Source: Mucilaginibacter sp. PAMC 26640
Lineage (GTDB): Bacteria; Bacteroidota; Bacteroidia; Sphingobacteriales; Sphingobacteriaceae
Direction: 5' to 3'
DNA length: 64,000 nt
Assembly (NCBI GenBank): GCA_001596135.1
Contig: CP014773.1
Location: 1,364,001-1,428,000 of the forward strand
How positions within the stretch are numbered: the stretch's first letter is position 1; the number at the start of each line of letters is the position of its first letter. The notes beneath the pieces are model-generated. The model was not told the origin of the DNA, made no database searches, and was given only the letters and a program-made list of their open reading frames with translations. Position numbers and translations under genes: made by a program. Of the stretch, positions 1 through 64,000 are shown piece by piece.

Positions 1-2
1 TG

Positions 3-371
3 GAAGTTACCCCGGTGAATTTTAGCGAATTATCATCTGACCGGCTTGCGGAAAAAAGCGAGTTTATTCGCGACAGGGTGATCCTGGCCCGGGAAAAGCA
101 AACCGAGCGATTTGGAACCAAGCCAGATTTGCATGCAAACGCGCAGATGAGCCCGCAAATGGTTAGGGAGATTTGCAAAATAAGCCAGGCCGGGCAAACT
201 TTGCTAAAAAAAGCGATGGAAAAACTGGGGCTTTCCGCGCGTGCTTATGACCGTATATTGAAGGTATCGCGCACCATTGCGGACCTGGCAGGCAGCGACG
301 AAATTTTACTGGAGCACCTGGCAGAAGCGATCCATTTTAGAAGTTTGGATAGAGAAGGGTGGGCGGGATAA
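3..371 (+). CDS. YifB/ComM family Mg-chelatase-like AAA+ protein, C-terminal part
   Basis: This is the C-terminal end of a gene that begins before the window; the reading frame is open from base 3 (reading EVTPVNFSELS). The 122 residues present match the Mg-chelatase C-terminal helical domain of the YifB/ComM family, with the typical run around QMSPQMVREIC, the segment LLKKAMEKLGLSARAYDRILKVSRTIADL, written here in parts, and the ending HLAEAIHFRSLDR. ComM is a hexameric helicase that promotes branch migration during natural transformation in some bacteria; a role here is inferred from family only. The GTG at base 15 is internal and is not the real start. No partner genes are visible on this side. 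Confidence 0.85.
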   Translation, partial: EVTPVNFSELSSDRLAEKSEFIRDRVILAREKQTERFGTKPDLHANAQMSPQMVREICKISQAGQTLLKKAMEKLGLSARAYDRILKVSRTIADLAGSDEILLEHLAEAIHFRSLDREGWAG

Positions 372-583
372 GCCCCTCATTAAATGCTTTGACAATAGGC
401 CGTTTGATGTAACATGTTTGTTATAGTGCTTTTAATGTGTTCATTTGATTGCAGTTACCTTATTTTTATAAGGGCAAACAAATGGGCCTGTCCGTCAAAT
501 TGGATGTTTAAACACCCTTGGCGTTTTAATTAAAAAATTTGCATCTTTTAAAAGTAATTTATAGCTTCACCCGCTCATCCCCT

Positions 584-958
584 ATGAATAAAGTGCCCAA
601 AAAAATTATTATTTTCGATGATGACGAGGATATCTTGTCAATCTGCAGCTACATATTAGAGGAACAAGGCTGGGAGGTAAGCACCTTTACCGATTGTAAT
701 GATATTATAGAAAAAGTTTCTGGTATTATGCCAGACGTGATCCTGATGGACAATTGGATCCCGGATGCAGGCGGCATTGTTGCTACACAAACGTTAAAGA
801 AAGATGATAAACTGAAAAATATACCCGTTGTTTATTTTTCTGCTAACAGCGATATCCAATTATTGGCAGACCATGCCGGTGCAGAAACATACCTTGCTAA
901 ACCGTTTGATCTGGAAGAATTGGAACGAGTGATCAGTACCGTTTTGATAGATCAGTAG
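584..958 (+). CDS. Single-domain response regulator (receiver domain only)
   Basis: The 124-residue product is a stand-alone CheY-like receiver. The acidic pocket FDDDED lies at residues 11-16, the phospho-acceptor Asp is about residue 56 in LMDNWIPD, the conserved Ser/Thr is in VVYFSAN, and the Lys is in YLAKPFD. There is no output domain, so it probably works by protein-protein contact or in a phosphorelay. An upstream TTG at 539 would add 15 residues, but the ATG at 584 gives a normal N-terminus (MNKVPKKIIIFDDDED). No histidine kinase lies beside it. It ends just before a strong hairpin terminator. Confidence 0.85.
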   Translation: MNKVPKKIIIFDDDEDILSICSYILEEQGWEVSTFTDCNDIIEKVSGIMPDVILMDNWIPDAGGIVATQTLKKDDKLKNIPVVYFSANSDIQLLADHAGAETYLAKPFDLEELERVISTVLIDQ

Positions 959-977
959 GCATTCATATTATTTATTT

Positions 978-1015
978 AAAAAGCCATCTGGAATTTCCAG
1001 ATGGCTTTTTTTTTT
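978..1015. terminator. Bidirectional rho-independent terminator
   Basis: A 15-bp perfect stem (AAAAAGCCATCTGGA paired with its complement, loop ATT) is followed on the plus strand by a long T-run and on the minus strand by five T. It lies between two convergent genes, the response regulator and the outer-membrane protein, and can serve both. Confidence 0.9.
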
Positions 1016-1019
1016 AGCA

Positions 1020-3974
1020 TTACATCGGCGGTCCACCTGGTCCGCCGCCACCTGGTCCGCCACCGCCTGGTCCGCCGCCGCCATTTCTAAAACCGCGACC
1101 CGGATCCTGGCTTGGGCTTTTGCCAGAGAATTTTTGCAGACGCAAGGTAAACGTTACCAGGAAATATCTGCCCAACCGGTTTACATTGGTTTGCGTTACG
1201 ATGCTACCGTTTGTTGTGGTAGAAAAACCAGTGTTTTCATTGAAAATATCATAGGTAGCAAATCTTAAGGTGCCTCTGTGATCTTTTAAAAAACGTCGTT
1301 CTACGTAAGCATTAAACAGATTGGGGTTTTTAACGTTGAGGCTGCTTGCATAGCCATAGTTCAATTGTTTGGTGTAATCGTAACTAAGCGTCCAGTCTTT
1401 CCAGAAATAATTTTTACCACTGAGGCCTAAGTTCCATACCCTGATATCGGTATTGGCACTGTAAAGGGCAGTGTTTAAAGAGTTTGTAGTTTTGTTGATG
1501 GCATAGCTGGTGCTTGCTTCAGCATCAATAACATCGGTAATATTGGTCCTGAAACGCAAGCTTGGCGTTAATGTCAGTGTCTTGGCGATGTTTTTTTCTA
1601 TCGGTGTCAGGATATCAGAATTTGTACTATCTGCCGATTGAGAATAACCTATATTATTGGTGTAAGTTAAATTGGTATTGAGAATAAGGGTGTATTTACG
1701 CTCGCTCCAGGGTTTTGCGTAAACCACGCCACCATTTATCTGGTAATAGCCGTCGGCGTTTAAATACTGCGTTAAATTGGTGTTTTGCAGTCTTTTTTGT
1801 TGCTCGGTAGCTGTTGCTAAAAAAGCCTGTGTGTATTTTGGATATACGATGGTGTTAGAAACGATCTTATTGTCAGTTTGGGTAACAGAGAAATTAGTGA
1901 AGAAGATGTTACCCGTTTGAAAGCTGAATTTGTTATAACGAAGTTGCAGGCTATTGGTAAACTCCGGGTTCAGGTTGGCATTACCCTGTACAGGATAAAG
2001 CGCGTTGGAAAAATCAATAACCGGTTGTATTTGATTGAAGGCCGGCTGGTTACTGCTGCCATTGTAGTTTACACTAAAAGACTGGCTTCTTGAGAAGTTA
2101 TACACATATCTGGCGGTTGGTATAATGTTAAAGGTAGTGACTTTTGTAGGCTGTGTAGTGCGTGAGGAGAAACCTTCTAAAGTAGCTGGTTGTGCACCCA
2201 CGCCCAGCGTTAAATTGTATTTAGCTTCTACCAGTCGGTAATTTAAACCAAAGCGGTTGGTGGTGAAAGTATAATTGTACTGGTTGCTAAGCAGCGCATC
2301 GCGGGAAAATGAGTTGGATATGGTGTCCAATACGTCAGTCCGTTTGTCGCTGGTGTTATAATTGTGGTTATACGCGTAGTTGGCTTCTAAAAAGCCGTGT
2401 TTGCTTATCGGTTCCAGGTAGGAGAAATTTACGCCATAGGTATTGGTACGGCTGTCTGTGTTGATCACCTGGTTAGCAGGCGCGGTGCCGGTGCCAATGG
2501 TGTAATTATAAATTGGATTATCGTATTGGTTGGTTTTACTCGTGGAAGCGTTAAAGTTGATACTTAGATTTCTTCCATGGCCATTAAAACGGTGATTGTA
2601 CAACCCATTGATACCGTAGTTTGGAGCAGAAGAATTAGTGATAGAAGTTGAGGTGTAAGCCAGGTTGGTAATGCTGTTACGGGTAGAAGTAACATTATCG
2701 AAGCTATTTACATCGCTGCCGGAATAGGAAAAGTTAGGTGTTAACTTTAAATAGTTTACGGTGTCGGGCTTCCATTCTATATTAAAATTAAACCGGTGAT
2801 TGATGGGGTTGCTGGTTTCCTGGCTGATTTGGTTACTGGTACTGGGTGTTTGAAAATTATTGGTTTGTAAAATGGTAGAGTTGGTAAATGTGGTGTTGTT
2901 GCTAAAGCTATAGCTGCCATAAACCGATACATGTTTACCCCATTGATCCCTGAAATTAAGGCCAATAGAACGTGCATTGGTTATACCATTGGCATTGGTG
3001 GTAGAGCCATTGTTTCCGCCTCTCAATGCATTGCCACGGCCACCGCCGCCCCCGCCGCCAAAACCACCACCGCCTGCGGCTCCGCCTGTTGCAGAACCAA
3101 AGCTAAATGTATTAACGTTAGTATTGTTGATGCTACCCAAAACGGAGATCTGCTGATCGCCCTTAAATTTAAAGAAGTTTAGCAGGCCTACGTACCGGTT
3201 ATCATTTGTTACTCCGGGCTGTTTAGGCAATAGGTCAGATCCGTCGCCGGCAGTGGCCTGGCCAAAGTAACCGTAGTTTTTATCTTTACGGATAGTGAAG
3301 TTCAGCACTTTAGTTGGCTCACCTGTTTTTACGCCGGTTAAATTTGCCTGATCACCGTAATCATCCACTACCTGTACACTTTCTATCACATCTGCAGGTA
3401 GGTTTTTAGTTGCGCTAAGTACGTCACCTCCAAAAAAGTCTTTGCCATTTACCCTAACTTTGGTAACCTGTTTGCCCTGGGCAGTAACGGTTCCGTCTTT
3501 AGCTACATCTATCCCCGGGATCTTTTTCAGGACATCCTCAATAGGTGCGTTTTCCCGAACTTTGTATGCTGAGACGCTGTATTGGATGGTATCCTCTTTA
3601 AAAACAACGGGGTTAACGCCCACAACGGTTACACCGTTGAGTTGCCTTACATCAGATTTTAGGATGATTGGTGGCAACGATACAGGTTTGGCATCGTTAT
3701 CAAGTGTGTAATGTTTAATTAAGCCCTGGTAGCCGATTGATGATATGGTTAGGGTGATTTTGCTTCCCTTAACAGCCGGGAAAACGAAGGCCCCGTTCAC
3801 ATCGGCTGTAGTTGTCAAATTGTCGCCCTGGTCCGATTCTATTTTAATACTGCTACCAGGCAGCGTAATTTTAGTGGAATCTATTACCGTTCCGCGCAAC
3901 GTGCGGGTGGCCTGCGCATTTGATCTGATGGCGGTGCAGGTTAAAATGGCAACAAGTAAAAAAATGTATTTCAT
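1020..3974 (-). CDS. TonB-receptor-like outer-membrane beta-barrel protein
   Basis: The 984-residue protein has a Sec signal peptide (MKYIFLLVAILTCTAIRSNAQ), then a carboxypeptidase-like regulatory domain (about residues 24-115), a plug-like region containing KVRVNGKDFFGGD, and a long barrel typical of the 'outer membrane protein beta-barrel family' of Bacteroidota. A longer start 19 codons upstream is possible, but the chosen ATG begins directly at the signal peptide. Two features are odd: a Gly-rich loop near residues 295-325, and a C-terminal tail of repeated GGGGP after the last barrel strands, where such proteins usually end in an aromatic residue. No SusD partner lies next to it, so the substrate is unknown. 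Confidence 0.8.
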   Translation of the reverse strand: MKYIFLLVAILTCTAIRSNAQATRTLRGTVIDSTKITLPGSSIKIESDQGDNLTTTADVNGAFVFPAVKGSKITLTISSIGYQGLIKHYTLDNDAKPVSLPPIILKSDVRQLNGVTVVGVNPVVFKEDTIQYSVSAYKVRENAPIEDVLKKIPGIDVAKDGTVTAQGKQVTKVRVNGKDFFGGDVLSATKNLPADVIESVQVVDDYGDQANLTGVKTGEPTKVLNFTIRKDKNYGYFGQATAGDGSDLLPKQPGVTNDNRYVGLLNFFKFKGDQQISVLGSINNTNVNTFSFGSATGGAAGGGGFGGGGGGGRGNALRGGNNGSTTNANGITNARSIGLNFRDQWGKHVSVYGSYSFSNNTTFTNSTILQTNNFQTPSTSNQISQETSNPINHRFNFNIEWKPDTVNYLKLTPNFSYSGSDVNSFDNVTSTRNSITNLAYTSTSITNSSAPNYGINGLYNHRFNGHGRNLSINFNASTSKTNQYDNPIYNYTIGTGTAPANQVINTDSRTNTYGVNFSYLEPISKHGFLEANYAYNHNYNTSDKRTDVLDTISNSFSRDALLSNQYNYTFTTNRFGLNYRLVEAKYNLTLGVGAQPATLEGFSSRTTQPTKVTTFNIIPTARYVYNFSRSQSFSVNYNGSSNQPAFNQIQPVIDFSNALYPVQGNANLNPEFTNSLQLRYNKFSFQTGNIFFTNFSVTQTDNKIVSNTIVYPKYTQAFLATATEQQKRLQNTNLTQYLNADGYYQINGGVVYAKPWSERKYTLILNTNLTYTNNIGYSQSADSTNSDILTPIEKNIAKTLTLTPSLRFRTNITDVIDAEASTSYAINKTTNSLNTALYSANTDIRVWNLGLSGKNYFWKDWTLSYDYTKQLNYGYASSLNVKNPNLFNAYVERRFLKDHRGTLRFATYDIFNENTGFSTTTNGSIVTQTNVNRLGRYFLVTFTLRLQKFSGKSPSQDPGRGFRNGGGGPGGGGPGGGGPGGPPM

Positions 3975-4122
3975 AATATTTTTAACAATTGGTGGTAATA
4001 TCCCCACCACTAGTACACAGATAGTATACAAATGTTCACTTTAATGTGGTTAATTGATTATCAATCATATCATTGTTACATATTATAATAGCCATAGCAA
4101 TATTATTGTTACATCTGCAAAC

Positions 4123-4148
4123 AAAAAGCCCCGCATTTGCAGGGCTTT
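4123..4148 (-). terminator. Terminator of the collagen-like lipoprotein gene
   Basis: On the minus strand AAAGCCCTGC, loop AAAT, GCGGGGCTTT forms a 10-bp stem with one G-T pair, followed by TTTTTG. It begins about 36 bases after the stop codon of the collagen-like gene. Confidence 0.85.
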
Positions 4149-4184
4149 GATGATTGTTGATAAGAAAATTAGTAGTAGGCTATA

Positions 4185-5099
4185 TTACTGGTTAGACAAG
4201 TGTATTGCCGAAGCCAGTTGCGTGTAATTGTTTACGTTTACACCCGGGTGCGATGCAGAAAAGCCGGTTAGGGTGGTACCTTTAAGTATAACTACCCTAA
4301 AATCTAAACCGCTTGCAGTGAAATTAGATTTTACACTAATGTATCCAACGTCATAAGATGACAGTGCTAAAGTTTGTCCTGCTTCAGAATATGGCAATGC
4401 GTAGTAGCCGGTGTTGCTGCCCGAAATCCGGAAGAAAATCAACACCACGCCTTTATCTACAACGTCTTGTGTGATAGCAGATACGCTGAAGGTGGTAAAA
4501 CCGGTTAAAAATACACTTTGATTAGTTAAGAGATAGCTGTCAACGTTAGCGTTTCCATCAGCACCTGCCGCGCCGGTAGCACCTGCAGCACCTGTTGCAC
4601 CTGTTGCTCCTGTTGCTCCTGTTGCTCCAGTCGCTCCTGCCGGCCCCTGTGCGCCTGCTGCGCCAGTTGCACCGGTTGCACCGGTTTGTCCGGTTGCACC
4701 AGCCGGTCCTTGCGCACCTGTTTGCCCTGTAGCTCCGGTAGCGCCTGTTGCACCTGCCGGTCCAGCCGGTCCTTGTGCGCCGTCTGCTCCATTAGTACCA
4801 TTAGTTCCATTCGCCCCGGCGGGCCCTGTTGCACCTGTTGCACCTGTTGCTCCGGTTGCTCCGGTAGCTCCAGTTGCTCCGGGTGTGCCTGTACTTGAGC
4901 CCGGCGCGCCCGTGGCACCGGTAGCTCCGGTAGCACCCTGCGGGCCTTGTGGACCTGCCGCCCCGGTGGCTCCTGTAGCCCCAGTGGCGCCATCGGCCCC
5001 TGTTGCACCAGCCGGACCAGGCGTTATCGTTTTTTTGCAAGCGCCAAGGCTTAATAAGCAAGTTACTGAAATTACAAAAAGAGTATTGGTTATCTTCAT
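4185..5099 (-). CDS. Collagen-like repeat lipoprotein
   Basis: The 304-residue product starts with a lipoprotein signal ([21 protein letters not shown]; Cys21 in the lipobox LGAC). About 150 residues of Gly-X-Y collagen-like triplets follow (roughly residues 28-180), mostly GAT, GPA, GPQ and GAQ, with one [10 protein letters not shown] stretch. The last 120 residues form a non-repetitive domain ([13 protein letters not shown] to the C-terminus) that is probably a globular head. The protein is likely anchored to the outer membrane and surface-exposed. An ATG 40 residues further upstream would destroy the lipoprotein signal, so the inner ATG is preferred. The repeat DNA makes long open frames on other strands, which are artefacts. 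The function (adhesion or surface filament) is inferred from the family only. Confidence 0.8.
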
Positions 5100-5304
5100 A
5101 TTGGTGACGTTAGAGTGTCCTTGTACGGGGGAAATGTTAATAAGTTTCAATATTAGATTGCCATAAATACAATTACTAATATGAGTAATCTGTGTATAAG
5201 TAGTTGTTGCTAACAAACCTTATGCACCGGTGTGCAAAATGAACATTTTTATTGCTGCAACTTTTATGTAAATCTTTTCGTTTAACATTAAAACCAATTA
5301 ACCT

Positions 5305-5577
5305 ATGGACAATATCGGGAAGAATCTCCACGGCAAAATACATGCCTGGATTGATGCTATTGGCTTCACGCTCAATGCATCACAAACAAATCTTAAAAAT
5401 AAAGTCACGACCAGTCATTATTTTTTTGAGACTTTCAATTTTTTTGAGAATTCCAAAAGTAGTGACCCAGCCAGCGTCAGATTTCTTTGTTTTGATACCT
5501 ATGGTGAAAAAGTGAATGTTAATTCATTATTGGATCTTCAGGCGGCTTTTTTTGAAAATATCAGCCAGTTAAAATAA
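5305..5577 (+). CDS. Small hypothetical protein
   Basis: A 90-residue protein with no recognised family. It begins MDNIGKNLHGKIHAWIDAIG, has a Phe-rich centre (HYFFETFNFFENS) and ends LQAAFFENISQLK. No signal peptide or membrane segment is evident. It stands alone between two minus-strand genes. A second open frame overlaps it from 5252, but its composition looks less protein-like, so this frame is preferred. Expression is unproven. Confidence 0.45.
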   Translation: MDNIGKNLHGKIHAWIDAIGFTLNASQTNLKNKVTTSHYFFETFNFFENSKSSDPASVRFLCFDTYGEKVNVNSLLDLQAAFFENISQLK

Positions 5578-5611
5578 ATTTTCAATCTTCCCGTCGAATT
5601 TTTTTCCACAT

Positions 5612-5640
5612 AAAAAACCCCCGCTAATTCAGCGAGGGTT
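5612..5640 (-). terminator. Terminator of the metalloprotease gene
   Basis: On the minus strand AACCCTCGCT, loop GAATT, AGCGGGGGTT is followed by TTTTT. It lies about 40 bases after the stop of the zinc metalloprotease gene. Confidence 0.85.
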
Positions 5641-5679
5641 ACAATTATTCATCCGTGGCTTTTTAAAGCCACAAAGTAC

Positions 5680-8277
5680 TTAATAATTTATTTCTGTTTC
5701 CGGCTGTTCAATTTCAGTCAGCCTACCCGGAGTTGCCCCTGCAATATTTACAATCGGCCTGGTAGGGTTAAGCGCTTCTTTTATTCTTATGCGCAGGTCG
5801 GCGTAGTGTGCGGCCGTTAACTCGTCCCCACCTTTTGGCAAGCTTGCAGCTATTTTAGTCAGCTCGATCCTCACCAATGGGCGGATATCAGATAGCGCTA
5901 TGTTGATCGGCGTTAAGCCATAGTTGGCCAACTGAGCAGAAGTAGCACCAGGGATAGACTGGCTTGCATCTGTATTTAAAAACATCTTCAAATTATCAAC
6001 GTAACCACGTTGCAGGTTGCGTTGAAACTGGTCTGGCTTGCCTGCCGGGAAAATGCCCGGGCGCAGATCTGCAAATAAATTATTTACTGTGTAGGCACCC
6101 GCGCCTGATTTTGCTTCATTATCAAACATGCGAGCCATCCGGGATGGGCTTAGCACATTTGCCAGGGCATTTACCTGTACAGATTTTATCCGGCTGATCA
6201 CAACACCGTTATCAAATTTGCTCAGCTCCGGTGTATATACTAACCAGCTTGGTGTTTTAAACAATTGCTGATCAAGAAAAACAACGGCATCATGCTGCAG
6301 CGATTTACTTACAAAACCATAAACCGGTCCTTTTTGATCGTACGTTTTAAAGTTCTCGTTCATGCCGCCAATGTTCATGGTAACATGGCCTATATAACGA
6401 TTGAATTGCCCGATAACTTCATTGTATAGCGCTTGCACATCATCAAAATCCTCTCCTTTCTGAAAGGTCCATTTTTCTATATTCGGTAAAATGCGTTTCA
6501 GGTTGGCAATGCCATAGGTGCTTGCTTTCATTGCATTGTCGCCCAAATCCTCGTTTTGCAAACGGGGATCAATAGACGTTCCCTGGCGGCCGAAGTAATA
6601 TAAGGGATTGCCGGCACGTTCTTTTGTCCAAACATCCAGCATTTCCTTTTCCTGCTTAGGCGTTTTGCTGCCGTTAAAATAGCTGTAGCCCCATTTAACC
6701 GACCATAGGTCATACTCGCCGATTTGGGGGTAAAACCGGGTTACACCATCACCCGGTTGCGCTATATAATTGAAACGCGCATAATCCATTATAGACGGTG
6801 CCGTACCATGCGTGGTTGTAAAGGTTTTAGAGCGTAAAGAATCTACTTTATAAGCATAGCTGGAACCGAAATTATGCGGAAGGCCCAGCGTGTGACCTAT
6901 TTCATGCGAAGAAACAAAACGGATCAGCTCGCCCATTTGGGTATCGGTAAACTTAGGGTTGCGAACGTTGTTATTGGTTGCAGCTGTTTGAATGAAATAC
7001 CAGTTGCGCAATAAGCTCATCACATTATGATACCAGCCAACATGGCTCTCCAGGATCTCGCCCGTGCGCGGATCTGAAATATGAGGCCCGTAGGCGTTCT
7101 GTACATCTGATGCAAAATACCTGATCACACTGTAACGTGCATCTTCGGTACTAAACTCAGGATCTTCTTTAGCCGTTGGCGCGGCTTTACCAACAATGGC
7201 ATTTTTAAAGCCGGCCGCTTCAAAAGCTTTATTCCAATCGTTAATACCAGCAATTAAGTAGGGTACCCATTTTTTCGGTGTAGCCGGGTCTATGTAGTAA
7301 ACAATTTGTTTTTTAGGCTCAACCAGTTCGCCGCGGGCATAAGCAGCCTCATCTTTTGGCTCCAGCTTCCACCGGTGGATGTAGGAGGTCACCTCTGCTT
7401 TTTGTGCATCGGTACCATAGTCTGTTTGTGCCTGGCCAAAATAGCCAACACGAGCATCCATCAGGCGCGCCTTCATTGGTGTTTTCGGCAGTAACAGCAT
7501 AGAGGTGTTCAGCTCGAAAGTTAACGCCGCGTTGGTATTATCGGTTGGAGATTCTGTTGCACGGAAAGTTTTTAAGGTGCGCACTTCAACGTTGATAGGG
7601 AAGCTCTTAATGGTATCGATGTAAGAACGGGTGTTATCGATAGTGCTCACCTTATACGCTTTTTTGATGTTATCGGGCAGACTGATGGCGGGTATATCAC
7701 CATTGTACATGTCGGTTACATCTACCAAAACACCGGTGGTATCTTTATTATACGCTTTAATATCAAAGGAGGCCAGTACTGCATCCAGGTTGGAGTTCTT
7801 AACAGACTGATACATATCACTGGTGCTATCTGCCCGTACGGAGTAGCTCGGCACGCGAATAAAAACTTGCTTATCATGACGTTCCCATTTCCAAACCTGG
7901 TTGTTAACTTCTTCACCACCATACTGCTGGCCAAAAGATTTTAAGCCTACAGGGGTTTTCACAAAGCGCGTAACTACGAGCATTTCGCGGTTCTGCAAAG
8001 TGTCGGGGATTTCAAAATAGTATTTGCCGTCAACCTTATAGGTTGGGAAAAGGCCATCGTCTGCTTTCACTTTACCCACCAGGTCGGCAAATTTTTTGAT
8101 GCCTTCTTTTTTCGCGGGGCCAACGGTAGCGGTAGCGGTTGAGCCGCGCGGGGTGGTTGTGGTTTTTAGGGTAACTGTTGATGCGGTTTGTTTTTTTGTA
8201 GCGCATGAACCGGCCAATACGGCAAGTATCACAATTGCTACGCGCAAGCGGATGCCTGCCCGTAAAGGTGTGTTCAT
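5680..8277 (-). CDS. Secreted zinc metalloprotease, DUF5117/DUF4953 type lipoprotein
   Basis: The 865-residue protein begins with a lipoprotein-type signal (lipobox LAGSC near residue 25). The N-terminal half resembles DUF5117/DUF5118. The zinc site HEIGHTLGLPHN is near residues 458-470 and has the extended HExxHxxGxxH form of metzincin-like proteases; it is followed by the Met-containing SIMDYARFNYIAQ, probably the Met-turn. Bacteroidota encode several such paralogues, and their substrates are unknown. A helical C-terminal region ends in EIEQPETEINY. The gene appears to be monocistronic, with its own terminator and about 90 bases between its start and the next minus-strand gene upstream. Confidence 0.85.
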   Translation of the reverse strand: MNTPLRAGIRLRVAIVILAVLAGSCATKKQTASTVTLKTTTTPRGSTATATVGPAKKEGIKKFADLVGKVKADDGLFPTYKVDGKYYFEIPDTLQNREMLVVTRFVKTPVGLKSFGQQYGGEEVNNQVWKWERHDKQVFIRVPSYSVRADSTSDMYQSVKNSNLDAVLASFDIKAYNKDTTGVLVDVTDMYNGDIPAISLPDNIKKAYKVSTIDNTRSYIDTIKSFPINVEVRTLKTFRATESPTDNTNAALTFELNTSMLLLPKTPMKARLMDARVGYFGQAQTDYGTDAQKAEVTSYIHRWKLEPKDEAAYARGELVEPKKQIVYYIDPATPKKWVPYLIAGINDWNKAFEAAGFKNAIVGKAAPTAKEDPEFSTEDARYSVIRYFASDVQNAYGPHISDPRTGEILESHVGWYHNVMSLLRNWYFIQTAATNNNVRNPKFTDTQMGELIRFVSSHEIGHTLGLPHNFGSSYAYKVDSLRSKTFTTTHGTAPSIMDYARFNYIAQPGDGVTRFYPQIGEYDLWSVKWGYSYFNGSKTPKQEKEMLDVWTKERAGNPLYYFGRQGTSIDPRLQNEDLGDNAMKASTYGIANLKRILPNIEKWTFQKGEDFDDVQALYNEVIGQFNRYIGHVTMNIGGMNENFKTYDQKGPVYGFVSKSLQHDAVVFLDQQLFKTPSWLVYTPELSKFDNGVVISRIKSVQVNALANVLSPSRMARMFDNEAKSGAGAYTVNNLFADLRPGIFPAGKPDQFQRNLQRGYVDNLKMFLNTDASQSIPGATSAQLANYGLTPINIALSDIRPLVRIELTKIAASLPKGGDELTAAHYADLRIRIKEALNPTRPIVNIAGATPGRLTEIEQPETEINY

Positions 8278-8369
8278 TTAAATCGTTAAGTTAATCGGTA
8301 AAAAGCAAGCGCTAAAAATATGCAATAATATAGCAATTGCAACATGGCAACAGGTTTATTACAAAGACA

Positions 8370-9608
8370 TTAAATTCGGCGTTTGAGGGTAAGAATCACT
8401 TTGTCGTAACGTTTATCATGATATATCTCTAGCAGGATGCTGCGGTCGCTTCTTGATTTTAAAAGATTATCAACTTCCTCTATCCCCATTTTTGATACCG
8501 GCTTAAAGTTGATGGAGACTATTTCATCATTTTTTTCTAACCCGACTTCATCTGCCGGGGAATTTGGTTCTACCCGGCTAATGATCAAATGGTCCAGCGC
8601 GTTGCCGGCAGAGTAGTATTCAATGCCGCTCATATCGTGTTCAAAGGGTTCATTAAAAGTGTTGTTCGGCTTTAGGTAGATGGCGCTGTTGGTATAGTCA
8701 AATATCACATTGAATTTTTTGAGGATGCCAATGCCCAGGTTACCATCGCGCGGAACCGTATATGTTCGCGAATTGTAATTGTCATCCGGAAAGGATGTGA
8801 TCACATTTTTGACTTTGTATTTGCCTAGTGCGATTTCTTTTATCCGGCTAATGTAGCCAAAAATGGGGCCGTTCAACGCTACCCCCAGGTTGGCTTTAAT
8901 GTAGTTTTTGGGGAGCCCGTTGACCTTAATCAGGTTCTCTAACGACAAAGGGTGCCCCGCACCCAAATCTATTACCAGCTTGTTTTTTATCTTTTTGCCA
9001 TCAGGGAAAGATACCATGGTTTCCAGATAAGGCTTTTTATCTTCAATGGTAATGGGTACCCGCTGGCTTTTCTTTGTTCCTTTCAGGTCTTTAGGGCGGC
9101 AAACGGTCAGGGTGCTATCGCTAAAACTTATTTTAACAGCCAGGTTATTAAAAAAATCCCAACCTAACAGGCCATGCACGGGCATTCCTATGTAGGAGGA
9201 GAGGTTAAAATAGTCTTTCTTTAGGATAGCTGCCGATATGCCGTTGCTGAAAAGGCCAGGGATAACCAGCTTGAGCGGCGGGGTTACAAAAGCTTCATAA
9301 TCGCCATCGGTACCTAACCCGGTAATTTTGATGCTCCGTTTGGTGGTGAGGTTGATCGAATCAACCATTGCCGGATCTGTCATGATCATGAGGCCCACAC
9401 CAGTATCCAGTACAAAATTAAATGGCCCCCTGTTGTTGATCTGCATTTTGATAACAACCATATTGCGGATAACCCTAAAGGGGATATTAACATTCTTGCG
9501 GCCGGTGTCAACATCAAAAAACTGTGCAGAAACCGACAAGCAGCAAAAGGAAAGTACAGCGATAAGCCATAAAACCTTTGTATTTATGATATGGATGGCA
9601 GCAAACAA
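8370..9608 (-). CDS. Retropepsin-like aspartyl protease with C-terminal PDZ domain
   Basis: The 412-residue protein has a signal peptide (hydrophobic VLWLIAVLSFCCLSVSA), a first retropepsin-like half with the catalytic Asp68-Thr-Gly in FVLDTGVG, and a second half with VIDLGAG near residue 214. A PDZ domain (about residues 320-412: SRVEPNSPADEVGLEKNDEI) completes it. Two DTG/DLG motifs in one chain suggest an internally duplicated, single-chain enzyme of clan AA. It probably acts in the periplasm. No ATG fits, so the start is taken as the TTG at 9608. Its substrate is unknown. Confidence 0.8.
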   Translation of the reverse strand: MFAAIHIINTKVLWLIAVLSFCCLSVSAQFFDVDTGRKNVNIPFRVIRNMVVIKMQINNRGPFNFVLDTGVGLMIMTDPAMVDSINLTTKRSIKITGLGTDGDYEAFVTPPLKLVIPGLFSNGISAAILKKDYFNLSSYIGMPVHGLLGWDFFNNLAVKISFSDSTLTVCRPKDLKGTKKSQRVPITIEDKKPYLETMVSFPDGKKIKNKLVIDLGAGHPLSLENLIKVNGLPKNYIKANLGVALNGPIFGYISRIKEIALGKYKVKNVITSFPDDNYNSRTYTVPRDGNLGIGILKKFNVIFDYTNSAIYLKPNNTFNEPFEHDMSGIEYYSAGNALDHLIISRVEPNSPADEVGLEKNDEIVSINFKPVSKMGIEEVDNLLKSRSDRSILLEIYHDKRYDKVILTLKRRI

Positions 9609-9715
9609 GCCGGTATAATTGGTAGCTAAATGTACAGTAATATTTTATCAAAAAATATACCGCCATCGCGCTAACAAATTAGCCAGCACTTACCTAAACT
9701 TTCAAACAGCGGGAG

Positions 9716-10735
9716 TTAGCCTTTTTTACTGCCTTCGCCGTTGTTGCAATTTGCATCTTTCGGGTCATCACATTTCAGGTTACCTTTAAGCTCGGGGTTT
9801 TGCGCCGGTAAGGTAGTTACAGACCGTTCCACTTCTGTTTGCTGGATATGCACAGCGTATTCAGCCGGCTCAATATGGCTACCGATTGCTTCAGCATAAA
9901 CTTGCGTAAACTCAGCACCGATGTATAGTATAGCAGCGGTATAATAGATCCAAACGAGGATAACAATTAATGACCCTGCCGCCCCGTAAGCCGATCCCTG
10001 TGCGGTATAGGTGATGTAAAGGCTGATAACGTACTGGCCGATCATAAATAAGATAGCAGTAAAGATAGCTCCTGAGCGTACATCCTTCCACCTGATCTTC
10101 ACGTCGGGCAGGAATTTGAATATGATACCGAACAGGGTAGAGATGACCATTAGGGTAATACCCAGGTTAATGATCTCGATCAGCTTACTGGTAATGCTTG
10201 GTAAAAAGTGAGTGATCTGATTTTGAAGGGCTGCGATCAGTAAATTTATGGCCAGGGTAACCAACAATAAAAAGCCAAGACTAATGATCAGTGAAAAAGA
10301 CAAAAATCTGTTTTGTAACAATTTTACCCAACCCCTTTTTGGTTTAGCCTTAACCCGCCAAATTCTGTTTAAAGAATCTTGAATTTCTATAAAAATACTG
10401 CTGGCACCGAGCAGCAAGGTAACAACACCAATTACTACGGCTGTCCAGGTTTTGCCAGAGAGTTGTAAGTTTTTTAGCATGTCCTGAATTTGAACAGCAG
10501 CTTGAGCGCCTACATAACTTTCTATTTGCGGATAAAGCTTTTCTGTAGCTGCATCATGCCCCAAAAAAAGGCCGGCGAGGGAGATAATTAAAATCAGCAA
10601 CGGTGCCAGCGAAAACACCGTATAATATGCCAGTGATGCGCTTAGTTTTAGGCCATTATCATCAGAAAAATTACTAAAAGTGGCTACTAAAACCTTCCAG
10701 AACTGTTTTAAATATTCTTTGCTAAAAAACTTCAT
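9716..10735 (-). CDS. YihY/BrkB family inner-membrane protein
   Basis: The 339-residue protein has about six hydrophobic segments and the family signature near the N-terminus (LKLSASLAYYTVFSLAPLLILIISLAG, given here in outline), followed by ALNRIWRVKAKPKRGW-like text (here DSLNRIWRV). The family was once called ribonuclease BN in error; its transport or envelope role is unsettled. The C-terminal 60 residues are hydrophilic and end in a charged tail. It is transcribed divergently from the phosphatase gene with about 50 bases between them. Confidence 0.85.
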   Translation of the reverse strand: MKFFSKEYLKQFWKVLVATFSNFSDDNGLKLSASLAYYTVFSLAPLLILIISLAGLFLGHDAATEKLYPQIESYVGAQAAVQIQDMLKNLQLSGKTWTAVVIGVVTLLLGASSIFIEIQDSLNRIWRVKAKPKRGWVKLLQNRFLSFSLIISLGFLLLVTLAINLLIAALQNQITHFLPSITSKLIEIINLGITLMVISTLFGIIFKFLPDVKIRWKDVRSGAIFTAILFMIGQYVISLYITYTAQGSAYGAAGSLIVILVWIYYTAAILYIGAEFTQVYAEAIGSHIEPAEYAVHIQQTEVERSVTTLPAQNPELKGNLKCDDPKDANCNNGEGSKKG

Positions 10736-10787
10736 ATCAATATATAATGTAAATACCTTTATCGTAAAACTGCTTTAATAAATTGCA

Positions 10788-11399
10788 ATGCAAAAAATTC
10801 TCACTCCCTCTAAAGCGTTAATGATATTCTTTGTCTGTTTATCCCTTAGCAATTATAGTGCCTTTGCTCAAAAAACTACAATTTGGTTTGTACGGCATGC
10901 CGAAAAAGAGGCCGGAACACCACAGTTTGCCAATGATGCCAACCTTTCTCCCGATGGACTCAAAAGATCAGAAGCGCTTGCTAAGATGTTAAAGCATGAA
11001 AAGATAAAAGCTATTTATGTTACTAAATTTAAGAGGGCAGGCCAAACCGCCAGACCGCTCGCCGCGCAACTCAAATTGCTACCCAGGCTGTATGGAGATA
11101 GCGTAAAAATGTTTGCTGCAGCCGTTCTTAAAAACTTTCGTGGCAGTAAATTAGTTGTCATTGGCCATTCTAATACATTGATGCCGCTATTGGGGGCCTT
11201 TGGGTCTAAAGTGCCATTTGAAACACTGGACGATGATGATTATGATATGGTCTTCAAATTAACCATTCAGGATTCGGGAGAAAGACAACTGGAGATCAGT
11301 TATTACGGCATGTTACACCATCAATCAGAACTGCCGCAGAAATATAAAGAAGATAACCGCCCGGTGCAGCAATTTATCGCCCCGGCCACCCATTATTAA
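10788..11399 (+). CDS. Secreted histidine-phosphatase (SixA-like) protein
   Basis: The 203-residue product starts with a signal peptide ending near SAFAQ. The phosphohistidine motif is R36-H37-A-E in WFVRHAEKE, and the second conserved His is in VIGHSNTLMPLL. This places it in the histidine phosphatase superfamily, closest to SixA-like members, but it is exported. The substrate is unknown. It ends 12 bases before the convergent alanine dehydrogenase gene, leaving no room for a separate terminator. Confidence 0.8.
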   Translation: MQKILTPSKALMIFFVCLSLSNYSAFAQKTTIWFVRHAEKEAGTPQFANDANLSPDGLKRSEALAKMLKHEKIKAIYVTKFKRAGQTARPLAAQLKLLPRLYGDSVKMFAAAVLKNFRGSKLVVIGHSNTLMPLLGAFGSKVPFETLDDDDYDMVFKLTIQDSGERQLEISYYGMLHHQSELPQKYKEDNRPVQQFIAPATHY

Positions 11400-11411
11400 C
11401 CGGGGGCTGGT

Positions 11412-12638
11412 TTAATGATTGGTTACCACTAACAGTTCAAGATCTTTGCAGGGGATGCTGAATCGCTCACCCATATGTTTGTTGGTGAGGTGCCCCTGGT
11501 AAATGTATACCGCATTGCGGATGCCGGCCTTTTTCCAGATCACATTTTTTAGGCCGCCATGTTCGCCGATATCTAATAGAATTGGTGCAAAAATATTGGT
11601 TAGCGCATAAGTTGCAGTACGCGCAACGCGCGATGCGATGTTGGGCACGCAGTAGTGGATCACATCATACTTTCTGAACACCGGGTGCGTGTGGTTAGTT
11701 ACCTCTGAGGTTTCAAAACAGCCACCCTGATCTATACTTACATCTATAATAACCGAGTTGGGTTTCATGCGGCTCACGGTAGCTTCAGATACCAGGCATG
11801 GGCTGCGGCCATCATCAGCGCGGATTGCGCCAATGGCTACATCACAGGTCGTAATGGCTTTTTCTAAAACGATAGGTTGCACAACCGACGTAAATACCCT
11901 GGTGCCGATATTATTCTGCAAACGACGCAGTTTATAGATGGATGGGTCGAACACCTTTACTTCTGCTCCTAAAGAGATTGCAGTACGTGCGGCATATTCG
12001 CCAACCGTACCAGCACCAAGGATCACGATTTCGGTAGGGGGAACACCGGTTACCCCACCCAGCATCAGGCCCTTACCTTCAAAAATATTACTGAGGTATT
12101 CGGCAGCTATCAGTATGGAGGTGGCACCTACAATTTCGCTCATGGCGCGTACAACGGTTAATGTACCGCCTTCATCTTCTAAATGCTCAAAGCAAATAGC
12201 CGTTATCTTTTTGGCTAACAGGGCATGCAGGCATTCTGCTTTTAAGGTTGATACCTGCAATGCGGAAATAAGCAACTGCCCGGGTTTCATCATTGCAATC
12301 TCGTCCATAGTGGGCGGTGCAATCTTAATGATGATATCGGCCTCGTAAACCCGCTTGGTGTCGTAAACAATTTGGGCGCCTTGTTCGCTGTAATTATTGT
12401 CAGAAAAATTGGCGGCTTGCCCGGCATTGCTTTCCAGCAGGATATCATGGCCGTTGTTAACCAGCAGCGCAACTGAAAGTGGTGTAAGCGGAATGCGGTT
12501 TTCCTGGAAGGAAACTTCCTTTGGAATGCCGATGTAAAGTTTATTCTTCTTGCTTTTAACCTCCAGCATCGACTCCTGTGGCTGCATCATTGCCTGCCTG
12601 GCAACATCAGAAAACCCGCTATATTTCCCTGAACTCAT
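11412..12638 (-). CDS. ald: Alanine dehydrogenase
   Basis: The 408-residue enzyme belongs to the alanine dehydrogenase/transhydrogenase N-terminal family and probably converts L-alanine, NAD+ and water to pyruvate, ammonia and NADH. The N-terminal substrate motif is GIPKEVSFQENRIPLTP, and the Rossmann NAD-binding loop ILGAGTVGEYAARTA is near residue 207. The signature IIDVSIDQGGCFETS follows. An extra N-terminal stretch of about 30 residues precedes the domain, which is common in Bacteroidota homologues. The gene lies about 50 bases downstream of tsaE and may be co-transcribed with it. Confidence 0.8.
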   Translation of the reverse strand: MSSGKYSGFSDVARQAMMQPQESMLEVKSKKNKLYIGIPKEVSFQENRIPLTPLSVALLVNNGHDILLESNAGQAANFSDNNYSEQGAQIVYDTKRVYEADIIIKIAPPTMDEIAMMKPGQLLISALQVSTLKAECLHALLAKKITAICFEHLEDEGGTLTVVRAMSEIVGATSILIAAEYLSNIFEGKGLMLGGVTGVPPTEIVILGAGTVGEYAARTAISLGAEVKVFDPSIYKLRRLQNNIGTRVFTSVVQPIVLEKAITTCDVAIGAIRADDGRSPCLVSEATVSRMKPNSVIIDVSIDQGGCFETSEVTNHTHPVFRKYDVIHYCVPNIASRVARTATYALTNIFAPILLDIGEHGGLKNVIWKKAGIRNAVYIYQGHLTNKHMGERFSIPCKDLELLVVTNH

Positions 12639-12688
12639 GATATTTTATTTCCGGATGATGAAGATAAGAAAAACAACGGGTATGAACG

Positions 12689-13105
12689 TCAAATGTTTTC
12701 CACAGTTAGTTGCCGCTTGCTGTTACCTAAAACAGCAATGCGTACACTGGTGTACTGATCCGGTATCAGCCCGGCTATTTTTTCGGGCCATTCAATGAAG
12801 CAGTAATTGCCCGAATAGAAGTATTCTTCGTAACCCATATCAAGGGCCTCGTTCGTATCCTTTAAGCGGTAAAAGTCGAAATGGTAAACAGGGTCACCAG
12901 CACTTTCATATTCGTTAACGATAGAAAATGTTGGGCTGGTTACTTCATCATTAACGCCCACAGCAGCACAAAGCGATTTAATGAGCGTTGTTTTACCTGC
13001 CCCCATATCGCCATAGAACAAAAATATACTACTGCTGCCTGCAAAGGAAATTATTTCGTGTGCAGCTTTGCCGAGGTCGTCTAACGAGGTGATTTGGATA
13101 TCCAT
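12689..13105 (-). CDS. tsaE: tRNA threonylcarbamoyladenosine biosynthesis ATPase TsaE
   Basis: The 138-residue protein carries the P-loop GDMGAGKTT at residues 32-40, then TSPTFSIVNEY and the DFYRL segment typical of TsaE. It supports the TsaD-TsaB complex in making t6A at position 37 of ANN-decoding tRNAs. TsaB and TsaD are not in the window. It follows the VapC toxin gene by only 4 bases, so the three genes downstream of the vapB promoter could form one transcript. Confidence 0.92.
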   Translation of the reverse strand: MDIQITSLDDLGKAAHEIISFAGSSSIFLFYGDMGAGKTTLIKSLCAAVGVNDEVTSPTFSIVNEYESAGDPVYHFDFYRLKDTNEALDMGYEEYFYSGNYCFIEWPEKIAGLIPDQYTSVRIAVLGNSKRQLTVENI

Positions 13106-13109
13106 TCCC

Positions 13110-13484
13110 TTAAATATGTTCGTACAAAAACAACTCCAATTCCGGAATTTTTTTAAAGTTTTTGTCAGCAGTAATAAACGGTAGTTGCTTCGTTAATGCA
13201 GATGCCGCAATAATACTATCTGGCAACTTTAATTTGAATTGTTTTCTGATGTGTATGGTTCTATGCTTGATGTAATGGGTAACGTCAAATACGGTTACAG
13301 AGCTAATAAAATCATTTAATACCTTTTCGGACTCGTTGGTTTGTCCATGAAAAGCATACAGCTCAATTTCTGTAATAAAAGAAATATGAATATTTTGATC
13401 TTGTAAAAGGTTAGCTAACTTAACATCACCATTTAGTAAATAAATACAGATGTTAGTGTCAATAAATAGATCAACTCCATTCAT
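13110..13484 (-). CDS. PIN-domain toxin, VapC-like
   Basis: The 124-residue protein has the PIN active-site pattern: Asp9 in LFIDTN, acidic residues in ITEIELY (Glu39/Glu41), Asp near 93 in LPDSIIAASAL, and Asp near 113 in FITADKNF. VapC toxins are Mg-dependent ribonucleases that often cut initiator tRNA or rRNA. Its start overlaps the end of the small upstream antitoxin gene by 14 bases, the usual translationally coupled layout. It is followed 4 bases later by tsaE. The target RNA is unknown. Confidence 0.88.
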   Translation of the reverse strand: MNGVDLFIDTNICIYLLNGDVKLANLLQDQNIHISFITEIELYAFHGQTNESEKVLNDFISSVTVFDVTHYIKHRTIHIRKQFKLKLPDSIIAASALTKQLPFITADKNFKKIPELELFLYEHI

Positions 13485-13632
13485 TACGCAATCGCAACTG
13501 AATTTCTAATCCATCTTCATCAGTTTTTAAAACCCCACAAAATTTTTTGGCATCAAATTTTTTAGATTGCCTTGCTGCCAGAATTTTTTTGGTTTTGGCA
13601 ATATCTTTGGCCGTTTTTATTACTACTACCAT
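13471..13632 (-). CDS. Small antitoxin partner of the PIN toxin (VapB-like)
   Basis: A 53-residue frame reads MVVVIKTAKDIAKTKKILAA, then RQSKKFDAKKFCGVLKTDED and a tail of GLEIQLRLRNEWS. It overlaps the toxin start by 14 bases in a different frame, as vapB genes usually do. The basic, helical N-terminal part could bind DNA or lie in a compact fold, and the acidic middle could contact the toxin. Its position and size fit an antitoxin; the family assignment is uncertain. A strong -7 box ends only 4 bases before the ATG. Confidence 0.75.
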   Translation of the reverse strand: MVVVIKTAKDIAKTKKILAARQSKKFDAKKFCGVLKTDEDGLEIQLRLRNEWS

Positions 13633-13635
13633 ACT

Positions 13636-13667
13636 CAAATATACACAATACTAAGAATAAACTTCAA
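13636..13667 (-). promoter_or_regulatory. Promoter of the vapBC-tsaE transcript
   Basis: On the minus strand TTG (13665-13667), a 21-base spacer and TATATTTG (13636-13643) match the Bacteroidota consensus TTG-N17-23-TAnnTTTG. The -7 box is so close to the antitoxin ATG (13632) that the mRNA would be leaderless or nearly so. Confidence 0.6.
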
Positions 13668-13703
13668 GCCTCCATGTTCAGGTCTTGAAGTTTATTTTTG
13701 ATA

Positions 13704-15257
13704 TTATTTCGGCCCGTATGTAACAATCGGGATGATCATTTCTTCCAGCGATATACCACCGTGCTGGAAGGTTTCATTGTAAAAATTCACAAAGTGGTTA
13801 TAGTTATTTGGGTATACAAAATAACTATCGCCTTTGGCAAAAACAAAGCTGCTGCTTACATGCAGCTTAGGCAGCATGGCATCATGCGGGTTGCGGATGT
13901 GGAATACTTCCTTTGCGTTGTAATTTAAGTTTTTACCTTGTTTGTAACGCAGGTTGGTATTCGTATTCCTGTCGCCGATGATCTTGCTTGGATTTTTCAC
14001 TTTAATGGTCCCGTGATCGGTCGTAATAATTACCCTTACCTGTTTTGATGCCAGGAATTTAAGCAGATCAAATAACGGGGAGTGTTCAAACCAGGATAAG
14101 GTTAACGATCGGTAGGCCGCATCATCACTCGCCAGCTCGCGGATCATTTGCATATCCGTACGGGCATGGCTCAGCATATCTACAAAGTTGTAAACCACCA
14201 CATTCAGGTCGTTACCCATGAGGTTATTTACCGACTCATTCAAAGCGCGGCCCTCATCAATGTTGAGGATTTTGTGATACGAGTGTTTAATCTCGCGTCG
14301 CAGCGTCCTTTTTAACTGATCGGCGATAAAATCTGCTTCATATAAATTTTTCCCACCCTCATCTTCATCATTCTGCCACATTTGCGGATATCGTTTTTCC
14401 ATATCCAGCGGCATCAGCCCAGAGAAAATGGCGTTACGTGCATATTGTGTTGCCGTTGGCAGAATACTGAAATAAGTATCTTCTTCTTCCAACCGGAAAT
14501 ACTCGGAGATGATGGGGTTGATGATCTTAAACTGATCGTACCTTAAGTTATCTATCAGGATAAAAAATACCGGGCCATTACCATCCAGCTTAGGGAAAAC
14601 TTTTTTCTTGAATAATTGCGGTGATGAAGTTGGTGCAGTATCCGGGTTTTTTACCCAATCGAGGTAATTACGTTCTACAAACTTACAGAACTGCACATTA
14701 GCTTCTGCCTTTTGCAAGGTGAGGATCTCGTGCATGCCCGCATCTTCCAGTGTTTCCAGCTCCAGCTCCCAATAGATCAGTTTTTTATAAACATCTACCC
14801 ATTCCTGAAAACTCAGATTGTCATTCAGCGTCATCCCCAGCGTACGGAAATCCATCTGGTAGGCCATGGTAGTTTTCTCGGTAACCAAACGCTTGTTTTC
14901 GGTAAGCTTTTTTATGGTGAGCTGGATTTGTTTAGGATGCACCGGTTTAATAAGGTAGTCATCAATTTTCGATCCGATGGCATCTTCCATCAAATACTCT
15001 TCCTCGTTCTTGGTGATCAGAACAATAGGGACATCGCTGCGTATATTTTTTATTTGCGACAAGGTTTCCAGTCCGGTTAAGCCGGGCATGTTTTCATCAA
15101 GGAAAACCAGGTCGAAGTATTGTTTCTTGAATTCGTCTAAAGCATCGTGGCCATTAGTTACCGTAGTAACTTTATAGCCTTTTTCAGTTAAAAACATTAT
15201 GTGCGGTTTCAACAAGTCAATCTCGTCGTCGGCCCATAAAATGGAAGTATCCTGCAT
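13704..15257 (-). CDS. porX: PorX: response regulator with PglZ phosphatase-like domain
   Basis: The protein (517 residues from the second ATG, 519 from the first at 15263) has an N-terminal receiver domain with acidic ADDEID and phospho-acceptor Asp54 in FLDENMPG. A helical linker leads to a C-terminal PglZ, alkaline-phosphatase-like domain with metal-ligand segments FFILIDNLRYDQ and IITTDHGTIKV. This is the layout of PorX, the regulator of type IX secretion in Bacteroidota, which is phosphorylated by the kinase PorY; no porY lies in the window. The PglZ domain of characterised PorX is a zinc-dependent oligonucleotide phosphodiesterase. Its neighbours tsaE and the HD gene are a common setting in the phylum. 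Confidence 0.9.
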   Translation of the reverse strand: MQDTSILWADDEIDLLKPHIMFLTEKGYKVTTVTNGHDALDEFKKQYFDLVFLDENMPGLTGLETLSQIKNIRSDVPIVLITKNEEEYLMEDAIGSKIDDYLIKPVHPKQIQLTIKKLTENKRLVTEKTTMAYQMDFRTLGMTLNDNLSFQEWVDVYKKLIYWELELETLEDAGMHEILTLQKAEANVQFCKFVERNYLDWVKNPDTAPTSSPQLFKKKVFPKLDGNGPVFFILIDNLRYDQFKIINPIISEYFRLEEEDTYFSILPTATQYARNAIFSGLMPLDMEKRYPQMWQNDEDEGGKNLYEADFIADQLKRTLRREIKHSYHKILNIDEGRALNESVNNLMGNDLNVVVYNFVDMLSHARTDMQMIRELASDDAAYRSLTLSWFEHSPLFDLLKFLASKQVRVIITTDHGTIKVKNPSKIIGDRNTNTNLRYKQGKNLNYNAKEVFHIRNPHDAMLPKLHVSSSFVFAKGDSYFVYPNNYNHFVNFYNETFQHGGISLEEMIIPIVTYGPK

Positions 15258-15394
15258 AATCATTTATTTTACCCTATTATAACCCCTTGGTAGTACTATT
15301 TGTTGTAAAAATATAGAAACGTTTAACATATATTAACAATAACATGGTGCTTGTTTTGTCATAATTAGGCACTTTTGCAATCTTAAATGCCGCT

Positions 15395-16621
15395 TTGAAT
15401 AAAAAGAAAATAATAAACGACCCGGTTTACGGGTTCATCACCATTCCTTCCGAGCTGGTGTTTGACCTTATCGAACATCCCTACTTTCAACGGCTGCGTT
15501 ATATTAAACAGTTGGGAATGACACATTTGGTGTATCCCGGCGCGCTGCATACACGCTTTCATCATGCCATTGGCGCCATGCATTTGATGAGTACCGCAAT
15601 AGAAACGCTTTGCAATAAAGGCTGTGAAATTACCGCTGAAGAAAAAGAAGGGTTGATGATTGCCATTTTGCTGCATGATATAGGCCATGGCCCATTTTCG
15701 CATGCTTTGGAGCAAACCATTATAGAGGGTATCGATCATGAGGATATTTCTATTTTACTAATGGATAAACTGAACCAGCAATTTGAGGGCAGGTTATCAT
15801 TGGCGATAGAAATTTTCAGAGGCATTTATCCAAAAAAGTTTTTGCACCAGTTGGTTTCCAGTCAGCTGGATATGGATAGGCTGGACTACCTTAACCGCGA
15901 TAGTTTTTTTACCGGCGTATCAGAAGGTGTGATCAGTTCAGACCGGATCATTAAGATGCTGAATGTAAAAGATGACAGTATTACGGTGGAAGAGAAGGGT
16001 ATATATTCGATAGAGAAGTTTCTGATAGCACGCAGGCTGATGTACTGGCAGGTTTACCTGCATAAAACAGTAATAGCAGGGGAGCAGCTGCTTTGTAAGA
16101 TATTTAATCGCAGCAGGGAGCTGGCCATGCAGGGCCAAAAGTTTAACATTACTCCTGCGCTGAACCATTTCCTGGATAACATCGTATCTATAGAAAGTTT
16201 TATTAATGACGAGCGCCACCTGGAGGTTTTTGCCAAACTAGATGATAACGACGTGATGGCTGCTGTAAAAATTTGGGTGGACAGCGATGATTTTGTACTA
16301 GCCAAGCTTTGCACTAATTTTATTAACAGAAGGTTATTTCATGTAGATATAGCTGCCGAAAAGCCCGACGAAGCATTTATTTTGGAGTTGCGGCGCAGGG
16401 CGGTGGACCGCTACAACATCAGCGAGCATGAGGCATCATACTTTGTGTTTACAGATATTATCCGCAACAATGCTTATACCAAAGGCGATGGCAACATTCA
16501 TATCTTAATGAAGAATGGCGACACAACAGATATTGCAATGGCGAGCGATAATTCTAATTTGGAGGCTTTAACGAAAACAGTTAAGAAATATATTCTTTGT
16601 TATAGTAAGGATTTGATATAG
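15395..16621 (+). CDS. HD-domain phosphohydrolase (dNTPase-like)
   Basis: The 408-residue protein has the HD-domain signature of dGTPase-like enzymes: RLRYIKQLGMTHLVYPGA, then HTRFHHAIGAMHLM (His residues 52-57) and the metal-binding ILLHDIGHGPFSH with His94-Asp95. The later QLDMDRLDYLNRDSFFTG is also typical. Characterised relatives hydrolyse dNTPs, but the substrate here is not known. The start is the TTG at 15395, because the nearby ATG at 15387 runs into a stop after three codons. It is divergent from porX with about 130 bases between the two starts. Confidence 0.85.
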   Translation: MNKKKIINDPVYGFITIPSELVFDLIEHPYFQRLRYIKQLGMTHLVYPGALHTRFHHAIGAMHLMSTAIETLCNKGCEITAEEKEGLMIAILLHDIGHGPFSHALEQTIIEGIDHEDISILLMDKLNQQFEGRLSLAIEIFRGIYPKKFLHQLVSSQLDMDRLDYLNRDSFFTGVSEGVISSDRIIKMLNVKDDSITVEEKGIYSIEKFLIARRLMYWQVYLHKTVIAGEQLLCKIFNRSRELAMQGQKFNITPALNHFLDNIVSIESFINDERHLEVFAKLDDNDVMAAVKIWVDSDDFVLAKLCTNFINRRLFHVDIAAEKPDEAFILELRRRAVDRYNISEHEASYFVFTDIIRNNAYTKGDGNIHILMKNGDTTDIAMASDNSNLEALTKTVKKYILCYSKDLI

Positions 16622-16624
16622 CTC

Positions 16625-17612
16625 GCTTAAAGCGGCAGCGAAGAGAACCCGGGGAGCGTGCAAAGCGCAGATTCAACTCACCCCCGCCCCCTCTCTGCTA
16701 CGCAAAGAGGGGAGAAAGAACGGCCATTGTGTTTTACCCTCTTTACCGTAGGTAGAGAGGGTCGGGCAGCGGAGCGAACCCGGGGTGAGTTAAAAAGGGA
16801 GAAATAACGGCCATTGTGTTTTACCCTCTTTACCGTAGGTAGAGAGGGTCGGGCAGCGAAGCGTACCCGGGGTGAGTAAAAAGCGCGGATTCAACTCACC
16901 CCCGCCCCCTCTCTGCTGCGCAAAGAGGGGAGAAAGAACGGCCAATGTTTTACCCTCTTTACCGTAGGTAGAGAGGGTCGGGCAGCGGAGCGAACCCGGG
17001 GTGAGTTAAAAAGGAAGAAAGAACGGCCATTGTGTTTTACCCTCTTTACCGTAGGTAGAGAGGGTCGGGCAGCGAAGCGAACCCGGGGTGAGTAAAAAGG
17101 CGCGGATTCAACTCACCCCCGCCCCCTCTCTGCTACGCAAAGAGGGGAGAAAGAACGGCCAGTGTTTTACCCTCTATACCGTAGGTAGAGAGGGTCGGGC
17201 AGCGGAGCGAATCCGGGGGGAGTTAAAAGTGCGGATTTAACTCACCCCCGCCCCCTCTCTGCTACGCAAAGAAGGAGAAAGAACGGCCATTGTGTTTTAT
17301 CCTCTTTACCGTAGGTAGAGAGGGTCGGGCAGCGGAGCGAATCCGGGGTGAGTAAAAAGGGAGGCACAAACGGCCTTTTTGATTTACCCTCTTTACCGTA
17401 GGTAGAGAGGGTCGGGCAGCGAAGCGAACCCGGGGTGAGTTAAAAGGCAGGCACAAACGGCCTTTTTGATTTACCTTCTTTACCGTAGGTAGAGAGGGTC
17501 GGGCAGCGGAGCGAACCCGGGGTGAGTTAAAAGGGAGAAAGAACGGCCATTGTGTTTTACCCTCTTTACCGTAGGTAGAGAGGGTCGGGCAGCGAAGCGA
17601 ACCCGGGGTGAG
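16625..17612. repeat. 1-kb array of bipartite palindromic repeats
   Basis: The gap between the HD gene and lpxD holds two interleaved repeat units. The R unit (about 58 bp; core ACCCTCTTTACCGTAGG then TAGAGAGGGT, GGGCAGCG, CCCGGGGTGAGT) occurs nine times, at 16737, 16823, 16952, 17040, 17169, 17299, 17387, 17474 and 17559. The L unit (ACTCACCCCCGCCCCCTCTC then GCAAAGAGGGGAG) occurs four times, near 16676, 16895, 17112 and 17241. L is roughly the inverse of R, each forms its own hairpin, and a short linker AACGGCCATTGTGTTTTA joins them. R-to-R spacing is 85-88 bp, or 129-130 bp when L intervenes. No gene is supported in it. Confidence 0.9.
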
Positions 17613-17719
17613 TCCACTCAGCATGCGCTGTTGGGGCCTATTAACAAACCTAAATAGCAGTATTGAAACCTATAATTAAACCGTTATACAGAAACATAAA
17701 ATAAACTTAAATTCGCAGC

Positions 17720-18763
17720 ATGCAATTTACCGCTAAGGATATCGCCTTAATGCTGAACGGAACCGTTGAGGGTGACCCGCTCGCGGCCGTTAGCAAGCTA
17801 GCCAAAATTGAGGAAGCGCAGCAGGGCTCTTTATCGTTTTTGGCTAACCCCAAGTATGAGCAGTTTTTGTATACCACAAACGCATCTATTGTTATTGTTA
17901 ATAACGATCAGCAATTAACCGGCCCGGTAAGCGCCAGCCTGATCAGGGTGGAGAATGCCTATACGGCCTTTACCTTATTACTAGAGCAGTACAATAATAT
18001 AAAACTGAGGAAAGCTGGCATAGAGCAGCCATCATTTATTCATGAAACGGTGCAAATGGGCGAGCATGTTTATATCGGGGCTTTCGCCTATATTAGTCAG
18101 GATGTAAAGCTTGGCAAAAACTGCAAAATATACCCTAATTGCTATATTGCCGATAATGTAACCCTTGGCGATAATGTTACTTTATTCCCCGGAGTAAAAA
18201 TATATTTTGATTGTGTAATAGGTAATAATGTTACTATTCATTCCGGGGCAATCATCGGTAGCGATGGTTTTGGATTTGCCCCACAGGCAAACGGAACCTT
18301 CAATAAGATACCGCAAATAGGCAATGTTGTAATAGAAGATGATGTTGAAATTGGTGCTAATACAACTGTTGACCGTGCCACAATGGGTTCTACTTTGATA
18401 CATAAGGGCGCCAAGCTTGATAATTTGGTACAAATAGCCCACAATGTTGAGATCGGTGAAAACACAGTAATCGCTGCGCAAGCCGGCATTGCTGGCAGCA
18501 CCCGCCTGGAAAACAATGTAATGCTTGGCGGCCAGGTTGGCATAGTAGGCCATATTAGTATTGCAAAAGGCAGCCAGGTGCAGGCACAATCTGGCGTAAG
18601 CCGGCCAATTAAAGAAGAAGGTAAAAAGTGGGGAGGGTCGCCTGCATTGCCCTATGGCAGTAATATGCGATCTAACGTAGTGGTAAGCCGCTTGCCAGAT
18701 CTTGAAAAAAGAGTTTTAGAGTTAGAAAATATAATTGCTGAATTAAAGAAAAGTATTCATTAA
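17720..18763 (+). CDS. lpxD: UDP-3-O-acylglucosamine N-acyltransferase LpxD
   Basis: The 347-residue enzyme adds the second hydroxyacyl chain (N-acylation) in lipid A synthesis. An N-terminal uridine-binding domain (residues 1-100) precedes a left-handed beta helix of hexapeptide repeats (about 105-300), with the catalytic His in LVQIAHNVEIG near residue 240. The C-terminal helix ends in LENIIAELKKSIH. It is the first gene of a lipid A cluster and lies about 100 bases after the repeat array, so its promoter must lie within or just after the last repeat. Confidence 0.95.
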   Translation: MQFTAKDIALMLNGTVEGDPLAAVSKLAKIEEAQQGSLSFLANPKYEQFLYTTNASIVIVNNDQQLTGPVSASLIRVENAYTAFTLLLEQYNNIKLRKAGIEQPSFIHETVQMGEHVYIGAFAYISQDVKLGKNCKIYPNCYIADNVTLGDNVTLFPGVKIYFDCVIGNNVTIHSGAIIGSDGFGFAPQANGTFNKIPQIGNVVIEDDVEIGANTTVDRATMGSTLIHKGAKLDNLVQIAHNVEIGENTVIAAQAGIAGSTRLENNVMLGGQVGIVGHISIAKGSQVQAQSGVSRPIKEEGKKWGGSPALPYGSNMRSNVVVSRLPDLEKRVLELENIIAELKKSIH

Positions 18764-18828
18764 TTGGTCACTCCCGTATGCGGGGCTTTGGTCCGTAGCA
18801 CCAAAATGGCAATTGAATTAATGAACCA

Positions 18829-20238
18829 ATGAACATTAAGATGAACGTAAAACAAAGAACTATTAAGGCACCTGTTTCCATCTCAGGTACCGGTTTACAC
18901 ACCGGCGAAAGCGTTACCATGACCTTTAATCCGGCGCCAGAAAAGCACGGTTATAAATTCCGGAGAGTGGATTTACCGGGTCAGCCTATCATCGATGCCG
19001 ATTGTGATAACGTAACCGATACATCACGCGGTACCACCCTTACCCAAAACGGGGCAAGTGTAAGTACGGTTGAGCATGTGCTGGCTGCCTTAGTTGGTTT
19101 GGAGCTGGATAACGTGCTGATTGATATGAACGGGCCCGAGACCCCTATTATGGATGGCAGTTCTATCCAGTTTATTGATGCCATTGAAGCCATTGGTTTT
19201 ACCGAACAGGATGCCGACCGGGAGTATTACCACATCCCATACAACATTCACTATTCTGAACCGGACCGCAAAGTTGAAATGGTGGCCATGCCTTTAGATG
19301 CCGATTATCGTTTTACCTGTATGGTTGATTATAATTCGCAGGTGCTGGGCAGCCAGCATGCTACCATATCAACCATTGGCGAGTTTAAAAAAGAAATAGC
19401 ATCGAGCCGTACCTTTTGCTTTTTGCACGAGTTAGAAGCATTGCTTAAGCATGACCTGATCAAAGGCGGCGATTTAAATAACGCGATTGTAGTAGTTGAT
19501 AAGAAGGTTGATGAAGCAGAGCTGGCGCACCTGGCTAAACTATTTAACCGTAAGGATATCAGCGTAGCACCGCAAGGGATATTGAACAATATCGAGCTGC
19601 GCCACCAGAACGAACCAGCCCGCCATAAACTGCTGGATATGATTGGTGACCTGGCGCTGGTTGGTGTACCCTTAAAAGGGCACATTATGGCAGCAAGGCC
19701 GGGCCATGCAGCAAACGTTGCCTTTGCTAAAAAGATTAAAACACTCATCAAGAAAGAGCGGAGCCGCAAGCACGTTAAAGTGTACGATCCCAACATGACA
19801 CCGGTATATGATACTGTTCAAATTATGAACATATTGCCGCACCGCCCGCCAATGCTGCTGGTTGATAAGATCCTCGAGCTCACCAAAACACACGTGGTAG
19901 GTTTAAAGGCAGTTACCATGAATGAGCCATTTTTTGTGGGCCATTTCCCCGGCGCACCGGTAATGCCAGGAGTTTTGCAGATAGAGGCCATGGCGCAAAC
20001 GGGCGGTATTTTGGTGCTGAACACTGTGCCCGACCCTGAAAATTGGCTAACGCTGTTCCTGAAAATAGAAAATGCAAGGTTTAAAGATAAGGTATTGCCC
20101 GGCGATACGTTAATATTCCGTTGTGACCTGGTTGCTCCTATCCGCCGTGGTATTGCCCAAATGAAGGGTATTGGTATGGTAGGAGAGAAGATAGTGGTAG
20201 AAGCCGAACTGATGGCGCAAATAGTTAGATATAAATAA
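18829..20238 (+). CDS. lpxC/fabZ: Fused LpxC deacetylase / FabZ dehydratase
   Basis: The 469-residue protein joins two enzymes. Residues 1 to about 305 are LpxC, the zinc UDP-3-O-acyl-GlcNAc deacetylase that commits sugar to lipid A; zinc and catalytic segments are VSTVEHVLAAL, RHKLLDMIGDLAL and the following GHIMAARPGHA. Residues from about 325 on are FabZ, the 3-hydroxyacyl-ACP dehydratase, with NILPHRPPMLLVDK and catalytic GHFPGAPVMPGVLQIEAMAQ. This fusion is standard in Bacteroidota and ties hydroxyacyl supply to lipid A synthesis. A second ATG four codons in (18841) is an alternative start. The lpxA gene follows after one base. Confidence 0.96.
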   Translation: MNIKMNVKQRTIKAPVSISGTGLHTGESVTMTFNPAPEKHGYKFRRVDLPGQPIIDADCDNVTDTSRGTTLTQNGASVSTVEHVLAALVGLELDNVLIDMNGPETPIMDGSSIQFIDAIEAIGFTEQDADREYYHIPYNIHYSEPDRKVEMVAMPLDADYRFTCMVDYNSQVLGSQHATISTIGEFKKEIASSRTFCFLHELEALLKHDLIKGGDLNNAIVVVDKKVDEAELAHLAKLFNRKDISVAPQGILNNIELRHQNEPARHKLLDMIGDLALVGVPLKGHIMAARPGHAANVAFAKKIKTLIKKERSRKHVKVYDPNMTPVYDTVQIMNILPHRPPMLLVDKILELTKTHVVGLKAVTMNEPFFVGHFPGAPVMPGVLQIEAMAQTGGILVLNTVPDPENWLTLFLKIENARFKDKVLPGDTLIFRCDLVAPIRRGIAQMKGIGMVGEKIVVEAELMAQIVRYK

Positions 20239-20239
20239 G

Positions 20240-21025
20240 ATGATACAACCCCTGGCATATATCCATCCGCAGGCCAAAATAGCCGACAATGTAGTTATTG
20301 AGCCTTTTGTTACCATCCATAAAGATGTAGAAATTGGTGAGGGCACGTGGGTGGGGTCCAACTCGGTAATTATGGATGGTGCCCGTATTGGCAAAAATTG
20401 CCGTATATTCCCTGGGGCGGTTGTATCTGCACCACCGCAGGATCTGAAGTATAAAGGCGAAGCCAGCACTGTTACCATAGGCGATAATACCGTTATCCGC
20501 GAATGCGTTACCCTTAACCGCGGTACCGCCTTAGACAAAAATACTACGACCATTGGTAACAATTGCCTGCTGATGGCTTATGTGCACGTGGCTCATGATT
20601 GCGTTATTGGCGATAACGTGATCATAGCCAACTCGGTGCAGCTGGCCGGGCACATCAATGTTTACGACCACGCTTTTATCGGCGGTACATCTGCCGTACA
20701 TCAGTTTGTTGAAATTGGTGCTCATAGTATGATCTCCGGCGGGTCGCTGGTGCGTAAAGATGTTCCGCCATTCACCAAGGCTGGCCGCGAGCCGCTTTCT
20801 TACATCGGGATCAACTCGGTAGGTTTGCGCAGGAGGGGTTTCTCAGCCACTACCATCAACGAGATCCAGGAGATTTACCGCATCATCTTCCTCAAAAAAT
20901 ATAATGTTACCAAAGCCCTTGATATCATAGAGGCCGAATTTAACCCAACAGTGGAGCGCGACGAGATCATTAATTTTGTGCAAAATTCACAAAGAGGTAT
21001 TATGAAAGGATTTGGGGCTTTATAA
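20240..21025 (+). CDS. lpxA: UDP-GlcNAc O-acyltransferase LpxA
   Basis: The 261-residue acyltransferase performs the first step of lipid A synthesis. Hexapeptide repeats (IADNVVIEPFVTIHKDVEIG onward) form the beta helix; the catalytic His lies in YVHVAHDCVIGDN, and the substrate loop HQFVEIGAHSMISGGSLV is intact. The C-terminal helical domain includes INSVGLRRRGFS. It starts one base after the lpxC/fabZ stop, so the two are translationally coupled. Confidence 0.96.
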   Translation: MIQPLAYIHPQAKIADNVVIEPFVTIHKDVEIGEGTWVGSNSVIMDGARIGKNCRIFPGAVVSAPPQDLKYKGEASTVTIGDNTVIRECVTLNRGTALDKNTTTIGNNCLLMAYVHVAHDCVIGDNVIIANSVQLAGHINVYDHAFIGGTSAVHQFVEIGAHSMISGGSLVRKDVPPFTKAGREPLSYIGINSVGLRRRGFSATTINEIQEIYRIIFLKKYNVTKALDIIEAEFNPTVERDEIINFVQNSQRGIMKGFGAL

Positions 21026-21027
21026 GG

Positions 21028-21196
21028 TTTCGGAATCGGAATTTAAAGAATTTTAGAATGAGCAGAATGTTCTTCACCAACCTTCCTGTCAGACATTAAA
21101 TCTTACCGTATTAAGCATAAGCAAAAAGTCTTTACGCGCTCATTCATTGAACTATTATTCTGAAAATCCTTTAATTCTGAAAATTCTGATTCCGAT
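21028..21196. repeat. Imperfect inverted repeat pair between lpxA and the ABC ATPase gene
   Basis: The left arm (21028-21068; TTCGGAATCGGAATTTAAAG and onward) is mirrored by the right arm (21153-21196; ending AATTCTGATTCCGATAG). The arms also contain short direct repeats of AATTCTGA/TCAGAAT. About 85 bases separate them. The element fills most of the gap and may supply a transcription start or a structured leader for the next gene. Confidence 0.6.
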
Positions 21197-21202
21197 AGAC
21201 AA

Positions 21203-21823
21203 ATGAAAATCTCCCTTCAAAATATTGGGCGCCGCTTTAACCGGGAATGGATCTTTAAGGGGGTTGATTATACTTTCGAAAATAAAGATAGCTACGCCAT
21301 ACTGGGATCTAACGGGTCGGGAAAATCTACTTTACTGCAGGTGCTGAACGGCAGCCTGGCCCCATCAACCGGAGACCTGGGCTATACTTATGAAGATAAA
21401 AAAGTAGAGCCAGAGGGCGTTTTCACGTACCTCAGCCTGGCCGCACCATACCTGGAACTGATTGAGGAGTTCAGCCTGGCAGAGATCATCGATTTTCATT
21501 TCAAATTCAAGCTTTATAGAGCCGGTTTGGATAAAGCAGCCATCATAGCAATGCTGAACTTGCCGGGCAGCCCTAATAAGCTGATTAAGTATTTTTCATC
21601 CGGCATGAAACAGCGGTTAAAGCTGGCACTTGCCTTTTGCTCGGACACGCCTATGCTGATGCTCGATGAACCTACCTCCAACCTGGATACACAGGGCATC
21701 GACTGGTACCTCAGCCTGATTGAAAAATATAGTGCCGACCGCTTAACTATCGTATGCTCCAACCAGGAGCACGAGTACAGCTTTTGTAAGCACAGGTTGA
21801 GTATAGCAGATTACAAAGTGTAG
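21203..21823 (+). CDS. ABC transporter ATP-binding subunit
   Basis: The 206-residue single-domain ATPase has Walker A GSNGSGKST (residues 35-43), the signature YFSSGMKQRLKLAL, and Walker B MLMLDEPTSNLD followed by the switch-region Asn in VCSNQEHE, where His is usual. It is short and has no permease gene beside it. The partner is therefore unknown. Its conserved place after lpxA in Sphingobacteria-like genomes suggests, but does not prove, an envelope role. Confidence 0.85.
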   Translation: MKISLQNIGRRFNREWIFKGVDYTFENKDSYAILGSNGSGKSTLLQVLNGSLAPSTGDLGYTYEDKKVEPEGVFTYLSLAAPYLELIEEFSLAEIIDFHFKFKLYRAGLDKAAIIAMLNLPGSPNKLIKYFSSGMKQRLKLALAFCSDTPMLMLDEPTSNLDTQGIDWYLSLIEKYSADRLTIVCSNQEHEYSFCKHRLSIADYKV

Positions 21824-21902
21824 CTTGCCAAATTTCAGATCCGGGGCAGCTTCACGCTCGGTCAATCTCAAATCTCCTTTCTCAAATCTCACATCTAATA
21901 AT

Positions 21903-21910
21903 TATTTTTG
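21903..21910 (+). promoter_or_regulatory. -7 promoter box of efp
   Basis: TATTTTTG matches TAnnTTTG and lies about 20 bases before the efp ATG. Confidence 0.5.
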
Positions 21911-21930
21911 TCACCTCAATTGTAAAATTT

Positions 21931-22494
21931 ATGGCAAAGGCATCTGAAATAAAGAATGGCAATATCCTGCGATTTAATGGCGAACTGGTACAGGTAGAAG
22001 ACTTTTTACACCGCACACCCGGCAACCTGCGCGCGTTTTACCAGGCCAGGATGCGTAACGTGAGATCGGGCAAATTAGTAGAGTACCGTTTTCGTACGGA
22101 TGAAGAGGTGGATATTCGCCGTGTAGAAACCAGCGACTATCAATATTTATATGAAGACGGCGATTCATTGGTGATTATGGATAATGCCACTTTCGATCAG
22201 CATAATGTGCCTAAGTTTTTATTTGGCAGTGCGGTTAAATTCCTGAAAGAGGGGGCAAATGTGGTGGTAGCTTTTGAGAGCGACGAACCTATTATGGGTT
22301 CTGTTCCGGGTTCTGCCGAGTTAGAGATCACCTATACGGAACCAGCCGTAAAAGGCGATACCTCAACCGGCGCACAAAAGAATGCAACTGTGGAAACCGG
22401 TGCAGAGATCCGCGTGCCATTGTTTATCAATATTGGCGATAAAGTAAAGGTTGATACCGCTACCGGCACCTATGTAGAACGCGTGAAAGGGTAG
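21931..22494 (+). CDS. efp: Translation elongation factor P
   Basis: The 187-residue protein has the three EF-P beta-barrel domains. It helps ribosomes through polyproline stretches. The tip loop of domain I reads HRTPGNLRAF at residues 27-36; the place occupied by the modified Lys in the E. coli protein (KPGKGQAF) is Asn32 here. No modification gene (epmA, epmB or earP) is in the window. The C-terminal signature region VPLFINIGDKVKVDT is normal. Confidence 0.93.
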   Translation: MAKASEIKNGNILRFNGELVQVEDFLHRTPGNLRAFYQARMRNVRSGKLVEYRFRTDEEVDIRRVETSDYQYLYEDGDSLVIMDNATFDQHNVPKFLFGSAVKFLKEGANVVVAFESDEPIMGSVPGSAELEITYTEPAVKGDTSTGAQKNATVETGAEIRVPLFINIGDKVKVDTATGTYVERVKG

Positions 22495-22649
22495 GCGAAG
22501 CCGCCAGGAAATTTCAAACTTGATTCACCGAAAGTACATCTGGCATACCTACGGCATGCGAATATAGACGTTTTAATTGCCTGCCGACCTGTTGCACCTA
22601 TAGGCGCAAATTGAAAATTGCTTAACTAAACAACATTGATGCCCGGATA

Positions 22650-24224
22650 CTAATCGGCCAAATCAATCGTTGCAAGCAAGTCTACGTTTGGATCGAACAC
22701 CACATCATCCGAACTGGCGCCTAATTTAATGCTTGTTTCCCTTTCTGTTACCTGGATTAGCCCGGGACGTCCTTCAATCGTAAACGCTAACGGAAATTCA
22801 TAAAGCGCATCTTGTTTTTGTATGATCTTCAGTGCTATGGTTTTTGATGCCTTATCAAAAGTTTTCTCAATCTTTAAAACAGGGTGTCCTGCTGTATAGA
22901 GCCATTGTTTAAAAAATTGTTTAAGGTCGGTGCGGCTGGTTTGCTCCATCACCAGTTTCAGGTCATCGGTATGGGCATTTTTGCCGTTGTATTTGGCAAA
23001 ATAAGCGCGGATACCCATCCAGAATAACTCATCTCCCAACTTTCGGCTTAGCATGTGCAAAACCCAGCCGCCTTTTTGATAGCTGTTGGCATTTAGCAGC
23101 TGCATGTAATTACCCGTTACCGCGGTATCAACAATAGGGGTGAGGCGTTTCTGTTCAAACGCTATCACCTGTTTACGGTCGGCAGCCAGGCGGGTTTTCA
23201 GCGTATCGGCACCATATTTATTTTCGAGGTACAGGTTAGTCATATAAGTGGCGAAGCCTTCGCTGAGCCACAAATTGGCCCAGCTTTTTTCGCTGGCGGC
23301 ATCGCCGAACCATTGGTGGGCTATCTCGTGCGCCATCAGCTCCTCTATCCCTTTGCTATTTACCGATTCTTCAAAATAGAAGATGGCACTGGCATTCTCC
23401 ATGCCCCCGAAAATAGTTTTAGACTGCACATTAGCCAGTTTCTCATAAGCAAACGGACCCACATGATTGATGAAATAGGGTAGGATCTCTTTGGCAACAG
23501 CATAGCTTTTAAAGCCGGTTGCCTTATCTTCCGGAAACACATAGGTATAAACCGGAATGCCATTTACATTTCCGGTATGGTCGATCACAAAATCGGCCAC
23601 GCCGATAACCATCACCTTGGTAGAGATCTGTGCCGATTCGTTCCAGTGGGTGAGTTTGAGGTGCCTGGGCAGTTGCTGCTCTTTTTGCTTTAAACCATTG
23701 GCTACAACATTATAATGATCCGGTGCGGTTACCATAAATTCAACGGTAGCTTTATCTGCTGGATGATCTACACAGGGCAGCCAGTTTTGGGCACGATTGG
23801 GCCAGTTATCGCCAAAAAACGTGCGGTGCTTGTAATTATTGGTAGAGATGATGAGGCCATCGGCAGGGACGCCATTATATTTTATTATATAGGTATGCGT
23901 GCTGTTGAGTTTACCACCCCTGTTGATAACCAGGGTAATACTATCCTGCCTAAATTTAAGGGGTTTGCCCAGCTCTGTTACCGAAGTAACCAGCATGCCT
24001 TTTCCGGTGGCATTCTTTTTTACCAGGTTTAAATAAAAACTCCCAGAGGGCTTTAAAAACTTAACAGTTACCGCGGCATGCCCTTTAATGGCGTTATTGT
24101 TATCGTTTACCTGCAATGCGAATTTATAATGCTGGACATCTATAACTGCGTCCGGCTGCTGAGCTACCGTGATTTGATTAAAAGCGATTAACAGACAAGA
24201 AAGGGCATAATAAAATGGACGCAT
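22650..24224 (-). CDS. Secreted M1-family metallopeptidase
   Basis: The 524-residue protein has a signal peptide and the gluzincin aminopeptidase motifs: the substrate loop GGMENASAIF, the zinc site HEIAHQWFGD (about residue 300), and the third ligand Glu in LWLSEGFATY. It lacks the large C-terminal helical domain of classic M1 enzymes, as many Bacteroidota members do, and ends in a short beta-rich domain. It probably trims peptides in the periplasm. Confidence 0.88.
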   Translation of the reverse strand: MRPFYYALSCLLIAFNQITVAQQPDAVIDVQHYKFALQVNDNNNAIKGHAAVTVKFLKPSGSFYLNLVKKNATGKGMLVTSVTELGKPLKFRQDSITLVINRGGKLNSTHTYIIKYNGVPADGLIISTNNYKHRTFFGDNWPNRAQNWLPCVDHPADKATVEFMVTAPDHYNVVANGLKQKEQQLPRHLKLTHWNESAQISTKVMVIGVADFVIDHTGNVNGIPVYTYVFPEDKATGFKSYAVAKEILPYFINHVGPFAYEKLANVQSKTIFGGMENASAIFYFEESVNSKGIEELMAHEIAHQWFGDAASEKSWANLWLSEGFATYMTNLYLENKYGADTLKTRLAADRKQVIAFEQKRLTPIVDTAVTGNYMQLLNANSYQKGGWVLHMLSRKLGDELFWMGIRAYFAKYNGKNAHTDDLKLVMEQTSRTDLKQFFKQWLYTAGHPVLKIEKTFDKASKTIALKIIQKQDALYEFPLAFTIEGRPGLIQVTERETSIKLGASSDDVVFDPNVDLLATIDLAD

Positions 24225-24337
24225 AGCTCAAATGATTTTCTGACTAAATTAACAAATTTGGTTTCCCGGAACGTCAAATTCCACAAGGCGATTCATCGTT
24301 AAATATCTAACTTCTTTTAGGATGACGCCGTTTTAAT

Positions 24338-24506
24338 GGTGTTCCATCAATTTGTTCCAAGTCGCTAAAAGGTGTTCCACCGAAAAATGCATATAATTGA
24401 AAATCAATTATAAAGGTGTTTCAGGGTGTTTCATCAAAATTATATAATGCCTTGATAATCAGATTTAATGCTATTTCGGGTGTTCCACATTTTCGAAGTG
24501 GAACAC
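24338..24506. repeat. Cluster of GTGTTCCA-type motifs upstream of the M1 peptidase gene
   Basis: GGTGTTCCA occurs at 24338, 24371 and 24479, GGTGTTTCA at 24415 and 24425, and TTTGTTCCA at 24351. The last copy forms a 9-bp perfect inverted repeat GTGTTCCAC (24480-24488) with GTGGAACAC (24498-24506). The cluster fills the gap between xth and the M1 gene. It could be an operator array or a decayed repeat. Confidence 0.5.
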
Positions 24507-24511
24507 GGGGC

Positions 24512-25279
24512 CTAAAATTCCAGCTCCAGTAATACCGGGCAATGATCTGAGTGCTTTGCTTCCGGCAGGATAGCGGCGCGTTTGATATTGCCCTCCAGCT
24601 CTTTGCTCACCATGGCGTAATCGATGCGCCAGCCCAAATTCTTGCCGCGGGCACCCGAGCGGAAACTCCACCAGGTATAGTTGTGCGGCTCTTTATTTAA
24701 ATGCCGGAAAGCATCCACAAACCCCGACTCGATAAAGTTCTCCATCCATTCGCGTTCCTCGGGCAAAAACCCGGAGGAATTGGCATTTGATTTTGGGTTG
24801 TGAATGTCGATGGCCTGGTGGCATATATTGTAATCACCGCAAACCACCAGGTTGGGATGGTCCACTTTTAGCAGGGTGAGGTATTTACCAAATTCATCCA
24901 GGAACCGGTACTTGAAGATCTGCCGTTCATCGCCGCTGGAGCCCGATGGAAAGTAAACACTCATCACCGATACCTCGTCAAAATCAACCCGGATACAGCG
25001 GCCCTCGCGGTCAAAATCCGGAATACCGCAGCCATACTCCACATGGTTGGGCAGGATCTTACTAAAGATAGCTGTTCCGCTATATCCTTTCTTTTCTGCC
25101 GGGAACCAAAAATGCTGGTAACCCAAAGCATCTATCAAACCAAGGTCGGTTAATACATCAGGCGTTGCCTTAATCTCCTGCAGGCATACCACATCTGCAT
25201 CAGTAGCCTGCAGCCAGGCCAGCCAGTCTTTACTAATCGCCGATCGAATTCCGTTAACGTTATAAGTAATAATTTTCAT
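24512..25279 (-). CDS. xth: Exodeoxyribonuclease III
   Basis: The 255-residue enzyme belongs to the AP-endonuclease/exonuclease III family and repairs abasic sites. Motifs include ITYNVNGIRSA, the metal-binding Glu in VVCLQEIKA, VVCGDYNICH, and the catalytic SDHCPVLLEL at the end. The start ATG sits a few bases downstream of a palindromic repeat arm, so its 5' leader is repeat-derived. Confidence 0.92.
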   Translation of the reverse strand: MKIITYNVNGIRSAISKDWLAWLQATDADVVCLQEIKATPDVLTDLGLIDALGYQHFWFPAEKKGYSGTAIFSKILPNHVEYGCGIPDFDREGRCIRVDFDEVSVMSVYFPSGSSGDERQIFKYRFLDEFGKYLTLLKVDHPNLVVCGDYNICHQAIDIHNPKSNANSSGFLPEEREWMENFIESGFVDAFRHLNKEPHNYTWWSFRSGARGKNLGWRIDYAMVSKELEGNIKRAAILPEAKHSDHCPVLLELEF

Positions 25280-25286
25280 AAGGCTT

Positions 25287-25383
25287 GGCTCCCGGCCCCG
25301 TAAAGGGGGAGTAATAGTTAAATTATAGGCAAATATATAAATTTGCCGGTCAAAGGCTCCCCCTTCAGGGGGTTGGGGGGCTC
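25287..25383. repeat. Bipartite GC-rich palindromic element, copy A
   Basis: One degenerate arm (25287-25311; GGCCCCGTAAAGGGGGAG) and one inverted arm (25355-25383; CTCCCCCTTCAGGGGGTTG then GGGGGCTC) flank a 43-bp AT-rich linker. The linker carries a TATATTTG box on the minus strand (25330-25337) pointing at xth. The second arm contains the stop codon of the cyclophilin gene. Confidence 0.85.
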
Positions 25384-26081
25384 GGCATCAGGATTTTATC
25401 CAGTTGCTTACACGCTCCTTTACTTAGCAATGCTACCGTCATCGGCACATTGGCTGTTGGCCTGTCGCGTTCGTCTTTTTTAACGGCGGCTATGCGGTCA
25501 ACCATATCCAGCCCGCTTACAACTTCGCCATATACCGTATAGTTTTGGTCAAGGTGGGGTACGCCGCCAACAGTTGTATAGATATCTCGCTGCCAAGTTG
25601 GGATCTTGCGCCCCTTCAGCCGTGTCATTTCAAGGGTATCTAACTTACCCGGCGTAAAACGCTTGCCCTCTACCAGGTAAAACTGGCAGCCGCTGGATGC
25701 TTTTTGGGGGTTGTCGTCTCTCGCGGCGGCCAACACACCCCGTTTGTGGAACAGGCTGTCGCGAAACTCTGCCGGGATAGTATATTTAACATCGCCGTTG
25801 CCTAGTTCGGCACCGGGTTTTGCCTTGCTGGTATCCCGCGAATCCGGATCGCCGCCCTGGATCATGAAATTTTGGATTACGCGATGGAACAGTGTGCCAT
25901 TGTAAAAACCCGATTTGGTGAGCTTGATAAAGTTGTCACGGTGCAGGGGCGTTTCGTTATACAGCCGGATGATCACACTGCCATAACTGGTGGTAATGCG
26001 CACATACTGATTTTTTGGTGGCTTGGCAAATGCCATGCTGACCACCAGCAGTAAAATACAAAGTGTAAAGATTTTCTTCAT
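25365..26081 (-). CDS. Secreted peptidyl-prolyl isomerase, cyclophilin type
   Basis: The 238-residue protein has a signal peptide (LCILLLVVSMAFA) and the cyclophilin fold. Catalytic motifs are FHRVIQNFMIQGGDPD and SGCQFYLVEG, and a long insert follows QFYLVEG. It speeds prolyl isomerisation in the periplasm. The last residues PSPPTP and the TGA stop are encoded by a repeat arm, so the native C-terminus has probably been replaced or extended. Confidence 0.9.
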   Translation of the reverse strand: MKKIFTLCILLLVVSMAFAKPPKNQYVRITTSYGSVIIRLYNETPLHRDNFIKLTKSGFYNGTLFHRVIQNFMIQGGDPDSRDTSKAKPGAELGNGDVKYTIPAEFRDSLFHKRGVLAAARDDNPQKASSGCQFYLVEGKRFTPGKLDTLEMTRLKGRKIPTWQRDIYTTVGGVPHLDQNYTVYGEVVSGLDMVDRIAAVKKDERDRPTANVPMTVALLSKGACKQLDKILMPSPPTP

Positions 26082-26227
26082 CTGGGTTGTGTAAAGTTTA
26101 AAAATACCGTAACGATTGAAAATTTGCTAGCGGTTAAGAAAAGCGTAAAATAAGTTAGTAAGCAAATTGGGAATGCTACCACCATTTTTTCCTTTCAAAC
26201 CTTGGCGAATCTTTTATGCTTTCTTAA

Positions 26228-26572
26228 TCAATAGCCATTTTCTTCAAAATAAGTAACTATCAGTGATTTTATCAGAAGCTCCTGTTCCAATATATTATAA
26301 CTCGGGATGGTTTTGATGAGTTTCCAGTGCGGCCAGCCGTCCTGATCTTGCCCCTCCAGTTCGTAAAAGCCCATTTGACTAAAGAGTTTACAGTTCGCTA
26401 TGTGCATCAACTCTTCCTTTTGCCGTTTATTAAATTTACGCGGTCCCTGGCCCAGCTCCTGTACCCCAATTAAAAATAACAGTACTTTGATATCCGGCTT
26501 TTCATTGTCAAAATCCGCGGCTATGCGATCCTGTAAGGCGGCGAACTTTAAATTAACTCCAGCTGGTTTCAT
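26228..26572 (-). CDS. Conserved hypothetical protein
   Basis: A soluble-looking 114-residue protein with no signal peptide. It has the pattern QELGQGPRKFNKRQKEELMH, then a Phe/Tyr-rich LFSQMGFYELEG and WPHWKLIKTIP. It resembles small Bacteroidota proteins of unknown function. It stands alone upstream of the cyclophilin gene with 146 bases between them. Confidence 0.65.
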   Translation of the reverse strand: MKPAGVNLKFAALQDRIAADFDNEKPDIKVLLFLIGVQELGQGPRKFNKRQKEELMHIANCKLFSQMGFYELEGQDQDGWPHWKLIKTIPSYNILEQELLIKSLIVTYFEENGY

Positions 26573-26672
26573 AGCGGCAAATATACGTACCTAACCTTGT
26601 TTTAAATTCCACTGTTCGCACGCTATTAACAATATTGTTACGTTTTAAACATAACACTGGCTTTTTATTAAT

Positions 26673-26680
26673 TAGCTTTG
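26673..26680 (+). promoter_or_regulatory. -7 promoter box before the His/Cys-rich gene
   Basis: TAGCTTTG matches TAnnTTTG and lies about 30 bases before the GTG start at 26711. It probably drives both this gene and the TonB receptor. Confidence 0.5.
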
Positions 26681-26710
26681 TAGAATATTGCAAAAACAAT
26701 ACTTGTAGTT

Positions 26711-27043
26711 GTGAAAAAAAGCATTTATCGTATAATTTCCTCGTGGGCATTGCTGCTATGCTTTGTCACAGGCCAGTATATGGTTTATGCCCATCAGCAT
26801 AACCAGGTTAAGAACATTCATGCTTCCGCAAATCACGATTGTAAAAATTCGCAACACACCATTGTTAAAGAGAAATGCGAACTATGCGATAGTATGCATC
26901 ACAGCGCGATGGAGCTTGCAAGTAATCCAACCTATCATGCCGCGCTGGTAGGCACCAATCGTATCTATAAACCTTCGGAATACAGTTTTACCAGTATCGC
27001 CCTCATCTTAGCTGCGGGGCGCGCTCCTCCTTTCGCTTCATAA
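26711..27043 (+). CDS. Small secreted His/Cys-rich protein, possibly metal-binding
   Basis: The 110-residue protein has an N-terminal signal (IISSWALLLCFVTGQYMVYA) and then many His and Cys: HQHNQ, HDCKNSQH, KCELCDSMHH. The C-terminal RAPPFAS recalls the DUF2946-like class of small proteins found beside metal transporters. It starts with GTG. It lies 58 bases before a TonB receptor gene on the same strand, so a shared role in copper, zinc or a similar metal is an inference. Confidence 0.6.
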   Translation: MKKSIYRIISSWALLLCFVTGQYMVYAHQHNQVKNIHASANHDCKNSQHTIVKEKCELCDSMHHSAMELASNPTYHAALVGTNRIYKPSEYSFTSIALILAAGRAPPFAS

Positions 27044-27101
27044 TAAGCTGTTTCAATTAACGCCGCATTCGTGGCACTTTATCGAATTTCAAATTATTAT
27101 T

Positions 27102-29399
27102 ATGAAACTAAAACTCATTAGTTGCTTCTTCTTGCTGTTTATTCAATTTGCGGCATTTGCCGATATTACTATTATAAAGGGAAAAGTTATCGATGCCAAA
27201 ACCAACGAAACCTTGCCTGGTGCTGTTGTAAGTATTCCCGATCTTCATGTATCGGTAGGTACAAATGCCAATGGCGAGTTCATTTTACACTCTGTTCCTT
27301 CCCAGGGCCGGTACGTAATACAAGTAAGCTATATCGGTTATAAAACATTAACACAAACCATTGATTTTTCCTCGAACGCCCCCATGGTTTTTGCTTTGCA
27401 ACCGAGCGTTATCGAAGCGCATGAAGTGGTCATAACCGGCACACCAATTACAGCCGGCAGCAAAAGCAACAGTACATCGGCCAGTGTGGTTAGCAAAGAG
27501 CAATTGCAGGGTACATCAACTAACCTGATCGACGCGTTGGCCAGGCAGGTTCCCGGTGTCAGCCAGATCTCAACCGGCCAGGGTATCTCTAAACCGGTTA
27601 TTCGCGGTTTAAGTTACAATCGGGTAGTTACGCTAAGCGATGGCGTAAAACAGCAGGGGCAACAGTTTGGTGATGAGCATGGGATAGAAATTGACCAGAA
27701 CCAGGCCGAACGTGTGGAGGTGCTCCGGGGCGCGGCATCCTTGCAATACGGATCTGATGCACTTGGGGGTGTGATCAACATTATCGAGCCATCATCGCCT
27801 GCCGAGGGTAATATAAAGGGGGAGGTGCTGAGCAGTTATTCTACTAACAGCGGCTTAGTTAACACATCGCTGATGCTTGCCGGTAATCAGGATGGTTTTG
27901 TATGGCGCGGTCGCGGATCTTATCAGAATGCACATTCATTCAACACGCCCGCGGGCTACTATCAAAACAGTGGGTTTAACCAAACTAATTTTAGCGGGAT
28001 GCTGGGTGTCAACAAATCCTGGGGTTACTCGCATTTAAATTTCTCCTACTTTAAAGATAATATTGGTTTTTTTGATGCAGAACCGGGAGATGAGCTATAC
28101 AGCACATCTACCAGCCGAACAATTGAATACCCTCGCCAGGATATCAGACACTACAAACTTGCATTGAATAATAACTTCATATTTCATGGCAGTTCATTAA
28201 AGCTTGATCTTGGTTTTCAAAAAAACCAGCGCCGCGAACTGGAGAGTACACCCGTGCCTTCATTGTTTTTTGATCTGAACACCTACTCATTGGATGCTAA
28301 ATATTATATGAGGGAATTTAGCGGATGGCATCCTGTTATTGGCATAAGTGCCAGCCTGGGGCATAGTGTTAACCTTGGCGAAGAGCTGTTGGTGCCCGCC
28401 TATGACGAATACAGCACCGGCGCATTTGGCTTTATTAAAAAAGTGTGGGATAAAAACACCTTCAGCGCAGGTTTAAGGTTTGATTATATCCAAAATAAAG
28501 GTAAACAACAGTTTGTAGCTGGTGAGGAGGTATTCACGGGCTTTGATAACAAGTTTGGCAATATAAGCGGCGCGCTGGGTTATACCCACGAGTTTAACGA
28601 TGCCTTAAGTTTTAAAGCTAATGCAGGTACCGCATTCCGCGCACCCAACCCGGCAGAACTTGGCTCAAATGGCGTGCACGAGGGAACATCGAGGTATGAA
28701 ATTGGTTCGGGCAACCTTGCACCGGAGAGAAGCTACCAAGCTGATGCTACACTTGAATACGGTACCGGATTCGTAACAGGCAGCTTCGGCATTTATGAAA
28801 ATTATATTCATAATTACATCTATGCTTCCAACACCAATAAAGAGCAAATAACTGTTACCGATCCGGCAACCGGTTTACCGCGAGGATATGATGCTTACCG
28901 CTATGGCCAGGTAAACGCTAATCTTTACGGTTTTGAAGGTAATTTAACGCTGCACCCGGTATCATTCCTGCATTTTGAAAATACCTTTAGCTATACCAGG
29001 GCACAAAATCAATCTTTCGACAAGCCTTTGCCGCTAATACCGGCGGGGGTATTGCATAATACCCTTCGTTTTGAGCCGAAGATTAAAGGGATAAAAGATT
29101 TTTACATATCCGCGGGACTGGATAATTACTTTAAACAAACCCGCATTGATGCAACGTTTGAAACACCAGCCGATGCTTATACGCTAATTAACGCTGGCAT
29201 AGGCGCAACGTTTAAAATAGGTGCCCAGCCGCTTAAGGTTTATATCGCCGGAGCCAACTTAACCAACAAACGTTACTACGATGCGCTGAGCCGTTTAAGG
29301 CCGGGCCGTTACAGCCAGGAAGACCCAACCTTTGGAGTTTATAACCCGGGTAGGAACATAACCTTTGGGTTTTATTTGCCCTTTGGGACAAATAAATAG
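27102..29399 (+). CDS. TonB-dependent receptor
   Basis: The 765-residue receptor has a signal peptide, a carboxypeptidase-like regulatory domain (about residues 24-110), the plug (VVSKEQLQGTSTNLIDALAR onward, with VEVLRGAASLQYGSDALGGVINI in parts) and the barrel, ending in the aromatic-rich GRNITFGFYLPFGTNK. The plug motif DEHGIEIDQNQAERVEVL resembles receptors implicated in metal uptake. With the His/Cys-rich gene before it, a metal or metallophore substrate is plausible. It is not a SusC, since no SusD gene follows. Confidence 0.85.
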   Translation: MKLKLISCFFLLFIQFAAFADITIIKGKVIDAKTNETLPGAVVSIPDLHVSVGTNANGEFILHSVPSQGRYVIQVSYIGYKTLTQTIDFSSNAPMVFALQPSVIEAHEVVITGTPITAGSKSNSTSASVVSKEQLQGTSTNLIDALARQVPGVSQISTGQGISKPVIRGLSYNRVVTLSDGVKQQGQQFGDEHGIEIDQNQAERVEVLRGAASLQYGSDALGGVINIIEPSSPAEGNIKGEVLSSYSTNSGLVNTSLMLAGNQDGFVWRGRGSYQNAHSFNTPAGYYQNSGFNQTNFSGMLGVNKSWGYSHLNFSYFKDNIGFFDAEPGDELYSTSTSRTIEYPRQDIRHYKLALNNNFIFHGSSLKLDLGFQKNQRRELESTPVPSLFFDLNTYSLDAKYYMREFSGWHPVIGISASLGHSVNLGEELLVPAYDEYSTGAFGFIKKVWDKNTFSAGLRFDYIQNKGKQQFVAGEEVFTGFDNKFGNISGALGYTHEFNDALSFKANAGTAFRAPNPAELGSNGVHEGTSRYEIGSGNLAPERSYQADATLEYGTGFVTGSFGIYENYIHNYIYASNTNKEQITVTDPATGLPRGYDAYRYGQVNANLYGFEGNLTLHPVSFLHFENTFSYTRAQNQSFDKPLPLIPAGVLHNTLRFEPKIKGIKDFYISAGLDNYFKQTRIDATFETPADAYTLINAGIGATFKIGAQPLKVYIAGANLTNKRYYDALSRLRPGRYSQEDPTFGVYNPGRNITFGFYLPFGTNK

Positions 29400-29437
29400 T
29401 TGAGACTTTAATACGCGAACTATAAGGCGCGAATTTA

Positions 29438-29498
29438 AGACGCGAAGTATCGCGTCTCTACATTGGAAATCTTTGTAGAGGCGCGATACTTCGCGTCT
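29438..29498. repeat. Inverted repeat between convergent genes (gacgcga family)
   Basis: Arm 29438-29462 and arm 29474-29498 are 25-bp inverted copies with one mismatch. Each arm contains its own hairpin (GACGCGA, loop AGTA, TCGCGTC). The linker is 11 bases. It may end both the TonB receptor and the HAD transcripts. Confidence 0.8.
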
Positions 29499-29501
29499 AT
29501 T

Positions 29502-30107
29502 TTACAGGACCTGTTTAGCGATGAGTTCCTCTCTTAATTGCTCCGGGGATGTAAAGTGGATACAATTGATACCCATTTTTTCAGCAGCTAATATGTTGCG
29601 GTAATTATCATCGATGAACAAAGATTGCTGCGGAATTACATGATACCTGTCCAGCAGGATCTGGTAGAATTCCGGTGCCGGTTTACGCATTTTTTCTGCT
29701 CCCGATACCACAACACCATCAAACCAATTTAAAAAGTCAAACCGCTCCTGTGCCAACGGAAAAGTTTCCGCAGACCAGTTGGTGAGCGCATAGATCTTGT
29801 ATTTACCACTCGCTTTTAACTCTTTAAAGATCTCCACCGATCCCTCGAAAGCATCCCCAAGCATTTCTATCCACCTGCCATAAAATGCACGGATGTGCGC
29901 CTCATGCTGCGGGTGCTGTTTAACCAGCAGTTCGGTACCTTCCTTAAGCGAGCGACCTGCATCCTGTTCCTCGTTCCAGTCGGAAGTTGTAATGTTGTTG
30001 AGAAAGTCGCGCATTTCCTGCTCATCGTCAAAAAGCGTACGGTACATGTAATCGGGGTTCCAGTCGATAAGTACTGCCCCAAGGTCGAATATGATTGTGT
30101 TGATCAT
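29502..30107 (-). CDS. HAD-family hydrolase, YihX-like
   Basis: The 201-residue protein shows HAD motifs: the nucleophile Asp8 in IIFDLGAVLIDWNPD, the motif-II Thr in YALTNWSAETF, and the motif-IV SLFIDDNYRN. The N-terminal cap insert is the helical type. It is probably a small-molecule phosphatase (YihX acts on glucose-1-phosphate). The substrate is unproven. Its stop lies next to the inverted repeat. Confidence 0.85.
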   Translation of the reverse strand: MINTIIFDLGAVLIDWNPDYMYRTLFDDEQEMRDFLNNITTSDWNEEQDAGRSLKEGTELLVKQHPQHEAHIRAFYGRWIEMLGDAFEGSVEIFKELKASGKYKIYALTNWSAETFPLAQERFDFLNWFDGVVVSGAEKMRKPAPEFYQILLDRYHVIPQQSLFIDDNYRNILAAEKMGINCIHFTSPEQLREELIAKQVL

Positions 30108-30175
30108 GATATTTTTAGCTAATTAAGTGCTTTTAATTAAATACTCATTTAGTATATTTAAATAAATTTAAGGAT

Positions 30176-30358
30176 ATGCTAACTAGAGATGATGTTTTAA
30201 AGACAGTGAGTGATTTGCCGTTGGAGTTTAGCTTTGATGATATTGTTGACAGGCTGTTATTGTTAGATAAGATAGATTTAGGCGTCGAACAATCTGATAA
30301 CGATGAAACAGTATCAACACCAACGGCTCAAATACAGTTGTCTAAATGGTTAAAGTAA
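30176..30358 (+). CDS. Antitoxin of a ParE/RelE-type pair
   Basis: A 60-residue acidic protein (MLTRDDVLKTVSDLPLEFSF and onward) with a DDIVDRLLLLDKID helix. Its last 13 bases overlap the start of the ParE-like gene, which is typical of type II antitoxin-toxin pairs. The family is not clear; the call rests on position, size and acidity. Confidence 0.75.
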   Translation: MLTRDDVLKTVSDLPLEFSFDDIVDRLLLLDKIDLGVEQSDNDETVSTPTAQIQLSKWLK

Positions 30359-30648
30359 ATTGGACTAAGCAAGCTATAAATGATATTGATAAAATTGCCG
30401 AGTTTATTGCTAAAGATTCCGACCACTACGCTAAAGTACAAGTGAAAAGATTTTTTGATAGCGTGAAAATATTAGAGCGACACCCTTCTTCAGGGAAAAT
30501 AGTTGCTGAAAAAGCAGACGATTCAATAAGAGAACTTCAGCAAGGCAATTATAGGATAATCTACCGTATTGTATCAACATTTCACGTTGACATTATAACC
30601 GTTCACCATAGCAAGCGCCTCTTGTCCAGTAATCCCAATTTAAAGTAA
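30346..30648 (+). CDS. ParE/RelE-family toxin
   Basis: The 100-residue protein has the RelE/ParE fold pattern: VNWTKQAINDIDKIAEFIAKDS, then HPSSGKIV, REL and NYRIIYRI, ending in the HHSKRLL segment. ParE members poison gyrase and RelE members cut mRNA; sequence alone does not decide which. It is coupled to the antitoxin by overlap. The C-terminal stop is at the convergent lipoprotein gene, 4 bases apart. Confidence 0.85.
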   Translation: MVKVNWTKQAINDIDKIAEFIAKDSDHYAKVQVKRFFDSVKILERHPSSGKIVAEKADDSIRELQQGNYRIIYRIVSTFHVDIITVHHSKRLLSSNPNLK

Positions 30649-30652
30649 AATA

Positions 30653-31042
30653 CTATTTCTTTTTGGTTTTTCGTTCGTAGTTTTTCTCTGTAACCTTTAC
30701 ATCAGTTACTACCGAATCTTTATTAAGATACAGCACCAGGTTCTTAGCGTATAGGGTATCTATGCCATCCATTTTCCGGGTGATCTCGTAAGAAAAACTC
30801 CTGTCGGTATGGCTGTTGCGTTGCGGGTAATGCAGCAGGTTTATTGCCTGTTTATAGGTGAGGCCTTTCAGTTTATGATTAGCCATCAGATCATCCACCA
30901 TCATATAACGCTTAGGGAAATCGATGCCATCGCCATCATCCCATCCCCAGCGGTCAAAAGGTTTTTTGTTGCTGCAGCCAGCCAGGCTAACCAATGCCAG
31001 CACCATTACAGCCAGGAAACGTGCATTACTGCGTTTAATCAT
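30653..31042 (-). CDS. Hypothetical lipoprotein
   Basis: The 129-residue protein has a lipobox (LVSLAGC, Cys near residue 23). The rest is hydrophilic, with LKGLTYKQAINLLHYPQRN and a Lys-rich end. It is probably a periplasmic or outer-membrane lipoprotein of unknown role. The thrC stop lies only 2 bases upstream of its start, so it may be the last gene of the threonine operon. Confidence 0.7.
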   Translation of the reverse strand: MIKRSNARFLAVMVLALVSLAGCSNKKPFDRWGWDDGDGIDFPKRYMMVDDLMANHKLKGLTYKQAINLLHYPQRNSHTDRSFSYEITRKMDGIDTLYAKNLVLYLNKDSVVTDVKVTEKNYERKTKKK

Positions 31043-31044
31043 GC

Positions 31045-32355
31045 TTAACTATTTTTCAGCAAATATCTTTTAAATTCGTCAAACTCCGTACTTAAAGCGG
31101 TTGCTTTATGATCTTTTCGTTCCAGCGCTTTTACCTGCTCTGGTATAGCAATATGGCCCGCAATTTCATCTGTAAACGCATCCGGGAATTTACAAGGATG
31201 AGCGGTTGCTAAAAATACGCCAGAGGTATCGTTTGCGGCGTGTTCCTGCTGGTACGCCTTTAATGCTTTCCAGGCAATGGCAGTATGCGGGCAAACTACA
31301 TACTTGTATTGATCATACACCTCCTGAATTGCTTTCACGGTTTCTTCATCGCTATACGTATAGCCGGTAATAAGCTTTTTTAAATCTTTTGGATCTTCTT
31401 TAAACAGGTCAGCAATGCGAACCCAGTTGCTTGGGTTGCCCACATCCATCGCATTAGATAATGTGGCTACCGATGCTTTGGGCTGATAGATACCGGTCTT
31501 TAAAAACGCTGGCACAGTATCATTGGCGTTGGTGGCAGCAATAAATTGCTCCACTGGCAAGCCCATTTTCCAGGCTAATAAACCGGCGCCAATATTGCCA
31601 AAGTTGCCACTTGGTACTGCAAATACCACTTTATTAATGCCCTGTTTAAGCAACTGTGCGTAGGCATTGAAGTAATAAAAAGTTTGCGGGATTAAACGGG
31701 CAATGTTGATGGAGTTGGCCGATGTAAGGCGCAATTTGGCATTCAGATCGGGATCTGTAAAAGCCAGTTTTACCAGAGCCTGGCAGTCATCAAAGGTGCC
31801 GTCGATTTCCAGGGCGCGGATGTTTTGTCCGTTGGTGGTTAATTGAAGCTCCTGAATTTGGCTAACTTTTCCTTTGGGATACAGAATGGTTACCCGCGTG
31901 TTAGGAACGCCTAAAAAGCCCAGAGCCACTGCGCCGCCGGTATCACCAGATGTTGCCACCAGTACATCCAGCTGCTTTTCGCCATCTTCTAAAAAATAAC
32001 TCATCACGCGGCTCATAAACCTGGCGCCGAAATCCTTAAATGCCAAAGACGGTCCATGAAAAAGTTCAAGTACGCCTATGTTTTGCTCCAGTTTTACCAC
32101 TGGCGCGTAAAAGTTAATTGCATCGTTGATGATAGCTTTGAGATCATCTGCCGGGATATCATCGCCTAACAGGTTTTGAGCAATATGGTATGCAATTTCC
32201 GGAAGTGTATACTGGTCCAGGTTGCTGATGAATTTTTCACCTAAAACCGGGATCTCTACGGGCATATATAAACCCTTATCCTGGGGCATGCTGTTAAAAA
32301 CGGCTTCTTTAAAACCTACTCTTAAATCGGTATTGTTGGTACTGTAGAATTTCAT
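31045..32355 (-). CDS. thrC: Threonine synthase
   Basis: The 436-residue PLP enzyme converts O-phosphohomoserine to threonine. The Schiff-base Lys is near residue 108 in FHGPSLAFKDFGARF, and LVATSGDTGGAVA binds the PLP phosphate. SGNFGNIGAG and the C-terminal SVFLATAHPCKFPDAF-like segment (here GVFLATAHPCKFPDA) are in place. It is the third gene of the thrABC cluster, about 120 bases after thrB. Confidence 0.95.
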   Translation of the reverse strand: MKFYSTNNTDLRVGFKEAVFNSMPQDKGLYMPVEIPVLGEKFISNLDQYTLPEIAYHIAQNLLGDDIPADDLKAIINDAINFYAPVVKLEQNIGVLELFHGPSLAFKDFGARFMSRVMSYFLEDGEKQLDVLVATSGDTGGAVALGFLGVPNTRVTILYPKGKVSQIQELQLTTNGQNIRALEIDGTFDDCQALVKLAFTDPDLNAKLRLTSANSINIARLIPQTFYYFNAYAQLLKQGINKVVFAVPSGNFGNIGAGLLAWKMGLPVEQFIAATNANDTVPAFLKTGIYQPKASVATLSNAMDVGNPSNWVRIADLFKEDPKDLKKLITGYTYSDEETVKAIQEVYDQYKYVVCPHTAIAWKALKAYQQEHAANDTSGVFLATAHPCKFPDAFTDEIAGHIAIPEQVKALERKDHKATALSTEFDEFKRYLLKNS

Positions 32356-32477
32356 CTGCTATTATTCAAATCATTACCCACGCGTTATTGCGGGGGATGA
32401 AGCAATCGCTAAATTTCAAATAATTCCCACGCCTGTCGAGAGATTGCTTCATTTATCGCAATGGCGTGGTAAAGAAC

Positions 32478-33485
32478 TTAGCCTATTACTCGGGGCCCTT
32501 TATCATTGATGGTTGAAACATAACCATTCGAGCCTATTTTTATACTGGTTAAATGTTTTTGTAGTTTTTGAGTGATCCGCTTAGCGGTATCCTCATCGCG
32601 GGTAAAGGCAAACACAGATGGCCCTGATCCGGAGATGCCAAAGCTTACCGCGCCGAGGTCCATGGCCATTTCCCGCATAGCATAAAAATCCGGGATCAGC
32701 ATGCTGCGCACAGGCTCCACCAGTACATCTTTCATACTACGCCCAATCAAATCGATGTCCTGCATAAATAAACCGCTCACCAGGCCTGCAATATTGCCCC
32801 ATTGGGTTACGGCGTCCTTCATAAAGATCTTATTACGGATGATCTGCCGGGCTTCCCTGGTAGGTACATCCACATCCGGGAAAACGATGGCACACCACAA
32901 GCCGGCGGGGTGCGGTAAACGCACTACATCCAATGGCTCATAACTGCGGATGAGCACAAACCCGCCCATCAGCGCGGGTGCCACATTATCGGCATGGCCG
33001 TGTCCGCAAGCCATTTCCTCACCTTTCATAGCGAAAGGTAACAAGGTAGAAACATCGGTATCATCACCCAAAAGGGTCTTAATGGCAAACAAACCGGCTA
33101 CCGTACTGGCAGAGCTTGAACCCAGTCCGCTGCCAATGGGCATTTTTTTATGCAGTTCGATGTCTAACCCGATATCCGGCCTGTCTATACTCTGCAGGTA
33201 ATGCTGAACGCTTACACTTACCGTGTTTTTAGCCGGGTTAAGCGGCAGGCGCCCGTCATCACCGGTAATCTTACTGATGGTAATTCCCGGTTTATTGGTT
33301 AGGCGCATAATAACCTCATCGCCCGGCTCATTCACCGCAAAGCCCAGTACGTCAAATCCACAGACGACGTTGGCAACGGTGGCCGGCGCGAAGACATGGA
33401 TACCCTCCCCGCCCCCTGAAGGGGGAGTTTTCCCCCTGACCCCCTGAAGGGGGGAATGAATATTTTTTTCTAAGCTATTTTCCAT
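32478..33485 (-). CDS. thrB: Homoserine kinase with a repeat-derived N-terminal insert
   Basis: This GHMP kinase phosphorylates homoserine. The family's start IHVFAPATVANVVCGFDVLGF appears only after residue 28; the ATP loop MPIGSGLGSSSASTVAG is intact. Before it stand MENSLEKNIH and then 18 residues (SPLQGVRGKTPPSGGGEG) that are translated from two palindromic-repeat cores. Ile-His appears on both sides (ATTCAT and ATCCAT), as if the repeat had inserted in frame with a 6-bp duplication. The catalytic core is undisturbed, so the enzyme should work. A GTG four codons upstream is an alternative start. Confidence 0.93.
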   Translation of the reverse strand: MENSLEKNIHSPLQGVRGKTPPSGGGEGIHVFAPATVANVVCGFDVLGFAVNEPGDEVIMRLTNKPGITISKITGDDGRLPLNPAKNTVSVSVQHYLQSIDRPDIGLDIELHKKMPIGSGLGSSSASTVAGLFAIKTLLGDDTDVSTLLPFAMKGEEMACGHGHADNVAPALMGGFVLIRSYEPLDVVRLPHPAGLWCAIVFPDVDVPTREARQIIRNKIFMKDAVTQWGNIAGLVSGLFMQDIDLIGRSMKDVLVEPVRSMLIPDFYAMREMAMDLGAVSFGISGSGPSVFAFTRDEDTAKRITQKLQKHLTSIKIGSNGYVSTINDKGPRVIG

Positions 33486-33532
33486 ATAATTTTTCACTTT
33501 TACTCCCCCTTCAGGGGGCTGGGGGGCTTCCC
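33402..33532. repeat. Bipartite GC-rich palindromic element, copy B
   Basis: Two tandem cores (33402-33455) lie inside thrB, and an inverted arm (33503-33532) lies directly after the thrA stop. The AT-rich linker of about 47 bp between them holds the start codon of thrB. Each core has the hairpin CCCCCTTCAGGGGG. Confidence 0.9.
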
Positions 33533-35983
33533 CTAATTCGCTCCTACGTTTATCAGATCCGCAAATACGCCAGCTGCGGTTACTTCGGCACCTGCCCCGG
33601 GGCCCTTAACTACCAGCGGGCGGTCCTTGTACCTATCGGTAGTAAACGAGATGATGTTATCGCTACCGCTAAGCATATAGAAAGGGTGGTTCTCATCAAC
33701 CATTTGCAGGGTGATAGCGGCTTTACCGTCTTCCAGTTTGCCAATGTAGCGCAATACTTTTTTATTCTTTTCTGCTGTATCTTTCAGGTTGGCGAAGAAT
33801 GCGTCTTCGTTTTTTAATGCAGCATAGAAATCCTCCACCGTTTGCGCATCCAGGCAGCTTTGCGGCAGGATGCTATCAATCTGCACATCTGCTGCTTCCA
33901 TTTCGTAACCGGCATCGCGGGCCAGGATCAGCATTTTGCGCATAAAATCCTTTCCGCTCAGATCGTCACGCGGATCTGGTTCGGTATATCCCTTATCCTG
34001 TGCTTCTTTCACCACATCGTGAAAGTTGGCATCGCCCTTAAAATAATTGAAAATAAAGGAAATGGTACCAGATAGAATAGCTTCGATGCGCTGCACCCTG
34101 TCGCCACTGCTCATCAGGTCTTTTAGGGTACGGATGATTGGTAAGCCCGCACCTACGTTGGTTTCATAAAAGAAATCAACCCCGTGTCTGCGTGCCGTAT
34201 CTCTGAATGTTTTATACTGGCTGTAGCTGGCCGAGTTGCCTATTTTATTACAGGTAACTACCGAGATGTTCGATTTGAAGATCTCCTCATAAAACCCGAT
34301 AGGAGCTGGGCTGGCAGTATTATCTATAAACACGCAGTTGGGCAGGTTCATTTGCTTCATATGGTGAATAAAAGTCTGCAGATCTGCCGTATGGTGCGAA
34401 TCCTGCAGTTCCTCTTCCCAGTTATCCAGCGATAGGCCATCGGTGTTAAACACCATTTTACGCGTATTGCTGATACCTGCAATTTTTACTTGGATGCCGT
34501 TGTTTTTTTGCAGGAACTCGCGGTGTGCGTTCAACTGGTTAAACAGGGTTTTGCCAATGTTGCCGGTGCCGAGGCAGAAAGCATGCAGCGTTTTGGTTAG
34601 CTGGATAAAGAAGGCATCATGTACTGCATTCAGCGCTTTTGCCAGGTCGGTTGCCGAGATGATTACGGAAATGTTATACTCGGAAGACCCCTGTGCAATG
34701 GCGCGCACGTTTATACCGTTACGGCCCAGTGCATGGAATAGTTTGCCGCTTACACCCGGCGTTTGTTTCATATTTTCGCCCACTATAGCCAATATAGCCT
34801 GGCCTTTTTCAACCACTATAGCTTCCAGCTTATTGGCCAGCAGTTCCAGTTCAAACTCTTGTTCTATCAGTAATTGTGCTTTATCAACATCATGTGGCTG
34901 TACCGCGAAGGTAATGCTGTGTTCTGATGAAGATTGGGTGATCAGTATGATGTTGATCTGCTCTCTCGCCAGCAAAGAAAACAACCTGCCGCTAAAACCG
35001 GATTTGCCCACCATACCGCTGCCTTCCAAACTCAGGATGCTGATGTTATTGATAGAGGAAATCCCTTTGATGGGCAGGGTAGAAGCCTTGCAGTCGTGAC
35101 GGATAAATGTGCCCACAAACTCCGGCTCAAAGGTGTTTTTGATCACAATGGGGATCTTCTTCAAAAATGCCGGGATCATGGTTGGCGGGTAGATCACCTT
35201 GGCGCCGAAATACGATAGTTCCATCGCCTCGGTATAAGTTAGCTCCTCTAATGAGAATGCTTTTTTAACCATGCGCGGGTCGGCGGTCATCATGCCGTTT
35301 ACGTCCGTCCAGATCTGGATCTCCTGCGCATTTAGGGCCGAGCCGAAAATGGCGGCGGTATAATCACTGCCGCCTCTGCCAAGCGTGGTAATCTGGCCGG
35401 CATCATTACCTGCAATAAATCCGGTAACGAAAAGCATTTTATCGTTGTTCTCATTGTAAAAGCTGCGGATCAGTGTTTCGGTCAGGTCCATATTTACACG
35501 CGCCTGTCCAAAAGAATTGTCTGTTTTGATGAGCGTGGATGCGTCAACAAACAATGCTTCCGGGAAGTATTGGGCGGCAATCTTACTGATCATCAGGGTA
35601 GAGCAACGTTCGCCGTAACTCAGGATGGTATCCCTTGTTTTTGCAGTGAGCTCGCGCAGGGTAAGTACGCCTTGCAACAATTCTTCCAGTTGGTTAAAGT
35701 GGATCTTAAGGCGGGTATAGGCCGGGTTTTGGTTTTGAATTTCCAGTAAAGCTTTCACCACTTCAAAATGCCGTTTCTCCAGCTCTGCCAGTTCGGCGGT
35801 AAATTCGTTACCCGCGGCGGCACCTTCCGCCATGGCAATCAGCAAATTGGTGATGCCGCTCATGGCAGATAAAACTACCACCGGGCGTTCGCCATTTTTG
35901 TGTTGTTCTTTGAGTATATCCAGCAGGGTTTTGATGCTGCTTACCGATCCTACGGAGGTTCCTCCAAACTTAAATACTTTCAT
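33533..35983 (-). CDS. thrA: Bifunctional aspartokinase / homoserine dehydrogenase
   Basis: The 816-residue protein catalyses the first and third steps of threonine, methionine and lysine-branch synthesis. The aspartokinase domain starts MKVFKFGGTSVGS and runs to about residue 290. Paired ACT regulatory domains follow (about 300-460), then the NAD(P)-binding HSD domain with CLGTGNIGKTLFNQL and the catalytic ADVQIDSILP-containing end. The ACT region indicates feedback control by threonine. A transcription attenuator directly precedes the gene, adding control by charged tRNA. Confidence 0.96.
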   Translation of the reverse strand: MKVFKFGGTSVGSVSSIKTLLDILKEQHKNGERPVVVLSAMSGITNLLIAMAEGAAAGNEFTAELAELEKRHFEVVKALLEIQNQNPAYTRLKIHFNQLEELLQGVLTLRELTAKTRDTILSYGERCSTLMISKIAAQYFPEALFVDASTLIKTDNSFGQARVNMDLTETLIRSFYNENNDKMLFVTGFIAGNDAGQITTLGRGGSDYTAAIFGSALNAQEIQIWTDVNGMMTADPRMVKKAFSLEELTYTEAMELSYFGAKVIYPPTMIPAFLKKIPIVIKNTFEPEFVGTFIRHDCKASTLPIKGISSINNISILSLEGSGMVGKSGFSGRLFSLLAREQINIILITQSSSEHSITFAVQPHDVDKAQLLIEQEFELELLANKLEAIVVEKGQAILAIVGENMKQTPGVSGKLFHALGRNGINVRAIAQGSSEYNISVIISATDLAKALNAVHDAFFIQLTKTLHAFCLGTGNIGKTLFNQLNAHREFLQKNNGIQVKIAGISNTRKMVFNTDGLSLDNWEEELQDSHHTADLQTFIHHMKQMNLPNCVFIDNTASPAPIGFYEEIFKSNISVVTCNKIGNSASYSQYKTFRDTARRHGVDFFYETNVGAGLPIIRTLKDLMSSGDRVQRIEAILSGTISFIFNYFKGDANFHDVVKEAQDKGYTEPDPRDDLSGKDFMRKMLILARDAGYEMEAADVQIDSILPQSCLDAQTVEDFYAALKNEDAFFANLKDTAEKNKKVLRYIGKLEDGKAAITLQMVDENHPFYMLSGSDNIISFTTDRYKDRPLVVKGPGAGAEVTAAGVFADLINVGAN

Positions 35984-35999
35984 TATTAGTGGTAAAAAA

Positions 36000-36033
36000 T
36001 AAAAAAGCCTTCCTCTTTGCGGAGGAAGGCTTT
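36000..36033 (-). terminator. Attenuator hairpin upstream of thrA
   Basis: On the minus strand a 12-bp perfect stem (AAAGCCTTCCTC, loop CGCAAA, GAGGAAGGCTTT) is followed by TTTTTTA. It stands between the leader peptide and the thrA ATG. The 5' arm (CTTCCTCC) can instead pair with GGAGGAAG at the end of the leader peptide frame (36073-36080), which would prevent termination. Confidence 0.88.
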
Positions 36034-36067
36034 CATTTGGTTTTTCTTTATGTTTTACACCATACGA

Positions 36068-36133
36068 TTATCTTCCTCCAAGTTTTATCCCGGTGGTAAT
36101 AATGGTAATAATTGTGGTGTTGTTAATTGTCAT
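36068..36133 (-). CDS. thrL: Threonine-operon leader peptide
   Basis: A 21-codon frame reads MTINNTTIITIITTG and then IKLGGR. Six Thr and six Ile codons make it a regulatory peptide like the E. coli thr leader. If charged tRNA is scarce the ribosome stalls early and leaves GGAGGAAG free to form the antiterminator; if it reaches the stop it covers that stretch, and the terminator forms. The layout is complete, although no homologue search could be run. Confidence 0.8.
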   Translation of the reverse strand: MTINNTTIITIITTGIKLGGR

Positions 36134-36231
36134 ATATTATGTTGGTAAAGTAAGTGGAATATTTTCTAATAAACAAATACCCAAACGATTTTATTTTTAA
36201 TAGGTTGTTTATCTTCCTAAATTGCGGCCGT

Positions 36232-37149
36232 ATGCAGGGGCTCGTAACAAAATCAACCGGAAGCTGGTACCAGGTAAGATCTGGTGAGGAGACAATAGAT
36301 TGCCGGATCAAAGGAAAATTCCGTACGAAAGGAATTACTACTACTAACCCGCTGGCAGTGGGGGATGTGGTTGATTTTGATATGGAACCGGAGCAGGGCA
36401 CAGGTGTAATTACCAACCTGCACCAGCGCAAAAATTATATCATCCGCAAATCAATCAACCTGTCTAAACAGGCGCAGATCATCGCCGCCAACCTTGATCT
36501 GGCACTTTTGGTAGTAACGCTGGCTTCCCCGCGTACTTCATTAGGGTTCATCGACCGGTTCCTGGTGACTGCCGAAGCCTACGGCATTACCGCCTGCCTC
36601 ATCTTTAATAAGCTCGATTTGTTTAGCGATGAAGGACTGGAGATCTTGTCGGAATACCAGGCGGTTTACGAAAATATCGGTTATTCGTGTTATTCCGTAT
36701 CTGCACTGGAAGGTACCCATATAGATACTGTACAGAATTTGCTGAAGGATAAGATAACCTTATTCTCGGGCCACTCGGGCGTTGGTAAATCCAGTTTGAT
36801 CAATCGTTTATTACCCGATCTCGACTTGCGCACCCACATGATCTCCGACTGGAGCGATAAGGGGATGCACACCACCACCTTTGCCGAAATGTTTGAACTG
36901 CCGCAAGGCGGATATATCATTGATACGCCTGGCATCCGCGAATTGGGTGTTATTGATATAGAAAAACAAGAGCTAAGCCACTTTTTCCCGGAGATGAGGG
37001 AGCTGATGAATCAATGCCGCTTTAATAACTGCCGGCATATTAATGAGCCCGGATGCGCGGTATTGGCGGCAATTGAACAGGGGGATATCGCCTTATCGCG
37101 TTACGATAGCTATTTGAGCATTTATAACGGTAACGATACGAGAGCGTAA
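36232..37149 (+). CDS. rsgA: Ribosome small-subunit maturation GTPase RsgA
   Basis: The 305-residue circularly permuted GTPase has an N-terminal OB fold (MQGLVTKSTGSWYQV), then G4 NKLD before G1 GHSGVGKSSL (about residues 181-190) and G3 DTPG. The C-terminal zinc site has the pattern CRFNNCRHINEPGC. It checks late 30S maturation. A longer frame opens 26 codons earlier, but MQGLV is the family start. It is divergent from the thr leader. Confidence 0.94.
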   Translation: MQGLVTKSTGSWYQVRSGEETIDCRIKGKFRTKGITTTNPLAVGDVVDFDMEPEQGTGVITNLHQRKNYIIRKSINLSKQAQIIAANLDLALLVVTLASPRTSLGFIDRFLVTAEAYGITACLIFNKLDLFSDEGLEILSEYQAVYENIGYSCYSVSALEGTHIDTVQNLLKDKITLFSGHSGVGKSSLINRLLPDLDLRTHMISDWSDKGMHTTTFAEMFELPQGGYIIDTPGIRELGVIDIEKQELSHFFPEMRELMNQCRFNNCRHINEPGCAVLAAIEQGDIALSRYDSYLSIYNGNDTRA

Positions 37150-37239
37150 GGCGGAGAGGCAAGATGACAAGAGTCACGAAACAAGAAAAATCCTGATAAC
37201 GCGTCCTGATTGTTGAGTCTAGACATCTTTATTCTAATT

Positions 37240-37692
37240 ATGCGAGCAGTTATACAACGTGTCAGCCAGGCATCATGCACAGTCGACGGGAACATCACCG
37301 GTCAAATAGCAGCCGGTTTTTTAGTTTTGTTGGGGGTGGAGGATGCCGACACCCTTCAGGACGTTGATTGGCTTGCCCCCAAGATTGCCAATATGCGCGT
37401 TTTTGGTGACGAGCAGGGTTTAATGAATAAAGCATTGGCCGATATTGATGGTGGCATTTTGCTGATATCGCAGTTTACCCTATTCGCTCAAACTAAAAAA
37501 GGAAACAGGCCATCGTTTATCCGCGCGGCTAAGCCGGATAAGGCTGTTCCGTTGTATGAATATATGATAAATGAGCTAGCTAAACTTGTCAACAAACCGA
37601 TACAAACGGGGATTTTCGGTACGGACATGAAAATAAGCCTGCTGAATGATGGGCCGGTAACTATTGTGATGGATACGAAGGATAAGCAATAA
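37240..37692 (+). CDS. dtd: D-aminoacyl-tRNA deacylase
   Basis: The 150-residue enzyme removes D-amino acids from tRNA. The family motifs are SQFTLFAQ and the Gly-cisPro motif NDGPVTIV. The ATG at 37240 gives the standard N-terminus MRAVIQRVSQAS; an earlier in-frame start is less likely. It ends just before an AT-rich repeat array and is probably in an ancestral pair with the mazG-like gene now separated by that array and a nuclease-like gene. Confidence 0.94.
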   Translation: MRAVIQRVSQASCTVDGNITGQIAAGFLVLLGVEDADTLQDVDWLAPKIANMRVFGDEQGLMNKALADIDGGILLISQFTLFAQTKKGNRPSFIRAAKPDKAVPLYEYMINELAKLVNKPIQTGIFGTDMKISLLNDGPVTIVMDTKDKQ

Positions 37693-37703
37693 ACGTACGC
37701 CCT

Positions 37704-38048
37704 GCATAGAGGCGAATTGAGTGAACACGAATTTGATCGAATAGAACGAATTTCACGAATTTTAGGAAATTGGCATAGAGGCGAATTGAGTGAACACGAA
37801 TTTGATCTAATTATGTCGAATTACACGAATTTTAGGAAATTGGCATGGAGGCGAATTGAGTGAACACGAATTTAATCGAATGGAACGAATTTCACGAATT
37901 TTTAGGATTGGCATTGGGGCGAATTGAGTGAACACGAATTGTATCGAATAGAATGAATTTCACGAATTTTTTAGGATTCGAGATGGGATGAATTGAGTGA
38001 ACACGAATTTGATCGAATGGAACGAATTTCACGAATTTTTAGGATTGG
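37704..38048 (+). repeat. Five-unit tandem array, 68-70 bp period
   Basis: Units start at 37704, 37773, 37843, 37911 and 37980. Each reads about gcgaattgagtgaacacgaa, then tttgatcgaatggaacgaat and ttcacgaattttaggattgg. The copies differ at scattered bases. The array lies directly upstream of the GxxExxY gene; an inverted, degenerate copy lies downstream. Confidence 0.9.
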
Positions 38049-38082
38049 AGGAGGAGGGTTTACTAATTACAAATTTTGATTC

Positions 38083-38457
38083 ATGGCAGAGATTTTATTT
38101 AAAGAAGAGTCTTATAAGATAATTGGGGCTTGCTTTGAGGTTCACAAAGCGCTAGGGCATGGATTTAAGGAGGTTGTTTATAAGGATGCATTAGAGATAG
38201 AGTTTAGGCGAATTGGTATTCTGTTTCAAAGAGAAAAACTTTATGATATTTATTATAAAGCCCAAAAGCTGAAACATTGCTTTGTTGCTGATTTTGTTGT
38301 TTATAACAGCATTGTTCTTGAGATTAAAACCGGCGAGTATATTGGAGATCCCTATTTGAAGCAAACGCTTAATTATTTAAAAGCTTCTGGTCTTCGTCTT
38401 GGATTAGTTGTCAATTTTGGGGCTCCATCAGTCCAATATGAACGTGTAATTATATAG
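38083..38457 (+). CDS. GxxExxY-family protein, PD-(D/E)XK nuclease-like
   Basis: The 124-residue protein has the family-defining GFKEVVY at residues 27-33 and a PD-(D/E)XK-like core: Asp70 in ADFVVY, Glu80 and Lys82 in VLEIK, and Gln94 in LKQTLNYL. The ending LGLVVNFGAPSVQYERVII is also typical. No characterised function is known to me. The gene has tandem repeats upstream and their inverse downstream, so it looks like cargo of, or the enzyme for, that repeat. It sits between dtd and a mazG-like gene that are elsewhere often adjacent. Confidence 0.85.
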   Translation: MAEILFKEESYKIIGACFEVHKALGHGFKEVVYKDALEIEFRRIGILFQREKLYDIYYKAQKLKHCFVADFVVYNSIVLEIKTGEYIGDPYLKQTLNYLKASGLRLGLVVNFGAPSVQYERVII

Positions 38458-38497
38458 CTTTTAAAAAAATGAAAAATTGTTTTCTGTGACTTAGGCA

Positions 38498-38543
38498 ATG
38501 AATTTGTGAAATTCGTTTTGTTCGATACAATTCGTGTTAACTT
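38498..38543 (-). repeat. Inverted single copy of the upstream array unit
   Basis: aatttgtgaaattcgttttg, then ttcgatacaattcgtgttaa, matches the reverse complement of the upstream unit at about four of five positions. It is followed by a 20-bp-period direct repeat tcgtgttaacttaataaa (38532 and 38552) that runs up to the mazG-like gene. Confidence 0.8.
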
Positions 38544-38571
38544 AATAAAAATCGTGTTAACTTAATAAACT

Positions 38572-38898
38572 ATGACAATTGAAGAAGCTCAGCAAGCGGT
38601 TGATAACTGGATAAAAACTACCGGTGTCCGTTATTTTAATGAACTCACCAATACCGCTATCTTGATGGAGGAGGTGGGAGAGGTTGCCCGCATTATGGCC
38701 CGGCAATATGGCGAGCAATCGTACAAAAAATCTGATACAGAAGTTAACCTGGCGGATGAGATGGCCGATGTGCTTTTTGTGCTGATCTGCCTTGCTAACC
38801 AAACGGGGGTTGATCTTACCGACGCTTTGGAAAAAAACATGGTGAAGAAAAGCATTCGCGATGCTGATAGGCATAAAAACAACAAAAAATTAAAATAA
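38572..38898 (+). CDS. MazG-like nucleotide pyrophosphohydrolase
   Basis: The 108-residue protein has the all-alpha NTP-PPase pattern: LMEEVGEVAR, then LADEMADVLFVLICLAN. It likely cleaves non-canonical or excess NTPs. It is a short single-domain form. The N-terminal half starts at the ATG directly after a direct repeat. Confidence 0.88.
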   Translation: MTIEEAQQAVDNWIKTTGVRYFNELTNTAILMEEVGEVARIMARQYGEQSYKKSDTEVNLADEMADVLFVLICLANQTGVDLTDALEKNMVKKSIRDADRHKNNKKLK

Positions 38899-38925
38899 CC
38901 CAGGATACACATTATTTCCCCTATC

Positions 38926-39057
38926 CCGTAGAGACGCAATATTTTGCGTCTCCCGCATGCTGTCTCCCGCATGCTGTCTCCCAAAATTCCACAATGCAAA
39001 TCCAATAATGCAAATCGGATATGCATAGCTGAGACGCAAAATATTGCGTCTCTACGG
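38926..39057. repeat. Perfect 27-bp inverted repeat between convergent genes (gagacgc family)
   Basis: Arm 38926-38952 (ccgtagagacgcaat and onward) and arm 39031-39057 are exact inverses. Each arm also folds on itself (GAGACGCAA, loop TATT, TTGCGTCTC). The 78-bp linker contains a doubled cccgcatgctgtct. It separates the mazG-like gene and comB, which point at each other. Confidence 0.9.
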
Positions 39058-39064
39058 ACAGATC

Positions 39065-39829
39065 TTAAACCAATTTCACCAGTCTATCGCCATCCAAAAC
39101 CGGGATGGCGGTAGTTACATCCACCTGCAGGCAAAAGGCAATGTCTTTTTCGATGCCCAACTTTTTTAGGCGCTCGCCGTGAGATGTTTTGCTGAGGTAT
39201 TGGGCTATGTCATTCTTTCCTAACTGGAAGAGGTCGTTAGCGGCCAGGGAGGGGTCATCCAAAATATAGCCATCGCCCTTTAGTTGTTCTATTACGGCCC
39301 CCGCAAACAGCGTGTCTTCCAAGTTGAAGTTGTTTTTCCAGCCGGCGCACACCAGTAAGATACTTTCGTTCTGCGTTTTAAGCCAGTTACAAAGTGCGGT
39401 TAAATTCAAGAAAGAACCGATGACGATTCTTTTTGCTTTGCGTGATAAATGGAGCGCGTGGGTCCCGTTTGTGGTAGTGAGGACAACAGTTTTGCCTGCT
39501 ACTTTTTCGGATGTATAGGAAAAAGGGGAGTTACCGAAATCGAAGCCCTCAACTACTTTACCGTCTCTTTCTGCGGCTAATAAATAATCAAGCCCCTTTT
39601 CACGATAGGCAGCACATTCTGCTACTTCTGATACCGGAATAATTGCTTCTGCGCCATTCTCAACGCCATAGCAAATTGATGATGTGGCGCGAAAAATATC
39701 AATCACCACAACAATATAATCTTCCACGTTGTAAAGTGGGATAAGGGCAGGGCTAAGGCAAACGTCGAGCCCAAGCCCTGCCCCCCGGCCCCCTGAAGGG
39801 GGAGCGGAATTTGTATATTTTTTAGTCAT
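39065..39829 (-). CDS. comB: 2-phosphosulfolactate phosphatase-like protein (ComB family) with repeat-derived N-terminus
   Basis: The 254-residue protein matches the ComB family (LDVCLSPALIPLY, VVIDIFRATSSICYG, then TTTNGTHALHL). In coenzyme M makers it dephosphorylates phosphosulfolactate; in Bacteroidota its role is unclear. The family start LDVCLSPAL appears only after 20 residues, and the stretch SAPPSGGRGAG before it is encoded by a palindromic repeat arm. The start codon lies in the AT-rich linker of that element. Confidence 0.85.
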   Translation of the reverse strand: MTKKYTNSAPPSGGRGAGLGLDVCLSPALIPLYNVEDYIVVVIDIFRATSSICYGVENGAEAIIPVSEVAECAAYREKGLDYLLAAERDGKVVEGFDFGNSPFSYTSEKVAGKTVVLTTTNGTHALHLSRKAKRIVIGSFLNLTALCNWLKTQNESILLVCAGWKNNFNLEDTLFAGAVIEQLKGDGYILDDPSLAANDLFQLGKNDIAQYLSKTSHGERLKKLGIEKDIAFCLQVDVTTAIPVLDGDRLVKLV

Positions 39830-39870
39830 TATTTTAATTCTGTTCCCCCTTCAGGGGGTTAGGGGGCCGC
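39775..39870. repeat. Bipartite GC-rich palindromic element, copy C
   Basis: Arm 39775-39807 (core GGCCCCCTGAAGGGGGAG) is in the comB coding sequence, and the inverted arm 39843-39870 (CCCCCTTCAGGGGGTTAGG) lies after the gcvT stop. The 35-bp AT-rich linker has the comB ATG. Confidence 0.9.
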
Positions 39871-39884
39871 GGCTGCCAGGCTTC

Positions 39885-40964
39885 TTATTTATAAAAAGGC
39901 GGCTTTACAACCTTTGCTTTTACTTTATTATCACGGATGCTGATGTAGATCTCGCTGCCTTCTTTGGCAAAGTCGTTCTTTACGTAACCCAGACCAATGG
40001 CTTTTTGCAGGGATGGCGACTGGGTGCCGGATGTTACACGGCCAATTTTGTTGCCATCGGCATCAACAATAGCGTAGTCGTGCCGGGGGATGCCGCGGTC
40101 TATCATTTCAAAGCCAATCAGCTTTTGGCTCACACCGGCGGCTTTCTGCTGTTGCAGCGCCTCAGAATTAGTAAATGATTTACTGAACTTCGTTACCCAG
40201 CCTAAACCGGCTTCCAGTGGCGATGTTTTATCATCAATATCGTTACCGTAGAGGCAAAAGCCCATTTCTAAGCGCAAGGTATCACGGGCAGCCAGGCCAA
40301 TAGGTTTTATACCGAAAGGCTCGCCGGCATTGAACACCTCGTTCCAAATAAATTCGGCATGCTCATTATCAAAATAGATCTCGAAACCACCTGCCCCGGT
40401 ATAGCCCGTTGCTGAAACAACTACGTTGGGGATTCCAGCAAATGTGCCTTTTTTAAAGGTATAGTACTCCATCGATGCCAGGTCGATGTCGGTAAGGCTT
40501 TGCAAGGCTTCGGCCGCTTTTGGTCCCTGGATAGCCAGCAAAGAAGTTCGGTCGCTGATATTTTTCATATCAACGCCTTCGGTGTTAAATTTAGAGATCC
40601 AGTTCCAGTCTTTTTCGATGTTAGATGCATTGACTACCAGCATATAGGTTTTCTCATCCATGCGGTAAACCAGCAAATCGTCCACAATGCCGCCGTCTTC
40701 GTTTGGCAGGCAGCTGTATTGTACTTTGCCGTCATACAGTTTAGCCGCATCGTTACTGGTAACTTTCTGGATCAGAGCAAGGGCGTTTTCTCCCTTTAAA
40801 ATAAACTCGCCCATGTGGCTTACATCAAACACACCCACGCTTTTGCGTACGGTATCGTGCTCAGCATTGATGCCGGTATATTGTACAGGCATATTGTAAC
40901 CGGCAAACGGCACCATTTTAGCACCTAAATTGGTATGCACGTTAGTTAAAGCAGTATTTTTCAT
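39885..40964 (-). CDS. gcvT: Aminomethyltransferase, glycine cleavage T protein
   Basis: The 359-residue protein transfers the aminomethyl group of glycine to tetrahydrofolate in the glycine cleavage system. The N-terminal [25 protein letters not shown], and the folate-binding [15 protein letters not shown] are conserved. The other system genes are elsewhere. It is upstream of comB on the same strand, with the palindromic element between them. Confidence 0.95.
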
Positions 40965-41016
40965 GGTTATTTATTGTGGGGGCAAAAGTAGCAAAATAGC
41001 TTCAAATGCCCGTTGT

Positions 41017-42213
41017 TTAGATAATTGATTGGTAGAAAGCAATCAAGCCCGCTGTAACGGTATCTACATCATGATTTTGCTCGATCAAACGGCGTGCATT
41101 AGCACCAATTTGGTAGCAGTATTCCTCGTCGGTAATGCATTTCAGCATGGCACTGTAAAATGCATCGGCATCATTGGCAATGATAATATGTTCGCCATCG
41201 GTAAATGTGATGCCCTCAGCACCAATGGAGGTAGAGATGATACATTTCTGCATAGCCATGCCCTCTACAATTTTTACGCGCATGCCCCCGCCGGAAAGCA
41301 GCGGTACGATCATGATGGATTTGCTGTTTACAAATTCCATGGCATCATCTACCTCACCTTTTATAAATACCTTACCGGGTACGTCGTACTCGTCAAATGC
41401 TTCGGGGATATTGTTGCCGGCCACGTAAAACTTGCATTTGAGGTCACCATCCACCAGTTCTTTGTGAAAGTTATCCAGAAACCATTCAATACCCTCTCGG
41501 TTGGGAAGCCAGTCTAAAGAACCCAAAAAGAACAAACTGGGGCATTCGGTTTTTTCGGGGTCGGGCTGGTATTTGGAAAGGTCCACTCCAATTGGTAACA
41601 CGCTTACAGGAATTTTGGTACCGAAGGATAGTAACAAGGCCTTATCCTGCCCGGTAAACACCACAATTCCGTCGAACCGGTTAAGTAATTCCAGTTCATA
41701 CGCTTTTACGCGGCGTGCAAGCAGGTTGAGGTACCAACGTTTGAAAGGATCGGATTTTTGTTGTGCCAGTCTTTGCCATACCTGGTGCTCGATATTGTGG
41801 GCGCGGTATAATATTTTGGCTTTGGTGCTTTTGCGAACGATAGCCAGGTAGGGCGCCACAAACAGGCCTTCCAGTTGAATTACATCGTATGTATTGTCTC
41901 TCAGATTTTGGATCAGCAGCTTTTCAAACCCGGTGTTATAATATTTGTCAATGTTATAAGGGTTTTTTGTGAACAGGTTGCTGAAGGCCTCTATCATAGA
42001 AACGCGGGTATCAATATCATACTCGGTATAATTGATTTTACTGAGGAGTTCGTCGCGCTCCAGGATCTTATCGGTATGCTTCTTAACGTTTAAGGAAATC
42101 AGTGAAACCTGGTGCCCGTGAGTTAAAAGTCCTTTGATGGTATTGCCCACCACAATGGGGTACCCGCCATTCTGCGGAAACGGTACTCGGTGGGTTAAAA
42201 TGAGGATCCTCAA
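41017..42213 (-). CDS. Glycosyltransferase, GT4-like
   Basis: The 398-residue GT-B glycosyltransferase begins (L)RILILTHRVPFPQNGGYP and has ILYRAHNIEHQVW and the C-terminal LSGGGMRVKIVEGMAM with the donor-binding Glu. The TTG at 42213 gives the normal start; a TTG three codons earlier is the other option, and no ATG fits. Substrates are unknown; cell-surface polysaccharide synthesis is likely. Confidence 0.85.
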   Translation of the reverse strand: MRILILTHRVPFPQNGGYPIVVGNTIKGLLTHGHQVSLISLNVKKHTDKILERDELLSKINYTEYDIDTRVSMIEAFSNLFTKNPYNIDKYYNTGFEKLLIQNLRDNTYDVIQLEGLFVAPYLAIVRKSTKAKILYRAHNIEHQVWQRLAQQKSDPFKRWYLNLLARRVKAYELELLNRFDGIVVFTGQDKALLLSFGTKIPVSVLPIGVDLSKYQPDPEKTECPSLFFLGSLDWLPNREGIEWFLDNFHKELVDGDLKCKFYVAGNNIPEAFDEYDVPGKVFIKGEVDDAMEFVNSKSIMIVPLLSGGGMRVKIVEGMAMQKCIISTSIGAEGITFTDGEHIIIANDADAFYSAMLKCITDEEYCYQIGANARRLIEQNHDVDTVTAGLIAFYQSII

Positions 42214-42274
42214 GGCGAGCAAATAATTGGTTCGGTTAAAGGTATTAACCTTGCGCGGTTTGGCAAACTAAAGC

Positions 42275-42898
42275 TTAAAAAATACGGAGCTGAGGATCCG
42301 TTACCCTAAAAGTTTTACGATGATATGGCGTATGGCCGAGGTCCATCACCATTTTGCGGTGCGCTGTTGTTGGGTAGCCTTTGTTGCTGTGCCAGTTATA
42401 CTCGGGGTGTTCGGCGGCAATTTGCTTCATGTAATCGTCGCGATAAGTTTTAGCCAGGATGGATGCTGCCGCTATACTGAAATATTTTCCGTCGCCCTCA
42501 ATAATGCAGGCATGTGGCGTAGTACCATATTTGTTGAAACGGTTGCCATCGATTATTAAAAATTGTGGGCACAAATGCAGCTTTGCGATAGCGCGGTGCA
42601 TGGCCAGGAAAGAAGCATTAAGGATGTTGATCTCGTCTATCTCGTGGTTATCGCACCAGGCAACAGCATGAGCAATGGCCTTTTGTTCTATCTCGATACG
42701 TAAAGCATACCTCACTTCTTCGGTAAGCTGTTTGGAATCGTTCAATAAATGGTGATCAAAATCATCGGGCAAGATCACCGCTGCTGCAAAAACAGGACCC
42801 GCTAAACAACCACGACCTGCCTCATCGCAGCCCGCCTCAAGCAACTCATACTGATGTCTCGCTAATAATGTTCTGGTAACCCTGGCCTTCACTTTCAT
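42275..42898 (-). CDS. rnhB: Ribonuclease HII
   Basis: The 207-residue enzyme removes RNA from RNA-DNA hybrids and misinserted ribonucleotides. Catalytic motifs are [21 protein letters not shown], and IIDGNRF, followed by [15 protein letters not shown]. It precedes the glycosyltransferase on the same strand. Confidence 0.94.
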
Positions 42899-43002
42899 TT
42901 GTACAAATATCCTAAATTGTAATGCTGCAACAACTGCTGTTTATAAATACCCGCGAAAATCAATTACAGCAAACTAACAACTTAAACGAATGTTATTGTT
43001 TT

Positions 43003-43476
43003 ATGCGGATAATTAAGGGACTATTTATTTTCAGTTTGATTTTCACGGCGGCAGTTTGCTTTGCACAAAAGCCGCCGCCATTGCCTCACGGAATGGTTTT
43101 TGGCATTAAGCCGACCGGTATAGCGCCAACGGATGCGGCCCTGGTTGAAAGCAATATGATGAAAAAAACGCGTATTACCACGGCCATTAGGGGACGAATT
43201 ATCCGTGTGACCAGATCCAAGGGCGGTTGGTTTGAAATGGATGCCGGAAAAGGCAAGATAATTGACGCTCACTTTAAGAATTTTGATGTAGACCTGCCAA
43301 AGGCTTTGCGTGGGCGGGTAGTTATATTGCAGGGCGTGGCGCAAAAAGAGTTTATTGCAGATGACAGCCAGCATTTTGCCGGCGACACGGTTAGCGGTAA
43401 AAAACAGCATAAAGTTAATGCAGACCCAAAGCAAAGATTAACTTTTGAGGTGACCGGGCTAATGGTGGATGAGTAG
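43003..43476 (+). CDS. DUF4920-like secreted protein
   Basis: The 157-residue protein has a signal peptide (GLFIFSLIFTAAVCFAQ). The body resembles small Bacteroidota DUF4920 proteins: IRGRIIRVTRSKGGWFEMDAGKG and a VILQGVAQKEFI strand, a beta-rich fold like an OB or nucleic-acid-binding barrel. An earlier in-frame start exists 27 codons upstream but would hide the signal peptide. It is divergent from rnhB. Confidence 0.7.
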   Translation: MRIIKGLFIFSLIFTAAVCFAQKPPPLPHGMVFGIKPTGIAPTDAALVESNMMKKTRITTAIRGRIIRVTRSKGGWFEMDAGKGKIIDAHFKNFDVDLPKALRGRVVILQGVAQKEFIADDSQHFAGDTVSGKKQHKVNADPKQRLTFEVTGLMVDE

Positions 43477-43493
43477 ATGGAAGTCAGCAAGGC

Positions 43494-43527
43494 AAAAAAA
43501 TAGCGATGAGTTTAAACGCATCGCTAT
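43494..43527 (-). terminator. Terminator of the carrier-like membrane protein gene
   Basis: On the minus strand ATAGCGATG pairs with CATCGCTAT around a loop containing GTTTAAAC, followed by TTTTTT. It lies 28 bases after the stop. Confidence 0.85.
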
Positions 43528-43555
43528 AAGCAGTAAATTTTTGAAGCAACCTTAG

Positions 43556-44251
43556 TTAAGCAAATCTTGCCTCTTTAGTTAAAGCAGATGGCGCCAACTG
43601 CAAATAATCAGCAAATAATCCTTTTACCTTTTGAACAACATCTGCGCGGTTAACGGTAGCAGCATCTTTACGGCATTTGAAATAATGCTCGCGGGCTATT
43701 TTTTCGGCCAGATCACCAATGGTTTTTACTTTCAGTTCTTTACCAAAACGACCGGCTAGTCTTAAGCCAGCAATGGAAATAATCAGGCCTACGGTTGCTA
43801 TGGTCGTGTTAACCCAAAACAAGCCTAAAGATAAGATCAGAAGCAACGCAAAACTCCAAACGATCACTGGTTTGGGCTGCAGCAGGTTCATGTGCAAACC
43901 CATTTCGTTCTCTATATCTGCAACTATCTCAATACGGTTATCACGCGGAAAAAGCTCACAAAGCTTCGTTTGCGGTTTAACCAGGTATTTTTCTGCGGGG
44001 TTTTTAGCATTGATGGCGTTGCGCAATTTATAAAAAGCCTGCTGCGTTGTGCAGCTATCGGCTTGCGCGTGTTTTACTTTGGCAACCACCACATCGCATA
44101 GCTGACCAAAGGTTTTAGCCTCCTTCAGATCTTCATCCGCAAAAGTAATGTCGAATGACCGTTCGATCTTTAGCAACACATCGCCAATATCCTCAGCGTC
44201 GAATTTGTTTAAATTAACGCCGGGGGCGGCGCTTTTTATGTTTAGTTTCAA
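43556..44251 (-). CDS. Membrane protein with acyl-carrier-like segment
   Basis: The 231-residue protein has an N-terminal segment similar to acyl carrier protein helices (DIGDVLLKIERSFDITFADEDL), but the phosphopantetheine Ser of DSL is absent. Two adjacent membrane segments (PVIVWSFALLLILSLGLFWV and TTIATVGLIISIAGLRL) lie near residue 130-165. The C-terminal end VVQKVKGLFADYLQLAPSAL is again carrier-like. The role is unknown. It lies downstream of carB on the same strand. Confidence 0.6.
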   Translation of the reverse strand: MKLNIKSAAPGVNLNKFDAEDIGDVLLKIERSFDITFADEDLKEAKTFGQLCDVVVAKVKHAQADSCTTQQAFYKLRNAINAKNPAEKYLVKPQTKLCELFPRDNRIEIVADIENEMGLHMNLLQPKPVIVWSFALLLILSLGLFWVNTTIATVGLIISIAGLRLAGRFGKELKVKTIGDLAEKIAREHYFKCRKDAATVNRADVVQKVKGLFADYLQLAPSALTKEARFA

Positions 44252-44276
44252 TACTTGCTTACTAAATTAAACCATG

Positions 44277-44308
44277 GTTTATTGCAGCAATTGCTCGCTG
44301 CAATAAAC
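44277..44308 (-). terminator. Hairpin after carB
   Basis: A 12-bp perfect stem GTTTATTGCAGC with GCTGCAATAAAC, without a T-run, starts 28 bases after the carB stop. It may stop or stabilise the carB transcript. Confidence 0.5.
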
Positions 44309-44335
44309 AAGTTATACTGCCCAAACAGTAGCGTA

Positions 44336-47152
44336 TTATTTACTCAGGTACATTGATTTTTCTTTGTACAAGTGCCTGAAGTACGGATCCTGCAGATCAG
44401 GAATAAATCTGATCGCTTCACCTGTAGATTTCATTTCCGGCCCCAGTTCCTTATTCACCTCTGGGAATTTATCGAAGGAGAACACAGGCTCTTTGATGGC
44501 GTAGCCCTTTAATTTGCGCTCTATGGTAAAGTCTTTGATCTTGGCAACCTCCAGCATTACTTTTGCTGCGATATTGATGTAAGGCACATCGTATGCCTTA
44601 GCAATAAAAGGAACCGTACGTGATGCACGTGGATTGGCTTCAATTACATAAACCTTATCGTTTTTCACTGCAAACTGGATGTTCAGCAAGCCGCGAACGT
44701 TTAGTGCACGGGCAATTTTTGCGGTATATTCTTCCATCTGGCTGATCACGTTATCGCTCAGATCAAATGGTGGCAACACAGCAAATGAATCTCCAGAGTG
44801 GATCCCCGCGGGTTCAATATGTTCCATCATACCAATAATGTGCACATCATCACCATCATGGATTGAGTCTGATTCGGTTTCAGCAGCGCGATCCAGGAAG
44901 TGATCGATCAATACCCGGTTGCCCGGTAGATTTTTCAACAGATTAACTACTGCTCGCTCCAGGTCCTCATCATTGATCACGATACTCATTCCCTGGCCAC
45001 CTAAAACGTAGCTCGGACGAACCAGCACCGGGTAACCTACCTCATGTGCTACAACCAATGCTTCTTCTGCGCTTTCCGCAACACCGTATTTAGGATAGGG
45101 GATACCAAGATCTTTCAACAGATCGCTAAAACGGCCGCGGTCTTCCGCAATATCCATATTATCGAATGATGTGCCGATGATCTTGATACCGTGCTGATGT
45201 AATTTCTCAGCCATTTTTAAAGCTGTTTGTCCGCCAAGCTGAACGATAACACCGTACGGTTTTTCCAGCTCAATAATTTCGCGTACATGCTCCCAGAATA
45301 CAGGCTCAAAATATAACTTATCGGCCATGTTAAAGTCGGTAGAAACTGTTTCCGGGTTACAGTTGATCATGATGGCTTCAAAACCGCTTTCCTTAGCAGC
45401 TAACAAGCCATGCACACAACTATAGTCGAATTCAATTCCTTGGCCAATGCGGTTAGGGCCGGATCCTAAAACAATGATCTTCTTTTTATCAGATACGATG
45501 GATTCGTTCTCTCCTTCGTAGGTTGAATAATAATATGGCGTTTTAGCGGCGAATTCTGCAGCACAGGTATCTACCATTTTGTAAACGCGGGTAATTTTCA
45601 GTTCCTTGCGGCGCTGATATACATCCTCTTCGGTTACATTACCCAATACATAAGAGATCTGGGTATCAGAGAAGCCTTTTTGTTTAAGCGTGAAGAAAAA
45701 GTCTTCCGGGATGTTATTTAAAGAATAACGGCGCAGTTCATTCTCCATGTTCACCACTTCAAGGATCTGGTTCAGGAACCAGCGATCTATCTTGGTAGCT
45801 TTCCGGATAGACTCCAATGGTACGCCGAGGCTCATTGCATCATAAATGTGGAAAAGTCTGTCCCAGCTTGGGTGCTCCAGGCTGTGCATGATCTCTTCCA
45901 AGTTACGGCTCTGGCGGCCATCGGCACCCAGGCCGGCGCGACCGATCTCTAAGCTCTGGCAGGCTTTCTGCAGGGCCTCGATAAAGCTGCGGCCTATACC
46001 CATTACTTCGCCTACCGATTTCATGGTTAGGCCCAGCTCGCGGTTGGCACCTTTAAATTTATCAAAGTTCCAGCGCGGGATCTTTACAATAACATAATCA
46101 AGCGTTGGCTCAAAGTATGCTGATGTTGTTTTGGTGATCTGGTTCTCTATTTCGTCCAGATTATAACCGATAGCCAGTTTTGCAGCAATTTTAGCAATGG
46201 GGTAACCGGTTGCTTTTGATGCTAATGCAGACGAGCGCGATACACGCGGGTTAATCTCAATAGCGATAATACTTTCGTCTGCAGGGTTTACAGAGAACTG
46301 TACGTTACAGCCTCCTGCAAAATTACCAATGGCGCGCATCATCTTGATCGCCTGGTTGCGCATCTCCTGGTAGCAGCGGTCGCTCAGTGTCATGGCAGGC
46401 GCAACGGTGATAGAGTCGCCTGTATGGATGCCCATCGGGTCGAAATTTTCGATAGAGCAAATGATAATAACGTTATCGTTGCTATCCCTTAATAGTTCGA
46501 GCTCATATTCTTTCCAGCCTAAAACAGCCTGCTCCACCAATACCTCGTGTGTTGGCGAAGCTTGCAGGCCGCGGCTTAGTGCGGCATCAAACTCTTCCTT
46601 TTTGTGTACAAAGCCTGCACCTTTACCACCTAAAGTATAGCTCGGGCGGATAACCAGCGGATAGCCGATCTCCTGTGCGGCCTCTTTACCCTCTAAAAAG
46701 GAATTGGCAATTTTTGACGTGGCCACGCCAACGCCGATGTCAACCATTAACTGGCGGAACGCTTCGCGGTTCTCTGTCTTCTCAATTGCGGCTAAATCAA
46801 CACCCACAATTTTAACACCGTACTTTTCCCATATACCGCGCTCTGCAACGCTGATACAAAGGTTAAGGGCAGTTTGGCCGCCCATGGTAGGCAGTACTGC
46901 GTCAATTTGCTGCTCTTGCAGTATTTTCTCAATACTTTCCGGTTCCAGCGGCAAAAGGTATACGTTATCAGCAATAACTTTATCGGTCATGATAGTTGCC
47001 GGGTTGCTATTGATGATGGTAACAGTAATTCCTTCGTCTTTTAAGGAAAGGGCAGCTTGTGAGCCTGCGTAATCAAATTCGCAAGCCTGACCGATGATGA
47101 TTGGGCCAGAGCCGATAATGAGTACGGATTTGATGGAGGTGTCTTTGGGCAT
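44336..47152 (-). CDS. carB: Carbamoyl-phosphate synthase large subunit
   Basis: The 938-residue enzyme makes carbamoyl phosphate for pyrimidines and arginine. Two ATP-grasp halves are visible: IGSGPIIIGQACEFDYAG at the start and LGSGPNRIGQGIEFDY near residue 560. It is shorter than the 1070-residue E. coli form because the C-terminal regulatory domain is absent, as in many Bacteroidota. No carA lies next to it. Confidence 0.95.
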   Translation of the reverse strand: MPKDTSIKSVLIIGSGPIIIGQACEFDYAGSQAALSLKDEGITVTIINSNPATIMTDKVIADNVYLLPLEPESIEKILQEQQIDAVLPTMGGQTALNLCISVAERGIWEKYGVKIVGVDLAAIEKTENREAFRQLMVDIGVGVATSKIANSFLEGKEAAQEIGYPLVIRPSYTLGGKGAGFVHKKEEFDAALSRGLQASPTHEVLVEQAVLGWKEYELELLRDSNDNVIIICSIENFDPMGIHTGDSITVAPAMTLSDRCYQEMRNQAIKMMRAIGNFAGGCNVQFSVNPADESIIAIEINPRVSRSSALASKATGYPIAKIAAKLAIGYNLDEIENQITKTTSAYFEPTLDYVIVKIPRWNFDKFKGANRELGLTMKSVGEVMGIGRSFIEALQKACQSLEIGRAGLGADGRQSRNLEEIMHSLEHPSWDRLFHIYDAMSLGVPLESIRKATKIDRWFLNQILEVVNMENELRRYSLNNIPEDFFFTLKQKGFSDTQISYVLGNVTEEDVYQRRKELKITRVYKMVDTCAAEFAAKTPYYYSTYEGENESIVSDKKKIIVLGSGPNRIGQGIEFDYSCVHGLLAAKESGFEAIMINCNPETVSTDFNMADKLYFEPVFWEHVREIIELEKPYGVIVQLGGQTALKMAEKLHQHGIKIIGTSFDNMDIAEDRGRFSDLLKDLGIPYPKYGVAESAEEALVVAHEVGYPVLVRPSYVLGGQGMSIVINDEDLERAVVNLLKNLPGNRVLIDHFLDRAAETESDSIHDGDDVHIIGMMEHIEPAGIHSGDSFAVLPPFDLSDNVISQMEEYTAKIARALNVRGLLNIQFAVKNDKVYVIEANPRASRTVPFIAKAYDVPYINIAAKVMLEVAKIKDFTIERKLKGYAIKEPVFSFDKFPEVNKELGPEMKSTGEAIRFIPDLQDPYFRHLYKEKSMYLSK

Positions 47153-47261
47153 AGGGCTTTTTTTTAATTAAAAAGTTCTAAGTAAGAAGTCAAAATTTAT
47201 CAAATTGATAACGATTTTTCCTATGCGCTGAAAGCGAAAATCCCGACTTCAGCGTCGGGGT

Positions 47262-47270
47262 GCAAAGATA
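47262..47270 (-). promoter_or_regulatory. Probable carB -7 box
   Basis: TATCTTTG on the minus strand (47263-47270) matches the consensus and lies about 110 bases before the carB ATG. The leader begins with a CCCGAC-GTCGGG hairpin. Confidence 0.55.
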
Positions 47271-47448
47271 GTAATTTAGAGGTATTTGAAATTTTAATTT
47301 GAAAATTTAACGTTGAACGCTTTTAGCCAATAAAAATGCCTGATAAATTGCCGGGAATAACAGTGAAAAATCCGTTAAGCACCTGCTGTTCAGTCGCGTT
47401 GTTTTGCAGGTTGTCATACTGATTTAAACCAGCCAATAATATTTCCGG

Positions 47449-47799
47449 CTATTTAATAAGCTTATTGTTAGCATCAGGAAAAATGAGAATAGGTTCGTAT
47501 TTGCGCGCTTCTTCGGCTTCCATATACGCGTATGACATGATAATAACGATATCACCCACCTGTGCGAGGCGGGCAGTTGCACCGTTCAGGCAAATTGTTC
47601 CCGTGCCGCGTTCTCCCCTGATTACATAGGTTTCAAAGCGGGCGCCGTTGTTATTGTTAACGATCTGTACCTTTTCGTTAGGGATGATATTGGCCGCATC
47701 TATCAGATCCTCATCTATAGTGATGCTGCCAACATAGTTAAGTTCTGCCTGGGTAACCCTAACGCGGTGTAACTTTGATTTTAAAATCTCAATGATCAT
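47449..47799 (-). CDS. panD: Aspartate 1-decarboxylase
   Basis: The 116-residue pro-enzyme makes beta-alanine for pantothenate. The self-cleavage site Gly24-Ser25 in YVGSITID is at the usual place if translation starts [14 protein letters not shown] longer frame starting 22 codons earlier would shift it and is rejected. It lies downstream of panC on the same strand with about 190 bases between them. Confidence 0.95.
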
Positions 47800-47990
47800 A
47801 ATAATGCTTTCCTTCAATAATCCGGCGGATTGATAAAACCAGCCAGGTACAAAATGACGCCGCAAAGATACGGGTATTTTTATCCCTTGGTCAATAGTTG
47901 ATCGTCCACGGATTGTAAAAGGTTGTTGATGGAATGGCTTAGCTTTTTATACTACTAAAAAACCAGGGAATATCGGCCCTCGTCATCAGT

Positions 47991-48821
47991 CTACCTGATT
48001 AGCACATTATCTATCAGCCTGGTTTTACCAACTTTAGCAGCGGTTAATGCAACAATGCTTTCAGAATGCGTATCAGCCGGCAGCAGTGTTTTGCCGTCGG
48101 CAATCTCAATGTAATCAGGTTCAACACCCGGTTCGCTTTGCAGCATAGCCATGGCTTCCTGTTCCAGTTCAAAGATATTGGCCGGGTCAAAATTTGTTTT
48201 CAACCAGTTGAGGGTTCTTGATAAAACAAGGGAGTGCTTGCGGTCGTCGGTTGTTAAATGGATGTTTCTGGAACTCATGGCCAACCCATCGGCTTCGCGG
48301 GCAATGGGGCACATAACCATTTCAACCGGCATCTTCAATAGTTCAACCATGCGGGCTACCACCATAAATTGCTGGTAATCTTTTTGCCCCATGTAGAGCT
48401 TTTGTGGTTGCACAATATCCAGCAGTTTGTAAACCACCTGGGTTACGCCCTGGTAATGCCCTGGCCTGAATTCCCCCTCCAGTAAAAATTCCAGTTGCCC
48501 GATGTTTAAATGCCAATGCTCATCCGTGTCATAAATTTCTGTAACCGGCGGATTGAACAAAATGTGGCAACCTGCCGCCGATAGTTTGGCTATATCCGCT
48601 GCGATTGGGCGCGGGTAAACCTCCAGGTCCTTAGGATCGTTAAATTGCGTAGGGTTTACAAAAATACTGCAAACTACCACATCGTTTTCCTGCAGGGCCT
48701 GTTGTATCAGCGAAATATGGCCGGGGTGTAAAGCGCCCATCGTAGGCACAAAGCCTACTGTTTTGTTATTTAAGGCGGTTAAATGTTGCCGTAAGGCGCT
48801 TCGGGTGCTGAATATTTCCAA
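47991..48821 (-). CDS. panC: Pantothenate synthetase
   Basis: The 276-residue enzyme joins pantoate and beta-alanine. The ATP motifs are VPTMGALHPGHISL and the later AREADGLAMSSRN (equivalent of KMSKS). With panD it supplies CoA, which the downstream fatty-acid genes use. It is divergent from the starch-synthase-like gene. Confidence 0.95.
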   Translation of the reverse strand: MEIFSTRSALRQHLTALNNKTVGFVPTMGALHPGHISLIQQALQENDVVVCSIFVNPTQFNDPKDLEVYPRPIAADIAKLSAAGCHILFNPPVTEIYDTDEHWHLNIGQLEFLLEGEFRPGHYQGVTQVVYKLLDIVQPQKLYMGQKDYQQFMVVARMVELLKMPVEMVMCPIAREADGLAMSSRNIHLTTDDRKHSLVLSRTLNWLKTNFDPANIFELEQEAMAMLQSEPGVEPDYIEIADGKTLLPADTHSESIVALTAAKVGKTRLIDNVLIR

Positions 48822-48895
48822 GTTATTTTTGGTTGAAAAAATTTGGTAAAGGTGTACAATAGATTAAAAATTACCAAATACCCTTGCATAATTGG

Positions 48896-48926
48896 TTGTC
48901 AGTTCATATTATAATGCTTATATTTG
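48896..48926 (+). promoter_or_regulatory. Promoter of the starch-synthase-like/DUF4270 genes
   Basis: TTG (48896-48898), a 20-base spacer and TATATTTG (48919-48926) match the Bacteroidota consensus well. Confidence 0.65.
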
Positions 48927-48971
48927 CAGACTCAAATTTTTTGACTTCTTACATTTTAAAATTCTGATTTA

Positions 48972-49799
48972 GTGATGGGTAAATCTAAGCTTTTGTTCAT
49001 AACTCATGAAATGTCTCCTTTTCTCGAACTTACAAAAATTGCCGAAATAACACGTCAGCTTCCGCAAGCAATGCAGGAGAAGGGGTTCGAAATTCGCATT
49101 TTGATGCCACGTTTTGGGAATATCAACGAGCGCAGGAACCGCTTGCATGAAGTTATCCGTTTATCAGGGATGAATATTATCATTAATGACAACGACAACC
49201 CGCTGATCATTAAAGTTGCCTCGATCCCGGCGGCCCGCATGCAGGTTTATTTCTTAGATAACGAAGAGTATTTTCAGCGTAAGCACGTCTTTAATGATAA
49301 AGACGGTAAATTTTATGCCGATAACGATGAGCGCATGATTTTCTTTTGCAAAGGCGCATTAGAAACCGTTAAGAAATTAGGTTGGGCACCGGATGTTATC
49401 CATTGCCATGGCTGGATGAGCGCTTTAGTGCCGGCCTACTTAAAAACCACTTATAAAGACGACCCTACGTTTAAGCATTCAAAAGTTGTTTACTCTATTT
49501 ACGAAAACGACTTTACAGAAAAGATGGATGCTGATTTTGCCCGTAAAGCCATTATGGGCGATATGAGCGAGGCGCACACCGAAGTTTATAAAGAAGGCAC
49601 TAACGCTGCCATGTACGCAGGTGCAATTCAATACAGTGATGGCATAGTTCTGGCCAGTGAGCATATTGATGCAGATGTGTTAAATAATGTTAAAAACAGC
49701 AATAAATCAGTCTTAGAGTTCGTTTCCACTTCAGATTACGAAAATTATTACAATTTTTACGACGAAATCACCAACGATGAGTTGGTGGATGTTGCATAA
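48972..49799 (+). CDS. Starch/glycogen-synthase catalytic N-terminal domain protein
   Basis: The 275-residue protein matches only the N-terminal GT5 domain: KLLFITHEMSPFLELTKIAE, DVIHCHGWMSALVPAYLK, and YSIYENDF. It lacks the second Rossmann domain that binds the nucleotide sugar, so glucan synthesis by itself is doubtful. The shortened form between panC and DUF4270/glmS is a conserved arrangement in the phylum. Its true role is unknown. Confidence 0.75.
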   Translation: MMGKSKLLFITHEMSPFLELTKIAEITRQLPQAMQEKGFEIRILMPRFGNINERRNRLHEVIRLSGMNIIINDNDNPLIIKVASIPAARMQVYFLDNEEYFQRKHVFNDKDGKFYADNDERMIFFCKGALETVKKLGWAPDVIHCHGWMSALVPAYLKTTYKDDPTFKHSKVVYSIYENDFTEKMDADFARKAIMGDMSEAHTEVYKEGTNAAMYAGAIQYSDGIVLASEHIDADVLNNVKNSNKSVLEFVSTSDYENYYNFYDEITNDELVDVA

Positions 49800-49814
49800 G
49801 CTTTAAAACTAAAT

Positions 49815-51203
49815 ATGAAATTTTCCAAATTAGGCTTATTAACCCTGTTAATAAGTCTTTTTATTTTGAATAGCTGTAAACGCCAGGATGGTATCGGTTT
49901 AGGCGTAGATGGGAACACCCAATTAAACGGGACTTTAATTGCGGATACCAATATTACTACCACAACGGTACTGGAGGATTCGGTGCTAACATCGGCCTTG
50001 GCTAAAACACCAATCAGCTATTTTAATGACCCGGAGCTTGGCGTTACCGAATCTAACATTGCCATGCAGCTTACCCTGCCAGGCAGTGCAGCTTATACTT
50101 TGCCTACCGGCACCATTACAATAGATTCAGCGCTACTGGTGTTACCCTACGCTGCTACAGGTTTCTATGGCGATTCTCTTACCACTAAGTTTAAGGTTGA
50201 TATTCATCAGTTAAATGATAAATACGTTTCTGCAAACTACTATAGCAACAAACAATGGAGTGCAGGCGCCGCCTTACTTGGTACAAAAACATTTGTTGCG
50301 CGGTCGCACGATACGCTTAGGCTAACAGATATTGTAGCAGGAAAACCCGATACTTTAAAAAAGGTTGCGCCGCAAATTCGGATTCCTTTTAGTAAAGATT
50401 TTTTAACGGACAACCTTTTTGGTGCACCAGCTAGTTACCGGAGTTCGATTCTTGGATTTCAGAATGCAATAAAGGGCCTTTATTTATCTATAGACAAAAA
50501 TGGTACAACAGGCCCCGGCGGAAATATTTTACTGACGATGGATTCTGTGCGGATTGCGGTGTACTGCAAAATTAATAACGGTACTACCATCGATACATCG
50601 TTGATCAATGTCCCTATCGCTACAGGCCAGCACATGGCGTCAGTTAAACATACCTACAGTACTAAAGTGCAGGCGGCATTGGCAAATACGTCTACAGACG
50701 GTTTGGTATATCTGCAGGGCCTTGCGGGCTTAAGGGCCAAAATTAGTTTTCCTGATATCAAAAATACATTTGCTTCCCTCGGCAGCGATGTGGTTATTAA
50801 CCGGGCAGAACTGGTTGTCACCGCTGCGCCCGGCACCATAATACCCTATGTACCAGCTGCGCGTTTAACCATGTACCAATTGGATATTGCTAAACAACGC
50901 CTAAGATTACAGGACGCAAGTACCACCGACCCACGGGGCGTTAATGCATTAAGTTATTTTGGTGGCTATTACAATAAACTAAACAGCGAATATCATTTCC
51001 TGGTAACTGCTTTTGTGCAGGACCTCGTGCGTGGAAAAACGGTTGATTACGGTACTTACATCGCACCGGTAGATCCAACGGCACCGACAACGGTTTTGGA
51101 TATAGCTCCAACGGCAAGTTATACCGAACGTACCATTACGCCGGGTAAAAACTCGCCATACCGGATCAAGCTGAATATTATATACACCAAGATAAATCAG
51201 TAA
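49815..51203 (+). CDS. DUF4270 lipoprotein
   Basis: The 462-residue protein has a lipobox (FILNSC, Cys near residue 21) followed by beta-rich sequence with many Thr and Ser. The family DUF4270 is Bacteroidota-specific and its function is unknown. It follows the starch-synthase-like gene by 15 bases and probably shares its transcript. Confidence 0.85.
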   Translation: MKFSKLGLLTLLISLFILNSCKRQDGIGLGVDGNTQLNGTLIADTNITTTTVLEDSVLTSALAKTPISYFNDPELGVTESNIAMQLTLPGSAAYTLPTGTITIDSALLVLPYAATGFYGDSLTTKFKVDIHQLNDKYVSANYYSNKQWSAGAALLGTKTFVARSHDTLRLTDIVAGKPDTLKKVAPQIRIPFSKDFLTDNLFGAPASYRSSILGFQNAIKGLYLSIDKNGTTGPGGNILLTMDSVRIAVYCKINNGTTIDTSLINVPIATGQHMASVKHTYSTKVQAALANTSTDGLVYLQGLAGLRAKISFPDIKNTFASLGSDVVINRAELVVTAAPGTIIPYVPAARLTMYQLDIAKQRLRLQDASTTDPRGVNALSYFGGYYNKLNSEYHFLVTAFVQDLVRGKTVDYGTYIAPVDPTAPTTVLDIAPTASYTERTITPGKNSPYRIKLNIIYTKINQ

Positions 51204-51274
51204 ATAGCCTTCAATAATATAATCAGCCAAAACCAGTGTTAATTTTTATAACACTGGTTTTGCTGCTTTAAGCT

Positions 51275-51282
51275 TACTTTTG
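51275..51282 (+). promoter_or_regulatory. -7 promoter box of glmS
   Basis: TACTTTTG matches TAnnTTTG and lies about 30 bases before the glmS ATG. No glmS ribozyme is visible in this short leader. Confidence 0.5.
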
Positions 51283-51313
51283 CTGCAATACATCCAAATC
51301 TTAATTTGAATTT

Positions 51314-53149
51314 ATGTGCGGCATAGTTGGTTATATAGGCTATAGGGATGCCTACCCTATTGTTATAAAAGGCTTACACAGGTTAGAATATCGCGGGTAC
51401 GACAGCGCCGGTATTGCGCTTGCTGATAACGGGCTTAGAGTTTACAAAAAGGCAGGTAAGGTTAGCGATCTTGAAAGTTTTGTAAAAGATGTTAAGCTGA
51501 CGGGCACCGCGGGGATGGGCCACACCCGATGGGCTACCCATGGGCCCCCAAGCGACCGCAATTCGCATCCGCATTCCTCCGGAGACCGCAAACTCACTAT
51601 TATCCACAACGGTATTATTGAAAACTATGTAGTGCTTAAAGAAGCACTTTTGGCAAAGGGGCATGTTTTTAAAAGTGATACAGACACAGAGATCCTGATT
51701 CACCTGGTGGAGGATATACAGAAGACTACCGGTCTGGAGCTCGATGAATCTGTTCGCCTGGCATTGAACAGAGTTGTAGGTGCCTACGCTATAGTGATCA
51801 TGAGTGCCGATGAACCGGATAAGCTGATCGCCGCACGAAAAGGCAGCCCGATGGTTATTGGAGTAGGCAAAGGTGAATATTTTATAGCTTCTGATGCCAC
51901 GCCGATAGTAGAATATACTAAGAACGTTATTTATTTAAACGATAACGAGATTGCCTATATCAAACGGGATGACCTGCTGATTAAAAATATAGATAATACG
52001 ATCCAGATCCCATATATCCAGGAACTTTCCTTAAAGCTGGAGATGCTGGAAAAAGGCGGGTACGATCACTTCATGATGAAAGAGATCTACGAGCAGCCGC
52101 GCTCTATCCGCGATTGCTTACGCGGGCGCATTTACCCTACTAAAGGCCTGGTGCAGCTAGGCGGTATCAAAGAGTATGTTGAAAAGCTAAAAAACATTGA
52201 TCGCATTATTATTGTAGCCTGTGGTACTTCATGGCATGCGGGCCTGGTTGGTGAATATTTAATTGAAGAATACGCGCGGGTACCGGTTGAAGTGGAGTAT
52301 GCCTCTGAATTCAGGTATCGTAATCCTATTATTACTGCTAAAGACCTGGTGATAGCCATATCACAGTCCGGTGAAACTGCCGATACCATGGCTGCTATCG
52401 AGTTAGCCAAGGAACGGGGCGCTACTATATTTGGTATTTGCAATGTGGTAGGTGCCTCCATCCCAAGATTAACACACGCTGGTGTTTACACGCATGCCGG
52501 TCCCGAGATAGGGGTTGCATCTACCAAGGCATTTACCGCACAGGTTACCGTACTTACGCTCATGGCCTTTTACATAGCACAGCAAAGGGGTACAATTACA
52601 CAGGGTAAGCTGGTTGAATATTTAACGGAGCTTAATGAGATACCGGATCTGGTAGTGAAGGCGCTGGAAAGTAATGAGCAGGTTAAAACAATTGCCGAAC
52701 GATTTAAAGATTCTCCAAACTGCCTGTTCCTGGGTAGGGGAAGTTCATTCCCGGTTGCACTGGAGGGTGCTTTAAAACTGAAGGAGATCTCCTATATTCA
52801 CGCGGAAGGTTATCCTGCCGCTGAGATGAAACATGGCCCGATAGCCTTAATAGATGCAGAAATGCCGGTAATATTTATAGCGACTCAAAATTCGTCGTAC
52901 GAAAAGGTAGTCAGCAATATCCAGGAAGTTAAAGCCCGCGGCGGTCACGTGATTGCGATTGTTTCTGAAGGCGACACCCATGTAAAGGAGATGGCAGAAT
53001 ATGTGATTGAGATTCCGCAAACGGGGGAGGCCTTTGTTCCCTTATTGGCCACCATTCCATTGCAGCTGCTGGCCTACCACATTGCTGTGCTGCGTGGATG
53101 TAATGTGGATCAGCCAAGGAATTTGGCAAAATCGGTAACGGTAGAATAA
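51314..53149 (+). CDS. glmS: Glutamine-fructose-6-phosphate aminotransferase
   Basis: The 611-residue enzyme makes glucosamine-6-phosphate for peptidoglycan and lipid A. The N-terminal glutaminase uses Cys2 (MCGIVGYIGYRDA) and has HTRWATHG. Two SIS domains follow, including VACGTSWHAGL and SQSGETADT. The C-terminal end RGCNVDQPRNLAKSVTVE is typical. It supplies the sugar used by lpxA. Confidence 0.97.
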   Translation: MCGIVGYIGYRDAYPIVIKGLHRLEYRGYDSAGIALADNGLRVYKKAGKVSDLESFVKDVKLTGTAGMGHTRWATHGPPSDRNSHPHSSGDRKLTIIHNGIIENYVVLKEALLAKGHVFKSDTDTEILIHLVEDIQKTTGLELDESVRLALNRVVGAYAIVIMSADEPDKLIAARKGSPMVIGVGKGEYFIASDATPIVEYTKNVIYLNDNEIAYIKRDDLLIKNIDNTIQIPYIQELSLKLEMLEKGGYDHFMMKEIYEQPRSIRDCLRGRIYPTKGLVQLGGIKEYVEKLKNIDRIIIVACGTSWHAGLVGEYLIEEYARVPVEVEYASEFRYRNPIITAKDLVIAISQSGETADTMAAIELAKERGATIFGICNVVGASIPRLTHAGVYTHAGPEIGVASTKAFTAQVTVLTLMAFYIAQQRGTITQGKLVEYLTELNEIPDLVVKALESNEQVKTIAERFKDSPNCLFLGRGSSFPVALEGALKLKEISYIHAEGYPAAEMKHGPIALIDAEMPVIFIATQNSSYEKVVSNIQEVKARGGHVIAIVSEGDTHVKEMAEYVIEIPQTGEAFVPLLATIPLQLLAYHIAVLRGCNVDQPRNLAKSVTVE

Positions 53150-53178
53150 AATTTAAGCGATTTTGATAATCAGTATAT

Positions 53179-53202
53179 AGTCGGCACTAGCCGGCTTTTT
53201 TT
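53179..53202 (+). terminator. Terminator of glmS
   Basis: AGTCGGC, loop ACTA, GCCGGCT (one G-T pair), then TTTTTT. Confidence 0.88.
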
Positions 53203-53276
53203 ATGGATTACACTGTCCGGAGCTATAGGTTCTCTCGATAAACACATCAATCAATATAGAAAAAAGTAATATTTGT

Positions 53277-53284
53277 TATCTTTG
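53277..53284 (+). promoter_or_regulatory. -7 promoter box of oxyR
   Basis: TATCTTTG matches the consensus and lies 23 bases before the oxyR ATG. Confidence 0.5.
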
Positions 53285-53306
53285 CATAATTTTTATCTAT
53301 AGCATT

Positions 53307-54242
53307 ATGACCATCACCCAACTGGAGTATATAATAGCGGTTGATACTTACCGCAGCTTTGTGGGCGCTGCGGAAAAGTGTTTTGTAACCCAACCTACTT
53401 TGAGCATGCAGGTGCAAAAACTGGAGGATACCCTCGGCGTAAAGCTGTTTGACAGGAGTAAGCAGCCTGTTATTCCCACAGAGATAGGTTCGGAAATTAT
53501 TGCCCAGGCCCGCGTATTGATGGCAGAAAGTGAAAAGATCAAAGAGATTATCAGCGACAGGCAAAAGGAACTTTCCGGGGAACTAAGGGTGGGCATTATC
53601 CCCACGGTAGCACCTTATATTTTGCCGAAGATCATCCAGGGCTTTATCGAAAAGTACCCGGGTGTAAAGCTGATTGTGTGGGAGCAAACCACCGAGCTGA
53701 TCATACAACAGCTTAAATTAGGCACGCTGGATTGCGGTATTTTATCAACACCGTTGCATGAAAGCAACTTGACCGAATTGCCTGTATTTTACGAAAACTT
53801 TGTTGCCTATGTATCCAAAAACAGTAAGCTCTCTAAAAAGAAGAACATTGTGCCGGATGATATAGATATGGAGGAGATATGGGTGTTGAACGAGGGCCAC
53901 TGTATGCGGGAGCAGGTTTTGAATATTTGCCAGCGGCGTAAGGCTACAAAAGGTTACCAGCACTTTGAATACAATACCGGTAGTGTAGAAACGCTGAAAC
54001 GAATGGTAGATATGAACAATGGCGCTACTATTTTACCGGAGCTTGCCCTTGCCGAACTGAGCGAAAAACAGATGGATAGGGTGCGTTATTTTAAAAGCCC
54101 CGAACCGGCCCGTGAAGTAAGCATTGTAATTCACCGTAACTTTTTAAAGCGCCGAATGATTGAGGCATTAAAAAACGAAATTTTGAATTTTGTGCCGAAA
54201 AGGCTGCGGAGCAAGAAAAAGAAAGAAATAATGGAGATATAA
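53307..54242 (+). CDS. oxyR: OxyR, hydrogen-peroxide-responsive LysR regulator
   Basis: The 311-residue protein has an N-terminal winged helix (residues 1-60; ITQLEYIIAVDTYRSF) and a substrate-type effector domain. The redox pair falls at Cys199 (EGHCMREQ) and Cys208 (NICQR), the same numbers as in E. coli OxyR. It should switch on peroxide defence genes after Cys199-Cys208 oxidation. No target gene is beside it. Confidence 0.92.
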   Translation: MTITQLEYIIAVDTYRSFVGAAEKCFVTQPTLSMQVQKLEDTLGVKLFDRSKQPVIPTEIGSEIIAQARVLMAESEKIKEIISDRQKELSGELRVGIIPTVAPYILPKIIQGFIEKYPGVKLIVWEQTTELIIQQLKLGTLDCGILSTPLHESNLTELPVFYENFVAYVSKNSKLSKKKNIVPDDIDMEEIWVLNEGHCMREQVLNICQRRKATKGYQHFEYNTGSVETLKRMVDMNNGATILPELALAELSEKQMDRVRYFKSPEPAREVSIVIHRNFLKRRMIEALKNEILNFVPKRLRSKKKKEIMEI

Positions 54243-54376
54243 CATAGTTTGTCCTGATGCACACCAGAACTGGCGCCGCTATGGTGACAAAGTCCTCTTA
54301 GAAGAAATGTGAGATCAGCTAAACTGGCTCACTTAGTCAATAGTTGAATAATTCTTCAGCACGACGAAAAGGAGAT

Positions 54377-54787
54377 TTAATCCTCCGCCGTTACCACCTT
54401 AAGTGCTTCGCGAATTTTTTCAGCGGTTGTTGCTAGCTCTTCCTGGCTGGGTGATAATTTGGGCCTGGAGAAATTCATATCGTCCACCCGGTTCATGGGG
54501 ATGAGGTGGATATGGGCATGAGGCACTTCCAAACCAATGACTGCAACGCCGACCTTTTTGCAAGGAATAGCTTTTTTTACGCCGATAGCCACGATCTTGG
54601 TGAAGATCTGCAGCTCATTATAAGTGATATCATCCAGATCGAACAGGTAATCAACTTCCTTTTTAGGGATAACCAAAACGTGCCCTTCTGCTAATGGACT
54701 GATATCTAAAAACGCTAAAAAATCATCAGTCTCAGCAACTTTATGCGCGGAGATTTCACCTGATATGATTTTGGAAAAGATGGTCAT
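54377..54787 (-). CDS. HIT-family nucleotide hydrolase
   Basis: The 136-residue protein has the histidine triad HAHIHLIP near residue 95 and the start TIFSKIISGEISAHKV. It is likely a nucleoside phosphoramidase-like or diadenosine polyphosphate hydrolase. The chosen ATG starts MTIFSK; a longer frame adds 17 residues partly inside a palindromic repeat and is rejected. Confidence 0.9.
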   Translation of the reverse strand: MTIFSKIISGEISAHKVAETDDFLAFLDISPLAEGHVLVIPKKEVDYLFDLDDITYNELQIFTKIVAIGVKKAIPCKKVGVAVIGLEVPHAHIHLIPMNRVDDMNFSRPKLSPSQEELATTAEKIREALKVVTAED

Positions 54788-54806
54788 GGTGTTATTAGTG
54801 ATGTAA

Positions 54807-54853
54807 TGAATTAGAGATTCGGTGGATCTAAAAATCACCGAATCTCTAATTCA
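54807..54853. repeat. Perfect 18-bp inverted repeat between greA and the HIT gene
   Basis: TGAATTAGAGATTCGGTG (54807-54824) and its inverse (54836-54853) enclose an 11-bp loop. It begins 8 bases after the greA stop but no T-run follows, so it looks like a repeat element. Confidence 0.75.
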
Positions 54854-54860
54854 CTAGCTG

Positions 54861-55334
54861 TTATCTGGAAACTTCAAGTATTTCAAATTCTATTTTGCCG
54901 GCGGGTACGGTAATTTCTATGGTCTCACCAACTTTTTTACCAAGCAGCCCCTTTGCAATTGGCGATGCAACAGAGATCTTGCCGGTTTTCATATCAGCTT
55001 CGCTTTCAGATACCAACTGGTAGCTCATTGTTGCGCCGTTTTTCAGATTCTTTATTTTTACGATTGACAAAGCCAATACTTTAGATACATCTAATTTAGA
55101 TTCATCCAGCAAACGTGCGTTGGCCAGCGTTTCAGACATCTGGGCAATTTTGGCTTCGTGCAGGCCCTGTGCCTCCTTAGCGGCATCATATTCTGCGTTT
55201 TCAGATAGATCGCCCTTATCCCGCGCTTCGGCAATCTGTTTAGATATATCAGACCGGCCGGTTGTTTTTAATCGTTGTAATTCTTCTTTTAGTTTTTCTA
55301 AACCTTCTTTGGTATAGTACGAAACATCTGCCAT
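54861..55334 (-). CDS. greA: Transcript cleavage factor GreA
   Basis: The 157-residue factor has the N-terminal coiled coil (EGLEKLKEELQRLKTTGR, acidic tip near DLSENAEYDAAKE) and the C-terminal FKBP-like domain. It rescues backtracked RNA polymerase. It is followed by the HIT gene. Confidence 0.95.
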   Translation of the reverse strand: MADVSYYTKEGLEKLKEELQRLKTTGRSDISKQIAEARDKGDLSENAEYDAAKEAQGLHEAKIAQMSETLANARLLDESKLDVSKVLALSIVKIKNLKNGATMSYQLVSESEADMKTGKISVASPIAKGLLGKKVGETIEITVPAGKIEFEILEVSR

Positions 55335-55377
55335 AGTACACTAATTAATAATATTCATTTACGGTATTTGCCAAAAA

Positions 55378-55470
55378 AAACCGCCCTACTATTTATTAAT
55401 AAAATAGAAGAGCGTGATGGCCTTAAAAACAAACAAGACTACGTCGGCCGGGCCTGCATAGTCTTGTTTG
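55378..55470 (-). terminator. Two stacked hairpins upstream of greA and downstream of the dehydrogenase direction
   Basis: On the minus strand CAAACAAGACTA...TAGTCTTGTTTG (55430-55470) is followed by TTTTTAAGG, and then a mostly paired hairpin with an ATTAAT loop (55380-55414) is followed by eight T. They lie after the dehydrogenase stop and before greA. Both read as minus-strand terminators. Confidence 0.7.
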
Positions 55471-55574
55471 ATGTAAAACGAAGATAAGATATTTAAGTTT
55501 TAATATCCAAATATTTGTTTTTGGATTCCGCCGATGGGGATTTATTTTACCGAAGGAAAAACATTCGTCATTTT

Positions 55575-56513
55575 CTAATCGCCTATTGATCCCAGCCCTT
55601 TAAGTTTTGCTGCCATTACTTCACTTATTTTGCGGTAACTGTCAAACGTCCACCCGGCAACATGTGGGCTTAAGATCACTTTGCCGGAAGTGCGCAACTC
55701 TTCAAACCATTGCTGCTCGGCCAGGGCCGGGAATTTCTCTACTTCCAAAACATCCAAGCCGGCGGCCAGGATCTTATTTTGTTTAATGCCGTTTAATACT
55801 GCGCTTGTTTTTACCACTTTGCCCCGCGAGGTATTGATTAAAAAAATAGGCTTGCGAAAATGGAACAGGAATTCATCATCCACCATGCCATTGGTTTCTT
55901 TGGTAAGCGGTACGTGTAAACTTAGCACATTGCTGTGTTTTACAATTTCCTCCATACTCACTTCGCGGGCATATTTATCACTAAAGCCGGTTTTGTATTT
56001 ATCGTAGGCAATAACCTCCACCTGGAAGCCAGATAATTTGCGGGCCAGGCTTTGCCCCATATGGCCGTAGCCGATAATACCAACCACTTTTCCCTTCAGT
56101 TCGTGCCCGCGGTTTTCTTCGCGAAGCCAGCTGCCTGCCCGGATCTCTGCATCAGCCCTGTTAAGATTATTCATCAATGATAGTAGCAGGCCGATAGCAT
56201 GTTCGCCCACCGCATCCGAGTTGCCTTCAGGCGCGTTGATTAGCGAAATGTTTTTAGATAGGGCATAAGCCTCATCAATGTTATCCATACCCGCACCGGC
56301 CCGGCAAATAAACCGCAGGTTTGGGGCAAGGTCAATAACGGCTTTGTCCACCTGGAATTTTGACCGGATCACCAAGCCATCATAATTATTTAGGATCTCA
56401 AAAGCGTTTTGCGCTTTTATGTGTGGCTGATAATCACAAGTGTACCCAAGAGTTTCCGCTTGCTCTATAAATATCGGATGGATATCGTCAACGATGAGGA
56501 TGTTGTTTTTCAA
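55575..56513 (-). CDS. D-2-hydroxyacid dehydrogenase (phosphoglycerate-dehydrogenase-like)
   Basis: The 312-residue NAD-dependent dehydrogenase has VGIIGYGHMGQSLARKL (NAD site), CRAGAGMDNID and the catalytic LSPHVAGWTF His. It lacks the C-terminal ACT domain of many SerA enzymes, so 3-phosphoglycerate as substrate is likely but not certain. The TTG at 56513 (then KNNILIVDDIHP) is the best start, because no ATG fits; a TTG seven codons earlier is the alternative. Confidence 0.85.
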   Translation of the reverse strand: MKNNILIVDDIHPIFIEQAETLGYTCDYQPHIKAQNAFEILNNYDGLVIRSKFQVDKAVIDLAPNLRFICRAGAGMDNIDEAYALSKNISLINAPEGNSDAVGEHAIGLLLSLMNNLNRADAEIRAGSWLREENRGHELKGKVVGIIGYGHMGQSLARKLSGFQVEVIAYDKYKTGFSDKYAREVSMEEIVKHSNVLSLHVPLTKETNGMVDDEFLFHFRKPIFLINTSRGKVVKTSAVLNGIKQNKILAAGLDVLEVEKFPALAEQQWFEELRTSGKVILSPHVAGWTFDSYRKISEVMAAKLKGLGSIGD

Positions 56514-56701
56514 TGGTAAATATTTATGAAGCAAATTTACAAAAATAGCACTACTGAATAAGCGCTATCTCCACCAGCGCATTAATTATGACATTATGTC
56601 GTTCATCGTTTGATCGGATTCGCGCCGGCTTGAGCAGGGAATTAAATCTGGCACGTAAATAGCAACAAGAACACAGACGATATTAAACCGCCTCATAACA
56701 G

Positions 56702-57265
56702 ATGAAATTACCATTCAGGAAACAGCAACTAGATATAAAGCAATACGCCGAAAAACTTTCGCACGACGGATTCAAAAAGATCTTTGATCATATAGATCAG
56801 TTTAATATCAAGCGCGGCGTTGATAAAATGGGTTTGGATAAGTTTATCAACCAGTGTGCATATTTAGCTGCTGGTTCCGGGGCCATATCCGGTACTGGCG
56901 GTATTATCACTATGGTAGTAGGTATGCCGGTGGATTTTGCAAATTTGATTACCCAGCAGTTTAGGGTTACTATGGCTATTATGTATTACAGCAGGGGCAG
57001 TTATAAGATCACCTTTGATGAGTTTATGGCATTGGTTGCTACATCTTTTAAAATAGAGGCAGGCGTAGCCATGAGCAAAACCGTAATGGAGAGCGTAGCC
57101 GAAAAGCTATTATTGGCTTTCGGCGTGCGCACTGCCGAAAGATTAGTACCAGTGGTTGGGGCAGTAATAGGTGGTACTGCCAACTATATCTTTATTAAAC
57201 GCATGGCCGATAAAGTAAAAGAGATCCATCATATTCATGGTCCCGTTGAGGTTAAAGTGTATTAA
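56702..57265 (+). CDS. EcsC-family protein
   Basis: The 187-residue protein has the EcsC-like hydrophobic core: AAGSGAISGTGGIITMVVGMPVDF and SKTVMESVAEKLL then VVGAVIGGTANYIFIKRM. B. subtilis EcsC belongs to an ABC-transporter operon, but no such genes are here. Its role is unknown. Confidence 0.75.
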   Translation: MKLPFRKQQLDIKQYAEKLSHDGFKKIFDHIDQFNIKRGVDKMGLDKFINQCAYLAAGSGAISGTGGIITMVVGMPVDFANLITQQFRVTMAIMYYSRGSYKITFDEFMALVATSFKIEAGVAMSKTVMESVAEKLLLAFGVRTAERLVPVVGAVIGGTANYIFIKRMADKVKEIHHIHGPVEVKVY

Positions 57266-57355
57266 GGTAAACGGTACAATTCCGGAATTGAATCTTAAAA
57301 AATAGGAGATGCACCTGCTTAGCATATTCATCTGCGTTTGACATTAGCAGCCGGT

Positions 57356-58135
57356 TTATTTAGCCGCCGTTATCTCATTGGTCAACTTCACAAAATCCGC
57401 TACACTTAATCGTTCGGCCCGCAGTTCGAGTGTTTTGTTCTCGGCCAGGTTTTCTTTATTGATGAGGGATGACAGTGCATTGCGTAATGTTTTGCGGCGC
57501 TGGTTAAAGCCTGCCTTTACCACCTGCCAAAATAGTTTTTCATCACAACCCAATTCTGCTGTTTCATTCCGGGTTAAGCGGATCACTGCCGACAAAACTT
57601 TTGGCGGCGGATTGAACACCCCTGCTTTAACGGTAAACAGGTACTCCACCTTATAATATGCCTGCAGGAAAACGCTGAGAATGCCGTACTCTTTACTGCC
57701 GGGTTTGCTGGCACAACGCTCGGCCACTTCTTTTTGAAACATGCCCACCACTTCAACAACCTGCTTACGGTTATCCAGGATCTTGAACAGGATCTGGCTC
57801 GAGATATTATACGGGAAATTGCCGATCACCGCCATCTGCCCCTGAAAAACAGCCGGGAAATCAAGTTCCAGGAAATCGGCATTAATTAAACGGCTGCCTA
57901 ACGCCGGATACTTCTTTTGAAGAAAGGTGTAAGATTCGGTATCGATATCAATCAAAAAAACTTCGTAATCGGTCGTTTGCAGCAAGAAATCAGATAGGAT
58001 CCCCATGCCTGGTCCAACCTCCAGCACTTGCTTGTACTGCCCCGCCGGTCGCAAGCTCTCTACAATTTTTTGTGCTATATTTTTATCAGTAAGAAAATGT
58101 TGCCCCAGATGTTTTTTTGCTCTTACTAATGTCAT
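57356..58135 (-). CDS. rsmA: 16S rRNA dimethyladenosine transferase
   Basis: The 259-residue enzyme dimethylates two adenines near the 3' end of 16S rRNA. Motifs are KHLGQHFLTDKNIA, LEVGPGMGILSDFL, and the catalytic NFPYNISSQILFK. It is divergent from pdxA with about 200 bases between them. Confidence 0.95.
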   Translation of the reverse strand: MTLVRAKKHLGQHFLTDKNIAQKIVESLRPAGQYKQVLEVGPGMGILSDFLLQTTDYEVFLIDIDTESYTFLQKKYPALGSRLINADFLELDFPAVFQGQMAVIGNFPYNISSQILFKILDNRKQVVEVVGMFQKEVAERCASKPGSKEYGILSVFLQAYYKVEYLFTVKAGVFNPPPKVLSAVIRLTRNETAELGCDEKLFWQVVKAGFNQRRKTLRNALSSLINKENLAENKTLELRAERLSVADFVKLTNEITAAK

Positions 58136-58342
58136 TATCAGTTTTTATTTAAGCAAATTAAGGCATATTTGCGCTTTATTAAGTAATTATAAACTTAAAA
58201 TCTTTTAATTTGCATATTAAGCCAAGCCGCAAAGGTCAAGGCTTAAAGCATTTATAACCGGTTATCCCTTCCGTTGGTCGCAAAGTAACTTGTGAATTTT
58301 AAATCGGTGGAAGCAAGCAAAAACCGGTGAAACCATAAAATC

Positions 58343-59398
58343 ATGAGCGATAAACCTAAAATAGGAATAAGTATTGGCGACGTTAACGGGATTGGATTAG
58401 AAATAATTATCAAGACTCTGGCCGACACAAAAATATTTGATTACTGTACCCCAATTGTTTACGGGCATACCAAGGTGGCATCATTCCACCGCCGTTCTAC
58501 ACATATCAACGAGCTTAACTTTAATGTAATCGGCGATGCCGGGCAAGCGCTGGTAAAACGTGCCAACATGATCAATTGCTGGGAAGAGGATGTGAAGATA
58601 GAGCCTGGTACCGTTACGGCCGATGGTGGCAAATACGCTTTCCTGTCGTTGCAGCGCGCTACCGACGACCTGCTGAGCGGCGTGATAGATGGCCTGGTTA
58701 CAGCACCTATCAACAAAGATAATATTCAGAACGCTGATTTTAATTTCCCCGGGCATACCGAATATTTGCAATCCAGAGATAATGCAGCGGAATCGCTGAT
58801 GTTTTTGGTGAGTGAAACCCTACGTGTTGGAGTGGTTACCGGTCATATCCCGGTTTCAAAGATCGCTGAAAGTGTTACTACAGAAAAAATTATTGCCAAG
58901 TTAAAATTAATGCATGCCAGCCTTCGCGATGATTTCTGGATCCGCAAGCCTAAAATTGCTGTTTTGGGTTTAAACCCCCACGCCAGCGACAACGGCCTGA
59001 TCGGTTCGGAAGAGAAGGATGTGATCATCCCGGCGATAGAAGAAGCACGCGCTAATGATGTACTGGCCTTTGGACCATATTCTGCAGATGGCTTTTTTGC
59101 TAATGGTACTTACCTGCAATTTGATGCCGTGCTGGCCATGTATCACGATCAGGGGCTGATCCCATTTAAGCAGATTGCATTTGAAACCGGTGTGAACTAT
59201 ACAGCCGGATTAACCTTTGTGCGTACTTCGCCGGATCACGGCACGGCTTACGATATTGCAGGCAGAAACATGGCTTCGGAGATCTCGTTTCGGGAGGCCT
59301 TGTTCACCGCCATACATATCATTAAGCATCGCCGGGAAACGGCAGCGCTTAATGAAAATCCGCTAGTATTTAGTAAGCTAAGCCGCGACCGGGACTAA
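58343..59398 (+). CDS. pdxA: 4-hydroxythreonine-4-phosphate dehydrogenase
   Basis: The 351-residue enzyme makes the substrate for the last ring-forming step of pyridoxal-phosphate synthesis. Motifs are ISIGDVNGIGLEI, TAPINKDNI, the metal His in MYHDQGLIPFK, and TSPDHGTAYDIAG. It is monocistronic here. Confidence 0.95.
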   Translation: MSDKPKIGISIGDVNGIGLEIIIKTLADTKIFDYCTPIVYGHTKVASFHRRSTHINELNFNVIGDAGQALVKRANMINCWEEDVKIEPGTVTADGGKYAFLSLQRATDDLLSGVIDGLVTAPINKDNIQNADFNFPGHTEYLQSRDNAAESLMFLVSETLRVGVVTGHIPVSKIAESVTTEKIIAKLKLMHASLRDDFWIRKPKIAVLGLNPHASDNGLIGSEEKDVIIPAIEEARANDVLAFGPYSADGFFANGTYLQFDAVLAMYHDQGLIPFKQIAFETGVNYTAGLTFVRTSPDHGTAYDIAGRNMASEISFREALFTAIHIIKHRRETAALNENPLVFSKLSRDRD

Positions 59399-59478
59399 AA
59401 GCGCCTTTGAGAATACTGTTTTAAAAAATTCACCGTTTATTTAAAACATTTATCTCTTGAAATACATTTTCTTGTTTA

Positions 59479-60663
59479 ATGAGTAATTTAATTAACCGCA
59501 TTAGGTCAATTGATGCGTTTCGTGCGGTTACCATGTTCCTGATGATCTTCGTGAATGACCTCGACGGTGTGCCTAACACGCCCTTGTGGCTCAAACACGC
59601 CGCGGTTAATGCCGATGGATTAGGGCTTGCGGATACCATTTTCCCTGCTTTTTTATTTATAGTGGGGCTGGCCATACCGTATGCCTTTGAGCACCGTCTT
59701 AAAAAGGACGATGCAAAAATACCGATGCGCATCATCACGCGTTCGTTCGCACTGGTTTTTATTGGATTTTTCCACGCTAATATGGAAACTTACGACGAAG
59801 TGCATGCCATTTTGCCAAGGCCGGTGTGGGATAGCCTGGCAACCTTCAGTTTCTTTTTTATTTTTATTGATTACAGTAAAAGTACCTCTTTACTCAAGCG
59901 CTATCTGTGCCAGGGTTTTGGTATAGCGTTGTTAATTGGTGTTTGCGCAATTTACAAAAGTTCTGATCCGGGGCATTCCTGGCTGCACTTAACCTGGTGG
60001 GGTATATTGGGCCTTATTGGCTGGGCCTACCTGGTGTGTGCCTTTATTTATTATTACTCAAATGGGGTGTTGTGGGTGCAGGCCGCTGCCTGGCTCTTCT
60101 TTATGTTTTTCAATATCGATGTACATTTTGGCTTCCTGAATTTTTTGGCACCCGTGCAAAAATATGTGTGGCTCTCGGGCAACGGGGCCATGCAGGCATT
60201 TACCATGGCTGGGATCTTTGTGTCGGTGCTGTACATCCGGCTTACGCAAAATGGTGAGATAAAAATGCTTTGGGTGGCTATGCTGTTAATGGCTGTGATT
60301 TTGTTTAATCTTGGTTTTATAGTGCGCTACTTCAGCGGCGGCATCTCCAAAGCAAGGGATACCCCTTCATGGGTGCTCATTTGCATCGGTATCAGCTTAG
60401 TTATTTATGCGCTGTTTGTTTTTGTGGTAGATACCTGTGGCAAGTACAATTGGTTCAAGGTAATAGAGCCTGCGGGCACCAACACTTTTACCTGTTACCT
60501 TTTGCCCTACCTGTTTTACCCCATGTACCAAATGTCTACACTGAACTATCCGCAATACTTTGACCAGGGTACGGGCGGACTGATCAGATCGTTGCTATTC
60601 GCATTGTTCATTGTGTGGCTAAGCGGCCTGCTGCAAAAAATCAATGTAAGGCTTAAAATATAG
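59479..60663 (+). CDS. Acyltransferase-like membrane protein (DUF5009/HGSNAT-like)
   Basis: The 394-residue protein has about nine to ten membrane segments. The N-terminal signature RIRSIDAFRAVTMFLMIFVND and PAFLFIVGLAIPYA match the heparan-alpha-glucosaminide acetyltransferase-like family. The acceptor is unknown. It ends before a repeat-filled gap. Confidence 0.82.
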   Translation: MSNLINRIRSIDAFRAVTMFLMIFVNDLDGVPNTPLWLKHAAVNADGLGLADTIFPAFLFIVGLAIPYAFEHRLKKDDAKIPMRIITRSFALVFIGFFHANMETYDEVHAILPRPVWDSLATFSFFFIFIDYSKSTSLLKRYLCQGFGIALLIGVCAIYKSSDPGHSWLHLTWWGILGLIGWAYLVCAFIYYYSNGVLWVQAAAWLFFMFFNIDVHFGFLNFLAPVQKYVWLSGNGAMQAFTMAGIFVSVLYIRLTQNGEIKMLWVAMLLMAVILFNLGFIVRYFSGGISKARDTPSWVLICIGISLVIYALFVFVVDTCGKYNWFKVIEPAGTNTFTCYLLPYLFYPMYQMSTLNYPQYFDQGTGGLIRSLLFALFIVWLSGLLQKINVRLKI

Positions 60664-60668
60664 ACTTC

Positions 60669-60940
60669 GGTCAGAAGTCAAGAATCAGGATTAAAGAGTC
60701 AAGAATCAGGAATCAAGAATCAAGAATCAAGACATTTTATAAGGTAGAATTTTTTTTTGCCTTGCCTGCTGAATCTTGACTTCCTGCATCGTCTTCCTGA
60801 AACACTCCTGCCTTGTCTCCTGGTTCTTGACTTCATGCATCTCTTCTGCCTTGCCTCCTGATTCTTGCCGTCCTGCATCTTCTCTCGCGCTGGATAGCGC
60901 GCCTGCCTTGCCTCCTGATTCTTGCCATCCTGCATCTTTC
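60669..60940. repeat. Repeat-filled gap with inverted arms (tcaagaatcagga family)
   Basis: The left side holds tandem gtcaagaatcagga copies (60676-60732), and the right side holds four longer units (tgccttgcctcctgattctt then gccatcctgcatc) at 60758, 60809, 60847 and 60904 that contain the inverse cctgattcttgac. The gap is 368 bases and no gene is supported in it. Confidence 0.75.
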
Positions 60941-61005
60941 CCAAGGGGTGTTAATAACCTCTTTTCTAATTAAAAAAAACAGTTTCCAGTTTTGGTAATT
61001 TTACC

Positions 61006-61013
61006 TACATTTG
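61006..61013 (+). promoter_or_regulatory. -7 promoter box of the DUF177-rpmF-plsX-fabH operon
   Basis: TACATTTG matches the consensus and lies 18 bases before the TTG start at 61032. It excludes the earlier TTG at 61011. Confidence 0.6.
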
Positions 61014-61031
61014 CGGGCTAATTGTTGCTCA

Positions 61032-61553
61032 TTGAAATCGCTTAAAACATATGCCATTCCTTTTACCGGCTTAAAGCTTGGTAAACATCTGTTTGAATAC
61101 GAGATAACAGATGAATTTTTTGGTGAATTTGAATATTCACTGGTTAAAAAAGCAAATCTGATATGCAAGGTTGAACTGGAAAAACAGGAAACCATGCTGA
61201 TTTTGGACTTTGATATCATTGGCAGTGTAACCGCTACCTGTGATAAATGCCTGTCGGAATATCAGCAGCCTATTGATATCCGGGAACAGCAGATGGCTAA
61301 GTTTAGCGAGGAAGAGATGGGCGAAGATGACGAGGTAATTACCCTTGGTAAAAATGATCATGAGATCAATATTGCCGGGCTGATATATGAGTATGTTAAC
61401 GTTGCCATGCCGTTTGTTGCTTTATGCAGTAACCAGGGCGACGATAAACAGTGTGATGAAGAAATGCTTGATAGCTTAAATAAGCTATCGGTAAATGATG
61501 AACAAGCAGAGAAAATAGACCCAAGATGGGACGCTCTGAAAAAATTAAAGTAA
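61032..61553 (+). CDS. DUF177 (YceD-like) protein
   Basis: The 173-residue protein has the family start KSLKTYAIPFTGLKLGKHLF, the CxxC in TCDKCLSEY and two more Cys near the end (CSNQGDDKQC), probably a zinc site. YceD family members lie next to rpmF in most bacteria and have been linked to 23S rRNA processing. The start is a TTG supported by the promoter position. Confidence 0.82.
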   Translation: MKSLKTYAIPFTGLKLGKHLFEYEITDEFFGEFEYSLVKKANLICKVELEKQETMLILDFDIIGSVTATCDKCLSEYQQPIDIREQQMAKFSEEEMGEDDEVITLGKNDHEINIAGLIYEYVNVAMPFVALCSNQGDDKQCDEEMLDSLNKLSVNDEQAEKIDPRWDALKKLK

Positions 61554-61568
61554 TAAACATAGGAAGTT

Positions 61569-61760
61569 ATGCCACATCCAAAAAGAAAAATTTCGAAATC
61601 GAGAAGAGATAAACGTCGTACGCATGATAAAGCGTTAGCGCCAACCTTAACTACTTGCCAAACCACTGGTGCAATCCACTTGCCACACCGTGCTTACACT
61701 GTTGACGGTAATGTATACTTCAACGGTAAAATTCTTATCGAGAAAGCAGTAGCTGTATAA
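61569..61760 (+). CDS. rpmF: 50S ribosomal protein L32
   Basis: The 63-residue protein MPHPKRKISKSRRDKRRTHD... is L32. The segment TCQTTGAIHLPHRAY replaces the usual zinc ribbon pattern with only one Cys, so the zinc site is incomplete. It is the second gene of the cluster. Confidence 0.95.
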   Translation: MPHPKRKISKSRRDKRRTHDKALAPTLTTCQTTGAIHLPHRAYTVDGNVYFNGKILIEKAVAV

Positions 61761-61774
61761 GTTAATTTTCTGAA

Positions 61775-62713
61775 ATGAAGATTGGCTTAGATATAATGGG
61801 GGGGGATTATGCCCCCAAAGCAGCCGTTTTAGGAGCGATAGAAGCACACAAAGTGCTCTCTGCCGGCCAAAAGCTGGTGCTTATAGGCGATAGAGATATT
61901 GCAGTTACTATTCTTCAGGAAAATAATTATAGCCCGGATAATTTTGAGTTTGTACACACAACCGAAGTTATCTCTATGGGCGAACATCCTACCAAAGCCA
62001 TCGTACAAAAGCCCGATTCGAGCATCTCGGTCGGCTTTAAAATGCTGAAGGAAAATAGCATACAAGCGTTTTCTTCGGCAGGTAATACGGGAGCTATGCT
62101 GGTAGGCTCGATGTTCAGCGTGAAAACTATACCGGGTGTTCTGCGCCCGGCCATGACAACCATTGTACCCAAACTTAAAGGCGGTTTGGGTATTATTTTG
62201 GATGTAGGTGCCAATGCCGATTGTAAGCCGGATATGCTTTTACAGTTTGGTGTGCTTGGCAGCCTGCTTGCCGAATCGGTTTACAACATTCCAAACCCCC
62301 GCGTCGCTCTGATGAATATTGGGGAGGAGGAAGAAAAAGGTAATTTGCTCGCTTTGGCCACTTACCCCTTAATGCGCGATACGGAGCTTTTTAACTTTGT
62401 AGGCAATATTGAGGGGCGCGACCTGTTTGAGGACAATAACGATGTGGTGGTTTGCGATGGATTTACCGGTAATGTAATTCTTAAGCTCTCCGAGTCGTTT
62501 TATGTTATTACCTTGAAGAAAAGATTAAAAGACGAATTTTTTGATCGTTTCAACTATGAGCAATATGGCGGCAGCCCTATTTTGGGTGTTAATGCGCCGG
62601 TTGTAGTGGGCCATGGTATTTCCAGCCCCGAAGCCATTAAAAACATGGTGCTTTTGTCTAAGAACATGATCGAAACCAATCTCATCGATAAAATTAAACA
62701 GGCTTTTCAGTAA
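61775..62713 (+). CDS. plsX: Phosphate acyltransferase PlsX
   Basis: The 312-residue enzyme makes acyl-phosphate from acyl-ACP for phospholipids. The start KIGLDIMGGDYAPKAAVLGA and SAGNTGAMLVGSMF are conserved. It lies between rpmF and fabH with gaps of 14 and 4 bases. Confidence 0.96.
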   Translation: MKIGLDIMGGDYAPKAAVLGAIEAHKVLSAGQKLVLIGDRDIAVTILQENNYSPDNFEFVHTTEVISMGEHPTKAIVQKPDSSISVGFKMLKENSIQAFSSAGNTGAMLVGSMFSVKTIPGVLRPAMTTIVPKLKGGLGIILDVGANADCKPDMLLQFGVLGSLLAESVYNIPNPRVALMNIGEEEEKGNLLALATYPLMRDTELFNFVGNIEGRDLFEDNNDVVVCDGFTGNVILKLSESFYVITLKKRLKDEFFDRFNYEQYGGSPILGVNAPVVVGHGISSPEAIKNMVLLSKNMIETNLIDKIKQAFQ

Positions 62714-62717
62714 AAAT

Positions 62718-63713
62718 ATGAGTAAAATCCATGCCGCTATTACCGCAGTAAATGGTTACGTGCCCGATTATGTCCTCACAAACCATGAACTGGAGTCGAT
62801 GGTGGAAACCAACGACGAATGGATAATGAGCCGTACCGGAATAAAGGAACGCAGGATATTAAAAGGCGCAGGACTTGGTACCACTGATATGGCTGTACCG
62901 GCTGTGCAGGGTTTGCTGAAAAAGCGGGGCATTAGTGCAGACGAGATCGATCTGATCATCTTCTGTACAACTACGCCGGATTTGCCTTTCCCTGCCTCGG
63001 CAAATATTCTGGCACATAAAATTGGTGCAACTAAAGCATGGGGCTATGATCTGCAGGCCGCTTGCTCGGGCTTTGTATTTGGTTTAGCTACGGGTGCGCA
63101 ATTTATTGAGAGTGGCAAACATACCAAGGTTTTAATAGTTGGGGGTGATAAAATGTCGTCGATCATCAATTACGAAGATCGGGCAACCTGTATCATTTTT
63201 GGCGATGGCTGCGGTTGTGCTTTGTTAGAGCCCAATACCGAAGGCTATGGTATAATGGATTCTGTACTGAAGAGCGATGGCGCAGGTGCTCAGCTTTTAT
63301 ATCAAAAGGCTGGCGGTTCGGTAAACCCGGCTACGCACGAAACGGTTGCTAACAAAGAACATTACGCTTACCAGGAAGGCCAGGCAGTTTTTAAATTTGC
63401 CGTAACTAACATGGCCGAGGTTGCTGCCGAGGTGATGGAACGTAACAACCTTACCGCTGACGATATTGCCTGGCTGGTGCCTCACCAGGCAAACAAGCGT
63501 ATCATCGCCGCTACTGCAAACCGTACTGGCATCAGCCCGGAAAAGGTGATCATCAACATAGAGCGTTTTGGCAATACCACTAACGGCACCATCCCGTTAT
63601 GTTTATGGGAATGGGAAAGCAAATTTAAAAAAGGTGATAACCTTATATTAGCTGCTTTCGGTGGTGGCTTTACCTGGGGGTCTATCTATTTAAAATGGGC
63701 ATATAATGCGTAA
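62718..63713 (+). CDS. fabH: Beta-ketoacyl-ACP synthase III
   Basis: The 331-residue enzyme starts fatty-acid synthesis by condensing acyl-CoA with malonyl-ACP. The catalytic triad is Cys116 (AACSGF), His256 (VPHQAN) and Asn286 (FGNTTNG). Residues fit a branched or straight starter equally well. It follows plsX by 4 bases. Confidence 0.96.
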   Translation: MSKIHAAITAVNGYVPDYVLTNHELESMVETNDEWIMSRTGIKERRILKGAGLGTTDMAVPAVQGLLKKRGISADEIDLIIFCTTTPDLPFPASANILAHKIGATKAWGYDLQAACSGFVFGLATGAQFIESGKHTKVLIVGGDKMSSIINYEDRATCIIFGDGCGCALLEPNTEGYGIMDSVLKSDGAGAQLLYQKAGGSVNPATHETVANKEHYAYQEGQAVFKFAVTNMAEVAAEVMERNNLTADDIAWLVPHQANKRIIAATANRTGISPEKVIINIERFGNTTNGTIPLCLWEWESKFKKGDNLILAAFGGGFTWGSIYLKWAYNA

Positions 63714-63804
63714 TATTTCAGTTGTGAAATTTTAAATTTGGCCCAAGGCGGATTTTTAATCAAAACATCTTAAAAATATACCTGTTAAATAATTAATTCG
63801 TAAA

Positions 63805-63812
63805 TACATTTG
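63805..63812 (+). promoter_or_regulatory. -7 promoter box before accB
   Basis: TACATTTG matches the consensus and lies about 65 bases before the accB ATG, so accB may have its own start besides read-through. A doubled gcacatctgca follows it. Confidence 0.45.
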
Positions 63813-63877
63813 CACATCTGCATATTGCACATCTGCACATTATCATATACTTTTATCCAAAACCAATTAGCTCCAAC

Positions 63878-64000
63878 ATGGATATTAAACAAATTCAGGA
63901 TCTTATACGCTTTGTTTCAAAATCTGGCGTGAACGAAGTATCGATTGAACAGAAAGATTTCAAGATCACGATCAAAACAAACGAAACGGTAGCACCGGTT
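63878..64000 (+). CDS. accB: Biotin carboxyl carrier protein of acetyl-CoA carboxylase, N-terminal part
   Basis: The first 41 residues (MDIKQIQDLIRFVSKSGVNE, then VSIEQKDFKITIK) are the start of AccB. The biotinyl-Lys domain lies beyond the window. Its place after fabH is standard in Bacteroidota. Confidence 0.88.
   Translation, partial: MDIKQIQDLIRFVSKSGVNEVSIEQKDFKITIKTNETVAPV

Follow-up and report, generated by a model that had tools for sequence, protein, structure and literature searches.

Intragenic REPs and the palindromic elements of Rickettsia are established, and the parts of the literature cited here describe several systems close to the repeat reported below. REPINs, or REP doublets (Bertels and Rainey 2011), are pairs of REP arms in inverted orientation, separated by a short, variable spacer. 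They occur in many copies, have a predicted hairpin, are tied to RAYT genes and were described as extragenic (PMC3116915). Intragenic REPs often lie in DNA repair genes and also in tRNA pseudouridine synthases, with a share of them at N-termini. The GTAG REPs supply stop codons, and CGTC repeats occur in some Bacteroidetes; neither Pedobacter nor Mucilaginibacter is mentioned in the cited main text (PMC3733652). The RPEs of Rickettsia are palindromic elements of ~150 bp, each with a conserved peptide (PMC10969869). In nematomorph mitochondria, coding inverted repeats have been gained and lost between species, their arms being perfect and apparently maintained (PMC6649704).

Here we analyzed a 54-base insert in the homoserine kinase gene thrB of Mucilaginibacter sp. 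PAMC 26640, located in a stretch of 64,000 nucleotides that is referred to as the window. We consider it probable that this insert consists of two copies of a REPIN-like repeat with 99 places in the genome, which sit in the reading frame of thrB and whose predicted translation product is an N-terminal tail, likely an unstructured one. The Mucilaginibacter doublets share with REPINs the inverted arms, the short variable spacer, the copy number and the predicted hairpin; they differ in that no RAYT link was found, and in that their arms lie in frame and straddle start codons (PMC3116915). Like the GTAG and CGTC intragenic REPs (PMC3733652), the repeat occurs inside open reading frames (ORFs), but neither tag is present at the foot of the palindrome in the consensus GCTCCCCCTTCAGGGGGCTGGGGGGC, which was derived from 30 aligned copies of the 99. 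The likeness to the RPEs, drawn by description, is that both occur in frame in unrelated core proteins. The RPEs measure ~150 bp, have a conserved peptide and belong to Rickettsia, whereas the present arms comprise ~26 bases, are usually paired, are read in several frames (three sense frames in ThrB) and belong to a genus of the Bacteroidota (PMC10969869). The nematomorph palindromes likewise lie in coding sequence, but their arms are perfect, while the Mucilaginibacter arms depart from the consensus independently (PMC6649704). A search of open-licence papers returned none that deals with the present repeat, nor any that describes palindromes in frame in genes of Mucilaginibacter or of Pedobacter. 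What is added here is a tag-less Mucilaginibacter family that straddles start codons, uses several frames and varies abundantly between species.

The thrB gene (positions 32478 to 33485, minus strand, 335 aa, ATG at 33485) matches the curated profiles TIGR00191 and NF002288 above their cut-offs, and this match begins at residue 30-31. A sequence-only reading of the window had described a palindromic repeat inserted in frame inside thrB between two Ile-His codon pairs, and this description holds. The order on the minus strand is ATTCAT (33456-33461), the 54 bases (33402-33455) and ATCCAT (33396-33401), and one open frame, NIH SPLQGVRGKTPPSGGGEG IHVFAP, runs through them. The 54 bases hold two copies of CCCCCTTCAGGGGG, a repeat of ~26 bases, and encode the 18 residues SPLQGVRGKTPPSGGGEG with no stop. 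Coding arm 1 (33432-33453, minus strand, read SPLQGVRG) has 0 mismatches to the family pattern, and coding arm 2 (33404-33425, minus strand, read TPPSGGGEG) has 1 mismatch. Their core CCCCCTGAAGGGGG lies at 33412-33425 and 33440-33453, and it recurs inverted at 33505-33518. This third, inverted copy, which was absent from the list of the sequence-only reading, was found by the pattern scan at 33505-33526 on the plus strand, between the stop of thrA and the start of thrB. The upstream 816-aa ORF (33533-35983, minus strand) was named by eye as thrA, encoding aspartokinase/homoserine dehydrogenase. From its stop (33533) to the start of thrB the gap measures 47 bp, and the gap arm starts 6 bp past that stop, while the other arm lies inside thrB. 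The repeat pair thus straddles the probable start codon of thrB (33483-33485, minus strand, motif ATGGAAAAT). The AlphaFold model of ThrB was too poor for use (mean pLDDT 55.5), so the position of the insert relative to the fold was taken from alignment to solved structures: the solved ThrB 4p52 aligns with this ThrB only from residue 27 on, past the insert.

In the window, the wider pattern gave 6 copies at up to 3 mismatches versus 0 in 100 shuffles. A second in-frame case, likewise missing from the earlier list, was found in a ComB-like ORF (39065-39829, minus strand, MTKKYTNSAPPSGGRGAG..., named by eye). Its arms, both found by the pattern scan, comprise a coding arm at 39781-39802 on the minus strand and a gap arm at 39845-39866 on the plus strand, between the stop of the upstream ORF and the start codon, so that the arrangement at 39781-39866 resembles the thrA-thrB junction. 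A single copy (25359-25380, plus strand, pattern scan) overlaps the 3′ end of a 238-aa ORF that ends in ...MPSPPTP before its stop. In the whole genome, the pattern CCCCCTTCAGGGGGNNNGGGGG with up to 3 mismatches gave 100 rows, corresponding to 99 distinct places, compared to 1 for the reversed-pattern control; a short palindrome in many copies per genome is also typical of REPs and REPINs. The repeat arm is a ~26-base palindrome, and as read off the consensus its commoner type has no stop codons in 5 of the 6 reading frames. Exact copies were present in 106 of 120 sampled Mucilaginibacter genomes (0-97 per genome, control 0). In a sample of the family they occurred in 33 of 151 genomes, namely 18 of 19 Mucilaginibacter genomes and 15 of 132 genomes of other genera, the latter with at most 7 copies each. 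The palindromic repeat is therefore a genus-typical family of Mucilaginibacter. Rfam returned only three miRNA/snoRNA matches, far under the gathering scores.

The copies have a marked orientation. Among the neighbours within 200 bp of each other in this genome, 25 of 34 are inverted with their tails outward, 9 are direct and 0 have their tails inward, so that the inverted doublet is the common unit, as it is for REPINs. The spacers between paired arms range from 14 to 93 bp. In five other genomes, 28 of the 29 close neighbours among the rows listed were inverted with outward tails. Paired arms may also be described by their joints. Pairs of one arm with a YTA joint and one with an NNG joint made up 16 of 25 in this genome, where 10.1 were expected (p-value = 0.004), and 14 of 28 in the five other genomes, where no such tendency was seen (p-value = 0.41).

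The placement of the copies was called with a hexamer coding model, for which 27 long ORFs of the window served as the training set. Of the 99 places, 65 were intergenic, 17 were at the start of an ORF, 11 at the end and 6 internal, and the tail was directed at the ORF in all 17 start copies and all 11 end copies. Copies at ORF ends can encode the final residues and the stop (e.g. ...SPPAP-stop and ...SPPTP-stop). Start copies were found in ThrB, TrpG, MurD, MurG, ArgC, HisD, the ComB-like ORF at 39065-39829 and others, including an RtcB-like ORF whose match falls below the curated cut-off, and in two more cases the start copy overlaps the first codon of the called ORF. In ThrB, TrpG, ArgC, MurD and MurG the curated profile match begins a few residues past the repeat with no methionine between. 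In the UvrC-, TrpC- and HemB-like ORFs, whose names were given by eye, the repeat is followed by a methionine, and the copies there may therefore be untranslated. The six internal copies comprise a pair each in RadA and TruA, a single copy in ArgC and, with 3 mismatches, a decayed one in RecN, and the in-frame copies of RadA, TruA and ArgC have family-profile matches on either side. In-frame placement in unrelated core genes is thus observed for ThrB, TrpG, MurD, MurG, ArgC, RadA and TruA.

These insertion sites vary within the genus. Loci were resolved by pattern in 20 of 22 cases for RadA, 7 of 20 for TruA, and 20 of 23 for both the N-terminus and the internal site of ArgC. The RadA insert lies between MRAGRL and CYILTETS, and the alignment with the solved structure 5lkm breaks there, between query residues 141 and 175, where the chain has residues 137 to 144. 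An arm or pair was recognisable by eye in 4 of the 20 resolved same-genus RadA sequences, and many other same-genus loops were filled by low-complexity repeats of other kinds. Among the distant relatives three were resolved; the loop was short in L241 and L243, and in L236 it was long but without the palindrome. In TruA the pair was present in 3 of the 7 resolved same-genus sequences and in two different frames: L244 and L247 carry the repeat in one loop in different reading frames in two species. The N-terminal arm of ArgC was seen in 4 of 20 resolved same-genus sequences. At the internal site of ArgC, this genome has the repeat and one species has a different GC-rich stretch, while 18 of the 20 resolved sequences have neither. 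Together with these relatives, the structure alignments of RadA and ThrB indicate that the inserts observed fall in termini and loops.

For thrB we compiled 110 loci, taken from 30 of the 39 genomes with a match and from the 80 best of the 148 relatives, and removal of 17 duplicates left 93 distinct loci. An arm was called present at a score of at least 12, a threshold of our own; shuffles, made for the coding stretch only, reached at most 11. The sequence-only reading had proposed that ThrB N-termini be compared across close strains, and in this comparison the relatives differed, contrary to the uniform insert that the same reading had named as a refutation: the coding arm was present in 51 of the 93 loci, the gap arm in 46, both in 39 and neither in 35, and short N-termini without an arm read MEKEIHVFAP, MENSIQVFAP or MKESIKVFAP. 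On the thrB core tree, which gives the number of changes and does not distinguish gain from loss, the coding arm requires 28 changes, of which at least 16 are forced by well supported branches. Shuffled labels gave a mean of 30.8 changes, and 82 of 500 shuffles were as low as the observed value, so that the trait is hardly clustered on this tree. The gap arm changes state together with the coding arm (about 11 versus 0.5 independent pairs; median sign test p-value = 0.002). The 51 coding arms are read in three frames, namely PPSG (44), SPFR/SPLR (5) and PLQ/PFQ (2); the first unit of the ThrB of this strain is a further copy in the PLQG frame, as it is in L075, L079 and P0001. Since 44 of the 51 share one frame, much of the pattern may reflect old inheritance with repeated loss. 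In each of two pairs of sisters (L146/L153 and L081/L089), one member has both arms and the other has neither, and the codons between are alike. Armed and arm-less sisters thus have this spacer in common, which is not explained if a doublet was simply inserted together with a spacer of its own. No clean empty site with defined borders or a target duplication was found.

We infer that the repeat is mobile and selfish and that its copies in frame in thrB form a translated N-terminal tail of homoserine kinase. It would work like a REPIN, i.e. as a non-autonomous element, probably a selfish one, in which two REP arms stand head to head. It would spread within Mucilaginibacter genomes and settle at gene edges, where its G-rich tails point to the genes. 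Where two genes of an operon meet, as at thrA-thrB, the doublet would straddle the start codon of the second gene, with one arm behind the stop of the first gene and the other arm a few codons inside the second. Since the commoner arm type is stop-free in 5 of 6 frames, many landings would leave the frame open, and selection would probably retain only frame-preserving landings in termini or loops. The proteins that carry the repeat-coded extra peptide are likely to tolerate it. The likelihoods that we attach to the following alternatives are not mutually exclusive.

An alternative that we regard as unlikely is that there is no transposition at all, and that template switching, gene conversion and between-species recombination of neighbouring genes have both spread old copies and erased them. 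It would fit that no transposase could be linked to the repeat in the genome or genus checks. This genome has six loci with Y1_Tnp profile hits, all of which were examined, and L042-L044, as well as L041, which contains a stop, are RAYT-like by an HNNP-type motif that was compared by eye with a table in the cited part of PMC6006769. No repeat copy was present within about 1.5 kb of L041-L044, where other palindromes or none were found. At L040, which is not RAYT-like, a single imperfect copy lies ~0.9 kb from the transposase; it scores 17, and shuffles reached at most 11. The RAYT gene association that is typical of REPs and REPINs was thus absent from the loci checked, and RAYT as the mover was rejected because none of the RAYT-like genes of this genome carries the repeat. 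In the genus, Y1_Tnp hits were found in 109 of 120 genomes, and 8 of the 11 genomes without such hits still hold 1-27 copies, although copies of old date could persist after the loss of a transposase. Of the 30 Y1_Tnp loci with the best scores in the genus, which need not be RAYTs, 1 has a perfect core in the flanking sequence retrieved. Across the 120 genomes, the Y1_Tnp and repeat counts were weakly correlated, with genome size uncontrolled (Spearman 0.30, p-value = 0.0009). Two more features would suit non-transposing repeats: the arms flank host sequence that is common to arm-less sisters, and the same RadA and TruA loops hold other short repeats. However, up to 97 exact copies per genome, near-consensus copies at unrelated sites and the different frames of the repeat in the TruA loop of L244 and L247 all suggest separate arrivals. 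As a separate observation, the Y1 loci L039, L040, L041 and L044 each have a repeated palindrome of their own (CCCCGTCAGGGG, CCGTCACTTGAAAGTGACGG, AATTTAAGCTTCCAGCTTAAATT and TATCCAAGTGTCCACACTTGGATA, respectively), and these are perhaps cognate REP families.

A bolder form of the REPIN-like reading seems to us quite improbable: a genus-wide mobile doublet, placed astride the start codons of biosynthetic operons, would tag the N-terminus of the enzyme and at the same time close the start codon in a hairpin loop, and it would be RAYT-free and move by a transposition route so far undescribed. If this were true, one selfish element would rewrite both the protein and the translation of host genes.

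The hairpin leads to another reading, which has a rather small chance of being correct and is compatible with mobility: the doublet would be a regulatory RNA, its arms pairing in the thrA-thrB mRNA and holding the AUG in the loop of a long stem, so that thrB translation would be controlled or coupled. The fold predicted for the junction has -70.7 kcal/mol (z = -4.5) with the thrB AUG in the loop, and the AUG is enclosed by a predicted helix in all 39 two-armed thrB loci. Arms of the same species pair at -45.3 kcal/mol versus -43.8 for swapped arms (4 of 5000 permutations), a difference in which ancestry and within-genome homogenisation are uncontrolled. Inverted pairs of any one family will pair anyway, however, and the arms show no co-variation: where the coding arm departs from the consensus, the gap arm has a matching change in 2 cases and none in 20, so that no arm-arm co-evolution was found, and the loop letter is unlinked between the two arms (Fisher p-value = 0.30). 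Moreover, one or both arms are absent from 54 of the 93 thrB loci, similar doublets occur within RadA and TruA, and no terminator-like site was found. We take the predicted thrA-thrB hairpin as a by-product, with a possible effect on thrB translation.

It is very improbable that the stretch is untranslated, with ThrB starting downstream and the repeat being an ordinary extragenic REP in the leader. According to the cited part of PMC3733652, N-terminal REPs in other bacteria are often extragenic, the true start being downstream. Rare ATC or ATT start codons also remain conceivable for ThrB, and the UvrC- and HemB-like ORFs have an in-frame Met directly past the repeat. Against this, the start motif, which was chosen after the sequences were viewed and searched regardless of frame, shared the frame of the conserved VFAP in every hit, 45 of 45 for loci with an arm and 32 of 32 for the other loci. 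The TA-joint subtype, which places a TAG in the PPSG frame, was absent from the coding arms in this main frame (0 of 44) and was present in 20 of 46 gap arms. The p-value for this contrast (Fisher, 1.4e-7) is too small, because the rows share ancestry and are not independent and because paired arms tend to differ in their joint here. The sequence-only reading had named a start of translation after the insert as another point on which it would fall; in this strain there is no ATG, GTG or TTG between the insert and the domain, and the next one lies 20 codons into the core, while among the 51 arm-bearing loci 6 have such a codon between the arm and the conserved domain. Finally, the copies in RadA, TruA and ArgC are internal and must therefore be translated if those genes work. 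The repeat in thrB is thus very probably translated into protein. In this respect the likeness to the Rickettsia elements that the sequence-only reading had pointed out is borne out, as a likeness of manner: a dispersed repeat, in frame in a core enzyme and very likely translated.

The same reading had taken the Ile-His flanks for a target duplication, but a direct target duplication, as in a MITE, is not supported: P0001 lacks these flanks, and L075 and L079 lack them at their first unit. P0001, the closest relative (93% identical), has the double unit with the flanks DIQF and SISVFAP and no Ile-His, and the conserved domain natively begins with IHVFAP (L116 has MEKEIHVFAP, and many others have SIHVFAP). 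At the internal copy of ArgC, no target duplication was seen by eye. As the double unit is also found in L075 and L079, with what look by eye like remnants in L078 and L083, it does not represent a single recent event in this strain.

These data extend in-frame palindromic inserts, of which those of Rickettsia are the best known, to a genus in which many species have been cultured and sequenced, and the species of Mucilaginibacter differ in the presence, absence and reading frame of the inserts. This variation in a cultured genus makes several questions testable: whether the inserts are translated, tolerated or used, how REP-like doublets spread without a nearby RAYT, and how new N-termini and loops of core enzymes originate.

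Repeats other than the present palindrome were seen at several of the same sites. The RadA loop of L214-L235, from MRAERL to CYILTETS, is hypervariable and filled in frame by short repeats that differ between species, of the types GGCAGTTGGCAGT, GTCGGAAGTCAGAAGTC and CGAAATCCGAAATC, or by the present palindrome. The heptamer repeat GCAGTTGGCAGT... of these loops is rare, with 1-4 hits in 10 of 37 same-genus genomes. In the TruA loop of L246, L248 and L249, other repeat-like stretches (GGACCATAGACCAT type) occupy the place of the palindromic pair. The present genome has two truA-like genes (G000:C2:1803390 and 1549190; 39% identical in the match), and the pair was found in the first of these. 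The ThrB N-termini of L034 and L026 lack the palindrome and have another repeat-like stretch in frame (CCCGCAACC type). At the thrB loci L027, L085 and L016, the place of the coding or the gap arm is taken by another palindrome (CCTCCGCC...GGCGGAGG type), whose G-rich tail is similar, as if the cores were exchangeable.
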